Assembly (NCBI RefSeq): GCF_016862775.1
Contig: NZ_BONP01000012.1
Coordinates: 1-64,000 of the forward strand
Source of the DNA: Cellulomonas phragmiteti
Lineage (GTDB): Bacteria > Actinomycetota > Actinomycetes > Actinomycetales > Cellulomonadaceae
DNA: 64,000 nucleotides
Direction of reading: 5' to 3'
The position numbers and the translations under genes are program-made. Shown piece after piece: positions 1 to 64,000 of the stretch (positions within the stretch are counted from its first letter, which is position 1; every line of letters begins with the position of its first letter). The notes below the pieces were generated by a model that saw only the letters and a program-made list of their open reading frames with translations, searched no databases and was not told where the DNA came from.

Positions 1-1059
1 GGCGATGAGGGCCTGGTCGATCGGACCGGTGCCGGAGTTGCTGATCGAGCCGGTGAACAGCGTCTGGTGCGCGGACCAGCCGTTGACGTTGTCCGGGTTG
101 GTCGACGTCCGGTAGGAGAACGCCGGGCCGCCCCACTGGTACGCCATCACCCAGATGTTCTTCGGGGCGAAGTAGAACAGCGAGGGCGCGACGGCCGTGA
201 ACGGCATCGAGTTCTGGCTGGCGGAGGCCATCTGCGAGTAGTTCGAGAACAGCCCGAACTTCATCGAGCCCCAGCTGGAGCCGTTGTCGTGCGTCGTGGC
301 GTACACGAGCTGCTGGCCGTTGTACGGCGCGACGGTGAAGTCCTTCAGCGAGGCCCAGCCGGAGCGCGGCTGGGCGAGCACGCCGGAGTCCCGCCACCGG
401 TACGACGAGGGCAGGGTGCAGGTGCCCGTGGGGGGCGGGGTGGTCGGGTTCGTCACCGGCGGGGTCGTCGGGTTCGCCCCGGCGCCGACCCGCACGAGCT
501 GCCACTGCTGGTTGTTCCCGCCCCAGTTGGAGTACTGGACGATGTTGGCGCCGTCGGCGGTCGAGCCGCCCTGGACCTCGATGGCCTTGCCGGAGTTGCG
601 GTTGATGAAGATGACGTAGCCGCCGGCGACGTCCTGCATCCGGAACTGCTGGTTGGTCTGGTTGCGGTCCGTGTACTGGACGATCGCACCGCCGTCGGCG
701 GTCGAGAAGTTGTAGACGTCGAGCACCTTGCTCGAGAGGCGCGACTTGATCCGGTAGTTGCCGTCACCGGAGTCGACGAACTGCCACTGCTGCTGCGAGC
801 CGTCGTTGCGGGTCCACTGCGTGATCCGGGCGCCGTCCGACATCGACAGGTTGTAGACGTCGAGCGCCTTGCCGCTGCCGCGGTTGATCAGCACGTACGA
901 CGCGTTCGTGTCGACGGTCGCTGCGGAGGCTGCCGGGGCTGCGGCGACGGCGAGGGCGCCGCCTGACACGACCAGGGCGGCTGCCGTGAGGGCGGACGCC
1001 CACCGGCTGCGTCGTCCCCGCACCGGGTGCTGTGCCCCGGGTGCACGTGCTGGTCTCAT
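1..1059 (-). CDS. GH62 alpha-L-arabinofuranosidase with ricin-type CBM (3' end outside window)
   Basis: Secreted enzyme expected to remove arabinofuranosyl side chains from arabinoxylan. Reading from the ATG at 1059 (GGAG-type RBS just upstream): a Sec signal peptide (about residues 1-44, ending PAASA), a beta-trefoil ricin/CBM13 domain with three QxW-type repeats (QQQWQF, NQQFRM, NQQWQL) to about residue 180, a short Pro/Thr linker, then a GH62 domain starting CTLPSSYRW. Family-typical strings are [33 protein letters not shown] and [10 protein letters not shown]. The frame runs off the window start, so 353 residues are visible and the last part of the GH62 propeller is missing. Two palindromic operator candidates lie 108 and 165 bp upstream. 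Family call is firm; the substrate preference is family knowledge. Confidence 0.93.
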
Positions 1060-1166
1060 GGGTGCTCTCCTTCGAGTTGTCGAGCGGGGGACGCTCGGGT
1101 GGTGCCGCGGGACGACGGCCGGGGACCGGCGACGTCGCTGGTCCGGAGGGGAGCGCATCCCACGCG

Positions 1167-1182
1167 ATGTGAACCTTCACAT
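1167..1182 (-). promoter_or_regulatory. Perfect 7+7 palindrome, LacI-like operator upstream of GH62 gene
   Basis: ATGTGAA-CC-TTCACAT: two perfect 7-bp arms around a CC centre, 108 bp before the GH62 start. The form resembles LacI/CRP-type half sites (TGTGA/TCACA), but the 4-bp inner spacing does not fit CRP. A carbohydrate-responsive repressor is inferred; no regulator gene is adjacent. Confidence 0.55.
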
Positions 1183-1223
1183 TGCCATGTCGGATGTCTC
1201 CGACTGAAGGGGTTCTGCGGTGA

Positions 1224-1237
1224 GTTAAACCTTTAGC
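1224..1237 (-). promoter_or_regulatory. Second near-palindrome (GTTAAACCTTTAGC), possible operator
   Basis: GTTAAAC/CTTTAGC is a near-perfect inverted repeat (TAAA-CC-TTTA core) with the same CC centre as the site at 1167-1182, about 56 bp farther from the GH62 gene. It is one of the few A/T-rich spots in the 1060-1468 gene-free stretch. It could be a second operator or part of the GH62 promoter. Confidence 0.42.
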
Positions 1238-1333
1238 AGGGTCGAGCGGCCCGAGGTGTCCTCCGACCGGGCGACCCGGGGCGCCCGGAGCACCCGGAGC
1301 CGCCCGCACGGTCGCCGGGGTCACCCCCGGGTA

Positions 1334-1362
1334 GCGCCTCCTCCCCCCGCGGGAGGAGGCGC
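1334..1362 (+). terminator. 12-bp GC hairpin in the 1060-1468 intergenic stretch
   Basis: GCGCCTCCTCCC (1334-1345) and GGGAGGAGGCGC (1351-1362) form a perfect 12-bp stem with a 5-nt loop. It lies before the ABC operon promoter, so it may insulate the operon from read-through. There is no U-tract, as is common for actinobacterial hairpins. Confidence 0.45.
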
Positions 1363-1391
1363 CCACGGCGCCCACCTCCTGCGACGGCAGG

Positions 1392-1421
1392 TGACGGCGG
1401 GCCGGGCGCCCTCCGTAGCGT
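1392..1421 (+). promoter_or_regulatory. Promoter for ABC exporter operon
   Basis: TGACGG and TAGCGT separated by 18 bp, 48 bp upstream of the ATPase start. The TAGCGT -10 recurs at several other gene starts in this window (13586, 38232, 46188, 59225), which supports the call. Confidence 0.45.
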
Positions 1422-1468
1422 CGCCGACGGACGCCCCGACGGGGCCGACCCGACGACGAGGAGACGTG

Positions 1469-2395
1469 ATGATCGAGGTGGAGGCGCTGACCAAGCGCTA
1501 CGGCAGCACGACGGCGGTCGACGGCCTGACGTTCACCGCCCGGCCCGGCACCGTCACCGGGTTCCTCGGGCCCAACGGCGCGGGCAAGTCCACGACCATG
1601 CGCGTCGTCGTGGGCCTCGAGCGCGCCACGTCCGGCACGGCGCGCGTCGACGGCCGGCGCTACGCCGACCTGCCGGCTCCCCTGCACGCGGTGGGCGTCA
1701 TGCTCGACGCGCGCTCGGTGCACCCAGGTCGCACGGCGTACAAGCACCTGCTGGCGATGGCGCAGACGCACGGCATCGGCCGGGCGCGCGTGCAGGAGGT
1801 CATCGCGCAGACCGGCCTGGAGCCGGCCGCGCACCGGCGTGCGGGCACGTTCTCGCTCGGGATGGGGCAGCGGCTCGGGATCGCCGGTGCGCTGCTGGGC
1901 GACCCGGCGACGCTCGTCCTCGACGAGCCCGTCAACGGGCTGGACCCCGACGGGGTGCTGTGGGTGCGGCGCCTGGTGCGCGAGCTCGCGGCCGAGGGGC
2001 GCACCGTGCTCCTCTCCTCGCACCTCATGCACGAGCTCGCGCTGTGCGCCGACCGTGTCGTCATCATCGGGCGCGGGCGGCTGCTCGCCGACGCGACGGT
2101 GCAGGACGTCGTCGACCGCTCCGAGCGGGCGGGAACCGTGCGCGTGCGCACCACCGACCCCGAGCCCCTGACCCGGGAGCTGCTCGCCACCGGGGCCCAG
2201 GTCACCCCGCAGGACGGCGGGGTCCTGCAGGTCCGCGGCGCCACGGTCGACGAGGTCGGCACCGCGGCACGCCGCTGCGGCGCGACCGTCCTCGAGCTCG
2301 GCACGGAGTCCGGCTCGCTGGAGGAGGCGTACCTGCAGCTGACCGGCGACGCCGTCGAGTACCGCACCGCCGACACCCGGGAGGGTGCGCGATGA
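1469..2395 (+). CDS. ABC-2 type exporter, ATP-binding protein
   Basis: Cytoplasmic ATPase of an ABC exporter, 308 residues. Visible motifs are Walker A GPNGAGKST (about residues 34-42), a diverged signature FSLGMGQR (about 128-135) and Walker B LVLDEP (about 149-154), followed by the H-loop in LLSSHLMHE. The C-terminal ~90 residues are the usual extension of the DrrA/CcmA-like group. The ATG at 1469 is preferred over the adjacent GTG at 1466 because GAGGAG at 1458-1463 is then 5 nt away. The stop overlaps the next gene by ATGA, so it is co-translated with its permeases. The substrate cannot be read from sequence; drug, lipid or peptide export are all possible. Confidence 0.93.
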   Translation: MIEVEALTKRYGSTTAVDGLTFTARPGTVTGFLGPNGAGKSTTMRVVVGLERATSGTARVDGRRYADLPAPLHAVGVMLDARSVHPGRTAYKHLLAMAQTHGIGRARVQEVIAQTGLEPAAHRRAGTFSLGMGQRLGIAGALLGDPATLVLDEPVNGLDPDGVLWVRRLVRELAAEGRTVLLSSHLMHELALCADRVVIIGRGRLLADATVQDVVDRSERAGTVRVRTTDPEPLTRELLATGAQVTPQDGGVLQVRGATVDEVGTAARRCGATVLELGTESGSLEEAYLQLTGDAVEYRTADTREGAR

Positions 2396-3258
2396 GCGCC
2401 TCGACCATGCCCCGCGCCGCGCGTCCGGCAGCCACCGCGCGCAGCGGCGGCCCGGGCTTCGCCCGGGTCGTCGCCTCCGAGTGGACGAAGCTGATCTCGC
2501 TGCGGTCCCCGTGGTGGACCGCCGTCGTCACCGTGGTGGTGGCGGGGCTCATCACCTACCTGAGCGCGTCGGCGTCGTCCGTCGACCCCGGGTTCACGCC
2601 GGCGAGCGACCTGACCACCGGACTCATGCTGGCGCAGATCGGGCCGCTCGTGCTGGGCGTCCTGGTCGGCGCGGGCGAGTTCCGTACCGGTGCCTTCCGC
2701 ACGACGTTCACGCTGGTGCCGCGGCGCTGGCCCGCGCTCGCGGCGCAGGTCCTCGTCGTGACGGCGTTCGCGCTCGGGATCGGGGTCCTGACCCTCGCGG
2801 CCAGCGCCTTGGCGCTCCTGCCCCCGGCGGCGTCGCGTGACCTCCCGCTCGGTCTGACCGCCGGGGACACCCCCGGGATCATGCTCCGCACGGTGCTGTT
2901 CGTCGTCGGGCTGGCGCTGGTCGGGCTCGCACTCGGTGCGCTGCTCCGTCGGACGGTCCCGGCGCTGATCACCGCCCTCGTGCTCGTCATCTTCCTGCCC
3001 GTGGTGCTCATGATGGTCGGCGACCCCGGCGTCGACGCCGCCGGCATGGCGGCGCCCCACCAGGTCACGGTCCCCGGCGCGATCGGCGCGTTCACCCCTG
3101 GCACGGCCGCCCAGCTGATGACGACCTCCACGTCGCACGGGCCGATGCCGGGCACGCCCGACATCGGCCCGGTGGGTGGCACCCTCGTCCTCGGTGCGTG
3201 GGTGGTGCTCCTGCTCGTCGTGGCCGCCGTGCGGCTGCGCGTCCGGGACGTGCGATGA
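2392..3258 (+). CDS. ABC-2 type exporter permease
   Basis: Integral membrane subunit of 288 residues with about six hydrophobic segments. It opens with the phrase SEWTKLISLRSPWW after a basic/polar leader, a hallmark of actinobacterial ABC-2 permeases ('xEWTKLxS'). It overlaps the upstream ATPase and the downstream permease by 4 bp each, and resembles the latter (shared EWTKL opening, TTGL/LAQxGxLVLG and FRTTFT-type stretches), so the pair probably forms a heterodimeric channel. Confidence 0.9.
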   Translation: MSASTMPRAARPAATARSGGPGFARVVASEWTKLISLRSPWWTAVVTVVVAGLITYLSASASSVDPGFTPASDLTTGLMLAQIGPLVLGVLVGAGEFRTGAFRTTFTLVPRRWPALAAQVLVVTAFALGIGVLTLAASALALLPPAASRDLPLGLTAGDTPGIMLRTVLFVVGLALVGLALGALLRRTVPALITALVLVIFLPVVLMMVGDPGVDAAGMAAPHQVTVPGAIGAFTPGTAAQLMTTSTSHGPMPGTPDIGPVGGTLVLGAWVVLLLVVAAVRLRVRDVR

Positions 3259-4097
3259 CGACGCTCACCTCGGGGTCCCGCGCGGCGGCACGCACGCCAC
3301 GCGGGGCGCCCGCCCGGCCGGGCGTCCGGTTCGCCCGCGTGCTCGTCGCGGAGTGGACCAAGCTCACGAGCGTGCCGTCGAACCCCTGGCTGGCGCTCGG
3401 CACGGTCGTCGCGGCCGCGGGCACCGCGTACGGGCTCGGTCTGTTCGTCCGGCCCGACGACGGGCGGTCCGGGTCCTGGGTGGTGGTGTCCGGGTTCGTG
3501 CTCGCGCAGCTCGGGTTCCTCGTCCTCGGGGCGGTCGTCGGGACGTCGGAGCACACGACGGGCACCGCGCGCACGACCTTCACCGCGGTACCGCGCCGGC
3601 TGCCCGTGCTCGGGGCGCAGGCGGTCGTCACGGCCGTCGCGGCGGGCGTGACCGCGGCGGTCGCACTGGGCGCGTCGTACCTGGCGACGACCGGCCCGCG
3701 GGCCGGCGACGCACCCGCGCTCGACCTGGCGGTGCCCGGCACGACCCGCGCCCTGGTCGGCTTCGTGGTGGTCGCCGTCGCGGTCTCCCTGCTGGGGCTC
3801 GGCCTCGGTGCGCTGCTGCGACGCCCGGCGGACGCGCTCGTGACCGGCGTCCTGCTCGTCTTCCTCCTCGACCTCACCCTCAGCGGGAACCCGGGACCCG
3901 TCACCGACACGGTCCGCGCGCTCCTGCCGTCGGCGGGGACCCGGCTCCTGGAGGACGACGCGGCGGTCGCGGTGCTGGACGCCGCGACCCGCGGGCCGGA
4001 GCTCGGCGCGTGGGGCGGGGCAGCGGTGCTCGGCGCGTGGGTCGTGGTGGTGCTCGGTGCCGCGGCGTACCGGCTGGTGCGGCATGACGTCCGCTGA
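3255..4097 (+). CDS. ABC-2 type exporter permease, second subunit
   Basis: 280-residue membrane protein with about six TM segments, starting at the ATG that overlaps the previous stop. It repeats the architecture of the upstream permease: AEWTKLTSVPSNPW near the N terminus, VLAQLGFLVLGAVVG, then ARTTFTAVPRR. This suggests a local duplication. The operon ends at a strong hairpin immediately after the stop. The neighbouring kinase/regulator pair may control it, but the terminator separates the transcripts. Confidence 0.9.
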   Translation: MTTLTSGSRAAARTPRGAPARPGVRFARVLVAEWTKLTSVPSNPWLALGTVVAAAGTAYGLGLFVRPDDGRSGSWVVVSGFVLAQLGFLVLGAVVGTSEHTTGTARTTFTAVPRRLPVLGAQAVVTAVAAGVTAAVALGASYLATTGPRAGDAPALDLAVPGTTRALVGFVVVAVAVSLLGLGLGALLRRPADALVTGVLLVFLLDLTLSGNPGPVTDTVRALLPSAGTRLLEDDAAVAVLDAATRGPELGAWGGAAVLGAWVVVVLGAAAYRLVRHDVR

Positions 4098-4098
4098 G

Positions 4099-4139
4099 CC
4101 CGGCCCGCGGGTGGTGGTGCCGACCACCCGCGGGCCGGG
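4099..4139 (+). terminator. Terminator of ABC exporter operon (17-bp perfect stem)
   Basis: Arms 4099-4115 and 4123-4139 are perfect reverse complements (17 bp) around a 7-nt loop. It starts 2 nt after the permease stop codon. There is no U-tract. Confidence 0.8.
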
Positions 4140-4173
4140 CCGCTCCCACGGGCCGGAGTGGGAGAGTGGGCCG

Positions 4174-5598
4174 GTGATCCGACGTGCGGCCGTGGTGCGG
4201 GTGCCGCGCACCGGCGACGAGCCGCCGCTCACCGAGGAGCAGGTGCGCGGCGCGAGCCCGGTCGCGCGTCTCGTGACCGCACGGCCCTGGGTCATGGACG
4301 TCACCGTCGCCGTCGTGATCGTCCTGGTCGGTCTCGTCGGCTCGGGGTTCGTCTGGGAGACCGCGAACACCGCGGTCTACCTCGGTCTGTACCGGCCCGA
4401 CTCCGGGATCGTGGAGCTGGCGACCTCCACCTGGCTGGTGGGGACGGCCGTCGGCGCGGCGCTGCTGCTCCTGCGGCGGGCGCGCCCGGTCACCGTGACG
4501 GTGCTGATGGTGATCGCGTCGCTGGTGTCCTTGCAGGTGGCGGGGGTGCTGGGGGTGCTCGGTGCGTGCCTCGCCTGTGCGCTCTACAGCGTGGCGGCCT
4601 CGCGCAGCACGACCACCACGTGGATCGTGTTCGGCGCCGCAATGACGGTGGTAACCGTCGCGCTGTGGCAGTGGCAGGATCTCGGCCTCATCGAGATCCT
4701 CGCCTGGTTCGGTGTCCACCCCTCGAACGGCGTGGAGACGCTGCCCTTCCGCGCCGAGCGCCCGCTGTTCTCGCCGGCCCGGCGCATGGGATCGGTGCTG
4801 CTGCTCCTCGCGCTGCTGCTGCTCGGCGTCGCGGTCGGCTCGGCCGCCCGTTCGCGGCGTCTGCACGCGGCCGAGCTGGTCGAGCGCTACCGCGCGCTGG
4901 CGCGGCAGCGCGACGACGGCATCGCGCTGGCCCGCGCCGCCGAGCGCGCGTACATCGCGCGGGAGATGCACGACGTGGTCGCCCACAGCCTGTCCGTCAT
5001 GGTGGCCCTGGCCGACGGGGCCGACGCCGCCTTCGTGCGCGCCCCGGACCGGTCGCGCGACGCGCTGCGGCAGCTCGCGAGCACCGGTCGCTCGGCCCTG
5101 GCCGACATGCAGCGCGTGCTGGGGGCGCTGGGCCCGGCCGACCGGGACGGCACGGACCGCCTGGCCGAGCCGACCGAGGTGGACCTGGCGACCGTCGTCG
5201 AGCGGTTCCGCGCGGCGGGGCTGCCCGTGACCGCGACGGGCCTGGACACTGCGCTCCCGCAGGACACGTCGGTGCGCCTGGCGGTCCTGCGGATCCTGGG
5301 CGAGGCGCTGACCAACGTGCTGCGGCACGCACCGGGCGCACCGTCCGTGGAGGTCACGGTGCGGCGCACCCCGACGGCCGTCGAGGTCGACGTCGCCGAC
5401 GCGGGCGGGACGCGACCGGGCAGCGGCGGCACCGGACGTGGGATCGTCGGCATGCGCGAGCGCGCGGAGCTGCTCGGTGGGCACGTCGAGGCCGGCCCGC
5501 GGCCGGAGGGCGGCTGGCGGGTGCACGCGGTCCTGCCGTGCGCGCCGCCGGACGCGACCGGACCGGCGGACGACGACGAGGGCGAGGGCGGACGATGA
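4174..5598 (+). CDS. Two-component sensor histidine kinase (HisKA_3, NarL/DesK type)
   Basis: Membrane sensor kinase, 474 residues from GTG 4174 (RBS GGAGAG, 7 nt spacing). An in-frame ATG at 4084 would start inside the upstream gene and before its terminator, so it was rejected. About five or six TM segments lie between residues 40 and 225, then a coiled linker and the HisKA_3 box REMHDVVAHSLSVM with the phospho-acceptor at about H266. The HATPase domain shows EALTNVLRHA (N box) and GRGIVGMRERAELLGG (G boxes). No extracellular sensor domain is obvious, so the signal is probably perceived in the membrane. It overlaps the response regulator by 4 bp. Confidence 0.92.
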   Translation: MIRRAAVVRVPRTGDEPPLTEEQVRGASPVARLVTARPWVMDVTVAVVIVLVGLVGSGFVWETANTAVYLGLYRPDSGIVELATSTWLVGTAVGAALLLLRRARPVTVTVLMVIASLVSLQVAGVLGVLGACLACALYSVAASRSTTTTWIVFGAAMTVVTVALWQWQDLGLIEILAWFGVHPSNGVETLPFRAERPLFSPARRMGSVLLLLALLLLGVAVGSAARSRRLHAAELVERYRALARQRDDGIALARAAERAYIAREMHDVVAHSLSVMVALADGADAAFVRAPDRSRDALRQLASTGRSALADMQRVLGALGPADRDGTDRLAEPTEVDLATVVERFRAAGLPVTATGLDTALPQDTSVRLAVLRILGEALTNVLRHAPGAPSVEVTVRRTPTAVEVDVADAGGTRPGSGGTGRGIVGMRERAELLGGHVEAGPRPEGGWRVHAVLPCAPPDATGPADDDEGEGGR

Positions 5599-6293
5599 CG
5601 ACGGTGCTGCTGGTGGACGACCAGTCGCTGCTGCGGGTCGGGTTCCGGATGGTCATCGAGTCCGAGCCGGACCTCGAGGTCGTCGGCGAGGCCGCGGACG
5701 GGCAGGTGGCCCTCGAGCAGGTGGCGGCCCTCGCACCCGACGTGGTCCTCATGGACATCCGGATGCCCGGCATGGACGGCATCGAGGCGACACGCCGCGT
5801 GGTGGCGGAGCACCCGTCCTCGCGCGTGCTCGTCCTGACGACGTTCGACGTCGACGACCTCGCGTTCGCCGCGCTGCGGGCGGGCGCGAGCGGGTTCCTG
5901 CTGAAGTCCGCGCGCCCCGACGAGCTGGTCGACGCGATCCGGACCGTCGCCGCGGGCACGTCGGTCGTCGCGCCGCGGGTGCTGCGGCGCATGCTCGACC
6001 TGTTCGCGCCGCACCTGCCCGACGCGGGCGGGGCGGTGCCCGCCGACCCGGCCCGCGACCCGCGGGTGCGGTCGCTGACCCCGCGCGAGCTCGACGTGCT
6101 GCGCCTCGTGGCGGACGGCTGCACCAACTCCGAGATCGCCGCGGAGCTGTTCGTGTCGGAGACCACCGTGAAGACGCACGTCGGCAGCGTCTTCGGCAAG
6201 CTCGGGGCACGGGACCGCGTGCAGGCGGTGATCATCGCCTACGAGTGCGGGCTGGTGGCGCGGGGTGGGTCGGCCCCGGTCGCGGGAGGGTGA
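5595..6293 (+). CDS. Two-component response regulator, NarL/LuxR family
   Basis: 232 residues. The N-terminal receiver has the acidic pair D8/D9, phospho-acceptor D54 in LMDIRMPGMDG and the conserved Lys in GFLLKSA. The C-terminal LuxR-type helix-turn-helix is LTPRELDVLRLVADG ... SETTVKTHVGSVFGKL. It pairs with the overlapping kinase gene. Its targets are unknown; the ABC exporter upstream is the obvious candidate by position only. It runs convergently with the HxlR gene (8-nt gap). Confidence 0.94.
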   Translation: MTTVLLVDDQSLLRVGFRMVIESEPDLEVVGEAADGQVALEQVAALAPDVVLMDIRMPGMDGIEATRRVVAEHPSSRVLVLTTFDVDDLAFAALRAGASGFLLKSARPDELVDAIRTVAAGTSVVAPRVLRRMLDLFAPHLPDAGGAVPADPARDPRVRSLTPRELDVLRLVADGCTNSEIAAELFVSETTVKTHVGSVFGKLGARDRVQAVIIAYECGLVARGGSAPVAGG

Positions 6294-6300
6294 GCGCGCG

Positions 6301-6990
6301 TCACCCCGGGCCGGCGAGCGCCGTCGCCTCGACGAGCCGGCGCACCACGTCGAGGTCGCCGGCCGTCCGGACGTCCGGGAGGTCCTCGAGCGGGACACCG
6401 CCGATGAGGCACGCCTTCCAGTCCCGCGTGCTCGCGTCGACCTCGGCGTGGAGGGGCGCGGGGTCGGGCGCGGTGGGTCGGCTCAGGTGCGTGCCGTGGC
6501 GGCCGAGCCGCGCGAGGTAGGTGACCGGCTCGGCGTCCGCACGCCGCGAGTCCGTCAGGCGCAGGGCGACCCGGCGCTCGTCGGCGTAGGCGGCGACGGG
6601 CCGGGCGTGGGCGCGCATGGCCAGCACGACGGTGTCGGGGCTCATGTCCGCGTCGCGCGGCAGGGCAGGGGACGCCACCGCCCACCGGGACAGCGCGGTG
6701 TTGACGGCCTCGAGCCCGTACCCCCACGCCGTCAGCTCGTAGAGCTCGCCGCGCGCCGGCCGGGGCGCGGGCAGCCGCCGCACGACGCCGTCGGCCTCCA
6801 GGGCCTGCAGCCGCTGGGTGAGGACGGTGGGGCCGATGCCGTTGACGTCGCGCTGGAGGTCGGTGAACCGCTGCGGCCCGAGCAGGAGCTCGCGCACGAC
6901 GATCATCGTCCAGCGGTCCCCGACGAGGTCGAGGGCGTGCGCGGCAGCGCAGCCGTCGTTGTACGAGCCGTACGACCGGCGGGTTCCCAT
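6301..6990 (-). CDS. HxlR-family transcriptional regulator with C-terminal SCP2-like domain
   Basis: 229 residues. The first ~100 are an HxlR winged helix (CAAAHALDLVGDRWTMIVV, ELLLGPQRFTDLQRDV, GPTVLTQRLQALEADGVV). A C-terminal ~120-residue part of the kind annotated as SCP2 sterol-binding-like in actinobacteria may bind a small hydrophobic ligand. It is divergent from an isomerase-like gene, and the shared gap carries two tandem inverted repeats fitting a dimeric winged-helix protein, so autoregulation plus control of the neighbour is likely. The RBS ahead of ATG 6990 is weak. Confidence 0.85.
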   Translation of the reverse strand: MGTRRSYGSYNDGCAAAHALDLVGDRWTMIVVRELLLGPQRFTDLQRDVNGIGPTVLTQRLQALEADGVVRRLPAPRPARGELYELTAWGYGLEAVNTALSRWAVASPALPRDADMSPDTVVLAMRAHARPVAAYADERRVALRLTDSRRADAEPVTYLARLGRHGTHLSRPTAPDPAPLHAEVDASTRDWKACLIGGVPLEDLPDVRTAGDLDVVRRLVEATALAGPG

Positions 6991-7001
6991 GTCGGCAGGT
7001 T

Positions 7002-7040
7002 ACTACTGATACCGTAGTGGGCACTACTGATGGAGTAGTG
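7002..7040. promoter_or_regulatory. Tandem HxlR-type operators in divergent promoter
   Basis: Two inverted repeats of the same design: ACTAC-N7-GTAGT (7002-7018) and CACTAC-N7-GTAGTG (7022-7040), with spacers TGATACC and TGATGGA. Equivalent bases are 21 bp apart (two helical turns), so two dimers could bind the same DNA face. They sit between the divergent starts at 6990 and 7065. Confidence 0.72.
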
Positions 7041-7064
7041 CGACGACGACGGACGGGAGCGCCG

Positions 7065-7745
7065 GTGCACGAGCCGACGGGACGAGGCGCGACGGACGGG
7101 GCGACCCGGCGCAGTGACCTGTGGGCGTGCGCCCACGCGGAGCGCGCCGCGCTCGCCGACGACCTGGCCGCCCTGGCGCCCGCGGACTGGCGGCACGCCA
7201 CCCTGTGCGAGGGGTGGGACGTCGAGGACGTCGTCGCGCACCTCACGGCCGCCGCCAGCATCGGGCGGTGGGCGTGGCTGCGCAGCATCGTCGGTGCCCG
7301 GTTCCGCCCCGAGGTGCACAACCGCCGCCGGCTCGAGGAGCACCGCGGGCCGACGCCCGCCGCGACGCTCGACCGGTTCCGCGCCGTGGTCGGCAGCACC
7401 ACGGCGCCCTCCGGGCACGTGCCGGCGTACCTCGGCGAGGTCGTCGTCCACGCGCAGGACATCCGCCGTCCCCTCGGCATCGCCCGGACACCGGCGGTCG
7501 ACGCGCTGACGCCCGTGGCCCGGTTCTACGCGCGCCAGGACTTCACCGTCGCCGGCGCGACGGTCGCGAAGGGCCTGCGGCTGCGCGCCGACGACGGCCC
7601 GTTCGACACCGGCGCCGGCCCCCTGGTGACCGGCTCCACGCTCGCGCTGGTGATGGTGATGGCGGGGCGCGCGGCGTACCTCGATGAGCTCGCCGGGCCC
7701 GGTGCGGCGGTCCTGTGCGAGCGGCTGGCGCCCTCGCGGGGCTGA
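7065..7745 (+). CDS. Maleylpyruvate isomerase/DinB-type (mycothiol-dependent-like) protein
   Basis: 226 residues. It carries the LCEGWDVEDVVAHLTAA signature of the actinobacterial TIGR03083/maleylpyruvate-isomerase N-terminal family, a DinB-like four-helix fold in which His residues bind a divalent metal for mycothiol-dependent chemistry. The GTG at 7065 is chosen because GGGAG lies 5 nt upstream. The longer in-frame start at 7017 would run through the operator repeats. Likely repressed by the divergent HxlR protein. Substrate unknown. Confidence 0.78.
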   Translation: MHEPTGRGATDGATRRSDLWACAHAERAALADDLAALAPADWRHATLCEGWDVEDVVAHLTAAASIGRWAWLRSIVGARFRPEVHNRRRLEEHRGPTPAATLDRFRAVVGSTTAPSGHVPAYLGEVVVHAQDIRRPLGIARTPAVDALTPVARFYARQDFTVAGATVAKGLRLRADDGPFDTGAGPLVTGSTLALVMVMAGRAAYLDELAGPGAAVLCERLAPSRG

Positions 7746-7772
7746 CGGCCCGGGCCGCGGACCCACCGCGCG

Positions 7773-9047
7773 TCAGGTGTGGTCGGTCGGGGCGTCGTGC
7801 CGCGCCGCGCCCGGTGCGGCCGTCCCGGGTGCCGGTGCCGAGCGCCGGCGGCCCCAGGCCTGCCGGCCCTTGTCGAGGCCGGTCCGCCCCGCGGCGTGCG
7901 CCCGCTCGAGCCACCGCCGCGCCCACGCGAACTCGGTGGCCAGCACGGCGAGCCCGGCGAGGATCGCGACGATCCCCGGCCCCGGCAGGACGAGCATCGC
8001 GACACCCGTGAGCAGCACGGTGCCGCCGACGACCGCGACCGCGACCACCCGCACCGGGCGCGGCAGGGCGTCGATCTGCGCGCGGGCCCGCGTCCACCGA
8101 CGCGACCACGCGGCCATGGCGCCGGAGCGCACCGGATCCTCGACCCGTGCCTGCACCGCGTCCGCGACGACGTCGGTCACCTCCGGGACGACGTGCAGGT
8201 TGAGCGCGGGCTCGAACAGCTCGGCCTCGAGCAGGACGAGGCCGTGCTCGGCCGAGTCCACGGTGTCGATCCGCGCGTACAGCGGCACGCCCAGCCCGGT
8301 CGCGTCGCTCACCGCGGCGACGACGGCCCGGGCGAAGGCGGCCTCCGCGTCGGTCACGTCGACCTGCTCGGGGTGCTCGGCGTAGACGCCGCCGAGGAGC
8401 CCGCCACCCGGCGCCAGCAGCGCGCCCTTGGCGATCGCGTGCGTGAGTCGCCCGTCGACCACGTACAGCGCCTTCTCGCGGCCCGCGGACAGCTCGGGCA
8501 CCTCGGGCTGCACCATGACGACGCCCCCGCGGTCGACGATCCGCGCCGCGAGGGCGAGGGCGGCGGGGTCGTCGGCGCGGAACAGCCCGGTGTCGCGGGC
8601 GCCGGCCGACACCGCGGGCTTGAGCACGACCCGCGCGCCGGGTGCGGCGCCGGCGAGGTCCGCGCGCACGTCGTCGAGGGACGTGCGGTACGTCGTCGGG
8701 ACCACGGCCACGCCCCGGTCGGCGAGCTGGGCCAGGTAGCGCTTGTCGAGGTTCCACCGCACGAGCGCCGGCGGGTTGAGCACGCGCGTGACGCCCTCGA
8801 CGTGGTCGAGCCAGGCGAGGAGCTCCGGCAGCCGGTCGGGGTAGTCCCACGGGCTGCGCAGCACGAGCAGGTCGTAGGACGCCCAGTCGACGCCCGCGTC
8901 GTGCCAGACGGTCGCCGTCGCGTCGATCCCGCGGGCCCGCAGCGCGGCGACGAGGGGCGCGGTGTCGTGGTCGAGGTCCTCGGCGGGGTAGGTGTCGGTG
9001 ACGACGACGCCCACGCGGGCGGCGGGCGGTGGCGGTGACGTGCTCAC
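7773..9047 (-). CDS. ATP-grasp protein fused to PGPGW membrane module
   Basis: 424 residues from GTG 9047. Residues 1 to ~305 are an ATP-grasp enzyme of the type seen in peptide or amino-acid ligases: substrate/lid region VLKPAVSAGARDTG (about 141-154), metal-binding tail RIDTV...LLEAELFEPALNL (about 259-284). After a basic linker, residues ~333-385 are two hydrophobic segments around LPGPG (about 354-358) and ATEFAWARRWLERA. This matches the small PGPGW (TIGR02611-like) membrane protein, normally a separate gene. The fusion would tether the ligase to the membrane. The ligated substrate is unknown. No frameshift is visible: one uninterrupted frame covers both parts. Confidence 0.82.
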   Translation of the reverse strand: MSTSPPPPAARVGVVVTDTYPAEDLDHDTAPLVAALRARGIDATATVWHDAGVDWASYDLLVLRSPWDYPDRLPELLAWLDHVEGVTRVLNPPALVRWNLDKRYLAQLADRGVAVVPTTYRTSLDDVRADLAGAAPGARVVLKPAVSAGARDTGLFRADDPAALALAARIVDRGGVVMVQPEVPELSAGREKALYVVDGRLTHAIAKGALLAPGGGLLGGVYAEHPEQVDVTDAEAAFARAVVAAVSDATGLGVPLYARIDTVDSAEHGLVLLEAELFEPALNLHVVPEVTDVVADAVQARVEDPVRSGAMAAWSRRWTRARAQIDALPRPVRVVAVAVVGGTVLLTGVAMLVLPGPGIVAILAGLAVLATEFAWARRWLERAHAAGRTGLDKGRQAWGRRRSAPAPGTAAPGAARHDAPTDHT

Positions 9048-9073
9048 GTCGGGACCCTACGTCGGCGGGTGGC

Positions 9074-9562
9074 TCACGAGGGGGCGGGTCCGTCGGCGGC
9101 GTGCTGCGTCGCGGTGCGCGTGACGGTGCCGAGCATCCCCCCCAGCGTCGTCAGTTCCTCGTCGGCGAGGCCGAACGCGGCGCCGATCCGGCCGGGGACG
9201 TGCGCGACCCGGGCCCGCAGCTCCTGCCCGGCGTCGGTGAGGCTCACGGTGACGGACCGCTCGTCGTCCGCGCGGCGGCGGCGCTCGACCAGGCCGCGGG
9301 CCTCGAGGCGCTTGAGCAGGGGGGACACGGTCCCGTAGTCCAGGTGCAGGAGGTCGATGACCTGCCGCACGGTCTGCTCGCCGCGCGTCCACAGCACGAC
9401 GAGGACGAGGTACTGGGGGTAGGTCAGGCCGACGGGGTCCAGCAGTCCGCGGTAGACGGCGGTCATGGCACGCGACGCCGAGTACAGGTCGAAGCAGAGC
9501 ATCGTCGCCAGCGAGATGTCGTCGGGGGCGGGCGCGTCGTCGGGCCGGGGATGGTCGCTCAC
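9074..9562 (-). CDS. MarR-family regulator, OhrR type (redox-sensing Cys)
   Basis: 162 residues from GTG 9562; an in-frame ATG at 9595 would overlap the operator. OhrR features are LCFDLYSASRAMT with the sensing Cys at about residue 23, then the winged helix TYPQYLVLVVLW ... GTVSPLLKRLEARGLVERRR and DERSVTVSLTDAG. OhrR proteins release DNA when this Cys is oxidised by organic hydroperoxides. It is divergent from an alpha/beta hydrolase, with a 30-bp palindrome in between. Unusually, no ohr peroxidase gene is adjacent. Confidence 0.88.
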   Translation of the reverse strand: MSDHPRPDDAPAPDDISLATMLCFDLYSASRAMTAVYRGLLDPVGLTYPQYLVLVVLWTRGEQTVRQVIDLLHLDYGTVSPLLKRLEARGLVERRRRADDERSVTVSLTDAGQELRARVAHVPGRIGAAFGLADEELTTLGGMLGTVTRTATQHAADGPAPS

Positions 9563-9582
9563 GGATCGAGTGTAGCCGGGGA

Positions 9583-10522
<940 letters not shown>

Positions 10523-10529
10523 CCGACCC

Positions 10530-10578
10530 GCGGGAGGGCGCGCCGGACCCGGCCACGGCCGTCCGGCCCGCCCTCCCG
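10530..10578 (+). terminator. Terminator after hydrolase gene
   Basis: CGGGAGGGCG (10530-10539) pairs perfectly with CGCCCTCCCG (10569-10578). Inside, CCGGAC (10542-10547) pairs with GTCCGG (10561-10566). The stem begins 8 nt after the stop codon. Confidence 0.75.
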
Positions 10579-10647
10579 CCGGGGTGTGCCGAAGGTCGCC
10601 GCGAGAACTGGCCACGCGGTCTGTCCGGTTCTGGTAGAAATGCCCAC

Positions 10648-11760
10648 GTGAACAACAGGGGGGATCGCCGGGCTGCCCGCAGATACCGTGCCCGGGGTCT
10701 CGGGATCGTGACGGCCGGCGTGATGGCGATCGGTTCCTGCACAGGTGCGGTGACGGTGGACGGCGGTGACGCGGTCGCCGCGGGCCGCGCGCCGGAGAAT
10801 TCCTCGTCGACGATCCAGGAACCGTCGCTCGCCCTGCGCGTCGGGCGTGACCTGCCGTTCTCGCCCTATGCGGACGCCATTGCGACCGTGCTCGGACCGG
10901 ACGGCACGGCGCAGAACGAGGAAGAGTTCCTGGCGCGCGAGCAGGTCGTCGCGGACTGCATGAAGCGTGAGGGTTTCGACTACACCCCGCGCCCCTACGT
11001 GAAATCCGAGGACGTCGCTGCCGGATGGGCCGAGGGTGTCGTCTTCCTGCCGGTCCTGCCCGAGGACCGCGCGGTCGTCGAGCAGATCGGGTACGGCGTC
11101 GACGACGTCCAGGAGCAGGAGCGTCTGCTCGAGTCCGCCGAGACCCCCGACGAGAACGACGCCTACCTCGCGGGCCTCAGCCCGTCGGCCCAGGACGCCT
11201 ACGTGCTCGCGCTGTCGGGTCAGGACGGGCCGGACGACCCGGCCCCCGACCCCGGTGGCGGGTGCGTCGGCGAGGCGCTGCGCGAGGTCGCCGACGGCGG
11301 GCACGTCCCGGCGGCGGCGGACGAGTTCGCCCCCCTCATCGTCGCGATGCGGCGGGTCGCCCAGGAGGCCGTGTACGACGACCCGCGGACGGTCGCGCTC
11401 AACGAGGAGTGGACAGGCTGCATGCTCGACGCCGGGTTCGACGTCGCACCGCCGGAGTCGTCGGCAGCCTCCTGGCCTGCGGGTCCGCTGCAGGCGTACG
11501 ACCTCGCGGTCGTGACCGCCGCCGACGGCAGCGTCGAGCGCCCGGGCCGGGACACGCCCACGAACGAGATCCCCCTCGAGCGGCGGTACCTCGTCGGGTC
11601 CGACGCCGAGCGCGCCGTCGCCCTCGCCGACTTCGACTGCCGCGCGAGCACGGACTACGTCGAGCGTTTCGTCACGGTGCTCGCCGACCTCGAGAGCGAC
11701 TTCGTCGCCACGCAGGGCGCCGCGCTCGAGCAGCTGGTGACGGCCGCCGACTCGCGCTAG
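10648..11760 (+). CDS. Cys-rich lipoprotein of unknown function
   Basis: 370 residues from GTG 10648. The N terminus is basic, then hydrophobic, ending in a plausible lipobox IGSC, so a membrane-anchored exported protein is likely. The mature part is acidic and carries a repeated phrase, DCMKREGFDYTPRP and GCMLDAGFDVAPPE, plus two more Cys (GGCVGEAL, FDCRASTDY). The even set of Cys suggests disulphides and an internal duplication. A TAGAAA -10-like hexamer ends 7 nt before the GTG and there is no RBS, so the mRNA may be leaderless. It precedes a secreted peptidoglycan-binding gene. I do not recognise a named family; a cell-wall role is only suggested by context. Confidence 0.7.
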   Translation: MNNRGDRRAARRYRARGLGIVTAGVMAIGSCTGAVTVDGGDAVAAGRAPENSSSTIQEPSLALRVGRDLPFSPYADAIATVLGPDGTAQNEEEFLAREQVVADCMKREGFDYTPRPYVKSEDVAAGWAEGVVFLPVLPEDRAVVEQIGYGVDDVQEQERLLESAETPDENDAYLAGLSPSAQDAYVLALSGQDGPDDPAPDPGGGCVGEALREVADGGHVPAAADEFAPLIVAMRRVAQEAVYDDPRTVALNEEWTGCMLDAGFDVAPPESSAASWPAGPLQAYDLAVVTAADGSVERPGRDTPTNEIPLERRYLVGSDAERAVALADFDCRASTDYVERFVTVLADLESDFVATQGAALEQLVTAADSR

Positions 11761-11832
11761 CCCCCCGCCCCGCCGCACCCGCCGGCCACGGCCCCGCCAC
11801 CCGGCGCCGGCCGCCCGGCCGCGGACCCCTGT

Positions 11833-11850
11833 CCACCTGGGACCAGGTGG
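11833..11850. promoter_or_regulatory. Perfect 8+8 palindrome before peptidoglycan-binding gene
   Basis: CCACCTGG-GA-CCAGGTGG, perfect arms with a 2-nt centre, 33 bp upstream of ATG 11883. A 2-nt loop makes a poor RNA hairpin, so protein binding is more likely. No regulator is adjacent. Confidence 0.45.
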
Positions 11851-11882
11851 CGTCCGGCATGCCCAGAAGAATGGAGAAGCAG

Positions 11883-12311
11883 ATGAAGAAGAACATTGCC
11901 GCGGCAGCGCTCGCTGTCGTGATGGCGGGGGGGATCGTCGTCGGGATGGCGACCACGAGCACCGCGACCGCCAATCGCCCGTGCACGGCGGCGACGTCGT
12001 TCGGGTCGGGTCAGTTCAAGCGCGTCGTCCCGACCGCCAACGGCTCGACCGACTGCTACCTGGTGAACGGCAACAGCGGTAACGGTGTGCGCGCGCTGCA
12101 GCGCGCCCTGGTCTACTGCGAGGGCTACTCGGTCGGTTCCTCGGGCATCGACGGCTCCTTCGGGAATGCCACCAAGAGCGCGGTGCTGGCGTTCCAGCGC
12201 TCGTTCGGCCTGACGCCGGACGGTCAGTACGGGAACCAGACGCGCAACTGGCTGAAGTTCCTCGACCGGGCGTCGAACCCGACCGGTTACTTCTACTGCA
12301 ACCGGGTCTGA
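11883..12311 (+). CDS. Secreted peptidoglycan-binding domain protein
   Basis: 142 residues. Signal peptide MKKNIAAAALAVVMAGGIVVG... to about residue 30, then a mature protein of ~110 residues dominated by a PG_binding_1 domain (VRALQRAL, IDGSFGNATKSAVLAFQRSFGL, DGQYGNQTRNWL). Four Cys in the mature part suggest two disulphides. No catalytic domain is fused, so it is a stand-alone wall-binding module. ATG 11883 is preferred (GGAGAAG just upstream); ATG 11871 is the alternative. Lysine-rich start and slightly lower GC than the surroundings. Confidence 0.87.
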   Translation: MKKNIAAAALAVVMAGGIVVGMATTSTATANRPCTAATSFGSGQFKRVVPTANGSTDCYLVNGNSGNGVRALQRALVYCEGYSVGSSGIDGSFGNATKSAVLAFQRSFGLTPDGQYGNQTRNWLKFLDRASNPTGYFYCNRV

Positions 12312-12409
12312 CGCATTCGGCTGACATTCTCGTCGCCATGAGGTGACGGTCGCCCGGTGGCCCGGCAGGGCCCCGGGTGGCCGGCGCCGGCGTGCGCGAG
12401 GATGTCGGG

Positions 12410-13453
12410 GTGCGCGCCCTGCTGATCGACGATTTCGCCGCCCTGCCCCACGTCGCGCAGGTGCCCGACCCGGTGTGCCCGCCCGACGGCGTCGTGGTGC
12501 GCGTGGCGGCCACCGGCGTCTGCCGCAGCGACTGGCACGCCTGGCAGGGGCACGACGACGACGTCCGGCTGCCCCACGTGCCGGGTCACGAGCTGGCCGG
12601 GACGGTCGTCGAGGTCGGCGCCGACGTGCGCGGCTGGGTGGTCGGCGACGTCGTGACCGTGCCGTTCGTCATGGCGTGCGGCGCGTGCGCGACGTGCCGG
12701 GCCGGCGAGCAGCAGGTCTGCCCGCAGCAGACCCAGCCGGGGTTCACGCAGTGGGGGTCGTTCGCGGAGCTGGTCGCGCTCGACCACGCGGACACCAACC
12801 TGGTGCGGGTGCCCGACGGCATGTCGCCGGTCACGGCGGCGGCCCTCGGCTGCCGGTTCGCGACCGCCTACCGCGCGGTGACCGTGCATGCGGGGGTGCG
12901 TGCCGGCGACGTGGTCGCCGTGCTCGGGTGCGGGGGCGTGGGCCTGTCGGCGGTGATGGTCGCCGCCGCCGCGGGCGCCGACGTCGTCGCGGTGGACCCG
13001 TCGCCCGCGGCGCGCGAGGCGGCGCTGGCGGCCGGTGCGCGCGCGACGGTCGACCCGGGGGCCGACGTGCCCGCGGAGCTCGCCGCGCGGATCGTCGCGG
13101 CCGCCGGGGGAGGGGTGCACGCGAGCCTGGACGCCCTGGGGAGCCCGGCCACCGCGCAGGCCGGTGTCCTGGCGCTGCGGCGCCGCGGTCGGCACGTGCA
13201 GGTGGGGCTGCTGCTGCGCGAGGACGCGTGGACGGCGCTGCCGATGGACCGCGTGGTCGCGTGGGAGCTGTCGGTGCACGGCAGCCACGGCATGGCGGCG
13301 CACGAGTACCCGGCCATGCTGGCCGCGATCGCCGCGGGGCGGCTGGCGCCGGCGACCCTCGTGGGCCGCACGATCGGCCTGGAGGACGCGGCCGCCGCGC
13401 TCGCCGGGCTGCCGTCCGCGGGCGGCGCGGGGATGACCGTCGTCGTCCCCTGA
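12410..13453 (+). CDS. Zinc-dependent alcohol dehydrogenase (MDR family)
   Basis: 347 residues from GTG 12410 (GAGG upstream). Catalytic zinc ligands lie in TGVCRSDWH (Cys) and PGHELAG (His-Glu). The structural zinc lobe is CGACATC...C. The Rossmann fold has LGCGGVGLSAVM, and the acidic residue in VVAVDPSP suggests NAD rather than NADP. The aromatic/polar pocket does not tell the substrate. Single gene, followed by a hairpin. Confidence 0.92.
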   Translation: MRALLIDDFAALPHVAQVPDPVCPPDGVVVRVAATGVCRSDWHAWQGHDDDVRLPHVPGHELAGTVVEVGADVRGWVVGDVVTVPFVMACGACATCRAGEQQVCPQQTQPGFTQWGSFAELVALDHADTNLVRVPDGMSPVTAAALGCRFATAYRAVTVHAGVRAGDVVAVLGCGGVGLSAVMVAAAAGADVVAVDPSPAAREAALAAGARATVDPGADVPAELAARIVAAAGGGVHASLDALGSPATAQAGVLALRRRGRHVQVGLLLREDAWTALPMDRVVAWELSVHGSHGMAAHEYPAMLAAIAAGRLAPATLVGRTIGLEDAAAALAGLPSAGGAGMTVVVP

Positions 13454-13475
13454 GCGGCTGTTTCACCTGAACGGG

Positions 13476-13502
13476 TCACCGCACCCGCCTGACCTGCGGT
13501 GA
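13476..13502 (+). terminator. Hairpin after alcohol dehydrogenase
   Basis: TCACCGCA (13476-13483) pairs with TGCGGTGA (13495-13502), 11-nt loop, 22 nt after the stop. GGGTCAC occurs on both sides, so an operator for the chitinase gene is an alternative reading. Confidence 0.4.
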
Positions 13503-13561
13503 TGGGTCACCCTGACGGCCCTGCGCAGTGACGGTCGGGCGCCGTCGGCGTCATCGGTCCA

Positions 13562-13591
13562 TTGACCGCCCGATTCGTCCGGGACTAGCGT
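13562..13591 (+). promoter_or_regulatory. Chitinase promoter
   Basis: TTGACC (13562-13567), 18-bp spacer, TAGCGT (13586-13591). Predicted start near 13598, giving a ~48-nt leader that includes an unusually A/T-rich stretch (13604-13632) before the RBS. Nearly the same hexamer pair drives the sugar ABC operon at 46164. Confidence 0.6.
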
Positions 13592-13645
13592 CGTGCTCGT
13601 CCTATTAGTACGCAGTCCTTACATATTCGACGAACGGGAGTCGAG

Positions 13646-15316
13646 ATGTCACGCAGCAGGACTCACGGCGGTCCACGGGACGTACCGGGGGCCGCTCGCC
13701 CCCGGCGCGCGCTCGTCGCCGTCGCCGCCGCACTCGCGGTCGCCCTCACCGGGCTGGTCACCGCGCCGGTGGCGAGCGCCGCCGGCGGCGTCACCGTCAC
13801 CTTCACGTCCCAGGGCGACTGGGGCACCGGCCACCAGGTCGCCGTCACCGTCACCAACACCGGCACCGCGCCCGTGCCGACGTGGACCGTCGACTTCCGG
13901 CTGCCCGCCGGCGTCGCCGTCACCAGCGCGTGGGACGCCGACGTCACCCGCACCGGCCAGGACCACCGCGCCGTGAAGAAGAGCTGGGCCGGACCGCTGG
14001 CGCCGGGCGCGTCGCAGACCTGGGGCTACGTCGCCTCGGGCGCGTACGGCGCACCCACGTCGTGCAGCGTCAACGGCGGGACGTGCACGGGTGGCGGTGG
14101 TACGCCCACCCCCACGCCCACGGCGTCCCCGACCCCGACCGCGAGCCCCACGTCGACCCCCCGGCCGACGCCCACCCCGACGAGCCCCACGACCCCCCCT
14201 CCCGGCGGCGGCAAGGTCGTCGGCTACTTCGCCGAGTGGGGCGTCTACGGGCGCAACTACCACGTGAAGAACATCCACACGTCGGGCGCGGCCGACCGCA
14301 TGACCCACATCCTCTACGCGTTCGGCAACACCACCGGCGGCCGCTGCTCGATCGGTGACTCGTACGCCGACTACGAGAAGGCGTACACCGCGGCCGACTC
14401 CGTCGACGGCGTCGCCGACACCTGGGACCAGCCGCTGCGGGGCAGCTTCAACCAGCTGCGCAAGCTCAAGGCCATGCACCCGAACCTCAAGGTCATCTGG
14501 TCGTTCGGCGGCTGGACGTGGTCCGGCGGCTTCACCCAGGCGGCGGCCAACCCCGAGGCGTTCGCGCAGTCCTGCTACGACCTCGTCGAGGACCCGCGGT
14601 GGGCCGACGTCTTCGACGGCATCGACGTCGACTGGGAGTACCCCAACGCGTGCGGCCTGACCTGCGACTCGTCAGGCCCCCAGGCCTTCGACCGCGTCGT
14701 CACCGCCCTGCGGGCGAAGTTCGGGGCGAACAACCTGGTCACGGCGGCCATCACGGCCGACGGGTCGTCCGGCGGCAAGATCGACGCCACCGACTACGCC
14801 ACGGCGGCGACCAAGCTCGACTGGATCATGCCGATGACGTACGACTACTTCGGGGCGTTCAACCCGCAGGGTCCGACCGCACCGCACTCGCCGCTGACGT
14901 CCTACCCGGGCATCCCCCAGGAGGGCTTCAACTCCCAGGCGGCGGTCGACAAGCTCATCGCCAAGGGGGTCCCGGCGCGCAAGATCCTGCTCGGCGTGGG
15001 CTTCTACGGCCGTGGCTGGTCCGGCGTCACGCAGACCGCACCCGGTGGCTCCGCGACCGGTGCGGCGCCCGGCACGTACGAGCAGGGCATCGAGGACTAC
15101 AAGGTCCTCGCGACCCGCTGCCCGGCGACCGGGACCGTCGCCGGCACCGCCTACGCGCGGTGCGGCAACGAGTGGTGGAGCTACGACACCCCCGCCACCG
15201 TCGCGTCGAAGATGACGTGGGCCCGCAGCAAGGGTCTCGGCGGCGCGTTCTTCTGGGAGCTGTCCGGCGACACGCCGAACGGCGACCTCGTGCGCGCCGT
15301 GGCCGGCGGGTGGTGA
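13646..15316 (+). CDS. Secreted chitinase, CBM2 + GH18
   Basis: 556 residues. Signal peptide to about residue 45 (VASAAGG), CBM2 cellulose/chitin-binding domain ~46-147, Pro/Thr linker ~150-190, then a GH18 barrel ~190-556. The active-site signature DGIDVDWE places the catalytic Glu at residue 331; MTYDYFGAF and the SFGGWTWSGGF strand are also family-typical. Endo-acting chitinase, extracellular. RBS GGGAG precedes ATG 13646. Its own promoter and terminator make it a single-gene unit. Confidence 0.96.
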   Translation: MSRSRTHGGPRDVPGAARPRRALVAVAAALAVALTGLVTAPVASAAGGVTVTFTSQGDWGTGHQVAVTVTNTGTAPVPTWTVDFRLPAGVAVTSAWDADVTRTGQDHRAVKKSWAGPLAPGASQTWGYVASGAYGAPTSCSVNGGTCTGGGGTPTPTPTASPTPTASPTSTPRPTPTPTSPTTPPPGGGKVVGYFAEWGVYGRNYHVKNIHTSGAADRMTHILYAFGNTTGGRCSIGDSYADYEKAYTAADSVDGVADTWDQPLRGSFNQLRKLKAMHPNLKVIWSFGGWTWSGGFTQAAANPEAFAQSCYDLVEDPRWADVFDGIDVDWEYPNACGLTCDSSGPQAFDRVVTALRAKFGANNLVTAAITADGSSGGKIDATDYATAATKLDWIMPMTYDYFGAFNPQGPTAPHSPLTSYPGIPQEGFNSQAAVDKLIAKGVPARKILLGVGFYGRGWSGVTQTAPGGSATGAAPGTYEQGIEDYKVLATRCPATGTVAGTAYARCGNEWWSYDTPATVASKMTWARSKGLGGAFFWELSGDTPNGDLVRAVAGGW

Positions 15317-15354
15317 CCGCGGGCTGACACCGCGCGCCGCCGCGCGCACCGCAG

Positions 15355-15389
15355 GCGTGCACCCCGGTCGATCCGGCCGGGGTGCACGC
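15355..15389 (+). terminator. Chitinase terminator
   Basis: GCGTGCACCCCGG (15355-15367) and CCGGGGTGCACGC (15377-15389) form a perfect 13-bp stem with a 9-nt loop, 39 nt after the stop. Confidence 0.78.
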
Positions 15390-15498
15390 GCGCGTGGCGG
15401 GCGGTGCCACCAGCTCGACCTGGACCCTTGCCCATGTCCGGGCGGCAGGGCATCCTTCGAGCACCCGGCGCTCCTCCCGTCGACTCCCCGGAGCCGCG

Positions 15499-16533
15499 AT
15501 GCGTCCCCGCTCCGCCGCGTTCGTGCCGCCCGTCGTCCGCCCCGTCGTCCTGCTCGCCGTGCTGTCCGTCGCGGGGCGCGCCGCGCTCGTCGACGGCCAC
15601 CGCGTGCTCGCCTCCGGCTGGCCGGCCCCGCCGTCGGGTGTCTGGGTGGCGGCGGCGGTGGTCGGCCTGCTGGCCGCGGCCGGTGCCGCGTGGTGCACGG
15701 TGCCGGTGCTGCGGCGGTGGCACCGCGAGCTCGACGCGGCGCGCGGGGAGCCGAGCGGGCGGGTGGCCGACGTCGGGATCGGGCTCGTCGTGGTCTGCCT
15801 CGTGCTGGCCGGGCTGGCCGCCTCCCTCGGGGCGGCCGGTGACACCGCGGCCACCGGCGCCCGGCGACCGGGCCTGTGGTCCGCTGCCGTGCTCGCCCAG
15901 TGGCTGGTCGCGACGGCCGTCGTGCTGGCGATGCTGGTGCGCGGCGTCGTGCGGGAGGCGCTGCTGCGCGACGTCCTGGGTCGATCGCTCGGTGCACCGG
16001 GGCTGCGGTCGGTGCGCGGGGTGGTCGTGCCGCGGCGGGACGCCGTCGAGGTACGGCACCCGGTCACCGGGGCGCAGGTCGCCGCCTGGTACGTCGTGGG
16101 CGCCCCCGGCGAGGTGCGGGGTCCGGGTGTGCTGCCGTCGGGCCGGCACCGTGACCCGGGCCCGGCCCGCCCCCTGACCGCGGAGCTGCGGCGGGTGCGC
16201 GCCGTCGCGCGCCTGCTGGGTCGGCAGGTGGTCGTGTCGCAGGTCGCGCCCTTCGTCGTGATGTGCGGCGGCGTGCCGCTGACGGTCGACGTCACGGAGG
16301 TCGAGGTGCTCGGCTACCCCGACACGCACGTGGTGCTCCGCGCCGAGCGCCTCGGCCGGCACGCGGACCCCGAGCTCGTCGACGGCGACCGCGTCGGGCG
16401 GCGGCTGCACGTGCTGCCGTTCGGGACCCGGGTCGACGCGGTCGGCATGGTCGAGCGCGACGGGGCGGGCTGGCGCCTGCGGGCGACGCCGGCCCGCGTG
16501 CCGGGTGTCGTGGCGGTGGTGCGGCCCGGCTGA
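15499..16533 (+). CDS. Integral membrane protein of unknown function
   Basis: 344 residues from ATG 15499 (GGAG 6 nt upstream). Four hydrophobic segments are visible at about residues 10-28, 46-66, 92-112 and 124-146. A cytosolic-looking C-terminal ~190 residues follow, rich in beta-type V/R alternation (GVVVPRRDAVEVRHPVTGAQ, LHVLPFGTRVDAVGMVERDG). The 'PVTGAQ ... YVVG' region loosely recalls the GIDE-type membrane-protein domain, but this is weak. No enzyme motif is seen. Monocistronic. Confidence 0.68.
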   Translation: MRPRSAAFVPPVVRPVVLLAVLSVAGRAALVDGHRVLASGWPAPPSGVWVAAAVVGLLAAAGAAWCTVPVLRRWHRELDAARGEPSGRVADVGIGLVVVCLVLAGLAASLGAAGDTAATGARRPGLWSAAVLAQWLVATAVVLAMLVRGVVREALLRDVLGRSLGAPGLRSVRGVVVPRRDAVEVRHPVTGAQVAAWYVVGAPGEVRGPGVLPSGRHRDPGPARPLTAELRRVRAVARLLGRQVVVSQVAPFVVMCGGVPLTVDVTEVEVLGYPDTHVVLRAERLGRHADPELVDGDRVGRRLHVLPFGTRVDAVGMVERDGAGWRLRATPARVPGVVAVVRPG

Positions 16534-16548
16534 CGGGTCGCACTGTGG

Positions 16549-16578
16549 TTGACGTCACGTCCGCGCGTGGGGTAGACC
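16549..16578 (+). promoter_or_regulatory. Promoter pointing into a gene-free stretch
   Basis: TTGACG (16549-16554), 18-bp spacer, TAGACC (16573-16578). The next plus-strand gene is 1.1 kb away behind a minus-strand gene, so the product would be a short transcript. Confidence 0.5.
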
Positions 16579-16584
16579 TTGGCC

Positions 16585-16690
16585 CGGCGGCACAACGGCG
16601 TGACGCCGAACGCAGGACACGGGCCCGGTTCCTCGGTAGGCCGAGCGCCCGACGTGCTCGCCGGTCGCAGTGCGACGGCGGCGAGCACGT
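16585..16690 (+). ncRNA. Candidate small RNA with terminal hairpin
   Basis: Downstream of the promoter at 16549 there is no plausible ORF, but three stem-loops: GGCG-TGA-CGCC; CTCGG-TAGG-CCGAG closed by GGGC/GCCC; and a strong final stem of 12 bp (16652-16663 with 16679-16690) extended by GTCGC/GCGAC around an AGT loop. The size would be ~105 nt. The last hairpin could simply be a shared terminator of the flanking convergent genes (ends at 16533 and 16755), so the RNA itself is inference. Confidence 0.42.
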
Positions 16691-16754
16691 GCGGGGTGGG
16701 AGCGCGACCACGCCGCCGGAGGTGCGGCGACCTCGGTGATCGCCGCATCCGGGC

Positions 16755-17543
16755 TCAGCGGCCGAGGGCGTCGATCGCGGCGACCTCGTCGGGGGACAGG
16801 GAGAAGCCGAGGACGCCGAGGTTCTCCTCGAGCCGCTCGCGCCGCACCGACTTGGGGATGACGACCACGTCGTGCTCCAGGTGCCACCGCAGCACCACCT
16901 GCGCCGGGGTGACGCCGTGCGCCTGCGCCGCGGCCACGATCGCCGCCGCGCCCAGGTCGGTCCGCTTGAGCGGGCTGTACCCCTCGACGACCACGCCGCG
17001 CTCGCGGTGCGCGGCGAGCAGGGCCGGGTCGTGGTCGACGGGCGAGTACGGGATCTGGTTGACCGCCGGCGCCTCCCCGGTCGCGGCGACCAGCTCGTCG
17101 ATCTGCGCGATCGAGTAGTTGGAGACGCCGATCGACCGGACGTGGCCCTCGTCGCGCGCGCGGCGCAGCTCGTCCCACACGTCCGGGCGCGCCTGCTTGC
17201 CCGGGGGCCAGTGGATCAGCCACAGGTCCAGGTGGTCCGTGCCGAGCGCCGCCAGCGACTCCATGAGCGTCTGCCGGGTGCGGTCCGCGTGGTCGGGCGG
17301 CAGCTTGGTCGTGAGGAACACGTCGTCGCGGTCGATGCCGCGGGTCGCGAGCGCCCGGCCGACCTGCGCCTCGTTGCCGTAGCCGGTGGCGGTGTCGACG
17401 TGCCGGTAGCCGAGCTGCAGCGCGGCGCTCACGGCGAGCTCGGCGTCCGAGCCCTCCGACTGCCAGGTGCCGAGGCCCAGCAGCGGGATCTCGCCGCCGG
17501 GCAGGGTCAGGGTGGGGGTGTCGCTCACAGGGATGTCGGGCAT
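16755..17543 (-). CDS. Aldo/keto reductase
   Basis: 262 residues from ATG 17543 (GGAG upstream), typical of the AKR5/2,5-diketo-gluconate reductase group. Catalytic tetrad: Asp and Tyr in VDTATGYGNE, Lys in LTTKLPP, His in LWLIHWPPG. The C-terminal NADPH-binding IPKSVRRERLEENL is present. Cytosolic, monomeric barrel. The much longer in-frame upstream extension reads through the divergent ABC gene and is not coding. Physiological substrate unknown. Confidence 0.94.
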   Translation of the reverse strand: MPDIPVSDTPTLTLPGGEIPLLGLGTWQSEGSDAELAVSAALQLGYRHVDTATGYGNEAQVGRALATRGIDRDDVFLTTKLPPDHADRTRQTLMESLAALGTDHLDLWLIHWPPGKQARPDVWDELRRARDEGHVRSIGVSNYSIAQIDELVAATGEAPAVNQIPYSPVDHDPALLAAHRERGVVVEGYSPLKRTDLGAAAIVAAAQAHGVTPAQVVLRWHLEHDVVVIPKSVRRERLEENLGVLGFSLSPDEVAAIDALGR

Positions 17544-17679
17544 CGCTCCATCGTCACCGAGGTGGCGCCGGTCCGCAGGTCGGGGCGGGCCGCGGGTGCG
17601 GCGGGCGACGACCGCACGGCGCTCCTCGTCGCCCGTGTGTGCCACGTCCCCGGACGCGACGCCTGACGTCCCTGAGGGC

Positions 17680-19554
17680 ATGACCATTGACCGCAGTGGG
17701 ACGACGGTGTGCGATGGCAGCATGTCGCTGCCGTCGTCGTCCGACGTCGACCCGGCGGTCACTGAGCCCCGCGACCCGCGGCCGGCCACGGTCCCGGGCG
17801 ACGGGCGGCGCCGCCTCCTCCTGCTGCTCGACCTCGTGCGGCCGCACCGGCGCACCCTCGGCGCCGGCCTCCTGCTCGGCCTCGGCGGCACCGCGCTCGG
17901 GCTCGCCACCCCGATGGTCACCAAGTGGGTGCTCGACACCCTCGGCACGGGGGAGTCGCTCGCCCGCCCCATCGTGTGGCTGCTCGGCCTGTTCGTCGTC
18001 GGCTCGGTCGTCGGGTACCTGCAGGCGGTCGTCCTGGGGACCATGGCCGAGCGCATCGTGCTCGACGCCCGCGAGTCGCTCGTGCGGCGGTACCTGCGGG
18101 CCACCGTCGCGGCCGTCACGGGGCGTCCCACGGGTGAGCTCGTCACGCGCGTCACGTCCGACACCGTCCTGCTGCGCGAGGCGACGTCGTCGAGCCTCGT
18201 CGGGCTCGTCAACGGGGTCGTCGCCCTCGTCGGGACCCTCGTCCTCATGGGCGTCCTCGACCGGGTGCTGCTGGGGACCACGGTCGCCGCGCTCGTCGTC
18301 GTCGGTGCGGTCATGGCGCTGCTGCTCCCGGGCATCGGTGCCGCCGAGCGCGCCTCGCAGGAGGCCCTGGGCGGCCTCGGCGGCATGCTGGAGGGCTCGC
18401 TGCGGGCCGTGCGGACCGTCAAGTCCAGCCGGGCCGAGCAGCGTCAGGGGGCGGCCGTGCTCGCGGCGGCCCGCGCGGCCCGCGACCACGCCGTGCGGGC
18501 CGTCCGGACCACGGCCCTCGCCTGGACCGTGTCCTGGGGCGGCGTGCAGCTCGCCATCATCGTCATCCTCGGGCTCGGTGCCTGGCGCGTCGGTCAGGGC
18601 GAGCTCGCGGTGTCGAGCCTCATCGCGTTCCTGCTGTACGCCTTCAACATCGTGGGCCCCATCACCGAGCTCACGCAGGCGCTGACGCAGCTGCAGTCCG
18701 GTGTCGCGGCTGCGGCGCGGATCGGCGAGGTCCAGGCGATGGACGTCGAGCCCGACCACGCCCTGGCGCCGGCCGCCGGACCCACGGACCGGGCGCCGGC
18801 CCCCGACGTCCCGGTGATCGAGCTGCGCGGGGTGACCGCGGGCTACGGGCCGGGCCTGCCCGCGGCGGTCCGCGACCTCTCCCTGCGCGTCCCCCGGCGG
18901 GGGCACACGGCGATGGTCGGCCCCTCGGGAGCCGGCAAGACCACGGTCTTCTCGCTGCTGCTGCGCTTCCTCGAGCCGCAGGAGGGCGAGCTGCTGCTCG
19001 ACGGCCGGCCGTACGCCACCTGGAGCCACGCCGACGTGCGCTCGCGGTTCGCGTACGTCGAGCAGGAGACCCCGGTCGTGCCGGGCTCGATCCGCGACAA
19101 CCTGCTGTTCAGCAACCCGGACGCCACCGAGGCGGACCTGGCCGCCGCGCTCGCGGCGGTGCGGCTCGACGGGGCGTTCGACGGGCTGCCCGACGGTCTC
19201 GACACGCGCCTGTCCGAGACCTCCGTGTCCGGTGGGCAGCGCCAGCGCATCGCCCTGGCGCGGGCGCTGGTGTGCCGGCCGCAGGTCATGCTGCTCGACG
19301 AGGCCACCGCCCAGGTCGACGGCCTGACCGAGGCGGCCGTCCACGACACGATCCGCGCCCTGGCCACCACCGGGGCCGTGGTCACGGTCGCCCACCGGCT
19401 GTCGACGGTCGTCGACGCCGACACGATCCTCGTGCTCGAGGACGGCCGCGTGCGCGCCCGGGGCACGCACGCGGAGCTGCTCGCCGCGGACGCGCTGTAC
19501 CGCGAGCTGGTCGAGGCGCTGCGGATCGCCGACGCGCCCGCTCCGCAGCCCTGA
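17680..19554 (+). CDS. ABC transporter, fused permease/ATPase (multidrug or lipid exporter type)
   Basis: 624 residues: six-TM exporter domain (about 45-330), then ATPase. Walker A GPSGAGKTT, Q-loop in YVEQETPVVPGS, signature VSGGQRQRIALARAL, Walker B MLLDEATAQVD, H-loop VAHRLSTV. A half-transporter expected to act as a homodimer, since no partner gene is adjacent. ATG 17680 has GAGGGC upstream; ATG 17722 is an alternative start with a weaker RBS. Confidence 0.92.
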   Translation: MTIDRSGTTVCDGSMSLPSSSDVDPAVTEPRDPRPATVPGDGRRRLLLLLDLVRPHRRTLGAGLLLGLGGTALGLATPMVTKWVLDTLGTGESLARPIVWLLGLFVVGSVVGYLQAVVLGTMAERIVLDARESLVRRYLRATVAAVTGRPTGELVTRVTSDTVLLREATSSSLVGLVNGVVALVGTLVLMGVLDRVLLGTTVAALVVVGAVMALLLPGIGAAERASQEALGGLGGMLEGSLRAVRTVKSSRAEQRQGAAVLAAARAARDHAVRAVRTTALAWTVSWGGVQLAIIVILGLGAWRVGQGELAVSSLIAFLLYAFNIVGPITELTQALTQLQSGVAAAARIGEVQAMDVEPDHALAPAAGPTDRAPAPDVPVIELRGVTAGYGPGLPAAVRDLSLRVPRRGHTAMVGPSGAGKTTVFSLLLRFLEPQEGELLLDGRPYATWSHADVRSRFAYVEQETPVVPGSIRDNLLFSNPDATEADLAAALAAVRLDGAFDGLPDGLDTRLSETSVSGGQRQRIALARALVCRPQVMLLDEATAQVDGLTEAAVHDTIRALATTGAVVTVAHRLSTVVDADTILVLEDGRVRARGTHAELLAADALYRELVEALRIADAPAPQP

Positions 19555-19568
19555 CGGGGTCGGTGCCC

Positions 19569-20249
19569 TCAGGCGTCCGATCCGGGGTCCGTGCGTCCGG
19601 GCGCCGCGGTGAGGCGGTCCGACCCGTGCCCCGTCAGCCCCAGCTCGTCGGCCAGGAACAGGAACGCCCGCGCGTACGGGTGCCCCTCGATCTCGCCACG
19701 CACGCGCTGCCAGTCGATCTGCTCGCGCAGCGCCCGCGCCATCGGCAGCAGCCACGTGAAGTCGCAGTAGTGCTCGCCGAGCACCCGCATCTTCGCGGAG
19801 ATGATGTCCGTGGCCGGCAGCACCGGCATGCGGACCGCCAGCACCTCGAGCTCGTCGGCCGCCGCGAGCTGCTCGCGGGTCACCGGCTCGCCGACCATCC
19901 GGAAGATCACGTCGATGAGCTGCCCGTGGTGGTACGCCTTGAACAGCCAGTTCTCCGCCGGCTGCTGCACGTGCAGGCCGGCCGCCTCGAGGGCCGCGCG
20001 CGCGTCGTCGACGTCGTCCTGCGCGACGGCGAAGTCGGCGTCGTGGCTGGGCTCCGGCGCGCCGCGGGCCCACGCCGCGTAGCCGCCGACCAGGGCGAAC
20101 GGGATCTGCGCGTCGATCAGCGCGACGGCGGTCCGGCGCAGCCCGTCCTGCAGCGCCGCGCGGTCGTCGGGCGTCGCCGCGCCCAGGGGTGCGGGCAGCG
20201 GTGGCGGTGCCGCGCCGGTCAGGGGCGAGGTCGAGGGGGTCGAGTGCAT
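19569..20249 (-). CDS. Nucleotidyltransferase-fold protein
   Basis: 226 residues. FALVGGYAAWARG ... HDADFAV is a minimal nucleotidyltransferase signature (GG...[D]xD), followed by DVIFRM carrying a third acidic residue. This layout is seen in AbiEii-like and DUF6036-like proteins and in 'nucleotidyltransferase family' proteins that adenylylate small molecules or proteins. No partner (AbiEi or HEPN) gene is next to it, so a toxin role is not supported. Start ATG 20249; convergent with the ABC exporter. Confidence 0.72.
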   Translation of the reverse strand: MHSTPSTSPLTGAAPPPLPAPLGAATPDDRAALQDGLRRTAVALIDAQIPFALVGGYAAWARGAPEPSHDADFAVAQDDVDDARAALEAAGLHVQQPAENWLFKAYHHGQLIDVIFRMVGEPVTREQLAAADELEVLAVRMPVLPATDIISAKMRVLGEHYCDFTWLLPMARALREQIDWQRVRGEIEGHPYARAFLFLADELGLTGHGSDRLTAAPGRTDPGSDA

Positions 20250-20346
20250 GCACGGTGTCTACACCGCGGCGTGCGCGCCCGCGCGGCGAACCGGCGCCGG
20301 TGCGCGCCGTCGTGCGCGCGGCCGGGGTCGCGGCGAGAATCGCACG

Positions 20347-21108
20347 GTGCGGCTCGCGACCTTCAACATCCTCCACGGCCGCTCGCCCGCCGACGGGCGG
20401 GTCGACCTCGACCGGTTCGCCGCCGCGGTCCGCCGGCTCGACGCCGACGTGCTCGCCCTGCAGGAGGTCGACCGCGCGCAGAGCCGGTCCCACGGCGCCG
20501 ACCTCACGGCGGTCGCCGCGGACGCGATGGGTGCGCCCCACCACCGGTTCGTCGCGACCCTGCACGGCGAGCCCGGCCTGTGGGTCGCCGGCACGGGGCA
20601 GGAGCAGCCGGACACCGCCGCCTACGGGATCGCGCTGCTCTCGCGGCGCCCGGTCCGTCAGTGGCACGTCCTCACGCTGCCCACCCTGCGCCGGCGCACC
20701 CCCGTCCGGTTCCCCGGCGCGCGCTGGCCCGCCCTGGTGCGTGACGAGCCGCGCAGCGCGCTCGCGGCCGTCGTGGACGACGAGCGCGGACCGCTGACGG
20801 TGGTCGGGACGCACCTGACGTTCATCCCGGGCTGGAACGTGCGCCAGCTGCGGCACCTGGTGCGCGTGACGCGCCCGCTGCCCGGTGCGACGGTCGTCAT
20901 GGGTGACCTCAACCTCGCCGGCGAGCAGCCGGCGCGGCTCTCGGGGCTGCGCTCCCTGGTGCGTGCCCCGACGTTCCCGGTGGACGTGCCCGTGCGGCAG
21001 CTCGACCACGTGCTCGCGGGGCCGGGCGTGCACGCGGTCGGCACCGGCGAGGCGCTCGACCTGGGGCTGTCCGACCACCGCGCGCTCGTGGTGGACGTGA
21101 CCCGCTGA
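20347..21108 (+). CDS. Endonuclease/exonuclease/phosphatase family protein
   Basis: 253 residues. EEP fold motifs in order: TFNILHGR, LQEVDRAQ (metal-binding Glu), GTHL, MGDLNLAG, and C-terminal LSDHRALVV with the catalytic Asp-His. No signal peptide, so probably cytosolic. GTG 20347 is chosen with GGCGAGA upstream; the longer reading to 20248 overlaps the divergent gene. Substrate (nucleic acid, phospholipid or phosphoinositide) cannot be told. Confidence 0.86.
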   Translation: MRLATFNILHGRSPADGRVDLDRFAAAVRRLDADVLALQEVDRAQSRSHGADLTAVAADAMGAPHHRFVATLHGEPGLWVAGTGQEQPDTAAYGIALLSRRPVRQWHVLTLPTLRRRTPVRFPGARWPALVRDEPRSALAAVVDDERGPLTVVGTHLTFIPGWNVRQLRHLVRVTRPLPGATVVMGDLNLAGEQPARLSGLRSLVRAPTFPVDVPVRQLDHVLAGPGVHAVGTGEALDLGLSDHRALVVDVTR

Positions 21109-21179
21109 GCGTCGGTCGCACCCGTCTCGTCCAGCGGACCAGCGTTTGCGCCGCCGCCCCGTCGGGGTGACGGTGGAGT

Positions 21180-21198
21180 GGTCCGACGGCGTCGGACC
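21180..21198 (+). terminator. Compact 8-bp hairpin
   Basis: GGTCCGAC-GGC-GTCGGACC, perfect, 71 nt after the EEP stop and 100 nt before the HesB-like gene. Terminator or leader element. Confidence 0.5.
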
Positions 21199-21297
21199 GG
21201 CGCTCGTCGTCCTGCCCCCGTGGTGCACCCCCCGCACCCGGCGGGGCGGGGCAGCGCGTGCCGGCCGACGTCCCCAGGCCATCGGAGAGGAGCACCC

Positions 21298-21570
21298 GTG
21301 CTCACCCTGACCGACACCGCCCGTACCGCCGTCGAGACCCTCACGAGCCGTGCCGGGCTGCCCGAGGAGGGCGGCCTGCGCATCGCCGAGCAGGAGTCGG
21401 GAGGCTTCGAGCTCGCGCTCGTCGCCGGCCCCGACCCGGGGGACGACGTGGTCGCCGAGGGCGACGCCCGCATCTACGTCGACCCGCGCACGTCGCAGAC
21501 GCTCGCCGAGCAGCAGCTCGACGTCGAGGCGACCGACACCGGGACGACGTTCACGCTGACCCCGCAGTGA
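21298..21570 (+). CDS. HesB/IscA-fold protein lacking cysteines
   Basis: 90 residues from GTG 21298 (GAGAGGAG upstream). The pattern LTLTDTARTAVETL ... GGLRIAEQESGGFELAL ... DARIYVDPRTSQTLAEQQLDV follows the A-type Fe-S carrier fold. All three Cys ligands of true IscA/HesB proteins are absent (no Cys at all), a known actinobacterial variant. A role in cluster delivery is therefore doubtful. Single gene ended by a very strong hairpin. Confidence 0.8.
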   Translation: MLTLTDTARTAVETLTSRAGLPEEGGLRIAEQESGGFELALVAGPDPGDDVVAEGDARIYVDPRTSQTLAEQQLDVEATDTGTTFTLTPQ

Positions 21571-21608
21571 GGTCCGTGCGGCGGGTGCACGATGCCCGCC
21601 GCACGGGG

Positions 21609-21649
21609 ACGACGAGGGGCCGACCACCCGGTGGTCGGCCCCTCGTCGT
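21609..21649. terminator. 20-bp perfect bidirectional terminator
   Basis: Arms 21609-21628 and 21630-21649 are perfect reverse complements (ACGACGAGGGG ... CCCCTCGTCGT). It sits between convergent genes ending at 21570 (+) and 21698 (-), so it probably serves both. Confidence 0.88.
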
Positions 21650-21697
21650 GTCCCGGCTCGTCGTGCCCCGGCAGCCGTGCCCGGGTCGGTCGTCGGC

Positions 21698-22318
21698 TCA
21701 GGCGTCGCCGAGCAGGTCCTCGAACGACGGGACGGCGTCGTAGAGCCCGCCCTTGGCGACGGGCTCGCGCGCGGCGACGCGCTGCGCGAGCTCGGCGGCC
21801 GCGCGGCGGACCCGCTCGGGCAGCGGCTTGACCTGCTCGCCGCCCGCGTCGGCCCAGTCGTCGGTGGCGGCGAAGACCGAGGTGGGGACGACGTCGGCGT
21901 GCAGGTACGCGAACAGGGGACGCAGCGCGTGCTCGAGCGCGAGCGAGTGGCGGGCGGTGCCGCCCGTGGCCCCCAGGAGCACGGGGGTCCCGCTGAGCGC
22001 CTCGGGGTCCAGCACGTCGACGAACGACTTGAAGAGCCCGGCGTACGACGCCGCGTAGACGGGCGAGACCGCGATGACGCCGTCGGCGCCGGCGAGCGCG
22101 CTCAGGGCGGCGGCCAGGTCGGGGCGGGCGTACCCGGTGAGCGTCATGTCGACCACGTCGTGCGCGAGACCGCGCAGCTCGACGACCTCGACGACCGTGT
22201 CGATGCCGCGGCGGGTGAGGTCCTGGACGGTCGCCTCCGTGAGGCGGTCGGCCAGCAGCCGCGTCGACGAGGGCTGCGAGAGCCCTCCGGAGACGACGAC
22301 GATCGATCGGGACGGCAC
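21698..22318 (-). CDS. NADPH-dependent FMN reductase of LLM-duo (CE1759 type)
   Basis: 206 residues from GTG 22318, with a near-perfect AGGAGG 5 nt upstream. Flavodoxin-like fold: VVVSGGLSQPSSTRLLAD phosphate-binding loop, AVSPVYAASYAGLFKSF, LLGATGGTARHSLAL. It follows the LLM monooxygenase gene on the same strand with a 97-nt gap. This pairing matches the known CE1758/CE1759 'LLM duo', in which it would supply reduced flavin. Substrate of the pair unknown. Confidence 0.9.
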   Translation of the reverse strand: MPSRSIVVVSGGLSQPSSTRLLADRLTEATVQDLTRRGIDTVVEVVELRGLAHDVVDMTLTGYARPDLAAALSALAGADGVIAVSPVYAASYAGLFKSFVDVLDPEALSGTPVLLGATGGTARHSLALEHALRPLFAYLHADVVPTSVFAATDDWADAGGEQVKPLPERVRRAAAELAQRVAAREPVAKGGLYDAVPSFEDLLGDA

Positions 22319-22415
22319 GGGGTCCTCCTGGCGGTGGTGCTGGATCGCCCTGTCACGGGCGGGGTGGTGAGGGGGCGGATCGCCCCCTCGCGGTGAGGGG
22401 GCGATCCGGGGCGCG

Positions 22416-23600
22416 TCAGCGGGTGGTGGCGCCGGCGGCCTGGGCCGCCTCGAGGTCGTCCTCGGCCGCCCGGCCCGTCCAGTGGTCCGCCGGTGCGGCC
22501 TGCTGGGCCTGCAGGCGACCTGCGGCACGGGCGGCGGCGACGCGCTCGGCGTGCGACGGCGGGTTCGCCGGCACGTCGGCGGGGCGACGGGCCTCGGCCT
22601 CCTTGCGGAGCACGGGCACGACGTCCTCGGCGAGGATGTCGATCTGCTCCAGGACGGTCTTGAGGGGCAGGCCCGCGTGGTCGATGAGGAACATCTGGCG
22701 CTGGTAGTGGCCGACCTGCTCCCAGAAGGCGCCGTAGCGGTCGATGACCTGCTGCGGGCTCCCGACCGTCAGCGGGGTCTCGCGCGTGAAGTCCTCCATC
22801 GTCGGACCGTGCCCGTAGACGGGCGCGTTGTCGAAGTAGGGGCGGAACTCGTCCCACGCGGCCTGGCTGTTCTTGCGCATGAAGACCTGCCCGCCGAGCC
22901 CGACGATCGCCTGGTCCGCGCGGCCGTGGCCGTGGTGCTCGTAGCGCTGACGGTAGAAGTTCACCATCTGCGCGGTGTGCTCCATGGGCCAGAAGATCGC
23001 GTTGTGCAGGAACCCGTCGCCGTAGAACGCGGCCTGCTCGGCGATCTCGGGGGTGCGGATCGACCCGTGCCACACGAACGGCGGGACGCCGTCGAGCGGG
23101 CGGGGCGTGGCGGTGAAGCCCTGCAGCGGGGTGCGGAACCGGCCGCTCCAGTCCACGACCTCCTCCTCCCAGAGGCGGCGCAGCAGCGCGTAGTTCTCGA
23201 CGGCCAGCGGCAGGCCCTGGCGGATGTCCTTGCCGAACCACGGGTAGACGGGGCCGGTGTTGCCGCGGCCCATCATGAGGTCCATGCGGCCGCCGGAGAC
23301 GACCTGGAGCATCGCGTACTCCTCGGCCAGGCGGACCGGGTCGTTGGTGGTGATGAGCGTGGTCGCGGTCGACAGCAGGATGTTCTTCGTGCGGCCCGCG
23401 AGGTAGCCGAGCATCGTGGTGGGGGACGAGGTCACGAAGGGCGGGTTGTGGTGCTCGCCGGAGGCGAAGACGTCGAGCCCGGCGGCGTCGGCGTGCTCGG
23501 CGATCGTCAGCATCGCGCGCACGCGCTCGGTGTCGTCGGGGGTCCGGCCGGTGGTGGGGTCGGTCGTCACGTCGCCGACGGAGAAGATCCCGAACTGCAT
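22416..23600 (-). CDS. LLM-class flavin-dependent monooxygenase (CE1758 type)
   Basis: 394 residues. Bacterial-luciferase-like TIM barrel: MQFGIFSVGDV start, AEHADAAGLDVFASGEHHNPPF, TTTNDP-type flavin site (TLITTNDPVRLAEEYAMLQ), MMGRGNTGPVYPWFG. The C-terminal ~40 residues are an Ala/Arg-rich tail beyond the barrel. RBS GAGGTG. The partner reductase lies downstream. A palindrome in front suggests regulation by a dimeric repressor. Confidence 0.92.
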   Translation of the reverse strand: MQFGIFSVGDVTTDPTTGRTPDDTERVRAMLTIAEHADAAGLDVFASGEHHNPPFVTSSPTTMLGYLAGRTKNILLSTATTLITTNDPVRLAEEYAMLQVVSGGRMDLMMGRGNTGPVYPWFGKDIRQGLPLAVENYALLRRLWEEEVVDWSGRFRTPLQGFTATPRPLDGVPPFVWHGSIRTPEIAEQAAFYGDGFLHNAIFWPMEHTAQMVNFYRQRYEHHGHGRADQAIVGLGGQVFMRKNSQAAWDEFRPYFDNAPVYGHGPTMEDFTRETPLTVGSPQQVIDRYGAFWEQVGHYQRQMFLIDHAGLPLKTVLEQIDILAEDVVPVLRKEAEARRPADVPANPPSHAERVAAARAAGRLQAQQAAPADHWTGRAAEDDLEAAQAAGATTR

Positions 23601-23621
23601 GGTGCACCTCGCTCGTCAAAG

Positions 23622-23639
23622 TTGATGCGTTTGCATCGA
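23622..23639 (-). promoter_or_regulatory. Inverted repeat upstream of LLM-duo operon
   Basis: TTGATGC-GTTT-GCATCGA, one mismatch in 7-bp arms, 22 bp before the LLM start. A/T-rich relative to its surroundings. Likely operator; the cognate regulator is not in the window. Confidence 0.5.
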
Positions 23640-23685
23640 TCAGGCCTCTCAACGGCGGCACCCGCCCGACTATTCCGTCCGCCGC

Positions 23686-23883
23686 TCAGCCCGCGTCCGC
23701 GAACTCCGGCAGCGTCGAGACCACCGTGCTCGTCTGCGTCGTGTCCGTCAGCAGCGCGCCCGTGAGCTCGACCGTCGACGACAGCAGCATCATCACGACG
23801 ACCAGCAGCAGCACCGCGAGCCGCACCCACGTCCCGCGGGCCTCCGCCCGCGGGCGCCGCGGGTCACTCGGAGACGAGGGCAT
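23686..23883 (-). CDS. 65-residue TasA-type mini-substrate (candidate)
   Basis: Small protein with excellent AGGAGG RBS (5-nt spacing), starting 20 nt inside the signal peptidase gene, so coupled to it. A basic N terminus and TM stretch (about residues 19-42) are followed by TGALLTDTTQTSTVV. This matches the region after the membrane segment of the TasA-like neighbour (TSALFTDQDTLSDSL), where SipW-type peptidases cut after Ala. Cleavage after A43 would release a 22-residue peptide. Not a known family; the similarity is short, and a simple single-pass membrane protein is the alternative. Confidence 0.62.
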   Translation of the reverse strand: MPSSPSDPRRPRAEARGTWVRLAVLLLVVVMMLLSSTVELTGALLTDTTQTSTVVSTLPEFADAG

Positions 23884-24577
23884 CGATCCTCCTGTCGTCC
23901 CGCGACCGACGCGCGAGCCTGCCGCGCCGCCGGCCCTCCAGCACCGAGACGACCTCGAGCGTCGCCAGGGCCAGCAGCGGCGGCACGAGCATCACGGCGC
24001 GACCCTGGGCCGACGTGGCCCACGACAGGACCGCACCCCAGCCGTGGTGCACCTCGAGCACGACGCCGCGCACGCGCTCCACGGGCGTGGCGTTCGGGTC
24101 GGGCTCCGGGTTGGCGTCGCCCTGCGTCCGGATGTACGGCTGCATGACCGGGTCGCCGTCCTCCTGCAGCACCGGCTCCATGCGGCCCGAGCCGTCGCCC
24201 ACGTCCTGCATGGCCGGCAGGCTGTGCAGGGAGACGATGCGGTGCGTCACCAGGTTCGGCTCCCCGACGGGCTGGAACGTCACGACCAGGTCGGGCTTGA
24301 GCTCCGACGGGTCGGTCACGGCCCGCAGCACCACGACGTCACCGGCCACGAACTGCGGCGCCATCGACCCCGACGTCACGATGAGCAGCCGCTGCCCCTG
24401 CGCCTGGAACCACAGCGGCGCGGCCAGGGACACCACGAACGCCAGTACCCCGACGACCACGACCGTCCACAGCAGCGCGCTCGCCGCCGACCGCCACCAG
24501 GGTGTGCGCGGGCGGACCGCCGGGCGGGGAGCGCGGCGGTCGACGACGGGCCGCGGGGCCTGCTGCGCCGAGGTCAA
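23864..24577 (-). CDS. Signal peptidase I, SipW/ER type
   Basis: 237 residues. N-terminal TM (~31-52), catalytic Ser at about S71 in TSGSMAPQF, His at about H112 in LVTHRIVSLH (the ER/archaeal type uses Ser-His instead of Ser-Lys), the acidic motif in TQGDANPEPD, and a C-terminal TM (~193-213). This class (S26B) processes TasA/camelysin-type fibre proteins in Bacillus. The frame starts at TTG 24577, 7 nt after the TasA-like stop, with weak RBS, consistent with translational coupling. Confidence 0.9.
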   Translation of the reverse strand: MTSAQQAPRPVVDRRAPRPAVRPRTPWWRSAASALLWTVVVVGVLAFVVSLAAPLWFQAQGQRLLIVTSGSMAPQFVAGDVVVLRAVTDPSELKPDLVVTFQPVGEPNLVTHRIVSLHSLPAMQDVGDGSGRMEPVLQEDGDPVMQPYIRTQGDANPEPDPNATPVERVRGVVLEVHHGWGAVLSWATSAQGRAVMLVPPLLALATLEVVSVLEGRRRGRLARRSRDDRRIDALVSE

Positions 24578-24584
24578 GGTCGTC

Positions 24585-25259
24585 TCAGTTGTTCACCGTC
24601 TGCTCGGAGTCGAGCCGGAAGGTCAGCTCGGCAGCCGTGTTCTGGAAGGTGTCGTCCGCGTCGCGCGACATGTCGACGCGCAGGCAGAGCACCTCGGACC
24701 GCACGACGGCGTCCAACCCGCGATCGCCGGGCTGCGCGCCCGTCGCCGGGTCGCCCACGATCGGCGTCAGGTCGCCCGGGAGGCCGAAGTCGCCCGGCAG
24801 GAGGGTGCGCGTGTCCCCCAGGGCGGTCCCGGCGTCCGTGCTGGCCTGCGTGCACGTGGCGTCCGCGTACACCCGCACGCGCAGCTGCGTGCGCAGGTCA
24901 CCCGTGCCCGGCGTGCCGGTCGCCGGCGTCGCGGTCGCGGCGGACGTGCTCACCGCGTACCGGAGCGCCAGCGAGCCCTCGTTGCGCACCGTCAGCGGCG
25001 CGAGCGCCACGTCGCCGGGGGCCAGGCCCTCGGCCGGCAGCGTGAACTGCGCGCCCTCGGCCGTCAGCACCACGGTCCCCGTGGTGAGGCTGTCGGACAG
25101 CGTGTCCTGGTCCGTGAACAGCGCCGACGTCGTCAGCGACGTCACGCCCACGGCCGCGAGGACGAGGATGGACCCGGTGGCCCAGACGCGCCGCCGCCGC
25201 GCCACGTCCTGCCGCGAGGGCGCCGGATCGATCATCTCCTCGAGCAGCTCGTCCATCAT
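24585..25259 (-). CDS. TasA/CalY-like exported fibre protein with SipW-type signal
   Basis: 224 residues from ATG 25259. The N terminus is basic (RRRRVW), then a hydrophobic segment ending TTSALFTDQDTLSDSLTTGTVVL, the recognisable 'SipW-dependent' pattern (A|[F/L]FTD...). Cleavage is expected after about A46. The mature ~178 residues are Thr/Ala-rich with predicted beta strands (APLTVRNEGSLALRYAVS) and two Cys, as in camelysin/TasA domains. First gene of a three-gene unit with its peptidase and the mini-substrate. Fibre formation is inferred from the family. Confidence 0.85.
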   Translation of the reverse strand: MMDELLEEMIDPAPSRQDVARRRRVWATGSILVLAAVGVTSLTTSALFTDQDTLSDSLTTGTVVLTAEGAQFTLPAEGLAPGDVALAPLTVRNEGSLALRYAVSTSAATATPATGTPGTGDLRTQLRVRVYADATCTQASTDAGTALGDTRTLLPGDFGLPGDLTPIVGDPATGAQPGDRGLDAVVRSEVLCLRVDMSRDADDTFQNTAAELTFRLDSEQTVNN

Positions 25260-25389
25260 CCTGATCGGTCCCCTTCGTCGTGTCCGCCCGCGCGCGTGCG
25301 TGTCGCCGCCCCGCGGCGGTGGGCCCAGTCCACCCTCTTCGGCCCGCATCGACCAGAGTGGTCCCGATCTTGAGAGCGTACGACGACAT

Positions 25390-27417
25390 TCACGCGATCG
25401 GGTGAAGCGAGTGCCCGCCGGGCGGGTGGAGTGCGTCGGCCGGTGCCGGGCGGGCCCACAGGAACCCCTGCGCGCGGTCGACGCCCAGGCGCTCGAGCGT
25501 CCGTGCCGTCTGCTCGTCCTCGACGCCCTCGGCCACCACCCGCAGGCCGAAGGAGTGGGCGAGGTCGACCATCGCCTGCACGACGACCTCCGAGCCCGCC
25601 CGACCGCCCTCGCCGAGGTCGGCGACGAACACGCGGTCGATCTTCAGCTCGGCGACCGGCAGGTCCCGCAGCTGCGAGATCGACGTGGTGCCCGTCCCGA
25701 AGTCGTCGATCGCCACCCGCACGCCCAGGGCGCTCAGCCGCTCGAGCACCGGGACCACGCGCGAGCGGTCCGCGACGAGCGCCGTCTCGGTGATCTCGAC
25801 CTCGAGCAGCCCCGGCTCGACCCCGTGCTCCGCGAGCAGCAGCTCGATCATGTCGACGACGGCCGGGCTGGCGACGTCGTGCGCCGACAGGTTCACCGCG
25901 ACGGGCACGGCCTCGCCCTGCGCGCGCCACCGCGCGAGCTGGCGCACCGACTCCTCGAGGGCGAACCCCGTGACCCGGTGGATGAGGCCCGACTGCTCGG
26001 CCAGCGGCACGAACGCGCCCGGCGGCAGCAGGCCGCGCGTGGGGTGGCGCCACCGGATCAGCGCCTCCAGGCCCACCGTCCGCTGCGACGCGAGCTCGAT
26101 CTTCGGCTGGTAGTGCATCTCCAGCTGGGGGGCGGCGCCGGCCTCGGAGCGCGACTCGAGCGCCTGGTGCAGCTCGCCCAGCAGGACCAGCCGCGCGGGC
26201 GAGGAGTCGTCCGCGCTGGGGGAGTAGACGCTCACCCCCGCCCGGTGGTGCTTGGCCGCGTACATCGCGATGTCGGCCGTGCGCATGAGCGCGGACGCGT
26301 CGGCCGCGTGGTCCGGCAGGCACGCGACGCCGATGGACGTCTCGACGTGCAGGGCGATGTCGCTCAGCTCGAACGGGCGGCCGAACAGCCCGCGCACGCG
26401 GCGCGCCAGCCGCTCGGCGTTGGCGACCGTGCGCACGTCCGGCAGGAGGATCGCGAACTCGTCGCCACCGAGGCGGGCGACCACGTCGTCGTCGCGCAGG
26501 GCGTTGCGCAACCGCTCCGCGACCTGCTGCAGCAGCTCGTCGCCGTGGTCGTGGCCCAGCGTGTCGTTGATGTCCTTGAAGCGGTCGATGTCGAGCAGGA
26601 TGAGGCCGACCCGGGCCCCGGCGTCGTCGTGCGAGACCTTGTCGATCGCGCGCTGCATCTGGTCGGCGAGCAGCCGGCGGTTCGGCAGCCCGGTGAGGGA
26701 GTCGAGCAGCGCGAGCCGGGCGTTCTCGAGCGCGGTCGAGCGCAGCCGGCGCGACGTCGAGTGCACGATCTGGAAGAGCAGCAGCCACAGCAGGACCAGG
26801 CTCCCGACGACCACGAGCGTGACCGTGCGGGTCGTCGTCTGCAGCGTCTGCTGGGTGGCGGTGTGGTCGAGCATCACCTCGGCCGCCCCGACCGACGCCT
26901 CGCCGGCGACGCCGGCCTGCGCCTCGGGGGTGGCGGTGTCGGCCAGGCGCACCGGCACGTACACGTCGAGCACCGTGCGCTCGTCGGTGGCGGCGTCGCC
27001 CGCGCGCACGTCGGGCTGGACGACGGCGTCGGGCTGCCCGGACTGCATCGCCCGGGCGAGGCGGTCCGCGTGGGGCAGTCCCGTGGTCGCCTCGTCCGAG
27101 GAGTACATCAGCCGGCCGTCGGTGCTCCACAGGCGCAGCTCGACGAGCTCGTCGCCGAACCCGCGGGTGGCCGCCGTGACCGCGACCTGCTCCTCGGTGG
27201 ACAGGACGCCCGTGACGAAGGACGGCGACGGCACGACGCCCGCGGCGAACAGCGCCATCCGCGACGCCGCGCCCGTCCCGTCGCGCACCGCCTGGTCGCG
27301 CATCTGCGACGACGTCACCAGGACCAGGGCGACCCCGACCAGGACCATGCCGACGAGGCTCACGACCGCGAACCGGCGCGTGGGGCTCGAACGACGGCGA
27401 GCAGCTGGCACGTGCAC
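25390..27417 (-). CDS. Membrane GGDEF-EAL c-di-GMP enzyme
   Basis: 675 residues from GTG 27417 (CCGGAG upstream); the longer frame to 27516 adds low-confidence sequence before the first TM. Two TM helices (~17-37 and ~195-217) enclose a ~155-residue periplasmic/extracellular sensor region. GGDEF domain: LTGLPNRRLLAD, LDIDRFKDINDTLGHD, ARLGGDEFAIL, all intact. EAL domain: LEALIRWRHP, VNLSAHD, EITETAL, DDFGTGTTS, KIDRVFV, VAEGVED, also intact. Both synthase and phosphodiesterase activity are possible. Same strand as the TasA/SipW unit, 130 nt upstream of it, suggesting c-di-GMP control of matrix formation. Confidence 0.93.
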   Translation of the reverse strand: MHVPAARRRSSPTRRFAVVSLVGMVLVGVALVLVTSSQMRDQAVRDGTGAASRMALFAAGVVPSPSFVTGVLSTEEQVAVTAATRGFGDELVELRLWSTDGRLMYSSDEATTGLPHADRLARAMQSGQPDAVVQPDVRAGDAATDERTVLDVYVPVRLADTATPEAQAGVAGEASVGAAEVMLDHTATQQTLQTTTRTVTLVVVGSLVLLWLLLFQIVHSTSRRLRSTALENARLALLDSLTGLPNRRLLADQMQRAIDKVSHDDAGARVGLILLDIDRFKDINDTLGHDHGDELLQQVAERLRNALRDDDVVARLGGDEFAILLPDVRTVANAERLARRVRGLFGRPFELSDIALHVETSIGVACLPDHAADASALMRTADIAMYAAKHHRAGVSVYSPSADDSSPARLVLLGELHQALESRSEAGAAPQLEMHYQPKIELASQRTVGLEALIRWRHPTRGLLPPGAFVPLAEQSGLIHRVTGFALEESVRQLARWRAQGEAVPVAVNLSAHDVASPAVVDMIELLLAEHGVEPGLLEVEITETALVADRSRVVPVLERLSALGVRVAIDDFGTGTTSISQLRDLPVAELKIDRVFVADLGEGGRAGSEVVVQAMVDLAHSFGLRVVAEGVEDEQTARTLERLGVDRAQGFLWARPAPADALHPPGGHSLHPIA

Positions 27418-27593
27418 CTCGTGACTCCGGCGGACCCTGGTGACGGGAACCTCCCGTTCAGCGTATGTCGTGACGTGCGCCACGCCCAGGCGCCCCGCTG
27501 GACGACCGTCCGCCACGTGCGGGAACGTCGGGTGAATGTCGGGTGTTGTGCCCGACGGTGCCGCCGCGCGGGCGGCGCCGGAAGGAGCCCACC

Positions 27594-28040
27594 GTGACCG
27601 ACCCCCGGACGTACCCCGTGACGAAGAGCGACGCGCAGTGGTCGCTCGAGCTCGAGCCGCAGGAGTTCGCGGTGCTGCGCCGTGCCGGCACCGAGCGACC
27701 GTGGACCGGCGCCCTGCTCGACGAGCACCGCGAGGGCGTGTACCGCTGCCGCGCGTGCGGCAACGAGCTGTTCCGCTCCGACACCAAGTTCGACTCGCAC
27801 TGCGGGTGGCCCAGCTTCTACTCCCCGCTCGCGGGCGACCGCGTCGAGCTGCTGACCGACCGCACCCTCGGGATGGTCCGCACCGAGGTGCGGTGCGCGC
27901 GGTGCGGCTCCCACCTGGGGCACGTCTTCGACGACGCGCCGCAGACGCCCACGGGCGACCGCTTCTGCATGAACTCGGTCAGCCTGACGTTCGAGCCGGC
28001 GCCCGCGTCACCCGCAGGTGAGCGCGGTACCGACGCCTGA
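27594..28040 (+). CDS. msrB: Peptide-methionine (R)-S-oxide reductase
   Basis: 148 residues from GTG 27594 (AAGGAG, 6-nt spacing). Repairs methionine-R-sulfoxide in proteins. Zinc CxxC pairs: [11 protein letters not shown] and [14 protein letters not shown]. Catalytic Cys in RFCMNSVSL; substrate-site [11 protein letters not shown]. Stand-alone MsrB without fused MsrA. A GTCGGG/CCCGAC hairpin (27538-27556) lies in the leader. Confidence 0.96.
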
Positions 28041-28104
28041 CGGGCGGGCGGGTGACGACACGCCGCGACACGCCGCCACGGGCGGAAGTCCACCGTGGAC
28101 GGGA

Positions 28105-28134
28105 CTGAAGTGCGAGGCCCCGCGTGCCGATAAT
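28105..28134 (+). promoter_or_regulatory. Promoter of NERD gene, probably leaderless
   Basis: CTGAAG and a near-consensus GATAAT (28129-28134) with 18-bp spacing. GATAAT ends 6 nt before the GTG start at 28141, so transcription would begin at or next to the start codon. Confidence 0.55.
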
Positions 28135-28140
28135 GCGAAG

Positions 28141-28902
28141 GTGGACGAGGTCCTGACTGTTCGGCGATGGCGGCGGTACGGTGCCGACCGTCTCTACGTC
28201 ACGCACGAGACCGGTGCGCGCGTCGGTTCCGTCGACCTCCAGTCCGGCGAGGTCGTGGCCGACGACCCCGTGCTGGAGGCGAGGGTCCGGCGCGCCGCGC
28301 AGGCCTACCTGCGCTCCGACGTCCCCGAGCTGGTCCTGCCGGTCACCTCCGAGCTCGCGTCGATCGACGCGCTCGAGGGGGCGGGTGTCGAGGCCTGGCT
28401 CGGTGACGGCGACGACCACGCCCGGGGCGAGCGGGGCAGCCCGGTGGGCGCACGCCTCGACCGGCTCGCCGACGAGGGCTGGCAGGCCGTGCACGACGTG
28501 CCGCTGGGCCGTCAGGGCTCGGTCGTCGAGCACCTGCTCATCGGCCCCGGCGGCATCTTCACGGTCTCCGAGCGCCGGCACCCCGGCAGCCACGTGCGCG
28601 CGACGGCCCGCACCCTGCACGTCGACGGCCGTGCCGTGGCGTACCTGCGCGACGCGCGTCTCGAGGCGTCGCGGGTCCAGGGGCTGCTGCACTCCGCCGG
28701 CTGCGCCGGGGTCGGGGTGCGCGCGGTGCTGGTGGTCACGGGCGACCTCGAGCGCGACGTGCAGGACCCGCCGCAGGACGCCCTGGTCATCGCGCGCCAC
28801 GAGGTGCCCAACCTCTTCCGCCGGCTGCCGGAGCGGCTGGACCCGGCGCGCGTGTCCGCGGTCGCGCAGGTGGCGCGTCGTCGCACCACCTGGGCGCGCT
28901 GA
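28141..28902 (+). CDS. NERD domain protein
   Basis: 253 residues. The central-to-C-terminal part has the NERD core LGRQGSVVEHLLIGPGGIFTVSERRH, the nuclease-related domain also seen fused to helicases and kinases. Here the usual Asp of 'IDHVVVGP' is Glu (VEHLLIGP) and the usual downstream Lys is Arg, so nuclease activity is uncertain. The N-terminal ~120 residues are of no recognised family. No RBS; a GATAAT 6 nt upstream suggests leaderless expression. Confidence 0.8.
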   Translation: MDEVLTVRRWRRYGADRLYVTHETGARVGSVDLQSGEVVADDPVLEARVRRAAQAYLRSDVPELVLPVTSELASIDALEGAGVEAWLGDGDDHARGERGSPVGARLDRLADEGWQAVHDVPLGRQGSVVEHLLIGPGGIFTVSERRHPGSHVRATARTLHVDGRAVAYLRDARLEASRVQGLLHSAGCAGVGVRAVLVVTGDLERDVQDPPQDALVIARHEVPNLFRRLPERLDPARVSAVAQVARRRTTWAR

Positions 28903-28969
28903 GCGCACGACCCGGCTCTGTGCCCTCGACAGTGCCCCGGCGAGGGTCCGGCTGCGCCAGGATGTGCGC

Positions 28970-29431
28970 ATGAGCGACGACCCGGTCCTGCGCGTCGAAC
29001 GGGAGCTCGGGCTCTTCATGCGCCGGGCGCGCGCGGCCTCGGCCGGGCTGGCGCGCTCGGTCCACCCGGACCTCGACGCGTCCGCCTACCTGCTGCTGGC
29101 GACCGTGGCGCGCACGCCCGGCACCCGCACGAGCGACCTGGCCGACCTGCTGGGCGTGGGGCGCGGGACGATGTCCCGGCAGGTGACGCGGCTCGAGCGG
29201 CTGGGGCTGCTGGCCCGCCGCGCGGACCCGCACGACTCGCGCAGCCAGCCGCTGGTCCTCACCGACGAGGGGGAGCGGCGGCTGGCGCACGCCCGCACCG
29301 GCCGGCAGGAGTACATGCGCCGGTCGCTCGACGCGTGGCGCGCCGAGGAGCTCACGCAGCTCGCCGACCTGCTCGGGCGGCTGAACGACGACCTCGTGCG
29401 GCACGCGGAGCGGCCCGCCGACCCCGCCTGA
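28970..29431 (+). CDS. MarR-family transcriptional regulator
   Basis: 153 residues, ATG 28970 with AGGA 7 nt upstream. Winged helix: YLLLATVARTPGTRTSDLADLLGVGRGTMSRQ-type HTH, then GLLARRADPHDSRSQPLVLTDEG (wing). It is convergent with the drug exporter gene (36-nt gap), whose promoter carries two MarR-type palindromes, making it the likely repressor of that exporter. Confidence 0.9.
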   Translation: MSDDPVLRVERELGLFMRRARAASAGLARSVHPDLDASAYLLLATVARTPGTRTSDLADLLGVGRGTMSRQVTRLERLGLLARRADPHDSRSQPLVLTDEGERRLAHARTGRQEYMRRSLDAWRAEELTQLADLLGRLNDDLVRHAERPADPA

Positions 29432-29467
29432 GCGGGGCCGACGGGCCGAGCGGCACCGGCGCGAGCG

Positions 29468-31069
29468 TCAGGGCGTCGCCGGCTGCGTACCCTGCGTCGC
29501 GAGCCGCTGCTGGGCGCCCGTGACGCGGCCCAGCGGGACCTCGCGCAGCGCGAGGACGGCCACGAGCGCGAGCAGCGCGATGGGCGCGCCGATGAGGAAC
29601 AGCTCGGCCACGCCCACGCCGAACGCGTGCTCGACCACGTGGCGCACCGGGACGGGCAGGGTCGCGAGGTCGGGCAGCACGCCCGTGCCGGCCGCGCCCA
29701 TGGCCGCGGGGTCCACGCCGATGCCCGTCAGCCCGTCGGCCAGCAGGTGCGACACCCGGGCCGACAGCACCGCGCCGAGCGCCGAGACCCCGATCGCGCC
29801 GCCGAGGGTGCGGAAGAACGCGACCGTCGCGGTGCCGGCGCCCATGTCGGTGATCGGCAGGGTGTTCTGCGTCGCGAGCACGAGGTTCTGCATGAGCATG
29901 CCCACGCCCGCGCCGACGACCAGCAGGTAGAGGCCGACCAGCGTGAAGCCGGTGCGCTCGTCGATGGTGCCCATCAGCGCCATGCCCCCGGTGAGCAGCA
30001 CCGCGCCGCCCACCATGATCCGCTTGTAGCGGCCGGTGCGGGTGATCGCGCGGCCCGACAGCGTCGACGACACGAACACGCCCGCGACCATCGGGATGGT
30101 CAGCAGCCCCGACTGCGTGGGCGTCCTGCCGCGCGCGAGCTGCATGTACTGGCTGAGGAAGACCTGGGTCCCGAACAGCGCGATGCCGACGGCCACCGAG
30201 GCGAGCACCGTGAGGACGACCGTGCGGTTGCGGAACAGGTGCAGGGGGATGATCGGCTCGGCGGCGCGCTGCTCGACCAGGACGACGGCGACGACGCCCA
30301 GCGCGGCCCCGCCCACCATGACCCCCGTCTGCCAGGACGCCCACGCGAACGACGAGCCGGCGAACGTGATCCACAGCAGCAGCGTCGCGATCGAGGCGGA
30401 CAGCAGGACCGCACCGGCCCAGTCGATGCGCACGCGACGCCGGGTGACGGCCGGCAGGTGCAGGGTGCGCTGCAGCACGACGATCGCCGCGACGGCGAAC
30501 GGCAGGCCGACGAAGAAGTTCCAGCGCCACCCCGCGGTGTCGGTGATGACGCCGCCGAGCAGCGGCCCGCCGACCATGCCCACGGCCATGACCGCGCCCA
30601 TGAGGCCCATGTACCGCCCGCGCTCGCGGGGGCTGATGATGTCGGCGATGAGGACGGTGCCCAGGGCCGTCAGGCCGCCGGCGCCGATGCCCTGCAGGGC
30701 GCGCATGCCGATGAGCACCTCGGTGCTGCCGGACAGCCCGGCCAGGGCGGAGGACACCACCGAGACGACGAGCGCCAGCTGGACGAGCAGCTTGCGGTCG
30801 ACGAGGTCGGCGAGCTTGCCCCAGATCGGGGTGGACACCGTCGTCGTCAGGAGCGTCGCGGTGACGACCCAGGTGAACGACGACTGGCTGCCGCCGAGGT
30901 CGGTGATGATCCGCGGCAGCGACGTCGAGACGACGCTCGTCGCGAGGATCGAGACGAACATGCCCAGGAGGATCCCGGACAGGGCCTCGAGGACCTCGCG
31001 GTGCGTCATGGCGCCGGGGGTGGCGGCGGGCTCGACGGTCGCGCCGTCGACGGGGGTGGTGGTGCTCAC
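29468..31069 (-). CDS. MFS drug exporter, DHA2/EmrB-QacA type
   Basis: 533 residues with about 14 hydrophobic segments, the DHA2 number. Motif A-type loop GKLADLVDRK, motif C-type GPLLGGVITDTAGWRWNFFVGLP, and RALQGIGAGG are visible. Proton-driven export of drugs or hydrophobic cations is expected. Starts at GTG 31069 with a poor RBS. The promoter is embedded in MarR-type operators. Confidence 0.94.
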   Translation of the reverse strand: MSTTTPVDGATVEPAATPGAMTHREVLEALSGILLGMFVSILATSVVSTSLPRIITDLGGSQSSFTWVVTATLLTTTVSTPIWGKLADLVDRKLLVQLALVVSVVSSALAGLSGSTEVLIGMRALQGIGAGGLTALGTVLIADIISPRERGRYMGLMGAVMAVGMVGGPLLGGVITDTAGWRWNFFVGLPFAVAAIVVLQRTLHLPAVTRRRVRIDWAGAVLLSASIATLLLWITFAGSSFAWASWQTGVMVGGAALGVVAVVLVEQRAAEPIIPLHLFRNRTVVLTVLASVAVGIALFGTQVFLSQYMQLARGRTPTQSGLLTIPMVAGVFVSSTLSGRAITRTGRYKRIMVGGAVLLTGGMALMGTIDERTGFTLVGLYLLVVGAGVGMLMQNLVLATQNTLPITDMGAGTATVAFFRTLGGAIGVSALGAVLSARVSHLLADGLTGIGVDPAAMGAAGTGVLPDLATLPVPVRHVVEHAFGVGVAELFLIGAPIALLALVAVLALREVPLGRVTGAQQRLATQGTQPATP

Positions 31070-31094
31070 GGGCGGGGACTCGCTTCCACGGGAC

Positions 31095-31139
31095 AGTTGC
31101 TCCAGGCAACTCTAGAAGCGATAGTTACCTGAGGCAACA
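31095..31139 (-). promoter_or_regulatory. MFS exporter promoter with two MarR-type operators
   Basis: AGTTGC-N5-GCAACT (31095-31111, perfect) and AGTTAC-N5-GCAACA (31123-31139), 28 bp apart. On the minus strand TTGCCT (31137-31132) and TAGAGT (31114-31109) are spaced by 17 bp, so one operator covers the -35 and the other the -10. CAACATGTTG at 31135-31144 is a further 10-bp palindrome. Confidence 0.78.
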
Positions 31140-31257
31140 TGTTGTGCGTCACGTGGTCGGGCGGACGGGACGGGAGGGCGGCCACGGGAGGGGGAACGGG
31201 CGGTCGTCGTCGGCCCGGCGGGTGGTGGTCGGCCGCGCGACGGGGGATCATGCCGCG

Positions 31258-31959
31258 GTGAGCGCGGACGGGTCCGGGACGGGTGGAGCAGGCGGCGGCG
31301 GGGCAGGGAGCGGCGCTGCCGGTGGTGGCGCGCCCGGGCGGCGGCACCACCGCCCGCTGGTCGTCGACCCGGCGCTGGCCGACGAGCTGCCCGGCGAGCT
31401 CGACCCGGCCCTGCGCGACGAGATCGCCCACACCACCGCCAACGCGCTCGTCCGGCACGGGCGGGCCACCGAGGACCCCGAGGTGGTCGCGCGCCTCGTC
31501 GCGCTCGTCGAGACCGAGGGGCTCGACGTGGTCGCCGGCATGTGGGCGGACAGCCCCGCCGACACCCTGCCGGGCGCGCTCTGGCGCCTGTACGTGCTGC
31601 GCGAGTGGGTGCGCCGCGACCCCGGGACCGTCGTCGACCGGTACCGCCAGGGCGTCGCCGCCGCGCCCGTGCACGACGTCGTCGCCGGGGTCGTCGACAT
31701 GCCCGGTCCCGACGACGTGCGGACGGTGGCGGACGCCGTGCTGTCGGGCGTGTATACCGGGGACCTCGCGGTCGCACTCGAGCGTGCGGCGGCGTTCTGC
31801 CAGGTCCTGGCCACGGGCGCCGCGTTCGACGCCGACCACCTCGACGCGCTCGACCCCGGCGCGGCGGTGCGGCAGACCCGCGGCGCCGCGTCCCTCGTGC
31901 GCACCGCCGAGGAGCTCGCGCGCGCCGCGCAGCTGTGGCGGGCGGACCGGCTGGAGTGA
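31258..31959 (+). CDS. Conserved actinobacterial protein, unknown function
   Basis: 233 residues from GTG 31258. Gly/Ala-rich N terminus (~35 residues), then an all-helical-looking body: LVVDPALADELPGELDPALRDE, TLPGALWRLYVLREWVRRDP, GDLAVALERAAAFCQVLATG. No signal peptide, TM segment or catalytic motif. It may be helical and bind DNA or a protein partner; I cannot assign a function. It lies ahead of the branched RNA element and the PhoU-like/Pit pair. Confidence 0.7.
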   Translation: MSADGSGTGGAGGGGAGSGAAGGGAPGRRHHRPLVVDPALADELPGELDPALRDEIAHTTANALVRHGRATEDPEVVARLVALVETEGLDVVAGMWADSPADTLPGALWRLYVLREWVRRDPGTVVDRYRQGVAAAPVHDVVAGVVDMPGPDDVRTVADAVLSGVYTGDLAVALERAAAFCQVLATGAAFDADHLDALDPGAAVRQTRGAASLVRTAEELARAAQLWRADRLE

Positions 31960-31970
31960 CTCCGGCCGCG

Positions 31971-32065
31971 TACACTGGACGGGCGACGCCGGGTCGGTAG
32001 CCCCGGGCTCCATCATCAGCCGCTTCGAGCGGCCTCGCGCCGTCAGGCGCTCCGGCCCGGCGTCG
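31971..32065 (+). other. Promoter plus branched leader RNA upstream of PhoU-like/Pit pair (candidate cis element or small RNA)
   Basis: A TACACT -10 (31971-31976) would start transcription near 31983. Immediately after, CGACGCCGGG (31984-31993) pairs perfectly with CCCGGCGTCG (32056-32065). The enclosed 62 nt hold three separate hairpins: AGCC-CCG-GGCT (31999-32009), GCCGCT-TCG-AGCGGC (32019-32033) and GCGCC-GTCA-GGCGC (32037-32050). That is a closed multi-branch junction like those of riboswitches. It lacks the T-loop and conserved bases of tRNA and I do not recognise a known class. The PhoU-like start is 136 nt further on. Confidence 0.45.
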
Positions 32066-32200
32066 TTCACACGTGAGGGAGCGTCGTGCACCGTGCGCGC
32101 ATGCGACCTGGGTCCGGCACTCCCGCCGTTCACCGGCCGTTAGGCTGAGCGTCGCTCCGCCGCTGCGGGGCGACCACCAGTCGATGACCCGGAGCTCTCC

Positions 32201-32821
32201 GTGCGCCTGCGCCTGACACCGCGCGACACCTCGTACTTCGACCTCTTCGCCGCATCCGCCGCCCACCTCGTGACGGGCGCGAACCTGCTGGCCGAGATGC
32301 TGGGCGCCGACCGTGCCGCCCGCAAGGAGCTGAACAAGCGGATGGGCGAGGCGGAGCACGCCGCCGACGACGCCACCCACACGATCATGCGGCGGCTGAA
32401 CAAGACGTTCGTCACCCCGTTCGACCGCGACGACATCTACAACCTCGCCTCGTACCTCGACGACTGCATGGACCACATGGACGAGGCCTCCGACCTCATC
32501 GTCCTGTACAAGGTCGACGAGCTGCCCGCGCGCGTCTCCGACCAGGTCCAGGTGCTGCAGCGCGCCGCCGAGCTCACGGCCGAGGCCATGCCGCGGCTGC
32601 GCTCCATGGACTCGCTGCAGGAGTACTGGGTCGAGGTCAACCGCCTGGAGAACCAGGCCGACAAGTCGCACCGCAAGCTCCTCGCGCAGATGTTCGACGA
32701 GATCGCCGACCCGATCCTGCTGATGAAGCTCAAGGAGATCGTCGAGAAGCTCGAGGACGCCGCCGACGCCTTCGAGAAGGTGGCCAACACGGTCGAGACG
32801 ATCGCGCTCAAGGAGTCCTGA
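32201..32821 (+). CDS. PhoU-like DUF47 protein
   Basis: 206 residues from GTG 32201 (GGAG 6 nt upstream). Six-helix PhoU-like bundle with acidic signatures KRMGEAEHAADDATHTIM and EVNRLENQADKSHRKLL (E-x-E/D metal-binding helices). DUF47 proteins sit next to Pit transporters and are thought to gate or tune them. The Pit gene follows after 6 nt, so the two form one operon. Confidence 0.92.
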   Translation: MRLRLTPRDTSYFDLFAASAAHLVTGANLLAEMLGADRAARKELNKRMGEAEHAADDATHTIMRRLNKTFVTPFDRDDIYNLASYLDDCMDHMDEASDLIVLYKVDELPARVSDQVQVLQRAAELTAEAMPRLRSMDSLQEYWVEVNRLENQADKSHRKLLAQMFDEIADPILLMKLKEIVEKLEDAADAFEKVANTVETIALKES

Positions 32822-32827
32822 GCGCCC

Positions 32828-33832
32828 GTGGAACCTGTGCTCGTCGTCGTCGTCGTCGCGCTCGCTCTCGGGTTCGACTACACCAACGGATTCCACGACG
32901 CCGCCAACGCCATCGCCACCTCGGTCTCGACGCGCGCGCTGACGCCGCGTGCCGCGCTCATCATGGCCGCGGTGATGAACTTCACGGGAGCGCTGCTCGG
33001 CACCGAGGTGGCCGAGACGATCGCGACCCAGATCGTCGACCTGCAGTCCGCGTCGTCGCACAGCGCGCTCGTCGTCATCCTCTGCGCGCTCGTGGGGGCG
33101 ATCACCTGGAACATGGTGACCTGGTGGTTCGGGCTGCCGTCGTCGTCCACGCACGCGCTCATCGGGGGCCTGGTGGGTGCGGGCCTCGCCGGCGGGTTCG
33201 GGGTCTACGGGTCGTCGATCCTCGACAAGGTCGTCCTGCCGATGATCTTCTCGCCGCTCATCGGGTTCACGCTCGCGTTCTTCGTCATGGTCGGCCTGCT
33301 GTGGCTCATCCGGAACAAGGCGCCCGCCCGCACCAACCGGCGCTTCCGGTTCGCCCAGACGGTGTCCGCCGCGGCCATGGCCCTGGGCCACGGTCTGCAG
33401 GACGCGCAGAAGACGATGGGCGTCATCTACCTGGCGCTGCTCACCGCCGGCTGGGCGAACGCCGAGGAGGGCATCCCGCTGTGGGTCAAGCTCGCCGCGG
33501 CGGCCGCGATCTCCCTCGGCACGTACGCCGGCGGGTGGCGCATCATGCGCACGCTCGGGCGCAAGATCATCGAGCTCGACCCGGCCCGGGGCTTCGTCGC
33601 CGAGTCCGTGTCGGCGGTGGTGCTCTACGTCAACGCGTTCGCGCTGCACGCGCCGGTGTCGACGACGCACACGATCACGTCGGCGATCATGGGCGTCGGC
33701 GCGACCAAGCGGCTGTCGGCCGTGCGGTGGGGCGTCGCCAAGAACATCGCCGGAGCGTGGGTGCTGACGATCCCCGCCGCCGCCGCGGTCGCCGCCGTCG
33801 TGTTCTGGGTGCTGCACCCGGTCCTGGGCTGA
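32828..33832 (+). CDS. pit: Low-affinity inorganic phosphate transporter
   Basis: 334 residues, about ten TM helices. Both PHO4 repeats are clear: GFDYTNGFHDAANAIATSVS near the N terminus and GHGLQDAQKTMGVI in the second half. Moves metal-phosphate with protons across the cytoplasmic membrane. Transcribed with the upstream PhoU-like gene; the stop is inside a hairpin shared with the convergent Nudix gene. Confidence 0.95.
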   Translation: MEPVLVVVVVALALGFDYTNGFHDAANAIATSVSTRALTPRAALIMAAVMNFTGALLGTEVAETIATQIVDLQSASSHSALVVILCALVGAITWNMVTWWFGLPSSSTHALIGGLVGAGLAGGFGVYGSSILDKVVLPMIFSPLIGFTLAFFVMVGLLWLIRNKAPARTNRRFRFAQTVSAAAMALGHGLQDAQKTMGVIYLALLTAGWANAEEGIPLWVKLAAAAAISLGTYAGGWRIMRTLGRKIIELDPARGFVAESVSAVVLYVNAFALHAPVSTTHTITSAIMGVGATKRLSAVRWGVAKNIAGAWVLTIPAAAAVAAVVFWVLHPVLG

Positions 33833-33858
33833 GCCCCTCGGGCCGAGCGCCTCAGCCC
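33826..33858. terminator. Shared convergent terminator
   Basis: GGGCTGAG (33826-33833) pairs with CTCAGCCC (33851-33858), with an inner CTCG/CGAG pair. It includes both stop codons of the convergent genes. Confidence 0.55.
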
Positions 33859-34829
33859 GCCACCGCGGACGAGGTGTGCAGCTCGACCGCCAGCACCCGC
33901 ACGCCGCGGTGCGTGACACCCCGGTGCGCCACGAGCACCTCGGCCGGCGCGAGGAACGGGTTCTCGCGCGGCAGGGCGTCGGCGACGTGGCGGCCGCTGT
34001 GCTCGGCCAGCACGTCCAGCACGGTCGGCAGGACGGGGCGGTGCGTGCACAGCACCGTGTCGCGCAGGTCGTCGATCGCCTCGCGGACCATCGCCCCGAC
34101 GCGGGCGGGCGACTCGTCGTGACGCGCCTCCGTCAACCCGTCGGCGACCTGCGGCTCGATGCCGGACGCGGCCGCGTACGGGGCCACGGTGGCGGTGCAG
34201 CGCTCCCACCGGCTCGTCAGCACCCGCCCGACCCCGTACGCCGCCAGCACCGGCACCATCTGCTCGGCCTGCTGCAGGCCCAGGCCGGTCAGCGGGCGGT
34301 CGTCCTCGGTGCCGTCCCACTGGCTGCGCTTGCGCGCCTGCGCGTGACGCGCGACCACCAGGGCGCTGGTGGCGAGCCGACCGCGCCCGTGGGCGTCCAC
34401 CAGCGCGTCCAGCGGTCCGCGGTCGTCGCCCCGGGTCAGGCGCTTCGCGGCGTCGTCCGCGTCGAACCACTCCCACCCGTCGATCTCCGTGCGGTCGGCG
34501 TGGGCGACCGGCGGACGGGCGCCGAGCGGAGCGTCGTCGCCGCGGCCCGCAGCCCGCGCCGCCCAGTAGTGGACGACCTTGTGCCGCCCGTCCGACAGGC
34601 GGTACCCCAGCCCGGGCAGCGGGATCCCGAGGACGACGTCCAGGCCGATCTCCTCCTCGACCTCCCGGACCGCGGCCACGGGCGCGCTCTCCCCGGGGTC
34701 GAGCTTGCCCTTGGGCCACGACCAGTCCCGGTACCGCGGGCGGTGCACCAGGGCCACCTGGAGGCGCCCGGCGCGCACGCGCCACACCAGGGCCCCGGCC
34801 GCCTCGACGGGGGAGGGGGCGGACGCCAT
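33852..34829 (-). CDS. Nudix hydrolase + histidine phosphatase (MutT1-like)
   Basis: 325 residues from ATG 34829, whose first base is the last base of the ppk stop (TGATG). Nudix domain ~10-140 with the full box GKLDPGESAPVAAVREVEEEIG. Histidine-phosphatase domain ~165-325 starting LVVARHAQARKRSQW, with CTHRPVLPT near its end. This is the architecture of mycobacterial MutT1, which hydrolyses 8-oxo-(d)GTP and diadenosine polyphosphates and then the diphosphate. Last gene of mshD-ppk-nudix. Confidence 0.92.
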   Translation of the reverse strand: MASAPSPVEAAGALVWRVRAGRLQVALVHRPRYRDWSWPKGKLDPGESAPVAAVREVEEEIGLDVVLGIPLPGLGYRLSDGRHKVVHYWAARAAGRGDDAPLGARPPVAHADRTEIDGWEWFDADDAAKRLTRGDDRGPLDALVDAHGRGRLATSALVVARHAQARKRSQWDGTEDDRPLTGLGLQQAEQMVPVLAAYGVGRVLTSRWERCTATVAPYAAASGIEPQVADGLTEARHDESPARVGAMVREAIDDLRDTVLCTHRPVLPTVLDVLAEHSGRHVADALPRENPFLAPAEVLVAHRGVTHRGVRVLAVELHTSSAVAG

Positions 34830-37066
34830 CACCGGGCGGCGCCGGGACGGCGCCTCGCGCGGTGGATCAGCACCTCCTGGAGGTCCACCAGCGGCCCGTC
34901 CGGTCCGGCGTGGTGCCGCACCCACTCACCGTCGGCCCGCAGCCGCCAGGACGACGTCGCGTCGTCCATCGACTCCTCGACGTACTCGACCAGCTCGCGG
35001 ACCTGCCCCGGCTCGGCGACCCGCACCAGTGCCTCGACACGTCGGTCGAGGTTGCGGTGCATGAGGTCGGCCGACCCGATGAACACCTCCGGCCCCTCGA
35101 ACCCGTCCTCGCCCGTGGTGCCGGCCGTGTGCGCGAACGCGAAGACCCGGGAGTGCTCGAGGAAGCGCCCCAGGATCGACCGCACCCGGATCGTCTCGGA
35201 GACCCCGGGGACGCCCGGGCGCAGCGCGCAGATCCCGCGCACGTTGATGTCGATCGGCACACCCGCCTGCGACGCGCGGTACAGCGCGTCGATGATGGCC
35301 TCGTCGACCATCGAGTTCACCTTGATCCGGATCCACGCCGGATCGCCGCGGCGCGCGGCCTCGGCCTCGCGCTCGATGCGCTCGAGCAGCCCGGTGCGCA
35401 CCGACCGGGGCGCCACGAGCAGACGGTGGAACCGGGACTTCGGTGCGTACCCCGACAGCTGGTTGAACAGGCGCGTGAGGTCCTGGCCGACGTCCGGGTC
35501 GGCCGTCAGGAGCCCCAGGTCGGTGTAGAGCCGCGCGGTCTTCGGGTGGTAGTTGCCCGTGCCGACGTGGCTGTAGCGGCGCAGCCCGTCGGCCTCCTGC
35601 CGCACGACGAGGGACAGCTTGCAGTGCGTCTTGAGGCCCACGATCCCGTAGACGACGTGCACGCCCGCCTGCTCGAGCTTGCGCGCCCAGGAGATGTTGT
35701 TCTGCTCGTCGAACCGCGCCTTGATCTCGACCAGCGCGAGGACCTGCTTGCCGGCCTGGGCCGCGTCGATGAGGGCGTCGACGATGGGGGAGTCGCCCGA
35801 CGTGCGGTACAGCGTCTGCTTGATGGCCAGCACGGCGGGGTCGGCCGCGGCCTGCTCGAGGAACGTCTGCACCGACGTCGAGAACGAGTCGTACGGGTGG
35901 TGCAGCAGGATGTCCCGGGCGCGGATCGCCGCGAACACGTCCGTCGGCGACGCGGACTCCACCTCCGCGAGGTGCCGGTGCGTCACGGGCACGAACCGCG
36001 GGAACTGCAGCTCGGGGCGGTCCAGGTCGGCGATGACGCTCAGGCCGGTGTGGTCCAGCGGCGCCGGGAGCTCGTACACGTCGTCCTCGGACATGCCGAG
36101 CTCGCGGACCAGGAACTTGCGCACGCGCGGGCTGATGCCCTCGGCGAGCTCGAGGCGCACCGGCGGGCCGAACCGCCGCCGCAGCAGCTCCTTCTCCATC
36201 GCCTTGAGGAGGTTCTCCGCGTCGTCCTCCTCGACCTCGAAGTCCTCGTTGCGCGTGATGCGGAACGTGTGGAACTCCCGGACCTCCATGCCCGGGAACA
36301 GCATGTCCAGGTGCTGGGCGATGACGTCCTCGACGGGCACGAACGACATCGGGCCGCGCTCGGGGGCCGCCGTCTGCGGGACGGGCGCCGAGGGGCGGCC
36401 CGCCGCGTCGACCGCGATGTAGCGCGGGAGCAGCGGCGGCACCTTGACGCGCGCGAAGTGCTCCTTGCCGCTCGCCGGGTTCACCACGCTCACGGCCAGG
36501 TTGAGCGACAGCCCCGAGATGTACGGGAACGGGTGCGCCGGGTCGACCGCCAGCGGCGTGAGGACCGGGAAGATCTGACGGCGGAAGAACTTGTGGAGCC
36601 GGTCCTGCTCGGCGTCGCCCAGGTCGTCCCAGCGCACGATCGTGATGCCCTCGGCGGCGAGGGCCGGCTGCACGTCCTGCGTGAGGACCCGCGCGTGCCG
36701 CTCCATGAGGGCGTGCGCGCGCTCGCTGATCGACTCGAGCACCTGGCGGGGGGACAGCCCGGAGGCGGCGGTCACGGCGATGCCGGTCGCGATGCGGCGC
36801 TTGAGGCCCGCGACGCGCACCATGAAGAACTCGTCGAGGTTGGACGCGAAGATCGCGAGGAACCGCACGCGCTCCAGGAGCGGCAGGTCGGCGTCCTCGG
36901 CGAGCTCCAGGACGCGCTGGTTGAACGCCAGCCAGGACAGCTCGCGGTCGAGGAACCGGTCGTCGGGCAGCGCCTCGTCCTGCGGGCGCGGGGCCTCGTC
37001 GGGGGTGTCCACGTGCTCGGCGATCCGCTCGGCCAGCGCCGGATCGATCGGGGGGGCGTCGGTCAT
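34829..37066 (-). CDS. ppk: Polyphosphate kinase 1
   Basis: 745 residues from ATG 37066. Reversible ATP + polyP(n) to ADP + polyP(n+1). N and head domains: [38 protein letters not shown]. Catalytic domains: [37 protein letters not shown], the phospho-His region [19 protein letters not shown], and [14 protein letters not shown]. Full length for the family. Overlaps mshD by ATGA and the Nudix gene by TGATG. Long readings upstream of 37066 belong to other genes' antisense. Confidence 0.97.
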
Positions 37067-38121
37067 GTGCCCATCGTGGCATCGCTGGGTGAACTCGTCG
37101 TGTCGTCGTCGTTCACCTGGACGAGCGGCGTGCCGTGGGCCGGGCTCCCGGCGGCCGGCGGGCCGTACATGACGTCGACGGCCGTCCGCGCGAACCCCGC
37201 GCGCTCGTAGGTGTGCACGGCGACCGTGTTCTCGGCGCCGGTGTAGAGGATCACGGTGCGCAGGCCGCGGTCGCGCAGGTACCCCAGGCCCAGCGCCGTC
37301 AGGGCCCGGCCCATGCCCAGGCCCTGCGCGTCCGGGTCGACGCCGACCACGTAGATCTCGCCGACCTCCTGCTCGGCGTCGCCGTCCGGGGCGTCGCCCG
37401 CGGGGTGCACCTTGGTCCACACCGAGCCGAGCAGCTGCCCGTCGCGCTCGGCGAGCAGGAACCCGGCCGGGTCGAACCACGGCTCGGACTCGCGTGCCCG
37501 CAGGTCGGCGGACGTCATGCGGCCCTGCTCGGGGTGGTGCGCGAACGCGCGCGCGTTCACCCGCCGCCACACCTCCTCGTCCTGGCCGGGCACGAACGGC
37601 CGCACGTCCACGCCCGGCGGCAGCTGCGGCGCCGCGGGCGGGTGCTGCGTGAGGTCCACGGCCATGCGCCACAGCTCGCGCACCACCACCAGGCCGGCCG
37701 CGGCCGCGGTGGCCCGGGCCGCGGGCAGGTCGCCGTGCGCCCACACGTGCAGCCGCCGCCCGGCGACGGTGTCCGTCTCCTGCGTCGCGCGCGCCAGCAG
37801 CGCACGGGCCACGCCGCGGCGGCGGTGGGCCGGTCCGACGACCAGCTCGGCGCGCACGGTGGTCGAGCTGCCCACGTCGAGCTGGGCGTAGCCGGCCAGC
37901 TCGCCGTCGCCGTCGCCGCCCGGGGCGTCGCGGGTCGCGAGCAGGTGGACGACCGGCGCCTCGTCGTCGGCCAGCCACAGCAGCGGCTGCTCGGACAGCG
38001 GCGGCACGCGGTCCACGCGCGCGGCCTCGTGGTGCAGCGCGCGCACGGCGTCCGCCGCACCGGGCGGCAGCGGACCGGTGACGGCGGCGAGCGACGTCGG
38101 GACCTCGATGTCGGACGACAT
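37063..38121 (-). CDS. mshD: Mycothiol synthase
   Basis: 352 residues. Acetylates Cys-GlcN-inositol in the last step of mycothiol synthesis. Two GNAT domains are visible: [16 protein letters not shown] in the N half, and [22 protein letters not shown] with HTYERAGFA in the active C half. First gene of the mshD-ppk-nudix operon; start ATG 38121. Mycothiol is restricted to Actinomycetota. Confidence 0.95.
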
Positions 38122-38245
38122 GCGTCCATCCCATCACGGACCGCCCGCGGCCGGGCCGGGCAGCGGGGTGATCCGTCGCGTCCCCTGCGCCGGACGGGTG
38201 GGCGAGCCTCGCCGCGCCCGCCTCAGCCGGTAGCGTGGTCGCGTC

Positions 38246-39463
38246 ATGCCCCGTCCCGCAGCCGCCGCCCCCGCCGCCGCGGGGAGACGTGCGCGACGGG
38301 ACCCCCGCGGCCCGCGCACGGTCGACGTCGACGTCGTCGTGGTGGGTGCCGGGCAGGCCGGCCTGGCGACGGCGTACCACCTGCACCGCACCGGGCTGGT
38401 CCCGGTCGGCTCGGCCGGGTGGGAGCGGGCGCGCGGCACCTTCGTCGTGCTGGACGAGAACCCGCGGGCCGGTGGGGCCTGGCAGCACCGCTGGCGGTCG
38501 CTGACCATGGCGGACGCCCACCGGGTCCACGACCTGCCGGGCATGCCGCTGACGATCGCCGACCCCGCCGAGCCCGCGGCCGACGCGGTGCCCTACTACT
38601 TCGCGCAGTACGAGGAGGCCTTCGGGCTCAACGTGCAGCGGCCCGTGCGCGTGGCCCGCGTCGAGCGGTCCGGTGACGGCGACGACCGCCGGTTCCTCGT
38701 GACGACGCGCCACGTCGACCACCCCGAGGAGGTCGTGGTGTGGGCGGCGCGGGGGCTGGTCAACGCGTCCGGCACGTGGGGCAGGCCCTTCTGGCCCGCC
38801 TACCCGGGGCGGGCGCAGTTCCGCGGCCGGCAGCTGCACACGCGGGACTTCCGGGCGGCGTCGGACCTGGCCGACGGGCACGTGGTGGTGGTGGGGGGCG
38901 GGACGTCCGCCGTCCAGCTGCTGCTGCAGGTCGCGCAGGTCACGACGACCACCTGGGTCACCCGACGACCGCCCGCCTGGCTCGACGAGGAGTTCACGCC
39001 CGAGCTGGGCCGCGAGGCCGTCGGGCGGGTCCACGAGCGCGTCGCCGCGGGCCTGGTACCGGAGTCGGTCGTGTCGGTGACGGGGCTGCCGCTGACCCCG
39101 GAGTACCGCGCCGGCATCGAGTCCGGCGTGCTGCGCGCGCGCCCGGTGTTCTCGCGCCTGGTGCCGGACGGCGTCGCCTGGGATCCCGGGTCGACGGCCC
39201 CGGCCGTCGACGGCTGGGTCGACGGGCCGCCCCTCGTCGAGGCCCGCACGGTCCTGTGGGCGACCGGCTTCCGCGCGTCGCTCGACCACCTCGCGCCGCT
39301 GGGGCTGCGCGCGCCCGGGGGCGGGATCGTGATGGACGGCACGGAGGTGGTGGCCGAGCCGCGGGTCCAGCTGGTCGGGTACGGGCCGAGCGCCTCGACG
39401 ATCGGCGCCACCCGGGCCGGTCGCGAGGCGGCCCGGCGGCTGCGCCGCGCCCTGGGCTGGTGA
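38246..39463 (+). CDS. FAD-dependent monooxygenase/oxidoreductase
   Basis: 405 residues. FAD-binding [17 protein letters not shown] near the N terminus, second nucleotide-binding [16 protein letters not shown] in the middle (NADPH site), ATG-motif [13 protein letters not shown] near the end. This is the arrangement of flavin-containing/Baeyer-Villiger-like monooxygenases. A TAGCGT -10 (38232-38237) ends 8 nt before ATG 38246 and no RBS is seen, so the mRNA may be leaderless. Substrate unknown. Confidence 0.88.
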
Positions 39464-39474
39464 CCGGGGAAGGC

Positions 39475-39510
39475 GTCGGCCCCGCCCGGGGGGGGAAGGA
39501 CGGGGCCGAC
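39475..39510. terminator. Convergent terminator
   Basis: GTCGGCCCCG (39475-39484) pairs perfectly with CGGGGCCGAC (39501-39510) between genes ending at 39463 (+) and 39549 (-). Confidence 0.78.
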
Positions 39511-39548
39511 GGTGGACGCGCGTCGTCGCGCGCCCGGTCAGGGGCGGG

Positions 39549-40988
39549 TCAGCGGCAGCTCACCGCGACCGTGCCGGTCGGTGCGGTCCCGGAGCCGATG
39601 AACCCGTAGGTGGCGGTCTGGCCGGCGGCGAGGCTGCCGTTCCACGCGGCGTTCGACGCGGTCACCGCACTGCCCGTGCCGCTGAACGTGGCGCTCCAGC
39701 CCTGCGCGACCGACGCACCGGCCGGCAGCGTGAACGACGTGGTCCAGCCGGACAGCGCGCCGGCACCGGCCGTGACGTCGACCGTGCCCTGGAAGCCGCC
39801 GGGCCACGCGTTGGACACCGTGAGCCGGGCGGTGCACGCCCCGCCCGGCGTGCTCGTGGGCGTGGGGGTGGGAGTGGGCGTCGGTGACGTCGTGGGTGTG
39901 GGCGTGGGTGTCGGGGTGGGCGTCGGCGTCGGCGTGGGCGACGTGGTCGGCGTGGGCGACGTGGTCGGCGTCGGCGTCGCGCCGGTGAAGAAGGTGGCGG
40001 TGCGTGCCGTCGCCCGGATGCCGTTCGCGCCGTCGAAGATCAGGGTGCCCCAGGCGGTCTTCCGCGCCGGGTCGAAGGCGGTGACCATGTCGAGGTACTC
40101 CACGCCGCCGCTGTTGCCGGACCACGACCACCCGTAGTACCCGATGCCGCGCGCGACGGCCTCGCGCATGATCGTCGCCTCGTCGGGGTTGCCGTCCGAG
40201 TGGTCGTGCCCGAACTCGCCGATGACCAGCGGCAGGCCCTGCGCCGCGAACGCGTCGAGGTACGACGTGATCGTCGAGGCCTGCGCGTACACGCCGTACA
40301 TGTGCACGGAGAAGAGCGTGTTGCCCTCGGGGTCGGCCGCGGCGACGGTCGCGGCGGTGTCCCGCATGACGCCCTTCCAGTCCTGGCCCCAGTTGGGTGC
40401 GTCCACGACGATGTTGTGCCGCAGGCCGGCGGCGCGCACCGTGCGGATCGCCGCGGCGGTGTCCGCGGTCCAGCGCGTGACCTGCGGCTCGTTGTTGCCG
40501 GTGGGCTCGTTGCCGATGTTGATCTGGATGAAGTCCTCGGTGCCCTGCAGGACGGACCGCAGCCCGACCCAGTAGGCGGCCGCGGCGTCCAGGCCGACGG
40601 CGCCCGTCTGCTCGCCGTAGCCCGTGGTGTCGTGGTTCTCGAGCATGCAGACGAGCTGGTTCGCCTTGCACAGCGCGATGACGCCCGCGACGTCGGACGC
40701 GCCGTTGGCCGTCCACCGGCCGCCGGACAGCACGACGCGCACGGCGTTGGCGCCCGCGGCGCGGATCGCCGGGAGGGCGGTCGGCGTCTGCGACGTGTAC
40801 CAGGTGTGCGCGTGGCTCACACCGCGCGCGACGAACGGCGTGCCGTCCTGCTCGACGAGCTGCGTGCCGGAGATGTGCAGGCCGACGGGGTCGGCCGCGG
40901 TGGCGGTGGTGGCGACGGCGGTGATCCCGCCGACCGCCAGGAGGGCGGCGCCGCAGGCGGCTGCGGCGCGCAGGGTGGTGGTCCTCAT
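39549..40988 (-). CDS. Secreted beta-mannanase, GH5 (subfamily 8-like) + CBM2
   Basis: 479 residues. Signal peptide ~1-31, GH5 barrel ~32-335, Pro/Thr linker ~337-380, CBM2 ~384-479. Acid/base Glu161 in INIGNEP, nucleophile Glu258 in [43 protein letters not shown] and SVHMYGVY are typical of bacterial GH5_8 mannan endo-1,4-beta-mannosidases rather than cellulases. RBS GAGGACG. Two LacI-like operator candidates lie upstream. Confidence 0.94.
39853..39978 (-). repeat. Low-complexity Pro/Thr linker repeats inside mannanase
   Basis: Short G/T-rich imperfect repeats on the plus strand encode the PTPTP/TSPTPT linker between GH5 and CBM2, with TTSPTPT occurring three times. Coding minisatellite; length may vary between strains. 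Confidence 0.85.
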
Positions 40989-41093
40989 CGACGTCCTCGT
41001 TCCGCGAAGGTGTCCGGGTGCCCGTCGGCGCCGTCCGGCGCACGCGGGGTGCGGCGGTCAGACAACCAGCGGGCCCCGGCGTCCTCCATCGGC

Positions 41094-41128
41094 GAAGCGT
41101 TTCACCGTCGGATCCGCGCAAGCGCTTC
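41094..41128 (-). promoter_or_regulatory. Two LacI-like operators upstream of mannanase
   Basis: GAAGCGTTTC (41094-41103) and CAAGCGCTTC (41119-41128; AAGCGCTT core is perfect), centres 25 bp apart. They are 106-140 bp upstream of the mannanase start and just outside the acs stop. The sequence type fits LacI-family sugar repressors. Confidence 0.58.
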
Positions 41129-41160
41129 GCCGACGCGCCCCTGGGACGTCGCCCCGGCGC

Positions 41161-43194
41161 TCAGTCCTGCGAGGCCGCCGCGGGCGTCGCCAGGCCCTGG
41201 GCGATGAGGTCCATGACCGAGGAGTCCGCGAGCGTCGTCGCGTCCCCGACCTGCCGGTGCTCGGCCACGTCGCGCAGCAGCCGCCGCATGATCTTGCCGG
41301 ACCGCGTCTTGGGCAGCTCGGCGACCACGAGGATCTGACGCGGCTTGGCGATGGGGCCGATCTCCTTGGCCACGTGCGTGCGCAGCGTCTCCTGCACCGT
41401 CGCGGCGTCGGCGGCGTGCCCCTCGGCGACGTCCCCGCGCAGGATGACGAACGCCACGACCGCCTGGCCCGTCGTCTCGTCCGTCGCCCCCACGACGGCC
41501 GCCTCCGCGACCCACGGGTGCGACACGAGCGCCGACTCGATCTCGGTGGTCGACAGCCGGTGGCCGGAGACGTTCATGACGTCGTCGACCCGTCCGAGCA
41601 GCCAGATGTCGCCGTCGTCGTCCTTCTTCGCCCCGTCCCCGGCGAAGTAGATGTTCCGGAACCGGGACCAGTAGGTGTCCTTGTACCGGTCGGGGTCGCC
41701 CCAGATGCCGCGCAGCATCGAGGGCCACGGCTCGGTGAGGACGAGGTACCCGCCGCCGCCGTTCGGGACCGGCTGCGCGTCGTCGTCGACGACGTCCGCG
41801 GCGATGCCGGGCAGCGGGACCTGCGCCGACCCCGGCTTGGTCTCGGTGACGCCGGGCAGCGGGCTGATCATGATCGCGCCCGTCTCGGTCTGCCACCACG
41901 TGTCGACGATCGGGGTGCGGTCCCCGCCGATGACGCGGCGGTACCACATCCACGCCTCGGGGTTGATCGGCTCGCCCACCGACCCGAGCACGCGCAGCGA
42001 CGACAGGTCGAACTGCTCGGGGATCTCGGCGCCCCACTTCATGCACGTCCGGATCGCGGTGGGCGCGGTGTAGAGGATCGTCACGCCGTACTTCTGCACG
42101 ATCTCCCACCAGCGGCCCCGGTGCGGGGTGTCCGGGGTCCCCTCGTAGATGACCTGCGTGGCGCCGTTGAGCAGCGGCCCGTAGACCACGTACGTGTGCC
42201 CCGTGATCCAGCCGACGTCGGCCGTGCACCAGTACACGTCCGTCTCCGGCTTGAGGTCGAACACGTTGAGGTGCGTGTACGCGGCCTGGGTGAGGTAGCC
42301 GCCGGTGGTGTGGAAGATGCCCTTGGGCTTCCCGGTCGTGCCCGACGTGTAGAGGATGAACAGCGGGTGCTCGGCCTCGACGTCGACCGGTGCGTGCGTG
42401 GCGGACGCCGCGTCCACCGCCTCGTGCCACCAGACGTCGCGCCCGTCCGTCCAGTCGACCGGCTGCCCGGTGCGCCGCACGACCATCACGTGCGACACGC
42501 TCGGCGCACCCTTCGCCAGCGCCTCGTCGACGGCCGGCTTGAGCGCCGAGGGCTTGCCGCGGCGGAACCCGCCGTCGGCCGTGACCACGAGGGTGGCCTC
42601 GGCGTCGAGGATGCGTGAGCTCAGGGCCTCGGCGGAGAACCCGCCGAACACCACGGAGTGCGGCGCGCCGATCCGGGCGCACGCGAGCATCGTGATGACG
42701 GCCTCGGGGATGAGCGGCAGGTAGATCGCGACCCGGTCGCCGGTACCGACACCCAGCGCGGCGAACGCGTTGGCGGCCTTGGACACCTCGCGCTGCAGGT
42801 CCGCGTACGTCAGCGTGCGCGTGTCGCCGCCCTCGCCTTCAAAGTGCAGGGCGACACGGTCGCCGTGGCCCGCCTCGACGTGCCGGTCCACCGCGTTGTA
42901 CGCGGCGTTGAGCCGACCGTCGGCGAACCACCGCACGAACGGCGCGTCGGACCAGTCGAGCGTCTGCGTGAACGGCGTGGACCACGAGACCAGCTCGCGC
43001 GCCTGGTCCGCCCAGAAGCCGGGGCGGTCCGCGTTCGCCCACGCGTAGGCGTCGGGCGTCGCGTTGGCCTGGGCGGCGAACTCCGGCGACGGCGGGAAGC
43101 GGCGCTCCTCCGTCAGGAGGTTCTCCAGGCCGGGGCTCCCCGGGGGGACGACCGCGTCACCGGTCGACGTGGGGGCGGCAGGCTGTTCGGTCAC
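41161..43194 (-). CDS. acs: Acetyl-CoA synthetase
   Basis: 677 residues from GTG 43194 (AGGAGA upstream). Makes acetyl-CoA from acetate, ATP and CoA. Motifs: [15 protein letters not shown] (P-loop), [32 protein letters not shown], and the C-terminal [14 protein letters not shown] carrying the Lys that is acetylated in Acs regulation. Length is normal for the family. A strong DosR-like box is ~60 bp upstream. Confidence 0.96.
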
Positions 43195-43250
43195 GGTGTC
43201 TCCTACGCAGCGGCTTCGGTGCGACGGTGGGCTGACCAGTGCGGTCCTCG

Positions 43251-43270
43251 TCACGGACCTTAGTCCCGGA
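43251..43270 (-). promoter_or_regulatory. DosR/DevR-like box upstream of acs
   Basis: CGGAC-CTTA-GTCCCG core: inverted GGAC/GTCC halves around a 4-nt A/T-rich centre, about 14 of 20 matches to the mycobacterial DosR consensus TTSGGGACTWWAGTCCCSAA (counted by eye). Positioned ~57 bp before the acs start. Confidence 0.55.
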
Positions 43271-43309
43271 TGCGCACCTCGCGCACCGTGCTGGGCTGCG
43301 GCGACGCCG

Positions 43310-44164
43310 TCAGGCCGCCCGGTTGCGCTCGCGGAACGCGCCGAGCCGCACGCCGTGGCGACGCGCCAGCGCGATGACCACACCACCCGCGAGCAGCAGC
43401 ACCCCGACCGTGATCGTCGTGCCCGACGTCCCGGCGACGTTCACCTGCGTCGTGGTCAGGTCCCACGCGTCGGCCCCCACGATGTCGAGCGCGGCGGCGC
43501 GGGCGATCCCCGGGGCGTACAGCTGCAGCCCGCCCACCCCGCCCAGCACCAGACCGGCCGTCACGGGGACCGCCGCGGACCACAGCCCCAGCGCGAGCAG
43601 GGCGGCCAGGAGCAGGGCCCCGGCGCTGACGAGCACGATGCCCAGGAGCTCCAGGGACGCGTCCCAGCCGTCGTGCTGGACCACGAGGATGCGGCTCTGG
43701 CCCAGCAGGAGGACCCCGGCGGCCGGCAGCGAGAGCAGCAGGCCGACGAGCGCACCGAGCACGTGGCTGCCCAGGTGCGGCGTGCGGGGTGCGTGCGGGT
43801 CGGGGAACAGCTCGTCGTCGTCGCTCGCGCGCGGCCCGGGGTCGTCGGCCGGGCGCCGCCCGGCGTCGTCGCTCGGGCGCGGCCCGGCCGTGCCGTGGTC
43901 GTCGTCGGCGGTCCCGGGGGTCCCGGGGGTCACGGGCGGGGTCGACCCGGCCGGCGCCGCGGGCCGCTCGTCGCCCGCGGGCGAGGTGGTCACGGGCGTC
44001 GGACCGGTGCGGGGCGGCGTCGGCGCGGGGTCGGTGGGCGGCGTCGGCGCGGGGCGCTGCACGGCGTGGCGGCCGGCGTCCGGGTCGCCCGTCCCGGCCG
44101 GTCCCGTCACCCCGTCGCCCGTGCCCGGGTCGTCGCCGGGGCGGGTCGGGTCCGTCGTGCTCAC
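43310..44164 (-). CDS. Pro-rich membrane protein of unknown function
   Basis: 284 residues from GTG 44164 (GAGGAG, 5-nt spacing). The first ~125 residues are disordered and rich in Pro, Asp, Gly and Thr. Then four hydrophobic segments (~133-155, ~168-195, ~200-215, ~250-270) with a short basic tail [17 protein letters not shown]. No catalytic motif. It is followed by acs after a 115-nt gap that holds the DosR-like box. Confidence 0.72.
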
Positions 44165-44229
44165 GCGTGCTCCTCGGGTCACGGCGGCGCACCGTGCGAC
44201 GCCTGGTAGCCACGCTAGGGCGCTCGTCG

Positions 44230-44254
44230 CCCGCGCGCCTCGTGGGCGCGCGGG
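44230..44254. other. 10-bp hairpin in divergent promoter region
   Basis: CCCGCGCGCC-TCGTG-GGCGCGCGGG, perfect. It lies between divergent starts (44164 minus, 44435 plus), so it is not a terminator for either gene; a leader structure or a chance GC palindrome. Confidence 0.35.
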
Positions 44255-44272
44255 CCGGCCGGGTGCGGGGCC

Positions 44273-44292
44273 TTCGGGACCTTGGTCACGCG
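44273..44292. promoter_or_regulatory. DosR/DevR-like box 2
   Basis: TTCGGGAC-CTTG-GTCACG: left half matches the DosR consensus exactly, right half partly; about 15 of 20 positions by eye. 143 bp before the OFA transporter start and 109 bp before the divergent membrane protein start. Confidence 0.5.
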
Positions 44293-44346
44293 CGAGCCCC
44301 CGCCGCCCGGGCGCGGGGCACGGGCACGGCCCCGTGGACGGCCGGT

Positions 44347-44366
44347 CTCGTGACGTTGGTCCCCCG
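44347..44366 (+). promoter_or_regulatory. DosR/DevR-like box 3 at OFA transporter promoter
   Basis: CTCGTGAC-GTTG-GTCCCCCG: same GxGAC-N4-GTC layout, right half strongest, about 13 of 20 by eye. It ends 68 bp before ATG 44435, a normal activator position. Confidence 0.48.
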
Positions 44367-44434
44367 GGATGCGCGGTGCGCGACGCCACGATGTGGCTCA
44401 CGCCCGACCGTGGGCACCGAGGTGGGAGGACCTG

Positions 44435-45811
44435 ATGAGGGTGCTGGACAAGAGTCGGACCGTCGCCCCGCGCGGCTACAACCGGTGGCTGGTGCCGCCG
44501 GCTGCGCTCGCGGTGCACCTGTCGATCGGGCAGGTGTACGCGTTCTCCGTCTTCAAGAACCCGCTGCTGGAGCGGTTCGGGACGAGCCACACGTCGGTGG
44601 CCGTGATCTTCTCGATGGCGATCGTCATGCTCGGCCTGTCGGCCGCGTTCGGCGGCAAGTGGATGGAGCGCAACGGCCCGCGCAAGGCGATGGCGCTGTC
44701 CGCGGTCTGCTGGGTGAGCGGCTTCCTCGTCGCCGCGCTCGGCGTGCAGCTCGGCCAGCTGTGGATCGTCTACCTCGGCTACGGACTCATCGGCGGCATC
44801 GGCCTCGGCATCGGCTACATCTCGCCGGTGTCGACCCTCATCAAGTGGTTCCCGGACCGTCCCGGTCTGGCCACCGGCCTGGCGATCATGGGCTTCGGCG
44901 GCGGTGCGCTCGTCGCCTCGCCCCTGACCGCGCGCCTGCTCGAGGCCTACGCCCCGACGCCGGCGCAGGCGATCGTCCCGACGATGCTCACGCTCGCCGC
45001 GGTGTACGCGGTCCTCATGACCTGCGGCGCGGCGATGATCCGGGTCCCCGCGCCGGGCTGGCGGCCCGCCGGCTGGACGCCGCCGGCGCGCGGTGCGAAC
45101 GCCATGCAGTCGCACGCCGACGTCCGTGTCGGCAACGCCGTGCGGACGCCGCAGTTCTACCTGCTGTGGATCGTGCTGTTCACCAACGTCACCGCCGGCA
45201 TCGGCATCCTCGAGCAGGCCTCGCCGATGATCCAGGACTTCTTCCCCGCGGTCACCGCCGCGACCGCCGCCGGGTTCGTCGGGCTGCTGTCGCTGGCGAA
45301 CATGGGTGGCCGCTTCGTGTGGTCGACGACCTCGGACAAGCTCGGCCGCAAACGGACCTACATCATGTACCTCGGCGTCGGCGCCGTGCTGTACGCCTTC
45401 CTCGCCGCCCTCGGGGCGTCGGCCGTCGGCCTGTTCGTCGCGCTGACGTTCGTCATCGTCAGCTTCTACGGCGGCGGCTTCGCGACGATCCCCGCGTACC
45501 TCAAGGACCTGTTCGGCCAGCTCGAGGTGGGCGCGATCCACGGTCGTCTCCTGACGGCGTGGTCCGCCGCCGGCATCGCCGGTCCGCTGATCGTCAACGG
45601 CATCGCCGACGCCCGCAGCGCGCAGGGCGTGACCGGTGCGGCGCTCTACCTGCCGTCGCTCGTGACGATGTGCGGCGTGCTCGTCGTGGGCTTCGTCGCC
45701 AACATGCTCGTCCGGCCCGTCGCGGCCCGCTTCCACGAGCCGGAGACCCCCGCGCTCGTCGTCCCCCAGGCCGACCGCGTCCCCGTCGGCGTCGTCACCG
45801 AGGAGTCCTGA
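44435..45811 (+). CDS. OFA-family MFS transporter (oxalate/formate antiporter type)
   Basis: 458 residues from ATG 44435 (GGGAGGA, 4-nt spacing). Twelve TM helices expected. Family strings: YNRWLVPPAALAVHLSIGQVYAFSVF-type start, GGIGLGIGYISPVSTLIKWFPDRPG, SLANMGGRFVWSTTSDKLGRK. OFA members carry small monocarboxylates or dicarboxylates. The stop overlaps the next tiny gene. Nearby acs and shared DosR-like boxes suggest organic-acid exchange under low oxygen. Confidence 0.92.
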   Translation: MRVLDKSRTVAPRGYNRWLVPPAALAVHLSIGQVYAFSVFKNPLLERFGTSHTSVAVIFSMAIVMLGLSAAFGGKWMERNGPRKAMALSAVCWVSGFLVAALGVQLGQLWIVYLGYGLIGGIGLGIGYISPVSTLIKWFPDRPGLATGLAIMGFGGGALVASPLTARLLEAYAPTPAQAIVPTMLTLAAVYAVLMTCGAAMIRVPAPGWRPAGWTPPARGANAMQSHADVRVGNAVRTPQFYLLWIVLFTNVTAGIGILEQASPMIQDFFPAVTAATAAGFVGLLSLANMGGRFVWSTTSDKLGRKRTYIMYLGVGAVLYAFLAALGASAVGLFVALTFVIVSFYGGGFATIPAYLKDLFGQLEVGAIHGRLLTAWSAAGIAGPLIVNGIADARSAQGVTGAALYLPSLVTMCGVLVVGFVANMLVRPVAARFHEPETPALVVPQADRVPVGVVTEES

Positions 45812-45984
45812 TGACCAGCGACCAGCCCCTGGACGCCAACGACACCGCCGCCCTGACCGAGCCCGCCGCCGGGGGCTCCGCCCCCGTCCGTGCCCTGGCG
45901 ATCGCGCTGTGGGTCGTGGTGGGTTCCCTGCTCGCCTACGGCATCGCCCAGACCGTCATCAAGGCGTCCGCGCTCTTCGCCTGA
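45811..45984 (+). CDS. MFS transporter small subunit
   Basis: 57 residues, one TM helix (ALAIALWVVVGSLLAYGIAQTVIKA) after a polar N terminus. The ATG shares a base with the transporter stop (TGATG). Short proteins of this kind consistently accompany OFA transporters and are annotated as their small subunit; the role (stability or gating) is not established. Confidence 0.82.
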   Translation: MTSDQPLDANDTAALTEPAAGGSAPVRALAIALWVVVGSLLAYGIAQTVIKASALFA

Positions 45985-45997
45985 ACCCCAGCGGCCG

Positions 45998-46036
45998 CGC
46001 GCCGCCGTCACGGCCCCCCCTCGTGACGGCGGCGCG
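45998..46036 (+). terminator. Terminator after OFA transporter operon
   Basis: CGCGCCGCCGTCACG (45998-46012) and CGTGACGGCGGCGCG (46022-46036): perfect 15-bp stem, 9-nt loop, 13 nt after the stop. The rest of the 401-nt gap to 46386 holds the next promoter and a CCGGTG-A-CACCGG palindrome (46236-46248); no gene was seen. Confidence 0.85.
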
Positions 46037-46163
46037 TCGGCGTGCCCGCGCACGGGTGCGCCGCGAGGTCGTGCGACGGCGCAGGTCGGGGGTCCGTGCT
46101 GGGCCGTCCGACCCGGGGGAGCGATTCCACGATCAGTCGTCATCTGTTCGTTATCGCAGGTGC

Positions 46164-46193
46164 TTGACGGGGCCCCACCGGGGCTCGTAGCGT
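46164..46193 (+). promoter_or_regulatory. Promoter of sugar ABC operon
   Basis: TTGACG (46164-46169), 18-bp spacer, TAGCGT (46188-46193). The leader would be ~185 nt and includes the A/T-rich TGTATCGTTAATC (46211-46223), a plausible operator, and CCGGTG-A-CACCGG (46236-46248). Confidence 0.6.
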
Positions 46194-46385
46194 CCCGGCA
46201 CATCGGCAGATGTATCGTTAATCCTGGTGCATCGACCGGTGACACCGGAGGTCGTCGGCAAGGGTGCTGACGGGCCCCCCGGGCCGGTGACGCAGAGTGG
46301 CACATCGCTCGGCGTCGGCGGTGCTCGTTCCCTGCTCCAACGCCCGGGTCGTCGCCTGGGACGGATCTCGAAGAGGAGAGCCCTG

Positions 46386-48062
46386 ATGGCACGTGCGGGA
46401 CACATGATGGGACGACGGACGCGCTCGGCGCGTGCCGTCGGTGCGCTGACGGTGGTCGGCGCGCTGGCACTGGCCGCCTGCGGCGGCAGTGACGGCGGGT
46501 CCACGAACGCGGACGGCGAGCCCGCGGACCTGGAGTGCTCGACCGAGGCGGTCGCCGACCAGCCGTGGAAGGCCGCGGAGCCGCGCGAGTTCTCGCTGCT
46601 GTGGACGGACTGGGCCGACTACCCGATCACCGACAGCTGGGACTTCTTCGACGAGATCGAGGAGCGGACCAACGTCCGGCTGAACCTGACGAACATCCCG
46701 TTCAGCGACGCGACCGAGAAGCGCAGCCTGCTCATCAGCGCCGGCGACGCGCCGCAGATCATCCCGCTCGTGTACACGGGCGAGGAGCGCCAGTTCGCCG
46801 CCTCCGGCGCGGTCGTGCCGCTGAGCGACTACGTCGACTACATGCCCAACTTCCAGAAGTACATGGAGGAGTGGGACCTGACAGACATGGTCAACGACCT
46901 GCGGCAGGAGGACGGCAAGTACTACATGACGCCCGGCCTCCAGGAGGTCTCGGTCCCCGTCTTCACGCTGATCATCCGCAAGGACGTCTTCGACGAGGTC
47001 GGCGCTCCGGCGCCCGAGACCTGGGAGGACCTGCAGGAGGGCCTCGAGCTCATCAAGGCCGCCTACCCGGACAGCCAGCCGCTGGCCGACGGCTTCGAGG
47101 GCCAGTCGATGATCAACTACGCGGCCCACGCCTTCGGCACGGTCGGTGGCTGGGGCTTCGGTGACGGCGCCTGGTGGGACGAGGACGCGGGCGAGTTCGT
47201 CTACGCCGCGACCACCGACGGCTACAAGGACATGGTGACGTACTTCAACGGGCTGGCCGAGAACGGCCTGCTCGACACCGAGTCGTTCACGGCGTCCAAC
47301 GACGGTGGCGGCACGGTGACCGAGAAGTTCGCCGCCGAGCGCGTGTTCGCGGCCTCGGGTGGCTCGTGGACCGTGCAGGAGTTCTCGACCGCTCTCGAGG
47401 CGGCCGGCGTCACGGACTTCGAGCTCGTGCAGATCGCGCCCCCGGGCGGCCCTGCCGGCATGGTCGTCGAGCCCCGCAACTTCTGGAACGGGTTCATGCT
47501 CACCTCCGACGCGGTGAACGACCCGAACTTCTGCGACCTGCTCGGGTTCACCGACTGGCTGTACTACAACCCCGAGGCACGTGAGCTCATCCAGTGGGGC
47601 GTCGAGGGCGAGCACTACACCAAGGACGCCGAGGGCAACTACACGCTGGAGCCCGACATCACGTTCGCGGGCCTCAACCTGAACCCGTCCGGCACGATCG
47701 ACCTCAAGAAGGACCTCGGGTACGCCAACGACGTCTTCGCCGGGTCGACCGAGTCGCGCGAGCTCAAGGAGTCCTACAACGTCCCGGCGTTCGTCGAGTA
47801 CATCGACGACGTGCAGTCGAACCGGACGCCGCGCGACCCGTTCCCGCCGCACCCGCTCGACGAGGCCGAGCTCGAGCAGTCCTCGCTGCTGGGGACCCCG
47901 CTCAAGGACACGGTCGACACGGCGACGCTCGAGTTCATCCTCGGGCAGCGCGACCTCTCGGAGTGGGACTCCTTCGTGTCCCAGCTCGAGGGCCAGGGTC
48001 TGTCGAACTACATGGACCTGATCAACGGCGCTCGTGAGCGCGCCGCCGGGAACAACGGCTGA
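46386..48062 (+). CDS. Extracellular solute-binding lipoprotein (CUT1, LplA-type)
   Basis: 558 residues from ATG 46386 (AGGAGAG, 6-nt spacing). Lipobox LAACGG about residue 33 anchors it outside the membrane. Long binding proteins (~550 residues) of this LplA/YtcQ type bind oligosaccharides such as pectin or alginate fragments. Many acidic and aromatic residues (LLWTDWADYPITDSWDFFDE). Operon with two permeases; no ATPase or glycosidase follows. The ligand cannot be predicted. Confidence 0.92.
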   Translation: MARAGHMMGRRTRSARAVGALTVVGALALAACGGSDGGSTNADGEPADLECSTEAVADQPWKAAEPREFSLLWTDWADYPITDSWDFFDEIEERTNVRLNLTNIPFSDATEKRSLLISAGDAPQIIPLVYTGEERQFAASGAVVPLSDYVDYMPNFQKYMEEWDLTDMVNDLRQEDGKYYMTPGLQEVSVPVFTLIIRKDVFDEVGAPAPETWEDLQEGLELIKAAYPDSQPLADGFEGQSMINYAAHAFGTVGGWGFGDGAWWDEDAGEFVYAATTDGYKDMVTYFNGLAENGLLDTESFTASNDGGGTVTEKFAAERVFAASGGSWTVQEFSTALEAAGVTDFELVQIAPPGGPAGMVVEPRNFWNGFMLTSDAVNDPNFCDLLGFTDWLYYNPEARELIQWGVEGEHYTKDAEGNYTLEPDITFAGLNLNPSGTIDLKKDLGYANDVFAGSTESRELKESYNVPAFVEYIDDVQSNRTPRDPFPPHPLDEAELEQSSLLGTPLKDTVDTATLEFILGQRDLSEWDSFVSQLEGQGLSNYMDLINGARERAAGNNG

Positions 48063-48078
48063 GCCCACGCTCGACGAG

Positions 48079-48117
48079 GTGCGGTGGGCCGGTCCCCACG
48101 GGGCCGGCCCACCGCAC
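48079..48117 (+). other. Intra-operon 14-bp hairpin between binding protein and permeases
   Basis: GTGCGGTGGGCCGG (48079-48092) pairs perfectly with CCGGCCCACCGCAC (48104-48117); the loop itself contains CCCC/GGGG. Such hairpins after binding-protein genes stabilise or terminate part of the transcript, raising binding protein over permease levels. Confidence 0.7.
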
Positions 48118-48145
48118 CGCCGATCCGCTCACGAAGGAGTGAGAA

Positions 48146-49168
48146 ATGAGCGCAGCTCACGCGACGGGTGACGCCTTCGCGACCACGGTCACGGCATCGG
48201 GGGGACCCGTCCCCTCGACGGTCGAGGACGAGGCGGTCCGCGGCACCACGCGCCCGCCGACACGCAAGATCGGGTGGGGGCACACCCTGCGTCGCGACTG
48301 GGTGCTCTACGCGATGGCCCTGGTGCCGGTGCTGTTCCTGCTCGTGTTCCGGTACATCCCGATGTTCGGCAACATCATCGCGTTCCGCCGGTTCCGGCCG
48401 GGCGGCAGCATCATCGGCGACGAGTGGGTCGGGATGCGCTATGTCGAGCTCTTCCTCAACGACCCGAACTTCTGGAACGTCTTCGGCAACACGGTCATCC
48501 TCGGTGGCCTGACGCTGCTCTTCTGCTTCCCGCTGCCGATCGTCCTGGCCCTGCTGCTCAACGAGGTGCGCCAGCGGGCGTTCAAGCGCGTCGTGCAGTC
48601 GATCTCCTACCTGCCGCACTTCCTGTCGGTCGTCATCGTCGTCGGCATGGTCATGCAGCTGCTGTCCCTCCAGGGCACGGTGAACCAGCTGATCGAGGCC
48701 TTCGGCGGCGAGGCCATCCCGTTCCTGCAGCGCTCCGAGTGGTTCCGGACCGTGTACGTCGGGTCCGAGATCTGGCAGACCGTCGGGTGGGGCACGATCC
48801 TCTACCTCGCGGCCCTCACCACGGTCGACTCCTCGCTCTACGAGGCCGCCCGCATCGACGGCGCCAACCGCTGGCGGCAGACGTGGCACGTCACGCTGCC
48901 GGGCATCCGCCCGACGATGATCACGCTGCTGATCCTCAACATCGGCCTGTTCCTCAACGTCGGGTTCGAGAAGGTCCTGCTGCTGTACAACCCCCTCACC
49001 TACTCCACCGGCGACGTCGTCTCGACGTACCTGTACCGGGTGGGCCTGGTCTCGAACAACTTCAGCTACGCGACGGCCATCGGCCTGTTCCAGGCGATCA
49101 TCGGCCTCGTCATGATCCTCTCCGCGAACTTCCTGTCGCGCCGAGTGGTAGGAGCAAGCCTGTGGTGA
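48146..49168 (+). CDS. Sugar ABC transporter permease (LplB-like)
   Basis: 340 residues, ~45-residue polar N terminus, then six TM helices. EAA loop for ATPase docking: YEAARIDGANRWRQTWHVTLPGI-type sequence near residue 235. RYIPMFGNIIAFRRF is typical of LplB permeases. Start ATG 48146 with AAGGAG upstream. Overlaps the next permease by 4-7 bp. Confidence 0.93.
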   Translation: MSAAHATGDAFATTVTASGGPVPSTVEDEAVRGTTRPPTRKIGWGHTLRRDWVLYAMALVPVLFLLVFRYIPMFGNIIAFRRFRPGGSIIGDEWVGMRYVELFLNDPNFWNVFGNTVILGGLTLLFCFPLPIVLALLLNEVRQRAFKRVVQSISYLPHFLSVVIVVGMVMQLLSLQGTVNQLIEAFGGEAIPFLQRSEWFRTVYVGSEIWQTVGWGTILYLAALTTVDSSLYEAARIDGANRWRQTWHVTLPGIRPTMITLLILNIGLFLNVGFEKVLLLYNPLTYSTGDVVSTYLYRVGLVSNNFSYATAIGLFQAIIGLVMILSANFLSRRVVGASLW

Positions 49169-50094
49169 CCCAGAGCGCACTCACCGCGCCGTCGTCCGGC
49201 GGCGGCATGTCCATCGGGCCGCGTGACTCCAAGGGCTACAAGGCGTTCACGTGGTTCAACGGCTCGTTCCTCGTCGTGCTCTGCGGGTTCATGCTCTACC
49301 CGTTCGTCACGGTGCTGGCGCAGTCGTTCAGCAGCGCCGGCGCGGTCAAGGCCGGCCTGGTCAACGTCGTGCCGATCGGCTTCAACGTCGACACGTACCG
49401 CGTCGTCATCGCGAACGACCTGTTCTGGTCGTCGTACCGCAACACCGTGGTGTACACGCTGGTCGGCACCACCATCGCCATGGTGCTGACGACGCTGCTC
49501 GCCTACGTCCTGGCACGCAAGGCGCTGCGCGGGCGCAACGTCCTCATCGGCATCGCCGTGTTCACGATGTTCTTCAACGGCGGTCTGATCCCCAACTACG
49601 TGCTCATCCAGACCCTCGGTCTGAAGAACACGATGTGGGCCGTCGTGCTGCCCGGTGCGATCTCGGTGTTCAACCTGCTGGTCATGAAGTCGTTCTTCGA
49701 GAACATGCCCTCGGAGCTCGAGGAGGCCGCGAAGGTCGACGGGCTCGGCTGGTGGGGGATCTTCCGCCGCATCGTCCTGCCGCTGTCCAAGGCGGTCCTG
49801 GCGACGATGATCCTGTTCTACTCGGTGGCGATCTGGAACGACTGGTTCGCGGCGTTCCTGTACCTCGACAAGCAGGAGCTGTTCCCGGTGACGCTGTACC
49901 TGCGCAACATGATCGCGGGTGCCTCGTCGACGGCCTCCCAGGGCGCGGCGGCCGCCGGGTCCACCAAGGAGGCGATCTCGGCGAACATCCAGGCGGTGAC
50001 GATGATCCTCACCATCATCCCGATCCTGTGCATCTACCCGTTCGTCCAGCGGTACTTCGTGTCCGGCATCATGCTCGGCTCGGTCAAGGGCTGA
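49162..50094 (+). CDS. Sugar ABC transporter permease (YtcP/LplC-like)
   Basis: 310 residues from GTG 49162 (GGAG, 7-nt spacing); GTG 49165 is equally possible. Six TM helices; the EAA loop is EEAAKVDGLGWWGIFRRIVLP. MFFNGGLIPNYVLIQTLGL matches YtcP-like permeases. Last gene of the operon, ended by a strong terminator. It needs an ATPase from elsewhere (MsiK-type). Confidence 0.93.
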   Translation: MVTQSALTAPSSGGGMSIGPRDSKGYKAFTWFNGSFLVVLCGFMLYPFVTVLAQSFSSAGAVKAGLVNVVPIGFNVDTYRVVIANDLFWSSYRNTVVYTLVGTTIAMVLTTLLAYVLARKALRGRNVLIGIAVFTMFFNGGLIPNYVLIQTLGLKNTMWAVVLPGAISVFNLLVMKSFFENMPSELEEAAKVDGLGWWGIFRRIVLPLSKAVLATMILFYSVAIWNDWFAAFLYLDKQELFPVTLYLRNMIAGASSTASQGAAAAGSTKEAISANIQAVTMILTIIPILCIYPFVQRYFVSGIMLGSVKG

Positions 50095-50113
50095 GCGCGG
50101 CGCACGACCGCGG

Positions 50114-50153
50114 ACGCGACCCCGGCGAGGACACCTCCTCGCCGGGGTCGCGT
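50114..50153. terminator. 18-bp bidirectional terminator
   Basis: Arms 50114-50131 and 50136-50153 are perfect complements (ACGCGACCCCGG ... CCGGGGTCGCGT) around CACC. It separates convergent genes (ends 50094 and 50158). Confidence 0.88.
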
Positions 50154-50157
50154 GCGT

Positions 50158-51609
<1,452 letters not shown>

Positions 51610-51702
51610 GTCGACATTGTGGCCGCCCGGGGGCTCGCGGTGCGCGCGGGCCACGCCGGTCGGCCGCCGCGCCGGGCATGCTCCGGGGGCGACGCCGGCC
51701 GG

Positions 51703-51708
51703 TAGCAT
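51703..51708 (+). promoter_or_regulatory. -10 element for leaderless Nudix mRNA
   Basis: TAGCAT ends 6 nt before the GTG start at 51715 and no RBS is present, so transcription likely starts at the codon. Confidence 0.45.
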
Positions 51709-51714
51709 CGGCGC

Positions 51715-52194
51715 GTGCCCGTCCCGCCGTTCGTCCTGGCCCTGCGTGAGCGCGTCGGGCACGATCTGCTGTGGATGCCGGGGGTCACGGCCGTCGTCCT
51801 GCGCGAGGACGGGCCGCGGCCCCTGCTGCTCCTGGTGCGCCGCGCCGACGACGGGCAGTGGACGCCCGTCACCGGGATCGTCGACCCGGGGGAGGACCCG
51901 GCCGTCGCCGCGGTGCGCGAGGTGCGCGAGGAGGCCGACGTCGTCGCGGTTGCCCAGCGACTCGCGCAGGTGAGCGTGGTGGGGCCCGTCGTCTACGAGA
52001 ACGGCGACCGGTCGCAGTACCTCGACCTGACCTTCCGGTGCCGCTGGGTGTCCGGCGAGCCGTTCCCCGCGGACGGCGAGAACACCGACGCCCGGTGGTA
52101 CGACCTGGACGCGCTGCCGACCATGTCGCCGTCGATGGCGTCGCGCGTGGCGGCCGCACTGCCGGAGCGCGGCGAGGCCGAGTTCGCCACGTGA
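51715..52194 (+). CDS. Nudix hydrolase
   Basis: 159 residues. Nudix box IVDPGEDPAVAAVREVREEADV (G replaced at its first position by the TGIVDPGED context, REVREE intact), so metal-dependent pyrophosphohydrolase activity is expected. C-terminal DLTFRCRWVSGEPFPADGEN is common to actinobacterial ADP-ribose/NTP pyrophosphatases. Overlaps the Fic-like gene by GTGA. Confidence 0.88.
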   Translation: MPVPPFVLALRERVGHDLLWMPGVTAVVLREDGPRPLLLLVRRADDGQWTPVTGIVDPGEDPAVAAVREVREEADVVAVAQRLAQVSVVGPVVYENGDRSQYLDLTFRCRWVSGEPFPADGENTDARWYDLDALPTMSPSMASRVAAALPERGEAEFAT

Positions 52195-53048
52195 CGGGCT
52201 CCACGGACGCGCTCGCGGGCCTCGCCGGGCTGCCGGGGGTCGCGGCGGCGGTCGACGTCGCACGCGCGGCCTGCGAGGAGCTGCGGTGGCACGAGGCGTT
52301 CCGCCGCCGGTGGCGCGAGGTGCGCGCCGAGGCGGGGCTGCGGGCGGCGGCCGCGTCGGCGGCGCTCGACGGCGCACCCGTCGGCGTCGACGCGCTGCGG
52401 GCCTGGGCGACGGGGACCTCCGCCCCGGGCGGCGGCGTGGACGTGGTCGCAGCGGGCGCCCTGCGCGCGCAGGGCGTCGTCGAGGCGCAGCTGCCGGACC
52501 TCGGTGGCCCCGGCCCGCGGGCGTCGACGCCGCTGCCGCAGGTGCTCGCGCGGCTGCACGCGGCTGCCGCCGCGGACCTGCTGCCGCCGCACGAGGTCGG
52601 CCGTCCCCGCACCGGGCCGCCCGGGGACCTGCGCGCCCTGGGGGCTGCGCCGCAGGCCGGGGTCGCGGCCGCGCGGGTCGCTGGAGTCCTGGCCGACGCC
52701 GCCGCGACGCGTGCACCGGCACTCGTCGTCGTCGCGGTCGTCCACGCCGAGCTGCTGAGCGTCCGCCCGTTCCGCGCGGCCAACGGCGTGGTCGCGCGGG
52801 CCGCCGCCCGGCTGCTCGCGGTGCGCACCGGCCTGGACCCGACCGCCTGCGCGGTGCCCGAGGCGGTGTGGCGGGACGCACCGGCGGCGTACCTCGCCGC
52901 GGCCGCCCGGTACGCGACGGGGGAGCCCGAGGGGGTCGCGGGGTGGGTCGTGGCCTACGCGGACGCGGTGGCCCGTGGTGCCGGGGTGGCCCGGGGCGTC
53001 GCCGACGAGGTGCTGGCCGGCCGGCGAGCGGCGGCCCCGCCAGGCTGA
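52191..53048 (+). CDS. Degenerate Fic-family protein
   Basis: 285 residues from GTG 52191 overlapping the Nudix stop. The region VVHAELLSVRPFRAANGVVARAAARLL aligns with the Fic active-site loop HxFx(D/E)GNGRxxR, but reads RPFRAANGVVAR. The catalytic His, the acidic residue, the first Gly and the Arg of GNGR are changed; Asn and Gly remain. Canonical AMPylation is therefore unlikely. The helix pattern before and after the loop fits the Fic fold. This type recurs in actinobacteria; its function is unknown. Confidence 0.65.
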   Translation: MTGSTDALAGLAGLPGVAAAVDVARAACEELRWHEAFRRRWREVRAEAGLRAAAASAALDGAPVGVDALRAWATGTSAPGGGVDVVAAGALRAQGVVEAQLPDLGGPGPRASTPLPQVLARLHAAAAADLLPPHEVGRPRTGPPGDLRALGAAPQAGVAAARVAGVLADAAATRAPALVVVAVVHAELLSVRPFRAANGVVARAAARLLAVRTGLDPTACAVPEAVWRDAPAAYLAAAARYATGEPEGVAGWVVAYADAVARGAGVARGVADEVLAGRRAAAPPG

Positions 53049-53100
53049 GCGGGGGACCGTCCCGGCGACGCGTCGCGCCGCGACCAGGCCCGGACACGAA

Positions 53101-53126
53101 CGACGGCGCCTCGTGGGACGCCGTCG
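53101..53126 (+). terminator. Terminator after Fic-like gene
   Basis: CGACGGCG (53101-53108) pairs with CGCCGTCG (53119-53126), 10-nt loop, 52 nt after the stop. Confidence 0.55.
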
Positions 53127-53345
53127 CCGTACTGAGGGCCGGAGAGTGATCAGGCGTGCATCATCGCGGTCGCTCCGGGACCAGCCCGGTCGACCTGCCC
53201 ATCAGTGGGCGTCCTGCGCGTGGGTGCTCTCGCGGTCGTTCAGTTGTGGTCCTGTCGTACACCCGATGCACCGCGGGGGCAACGGCCGGGGGCGTCGCCG
53301 CAGGTCAGCAGGGTCCTGCCGTCGCATGGTGAGACGCGGTGACCG
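53127..53345. other. Gene-free gap
   Basis: Between convergent genes. I see no ORF with an RBS, no tRNA and no strong hairpin; base composition is slightly less GC-rich, with TTCAGTTGTGG and GTACACC as the only A/T-rich spots. Confidence 0.4.
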
Positions 53346-54188
53346 TCACGCGGAACGCCCCCGACGCCGCCGTCGCCACCACCAGACGCCCCCGACCACG
53401 AGCAGCAGCCCCGTGAGCACCGCGCCCGTCGTCACCCGCACCTGGGTGTCGAGCTGGCGCAGCGGCACCGGGCGGCGGAAGGTCAGCACCTCCCAGCCGT
53501 GCTCGACGGCGAGGCGGCGCAGCGCACGGTCGGGGTTGACCACGTGCCCGTGCCCGACCGCCTCGAGCATCGGCGCGTCCGTGACGGAGTCGGAGTACGC
53601 GAAGCTGGCGGCGAGGTCGTACCCCCGCGCGGCTGCGAGCTCGCGGATCGCGACGGCCTTGTTGTCGCCGTACGCGTAGAAGTCGATCTCGCCGGTGTAG
53701 CGGCCGTCCGCGACGGCCATCCGGGTCGCGATGACGGCGTCGGCCCCCAGCATCTCGGCGATCGGCTCGACGACCTCCGCCCCGGACGCCGACACGACCA
53801 CGACGTCGTGGCCCGCGGCCTGGTGCTCGGCGATGAGCTCGACGGCCTCGGCGTAGACGCTCGGGTCGATCGACTCGTGGAGGGTGTCGCGCACGATCGT
53901 CGAGACCTGCGCGACGTCCCAGCCGACGACCATGCGCGCGAGGGACGCGCGCAGGCGCTCCGTGGACGCGGCGTCGGCCCCGCCGAGGAGGTAGGCGAGC
54001 TGGGCGTACGCGGACGCGACGACCGAGCGGCGCGTGAGCAGCCCCTGCGCCAGGAAGCCCTTGGAGAAGGCCGTCGCCGACGACGTCGCGATGATGGTCT
54101 TGTCGAGGTCGAAGAACGCGGCCACGCGGGGCCGGCGTGCGGGCCGGCGGGCGCCACGCGCCGGGTCGACGGGCTCGTGGTGGGCCAT
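53346..54188 (-). CDS. HAD-IB phosphatase with C-terminal membrane anchor
   Basis: 280 residues. HAD motif I FFDLDKT (nucleophile Asp), motif II VVVSASGAEV, motif III Lys in YGDNKAVAIRE, motif IV AYSDSVTDAPML. A C-terminal TM helix (VRVTTGAVLTGLLLVVGGVWWW) and Arg-rich tail anchor it with the enzyme in the cytosol. This SerB-like group is common in actinobacteria, where it lies near lipid or septum genes; lysophosphatidate or phosphoserine are possible substrates. Confidence 0.9.
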   Translation of the reverse strand: MAHHEPVDPARGARRPARRPRVAAFFDLDKTIIATSSATAFSKGFLAQGLLTRRSVVASAYAQLAYLLGGADAASTERLRASLARMVVGWDVAQVSTIVRDTLHESIDPSVYAEAVELIAEHQAAGHDVVVVSASGAEVVEPIAEMLGADAVIATRMAVADGRYTGEIDFYAYGDNKAVAIRELAAARGYDLAASFAYSDSVTDAPMLEAVGHGHVVNPDRALRRLAVEHGWEVLTFRRPVPLRQLDTQVRVTTGAVLTGLLLVVGGVWWWRRRRRGRSA

Positions 54189-54266
54189 GGCGCTCCGCGG
54201 GTCCGGGACGAGGTGGGGACCTGGGCGAGCGTAGCGGGAGGCTCCGACACGTGCGCGGTCCTCCCG

Positions 54267-54833
54267 TCAGCCCGGGGTGTCGCGGTCGAGCCCTCCGGGC
54301 AGGTCGGTGCAGTCGACGTCGACGGGAGGGTGGCTCCGCAGGTACGCGCGGGCGCCGGCGTCGCCGTCGAGGTGGGAGCGCAGCGGCGCCCAGTGGTCAC
54401 GGCCGATCAGCACCGGGTGCCCGGGGCCGGTGGCGAAGGTGGCGCGCCGCAGGTCGCCCGGCCGGACGGCGCCGGCCGTCACCCGCGCCACGGCACGGGC
54501 GTCGAGGTCGGGCAGGTCGACGAGCGTGACGACGACGGCGACGGTGGGGGAGCCCGGTCCCAGGCCGTCCAGCCCGGCCGCGAGCGACGCTCCCAGGCCG
54601 CGCTGCCAGCGGGTGGCGACGACGACCTCGGCGCCCGCCGGCACGAGCGGCCGGGCCGCACCGGCGCCCGCTCCCAGGACGACGCGCACCCGGGTGCACC
54701 CGCCGCCGGCCAGCGCGTCGTGCGCCAGCCGGAGCCACGGGGCGCCGGCCGGAGTCGCGCACAGCGCCTTGGGCCGGCCCATGCGCGTCCCGGCGCCGGC
54801 CGCCAGGACGACCCCGAGCAGGTCCTCAGGCAC
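54267..54833 (-). CDS. MocA/MobA-like nucleotidyltransferase
   Basis: 188 residues from GTG 54833, overlapping the upstream permease stop. The NTP-binding loop is VVLAAGAGTRMGRPK. VTLVDLPDL holds the metal Asp, and GHPVLIGRDHW is typical of the MocA family that attaches CMP to molybdopterin for xanthine-dehydrogenase-type enzymes. Context (XdhC, guanine deaminase) supports that role. No molybdenum enzyme gene is in the window. Confidence 0.86.
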   Translation of the reverse strand: MPEDLLGVVLAAGAGTRMGRPKALCATPAGAPWLRLAHDALAGGGCTRVRVVLGAGAGAARPLVPAGAEVVVATRWQRGLGASLAAGLDGLGPGSPTVAVVVTLVDLPDLDARAVARVTAGAVRPGDLRRATFATGPGHPVLIGRDHWAPLRSHLDGDAGARAYLRSHPPVDVDCTDLPGGLDRDTPG

Positions 54834-55617
54834 GCCCTGCCGCCGGGCCGAACCGTGCCAGGACCCACTGCTCGACGAGCTGCGCGAGCGTGTAGAGCAC
54901 CAGCGAGGCCAGGGTGACCACCACGACGAGCGCCCACACCTTGGTGTTCTGGGCGCGGCCGACGGCCGACACCACGCCGTAGCCGATGCCGCCGCCCGTC
55001 GCCAGCCACTCGGCGATGAGCGCGCCCGTGATCGCCCCGGGCACCGAGATCCGGACGGCGGCGAAGACGGACGGCAGCGCCGCGGGCAGCTGCACCAGGC
55101 GCAGCACCGTGCGCGGCCCACCACCCAGGACGGTCACCAGATCGCGCATCGGCGCCGACGCCGAGCGCAGGCCCAGCACGATCGTCACGAGCGCGGGGAA
55201 CAGCACGACGATCCCGCTCATGACGGCGACCGACGCCACGCCCCGCCCGACGAGCAGGATGATGACCGGCGCGAGGGCGATCAGCGGGACCGACCGGAAC
55301 AGCATCGCGACGGGCATGATCGTGCCCTCCGCGGTCCGCGACAGCACGATCGCGGCGGCGAGCAGCAGCGCGGCCGTCATCCCGGCGACGAAGCCGATGG
55401 ACGCGTCGGTCAGCGTCTCGCCGAGCAGCGCCGCGACCTCGGCGCGGTGCTCGCCCGCGTCCGCGTCGGTCACGAGGTAGGCCCACACCTGCGCCGGCCC
55501 CTTGCCGACGTACGGGGAGACGTCGAACGCTGCGAGCAGCACCGTCCAGGCCACGAGGACGACGGCGGTCGTCGTGGCCGCGTCGAGCAGCACGCGGCCC
55601 ACGCGGGCGGCCGTCAC
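54826..55617 (-). CDS. ABC transporter permease (SsuC/ThiX type)
   Basis: 263 residues from GTG 55617 (GTGA overlap with the previous permease). About six TM helices; conserved permease stretch FRSVPLIALAPVIILLVGRG and EAA-like loop MRDLVTVLGGGPRTVLRLVQLP. Pairs with the adjacent permease. Import of a small aromatic or heterocyclic solute is expected. Confidence 0.9.
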   Translation of the reverse strand: MTAARVGRVLLDAATTTAVVLVAWTVLLAAFDVSPYVGKGPAQVWAYLVTDADAGEHRAEVAALLGETLTDASIGFVAGMTAALLLAAAIVLSRTAEGTIMPVAMLFRSVPLIALAPVIILLVGRGVASVAVMSGIVVLFPALVTIVLGLRSASAPMRDLVTVLGGGPRTVLRLVQLPAALPSVFAAVRISVPGAITGALIAEWLATGGGIGYGVVSAVGRAQNTKVWALVVVVTLASLVLYTLAQLVEQWVLARFGPAAGRA

Positions 55618-56474
55618 GACGCACCCCCGGCCGGTGCCGCACCCCCGGCGGCCCAGGGCGTGACCAGCCGGGCCAGGGCGGCGAACAGCGCGTACCCGGC
55701 GCCGGCGACCACGGCGCACGCCAGCGCGATGCCCCACGCCCGCTCGGCGTTCAGCGACTGCCCGGCGTTGACGAGCGCCGGGCCGACCCCGCGGTCGACG
55801 CCGCCGATGTACTCGCCGAGGATCGCGCCGAGCAGCGCCGCGGGCGCCGCGATCTGCAGCGCGCCGATGATGCCCGGCAGGGCCGCGACGAGCCGGACCC
55901 GCACGAGCTGCTGCCAGCGGCCCCCGCCGAAGACGGTGACGACGTCGAGGCTGGCGGGGTCCGCGGAGCGGAAGCCGAGCACGGCCCCGACCACGGTGGT
56001 GAAGAAGACCGACAGCGCGGCCAGCACCACGGCGGTGCCGGACGGCTCCCCCGACGGCGGTGGGCCGATGACGATGTAGAGGATCGGGGTGATCGCCACC
56101 AGCGGCAGGCAGTAGCTGATGACGGCGACCTGCATGATGAGGCGCTCGAGCGCCGGGACCAGCAGCACGAGCGACGCGAGCAGCAGTGCCAGGCCGTTGC
56201 CGACGAGGAACCCGCGCACGGCCTCCTCGAGCGTGACCGACATGTTCGCGACGTAGAACCCCAGGCCGTCCGCGGCGAACCCCTGGGCGACGCCCAGCGG
56301 GGTCGGCATCGTCGTGCCGGCGAGCACGGTGGCGGCCGCGAGCCACCACACGGCGACGACCCCCAGGACCCCGCCGGCCCCCGGCGCCCAGCGGCGCGCG
56401 AGGCGCAGCACGCCGCGGTGCCGGGGTGCGGGGGGCGCGGCGCGCGTGCCGGCGTCGTCGGTCACGACGCTCAT
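55614..56474 (-). CDS. ABC transporter permease (SsuC/ThiX type), second subunit
   Basis: 286 residues, six TM helices. [20 protein letters not shown] is the counterpart of the conserved stretch in the partner permease; the EAA-like loop is [25 protein letters not shown]. Overlaps both neighbours by 4 bp, so the genes are translated together and the permeases likely form a heterodimer. Confidence 0.9.
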
Positions 56475-57301
56475 GCGCCCACCGCGTCACCGAAGAGCAG
56501 CTCGGACGCGTGGTCGTGCAGCGCGTGGAACTCCGGGGTGCGCATCATCGCCGGCGTCCGCGGGCGCGGCAGGTCGACGTCGATGACCTCCTTGACCCGA
56601 CCGGGACGCGGGCTCATCACCGCCACCTGGTCGGACAAGAAGATCGCCTCGGAGATCCCGTGGGTGACCATGAGGGTCGTCGCGGGCTTCTCCGTCCAGA
56701 TGCGCAGCAGCTCGAGGTTCAGGCGCTGGCGCGTCATGTCGTCCAGGGCCCCGAACGGCTCGTCGAGCAGCAGGACCGACGGCTGGACGACCAGCGCCCG
56801 GGCGATCGACACGCGCTGCCGCATGCCGCCCGAGAGCTGCGCGGGCTTGGCCTTCTCGAAGCCCTCGAGGCCGACCAGCCGCACCAGGTCGGCGACGAGC
56901 GCGTGGTCCGGCGTGGTGCCGGAGACCTCGAACGGCAGCCGGATGTTCGCCTCGACGCTGCGCCACGGCAGCAGGGCCGAGTCCTGGAAGGCGATGCCGA
57001 GCGCGTGCTCGGCCCGCAGCTCGACGGGGGTGCGGCCCTCGACGAGCGCCGTGCCCGTCGTCGGCTGCTCGAGCCCGGCGAGGATGCGCAGGATCGTCGA
57101 CTTGCCGCACCCCGAGGGGCCCAGCAGCGACAGGAAGCTGCCCTTGTCGGTGTGCAGCGTCGTGTCCTGCAGCGCGGTGACGTGACGGCGGCCGGTGGTG
57201 AACGTCTTGCCGAGGCCGTCGAGGCCCACGCCGGTGCCCAGCGAGCCACCCCGGCGGGGGGCGGCCTGCGGGGCACCGGCGTCGTGCTGCACGTGCGTCA
57301 C
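56471..57301 (-). CDS. ABC transporter ATP-binding protein (SsuB/ThiZ type)
   Basis: 276 residues from GTG 57301. Walker [11 protein letters not shown]-loop [10 protein letters not shown], signature [15 protein letters not shown], Walker [13 protein letters not shown]-loop VTHGISEA. This nitrate/sulfonate/pyrimidine (NrtD/SsuB) branch energises NMT1/THI5-type importers. Follows the binding-protein gene by 10 nt. Confidence 0.94.
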
Positions 57302-57311
57302 GGGCGTCGTG

Positions 57312-58394
57312 TCACTTCGCCAGGTCCGGCTGCTCCTCGAGCAGCTCGGTCAGCAGGGACAGGTCGAACAGGTCGTCGGCCTCGAGCACGATGCCGGCCG
57401 CGGCGAGGGTCGCGAGGTTCTGCGCGATGAGGTCGTCGGAGATCGTGAACAGGCCGTTCTCGCGCGTCTCCTCGGTGACGATGAGATCGATCTGGATCGT
57501 CGCCTGCTGGATCTCCTTGTCCAGGTCGAGGTCCAGGTCGGTGCCGTACTCCTCGACGGCCAGGCGCGCACCCTCCTCCGGGTCGGCGACCGCGTCCTTC
57601 CAGCCGCGGATCTCCGCCTCGAGGAACGCCTTCACCTTCTCCGGCTCGTTCTCGATCATCTCCTCGGTGGTGACGACCGACTCGGCGACGAACGGCAGGC
57701 CGTTGTCCGCGAACAGCAGGTTGGTCACGGCGTGACCGTCGGACTCGACGGTGATCGCCTCGTTGGTGACGTAGGCGAGGAACCCGTCGACCTCGCCGTT
57801 GACCAGCGGTGACGGGTCGTACTCGACCGGCACCTTGGTGACCTCGGCCGGGTCGATCTCGTTGACCGCGAGCAGGGCGTCGAACAGGGCCTCGTTGGGC
57901 CCGGCCTGCACGCCGATCCGCTTGCCCTTGAGGTCCTCGGGCGTGGCGATGTCGCCGCCGTCCGCGAGGGACAGGATCGTGAACGGGTTCTTCTGGAACG
58001 TCGTGCCGACGATCTTCAGCGGTGCGTCCTCCTCCGCGACGACCTGACCGACCGAGATCGCGTTCGACAGGCCGAAGTCGGCGCCGCCGGACAGCACGAT
58101 CGACTCGGTCGCGCCGGGGCCGGCGTTGAGCGTCACGGAGCTGAACCCCGCGTCGGCGTAGTAGCCCTTGCTGTCGGCGAAGAACTCGCCCGCGAACTCG
58201 GCGTTCTTGATCCACGAGAGCTGGACGGTGATGGCCCCGAGGTCCGCGGTGTCGGCACCGGTCGCGTCGTCACCTGCCCCGGCGTCGGCGCCCGTGGAGC
58301 AGGCGCCCAGGACGAGTGCGAGGGCGGCGCCGGTGGCGGCGATCCCCGTGAGGCGGGCACGGCGCGTGCGGCGGGGGTGCGGGGGGAGGGACAT
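57312..58394 (-). CDS. NMT1/THI5-like substrate-binding lipoprotein
   Basis: 360 residues from ATG 58394 (GGAG upstream). Lipobox LGACST about residue 32. The mature part starts [25 protein letters not shown], the classic SsuA/THI5 opening, with [14 protein letters not shown] and [11 protein letters not shown] later. Members bind pyrimidines, riboflavin precursors, sulfonates or nitrate; next to guanine deaminase and XdhC a purine or related base is the best guess. GAAACA (58440-58445) lies upstream, also found in the guaD/xdhC region. Confidence 0.9.
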
Positions 58395-58584
58395 CGGCAC
58401 TCCATCGGGGAACGGGCGCGAGCGGGTCGCGCGGTGCGTGAAACAGGTGTTGCGCGCGGTGACGCTACGGACGCGGCGTGTCGGGGCGTCGCGTGCTCTG
58501 TGTCCCGGGCGTAAACGTCGGCCGGGCGGGGTCACGGTTCGGTCTCGGTCGGGCGTCCAGGAGGCGCTCGCGGTCGTGGAGCGG

Positions 58585-59130
58585 TCAGTAGTCGGTGCGT
58601 GCCGTGTGCGTGAGCCACGCGTCGAACGGGCGCGTGGACTCCGGCAGGCGGAGCTCGTGGACCCGGGTGCGGTCCCACGCGTCGCGGTCCCGGGCGAACA
58701 GCTCGTAGAACGCGGAGTCGTCGAAACCCCCGCGGCTCGCGTCGTGCCGGTCGGCGCTGAACACGACGCGGTCCAGGCGGGCCCACAGGCACGCCGCGAG
58801 GCACAGCGGGCACGGCTCGCACGACGTGTAGAGCGTCATGCCCTCGAGCGCGAACGTCCCCGCCGCGCGGCACGCGGCCCGGATGGCCTGGACCTCGGCG
58901 TGCGCGGTGGGGTCGAGGTCGCGCGTCACGCGGTTCTGGCCCGTCGCGACCTCGACGCCGCCCGCGACGACGACGGCACCGAACGGCCCCCCGCCCTCGG
59001 CGACGTTGGCGGTGGCGAGCTCGACCGCGCGCCGCAGCCAGCGGGCGTCGGCCGTCTCGTCGGCGGCCGACGGCCCGGTGGGCGGCTCGGTCCGTGCGGC
59101 GGCGCCGACGGGGTCCACGACGATCGACAT
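58585..59130 (-). CDS. guaD: Guanine deaminase (CDA-fold)
   Basis: 181 residues. Converts guanine to xanthine and ammonia. Zinc site: HAE in DPTAHAEVQAIRAAC and PCxxC in TSCEPCPLCLAAC. RHDASRGGFDD matches the B. subtilis-type GuaD C-terminal region. N-terminal extension of ~25 residues. Divergent from xdhC, with the shared gap carrying repeated TGTTTC/GAAACA elements. tRNA adenosine deaminase is excluded by the GFDD/Y tail. Confidence 0.88.
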   Translation of the reverse strand: MSIVVDPVGAAARTEPPTGPSAADETADARWLRRAVELATANVAEGGGPFGAVVVAGGVEVATGQNRVTRDLDPTAHAEVQAIRAACRAAGTFALEGMTLYTSCEPCPLCLAACLWARLDRVVFSADRHDASRGGFDDSAFYELFARDRDAWDRTRVHELRLPESTRPFDAWLTHTARTDY

Positions 59131-59174
59131 GGCCGGTCCTCTCGTTGTCCTCGCCGTCGATCGTGCGGCCGCGC

Positions 59175-59230
59175 TGTTTCGGCACCGTTACCCCCGCGCG
59201 CCGGTTCTCGAAACAATCATTTCGTAGCGT
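59175..59230. promoter_or_regulatory. Divergent guaD/xdhC control region
   Basis: TGTTTC (59175-59180) and GAAACA (59210-59215) are inverted copies; CGAAA-CAATCA-TTTCG (59209-59224) is a second symmetric element abutting a TAGCGT -10 (59225-59230) that ends 7 nt before the xdhC ATG. The same hexamer occurs before the importer gene (58440-58445). A shared purine-responsive regulator is inferred. Confidence 0.45.
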
Positions 59231-59237
59231 CACCGGC

Positions 59238-60176
59238 ATGCTCGACCAGGCCGGCGAGATCTGCCGCCGCCTCGACGCCGGTCAGCGCGTCGTGGCGGCG
59301 ACGGTCGTGCGCGTGGTGGGCAGCGCGCCGCGGGCGGTCGGGTCGTCGTTCGTCGTCGGCTCGGACGGCACCGTGGCCGGCAGCGTCTCGGGCGGGTGCG
59401 TGGAGTCCGACCTGGTCGAGCGCTGCCGCGGGGTGCTCGACGGCGGCCCGGCGCACGTCGTGTCGTACGGGGTCGGCGACGAGCTCGGGGAGCCCGGGCT
59501 CACCTGCGGCGGGACGATCACGGTGCTGGTGCACGACGTGACGGCGCTGCCGGCCGGCGCGCTGCACCAGGTGCGGCGCGCGGCCGAGGGGCTCGACGCG
59601 TGCGTGCTGCTCGACGCGCAGGGACGCAGCTGCACCGACGACCCGCTGGTCACGCTGCGCACGCCGGCCGCGCACCCGCTGCTCGTCGTCGGGGCCGGTG
59701 AGCACGCCGTGGCTCTGACGCGCCTGGCCGCCGGCTGCGGGTTCGCGGTGACCGTGCTCGACCAGCGCCCGTTGTTCGCGACCAAGGAGCGCTTCCCCGA
59801 CGCGTACGCGGTGGTCCGGGACTGGCCCGGTCGCTGGTTGGCGGCGCACCCGCTGACGGCGTCGCACGCGGTCGCCGTCCTCACCCACGACCAGCGCGTC
59901 GACGTCCCGACCCTCACGGCCGCGCTGGCCTCACCCGCCCGCTACGTCGGGGCGATGGGGTCGCGCGCCACGCACGCCCGGCGGGTGGCGGCGCTGCGTG
60001 CCGCGGGGGTGGGGCCCGAGGCGCTCGCGCGGCTGCGCTCGCCGATCGGCCTGGACCTGGGCGGCTCGACGCCGCAGGAGGTCGCGCTGTCGGTCCTGGC
60101 GGAGGTCGTCATGGCCCGCCACGGCGCCACGGGCCGCCCGCTGTCGACGACGACGACCCCGCTGCACCGCGGCTGA
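59238..60176 (+). CDS. xdhC: XdhC-family molybdenum cofactor chaperone
   Basis: 312 residues from ATG 59238. XdhC N domain: TVVRVVGSAPRAVGSSFVVG, GGCVESDLVERC, GLTCGGTITVLV. C-terminal Rossmann domain: LLVVGAGEHAVALTRLA, AVAVLTHDQRVDVP, YVGAMGSRATHARR, SPIGLDLGG. XdhC inserts sulfurated Mo-cofactor into xanthine dehydrogenase. Probably leaderless (TAGCGT -10 close to the ATG). Xanthine dehydrogenase itself is not in the window. Confidence 0.93.
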   Translation: MLDQAGEICRRLDAGQRVVAATVVRVVGSAPRAVGSSFVVGSDGTVAGSVSGGCVESDLVERCRGVLDGGPAHVVSYGVGDELGEPGLTCGGTITVLVHDVTALPAGALHQVRRAAEGLDACVLLDAQGRSCTDDPLVTLRTPAAHPLLVVGAGEHAVALTRLAAGCGFAVTVLDQRPLFATKERFPDAYAVVRDWPGRWLAAHPLTASHAVAVLTHDQRVDVPTLTAALASPARYVGAMGSRATHARRVAALRAAGVGPEALARLRSPIGLDLGGSTPQEVALSVLAEVVMARHGATGRPLSTTTTPLHRG

Positions 60177-60189
60177 CGCGCGCACCGGC

Positions 60190-60249
60190 CGCGAGACCGG
60201 GCTCGGGTCGCTCACCGGGCGGGGTCAGCGACCTGAGCCCGGTCTCGCG
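60190..60249. terminator. Terminator after xdhC (23-nt arms, one mismatch)
   Basis: Arms 60190-60212 and 60227-60249 pair over 22 of 23 positions (CGCGAGACCGGGCTC ... GAGCCCGGTCTCGCG). Convergent with the GNAT gene. Confidence 0.88.
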
Positions 60250-60276
60250 TCGGCGTCGTCCCGCCGGCGGACACCG

Positions 60277-60786
60277 TCACGGGGCGGTGGACGTGACAGG
60301 GCGGGAGCGCCAGACGAGGTCGAGGGCCGGGTCGCCCGACGGGCTCGGGTCGACCCGGACCACGGTGAAGCCCTCGCGCTCGTAGAAGGCGGCCGCGCGG
60401 GTGTTGGCCGCGACGTGCTCGACGTGCAGCGTGCGCGCGCCGTCGGGCAGGTGGCGGGTCAGCGCGTCGAGCAGCCGTGGACCCAGCCCGTGGCCGCGCA
60501 GCGCGGGGTCGACGTAGAGCTTGTAGACGACGTGGTCGTCCCCGGACCGGCCGAGCTGGGCGACGCCGACGCACGCGCCACCGTCGTCGGCCACGACGAC
60601 GGAGCCCTTCTCGACCGCGTCGGCGACGTATGCCGGGTGCCACCAGGCGCGCACCTGCGCGTCGGCGGCCTGCACCCCGATGAGGGGCGCGTAGTGCGCG
60701 CGGACGTGCGCCTCGCCGAATTCGCAGATCCCGGCGACGTCCTCGGGGCACGCGTCGCGGACGACCGGGTGAGGTGCGGCCTGCAT
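60277..60786 (-). CDS. GNAT-family acetyltransferase
   Basis: 169 residues. Acetyl-CoA loop in [20 protein letters not shown] and the C-terminal [13 protein letters not shown] are standard GNAT motifs. Substrate unknown. Start ATG 60786; the gene stands between terminator and catalase and seems monocistronic. Confidence 0.9.
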
Positions 60787-60870
60787 GCCCGCCAGCCTGG
60801 CAGACCCCGCGGCCGGTGCGCCTGCCGGGCACGGCCCGGGCCCGACCTGGTGGCCGGGCCCGGGCGGGCG

Positions 60871-63075
<2,205 letters not shown>

Positions 63076-63263
63076 GGGACGCTCCTGGGGATCGGGGGTC
63101 GGCCACCCGGGAGGGGCGGCCGTCACGATCCACTATCGAAGAGTCATGGGTGGTCCGCACTCCGAGCGGGTCGGTCGGGTGCGCCTCGGCGACGAGCCTG
63201 CTGCGCCGACGGGGCCACGGCGGTCACGGTGACGTCCTCACCGTCCGCCCACGGTGGCGACGG

Positions 63264-64000
63264 TCACACGGATGCGTCGGCCAGGACGCGAGCCGCGCGA
63301 GCGGCGATCTGCTCGGCCACGTCGTCGGTGTCGAGACCCACGGCTGCGCAGTGCGGGAGCGCCTCGCGCACGGCTGTCGTCACGCGCTCCACGACCTCGA
63401 GCACGGCGGGCTCGCGCATGCCCCAGTGTGCGGCCTCGCGGACGAGGTGGGCGCCCGTGAGGTGTCGTAGCCGGGGCTGGCCGTCGAGCGCGAGCCCGAA
63501 GTGCTGGTAGGCGGGGTTGAGCAGGTAGACCGGAGCCACGTCGTACAGCGGGGCCATCGCGCAGCCGGCTGCGTCGCCGAGAGTCAGCGAGTAGTTCTTC
63601 GCGTGCGCGTCGCCGTTGCCCACGACGAGGTTGAACGTGACCTGGGCGAGAAGACCGGTGAGGAGGGCGTCGGGATCGGTGGCCTCGGCCGCGGCGACGG
63701 CGGCGAGCGACTCCAGCCGCGACGGCCGCGCGCTCGAGGACTCGTACTTGTCACGCGCGGCGACGCCCAGAGCCTGCGCCATGTCCTCCTGGTGGACGCG
63801 GGCCCCGCCCCGGCGGTCGAAGCGCTCGACGACGATCGCCGTCCGGCCGTCGAACTCCGCCAGCTCGGCCGTGGCAGCCGGGAGCCCTGCGGTGCGCGCC
63901 AGGCGCAACGTCCACTCCTCCCACCGCACGAGGTCCGGCACCGCGACGTCCGTGACGGGCTCGGGCTTGACGATGTGCGTGGACATCGCACCGTCCGCGG
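63264..64000 (-). CDS. HipA-type serine/threonine kinase, C-terminal part (5' end outside window)
   Basis: About 245 visible residues. STHIVKPEP, IVVERFDRR, GNGDAHAKNYSL (catalytic loop Asp) and PLYDVAP (metal-binding DFG-like) are HipA kinase motifs. Family members have ~120-180 residues before STHIVKP, and the frame stays open to the window edge, so the Met at 63986 is internal. Toxin of a HipBA module or a stand-alone kinase; the antitoxin would lie beyond the edge. Confidence 0.9.
   Translation of the reverse strand, partial: ADGAMSTHIVKPEPVTDVAVPDLVRWEEWTLRLARTAGLPAATAELAEFDGRTAIVVERFDRRGGARVHQEDMAQALGVAARDKYESSSARPSRLESLAAVAAAEATDPDALLTGLLAQVTFNLVVGNGDAHAKNYSLTLGDAAGCAMAPLYDVAPVYLLNPAYQHFGLALDGQPRLRHLTGAHLVREAAHWGMREPAVLEVVERVTTAVREALPHCAAVGLDTDDVAEQIAARAARVLADASV

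Follow-up and report, generated by a model that had tools for sequence, protein, structure and literature searches.

Background

The closest described counterpart of the locus analyzed here is the tapA-sipW-tasA operon of Bacillus subtilis. The donor strand of TasA comprises residues 28-38, with contacts made by F29, I32 and F39, and a TasA subunit extends its own strand only if it has itself been complemented (PMC9674648). The accessory protein TapA carries an AFHDI motif that resembles AFNDI in TasA and speeds filament formation, with more TapA giving shorter TasA filament stretches, and a B. subtilis strain that secretes only TapA 44-57 forms a proper biofilm (PMC10151520). A further role considered for TapA is attachment of TasA to the cell wall (PMC9674648). 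With regard to processing, a Ser-His dyad marks the ER-type signal peptidases, and an aromatic residue at P2' hinders the standard signal peptidase of E. coli, but TasA, which has Phe at this position, is cut by SipW (PMC10269814). In Bacillus cereus, CapP has been described as a chaperone-like accessory of TasA/CalY filaments (PMC13082335), and it is likened to the gene discussed below by description only. In the available parts of the literature pairing SipW or TasA with Cellulomonas, expression, cleavage or fibre data in Cellulomonas were not found.

A small third gene in the Cellulomonas tasA-sipW cluster

The window, a stretch of 64,000 nt from Cellulomonas phragmiteti (GCF_016862775.1, contig NZ_BONP01000012.1, positions 1 to 64,000), carries a TasA-like gene and a SipW-type signal peptidase gene followed by a third, much smaller gene (Table 1). 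Like TapA (YqxM), the third protein is a predicted SipW substrate encoded in a TasA cluster, with an N-terminus resembling the TasA donor strand; unlike TapA, which has 253 aa and an Ig-type domain and is encoded first in its operon, it is encoded after sipW and ends past the strand and a tail. It likewise shares with TasA and camelysin (PF12389) a similar signal region, an A/xFTD-like site (a slash marks the predicted cut) and the strand, but its strand has no globular subunit behind it.

Table 1. Features of the cluster in the window
Feature	Position	Strand	Basis
Third gene, encoding 65 aa with a SipW-type signal region and one strand	23686..23883	-	ORF, translation
AGGAGG Shine-Dalgarno-like sequence, 4 nt 5' of the third-gene ATG, within sipW	23888..23893	-	sequence
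Hydrophobic (signal/transmembrane) stretch, about residues 20-37	23773..23826	-	translation by eye; pN/pS P27-P4 0.37
Ala43, predicted P1 of the cleavage site	23755..23757	-	invariant in 34/34 aligned short forms
Predicted released peptide, 22 residues (P1'-P22')	23689..23754	-	translation
Donor-strand-like segment P1'-P15'	23710..23754	-	P12' hydrophobic 63/64; lowest pN/pS 0.26 (P3-P15')
Signal peptidase gene of the SipW type (TIGR02228); uncertain start codon	23864..24577	-	TIGR02228 68 bits, cut-off 51.85
Gene for a TasA-like fibre subunit, probably starting at MMDELL	24585..25259	-	PF12389 29.2 bits, cut-off 22.5
P1 Ala of the TasA-like protein	25122-25124	-	site pattern
GGDEF-EAL (c-di-GMP turnover) gene, directly upstream of tasA-like, part of conserved unit	25390..27516	-	profile matches

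The ORF listing places the ATG of the 65-codon frame within the 3' end of sipW, and the two frames share 20 nt. This overlap, and the AGGAGG preceding the ATG, agree with the initial annotation. Among 64 short orthologs, AGGAGG was found within 20 nt of the start in 18, and GAGG, GGAG or AGGA in 52.

The SGSM and THR motifs of the sipW product were invariant among 24 sequences, and the product thus has both the TIGR02228 match and the Ser and His motifs of a SipW-type peptidase. A model of the TasA-like protein had the TasA fibre (8aur_A, E 3.9e-7) as its best Foldseek match in the PDB. On the profile of the SipW-cognate signal peptide (TIGR04088, cut-off 19 bits), the TasA-like protein scored 17 bits when searched alone and 19.6 bits in a genome-wide search; the third protein in the window had no match, and those of relatives matched in 3 of 34 cases, with a best E of 0.3 and scores below the 19-bit cut-off. 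Pfam and NCBIfam profile searches gave no family match for the 65-aa protein. The TapA profile TIGR04087 (cut-off 80 bits) had no match at E <= 0.001 in the C. phragmiteti genome, and the B. subtilis control was found.

A second, distant SipW-type gene is present in the same genome (C3:114505-114906; at about 5539-6165 of the fetched stretch L240, G000:C3:109000-121000), and the adjacent peptidase therefore need not be the sole one. Several weak to good TIGR04088 matches surround this second gene.

Conservation of the gene and its position

A strong peptidase match (E 8.4e-63 or better) was found in 34 of 58 relative genomes, all within the genus (38 if weak matches are included), and a TasA-like protein was also found in 34. 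The small gene occupied the same position in all 34 tasA-sipW loci fetched. A family-wide search gave a strong peptidase match in 70 of 200 genomes, representing 5 of 25 genera; its loci, together with those of five genomes known from the first set, formed a larger set of 75 loci, which was scanned for ORFs of at least 50 codons. Here the third gene was present in 74 loci, starting at -19 in 71, at -16 in two and at -22 in one, and the sole locus without it (L153/G217) is interrupted by a contig end. A position kept in 34/34 and 74/75 loci is more than would be expected by chance. Seven of the 60 genus genomes listed had no strong sipW match, and none of these carried a convincing small gene (best E 0.003).

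Sixty-eight near-relative loci (L161-L228) were kept from a named set of 79, leaving 11 Enterococcus and Ruminococcus loci (L229-L239) outside the tree and the counts; the genomes of this set overlap with those of the 75-locus set, and the counts were never summed. The third gene was short in 50 of these loci, full-size in 16 and cut by a contig end in one. In the remaining locus, from C. massiliensis (L228, 3690-4100), the tasA-like and sipW genes are kept and no third gene with an ATG or GTG start was seen. This locus forms a long branch in the SipW tree.

Searching the genomes with the small protein at E <= 10 gave matches in 55 of 58, mostly by chance, which were sorted by synteny. A protein-database profile search with the short form returned at least 46 matches including the one from the window, and those with an organism name came from Cellulomonas or Micrococcales; as this search scored 7994 candidates only, it sets no bound on the family.

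The GGDEF-EAL gene was found upstream on the same strand in all 75 loci fetched, and the conserved unit thus seems to consist of the GGDEF-EAL, tasA-like, sipW and third genes. The fibres would, therefore, be tied to c-di-GMP. By comparison, the oxidoreductase gene downstream of the third gene in the window was close enough to fall inside the fetched stretch at only 19 of the 75 loci.

Predicted cleavage site and donor-strand-like segment

After its hydrophobic stretch, the third protein reads TGA/LLTDTTQTS, and the corresponding site of the TasA-like neighbour reads TSA/LFTDQDTLS. The initial annotation had pointed to this parallel, and had calculated a product of 22 residues for a cut after Ala43; both statements hold on the translation. 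It had also taken loss of the ORF or of the site in relatives as evidence against a peptidase substrate. The substrate reading withstood this check: the genus and a sister genus both keep the ORF, its synteny and an A/xFTD-type site, with the ALLTD spelling being local only. The commonest form among orthologs is T-S-A/x-F-T-D. Among 64 short forms, P1 was Ala in 62 and Ser in two, P3 was Thr in 50 and Ala in 14, and P2' was Phe in 42, Leu in 13, Tyr in 6 and Met in 3 (hence Phe or Tyr in 48, with Leu in the protein from the window), although these P3-P2' counts are partly circular because the anchors were placed with the help of residues P3 to P4'. Ala43 was also invariant, as were two further columns, when 34 short forms were aligned with MAFFT and no anchor. 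One ORF that runs off its contig (G013) was excluded, with two other cut ones, from the length counts and kept in the alignment and the site counts.

Beyond the site, P12' was hydrophobic in 63 of the 64 short forms, against a shuffle mean of 19.5; none of 20000 shuffles of P1'-P16' reached this value in a test that ignores relatedness and in which P12' had no part in anchor placement. Hydrophobic residues were found at P8' in 45, P10' in 35 and P14' in 26 of the short forms, and at P7' in one, P9' in 4, P11' in 11 and P13' in 8. This alternation over P7'-P14' is what a strand with a single buried face would show. P12' is Ile or Leu in 28 of 34 TasA-like neighbours and corresponds to Phe39, likewise hydrophobic, of the B. 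subtilis TasA donor strand. The profile of the short third proteins aligned with that of the TasA-like proteins in hhalign at E 4.2e-7.

Pooled over 15 chosen pairs, pN/pS was lowest over the site and strand (P3-P15', 0.26), and reached 0.37 in the membrane stretch (P27-P4), 0.52 in the N-terminus and, as the highest value, 0.55 in the tail. In a comparison of 118 non-independent pairs, dN/dS was below 1 for 113.

After the strand, a P-(D/E)-F-like element occurs at P16'-P18' in many species (LPEF in the window) and is perhaps a second contact; P18' is hydrophobic in 31 of 63 short third proteins.

Proposed function of the predicted peptide

We favor the reading, at a probability of about 0.58, that the adjacent SipW-type peptidase cuts the 65-residue protein behind Ala43 and that the resulting 22-residue peptide initiates the neighbouring TasA-like fibre as a stand-alone donor strand. 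As in TasA, each TasA-like subunit would hand its own N-terminal strand to the next, so that the first subunit of a chain would have no donor; the peptide would occupy the groove of this first subunit, the subunit's own strand would then be freed, and the chain could grow. The mature N-termini of both the TasA-like model and a full-size third-protein model, in which the N-terminus precedes the folded domain, have pLDDT below 50; such predicted disorder is compatible with donor-strand exchange and would do no more than allow it. A donor-strand-like segment following a SipW-type site would speak for a protein that works like TapA and not for membership of the TapA family. We regard the product of the third gene as a minimal, naturally occurring analogue of TapA: a peptide of one strand that would prime TasA-like fibres, and for which we infer cleavage, release, binding and nucleation alike. 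Of the roles first offered for the peptide, fibre nucleator appears to fit best, as the strand lies in the TasA donor-strand register and TapA 44-57 is reported to suffice in B. subtilis (PMC10151520).

Alternatively, the protein could stay in the membrane, uncut or slowly cut, with its outward strand tethering the first TasA-like subunit, and would then be an anchor instead of a free primer. The low pN/pS of the membrane stretch is consistent with this, as is the anchoring role also considered for TapA (PMC9674648). A tether would, however, need no fixed Ala at P1, and this residue is invariant both in the anchor-free alignment of 34 short forms and in all 16 full-size forms, which makes retention in the membrane unlikely. 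A cap or chaperone, in which the peptide fills the groove of monomers or of the fibre end and restrains growth, is rated slightly lower again. In principle, a fibre can be blocked, and not just started, by a one-strand donor, and the shorter filament stretches seen with more TapA would agree with a capping role, but TapA, the nearest studied case, accelerates filament formation (PMC10151520).

That the peptide is a secreted signal with no relation to the fibre appears highly improbable, as judged from the locus and the sequence of the protein: the protein is small, predicted to be secreted and variable at its C-terminus, but its gene adjoins tasA-sipW in 74 of 75 loci, the next gene downstream in the window is near in only 19, and its sequence resembles the TasA-like N-terminus. 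A very variable tail combined with a fixed link to the fibre genes disfavors a pheromone-like signal, a signal being among the roles that the initial annotation had allowed.

Short and full-size forms

The lengths of the third proteins fall into two groups, of 61-163 and 254-400 residues, a few being cut by contig ends. All 57 third proteins of Cellulomonas (g1) and all 7 of a sister genus (g38) were short, and full-size forms were found in three other genera (g30, 6/6; g27, 3/3; g23, 1/1). By name, full-size genes occur in Actinotalea, Pengzhenrongella, strains filed as C. fimi SB and C. aerilata, and several actinobacterial MAGs.

The full-size proteins share with the short ones their position, the overlap with sipW, the signal, the site and the strand, and the two profiles aligned in hhalign at E 7.7e-9 over 54 columns covering the signal and strand. 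P1 is Ala in 16 of 16 full-size forms and two Cys are invariant in the same 16. All nine full-size forms used for site counts have a hydrophobic P12', and their first Cys lies at P17' (six) or P18' (three); one g23 protein (L159/G058) was excluded from the site counts because its site placement is unreliable. Among short forms, 63 of 64 lack Cys beyond the site, and P19' is the last residue of the shortest complete proteins. Laminin_G_3, a laminin-G/ConA-like domain, scored above cut-off in 6 of 9 and 7 of 8 full-size proteins in two lists that have one match-less protein in common. A search for a LamG protein encoded elsewhere that might replace the domain (25 of 35 genomes) mostly picked large proteins, such as a 1718-codon open frame in G000; in G007, G014 and G022 it also matched, at weak E, the short third genes. 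A literature search on camelysin, laminin G and signal peptidase never brought camelysin and laminin G together among the matches listed, as far as these were available.

In a SipW tree of 69 rows (the 68 named loci and the window), the short form makes up one side of a branch with support of 97/90 (SH-aLRT 91 in a quick tree), and all seven outgroup rows are full-size. The count of a single change treats the cut locus (L212) and the gene-less C. massiliensis locus as short; scored as separate states they require three changes, the minimum possible for four groups. A single short clade with full-size outgroups suggests one domain loss, the direction of which depends on the choice of outgroup. 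The third gene in Cellulomonas is, therefore, probably a shortened ortholog of the full-size protein of related genera that lost its domain once, as judged by sequence comparison. This relationship was missed by the initial annotation, the interpretation of which as a whole is partly supported. A decaying remnant of the full-size gene, retained merely by translational coupling, is a very improbable reading despite this likely domain loss and the missing gene in C. massiliensis, since nearly all pairs, non-independent as they are, have dN/dS below 1, pN/pS is lowest on the site and strand, and no broken copy occurred among the 74, where only ORFs of at least 50 codons were counted.

In the full-size lineages, the fibre would begin with a lectin-like domain borne by the same strand; in Cellulomonas this domain would be gone and the strand would remain. 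The chances are about even that fibre assembly in Cellulomonas is initiated by a free one-strand peptide with a gene of its own, the stripped heir of a lectin-tipped initiator, and that a lone beta-strand is here a complete fibre-assembly factor. If so, evolution has produced what was so far a laboratory truncation. The donor-strand peptides of chaperone-usher systems, such as the FimF peptide in FimG (PDB 3bfq), are laboratory reagents taken from subunits and in this differ from the peptide of the third gene. Earl (2020) reportedly left open why TapA is full length if its first 57 residues suffice; one genus and its sister genus seem to manage without the rest of a TapA-like protein, which bears on this question. 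Since full-size, short and absent forms make up a natural series, the roles of strand and domain can be tested apart, and biofilm work would gain a useful tool in a defined peptide of about 20 residues able to start or block TasA-type fibres.

Some short-form species carry a long tail. In the SipW tree, four loci, filed as C. aerilata (L203), C. fimi SB (L211), Cellulosimicrobium cellulans DE0111 (L213) and an Acidobacteria MAG (L224), group elsewhere than their names suggest, perhaps through misnaming of the strain or bin.
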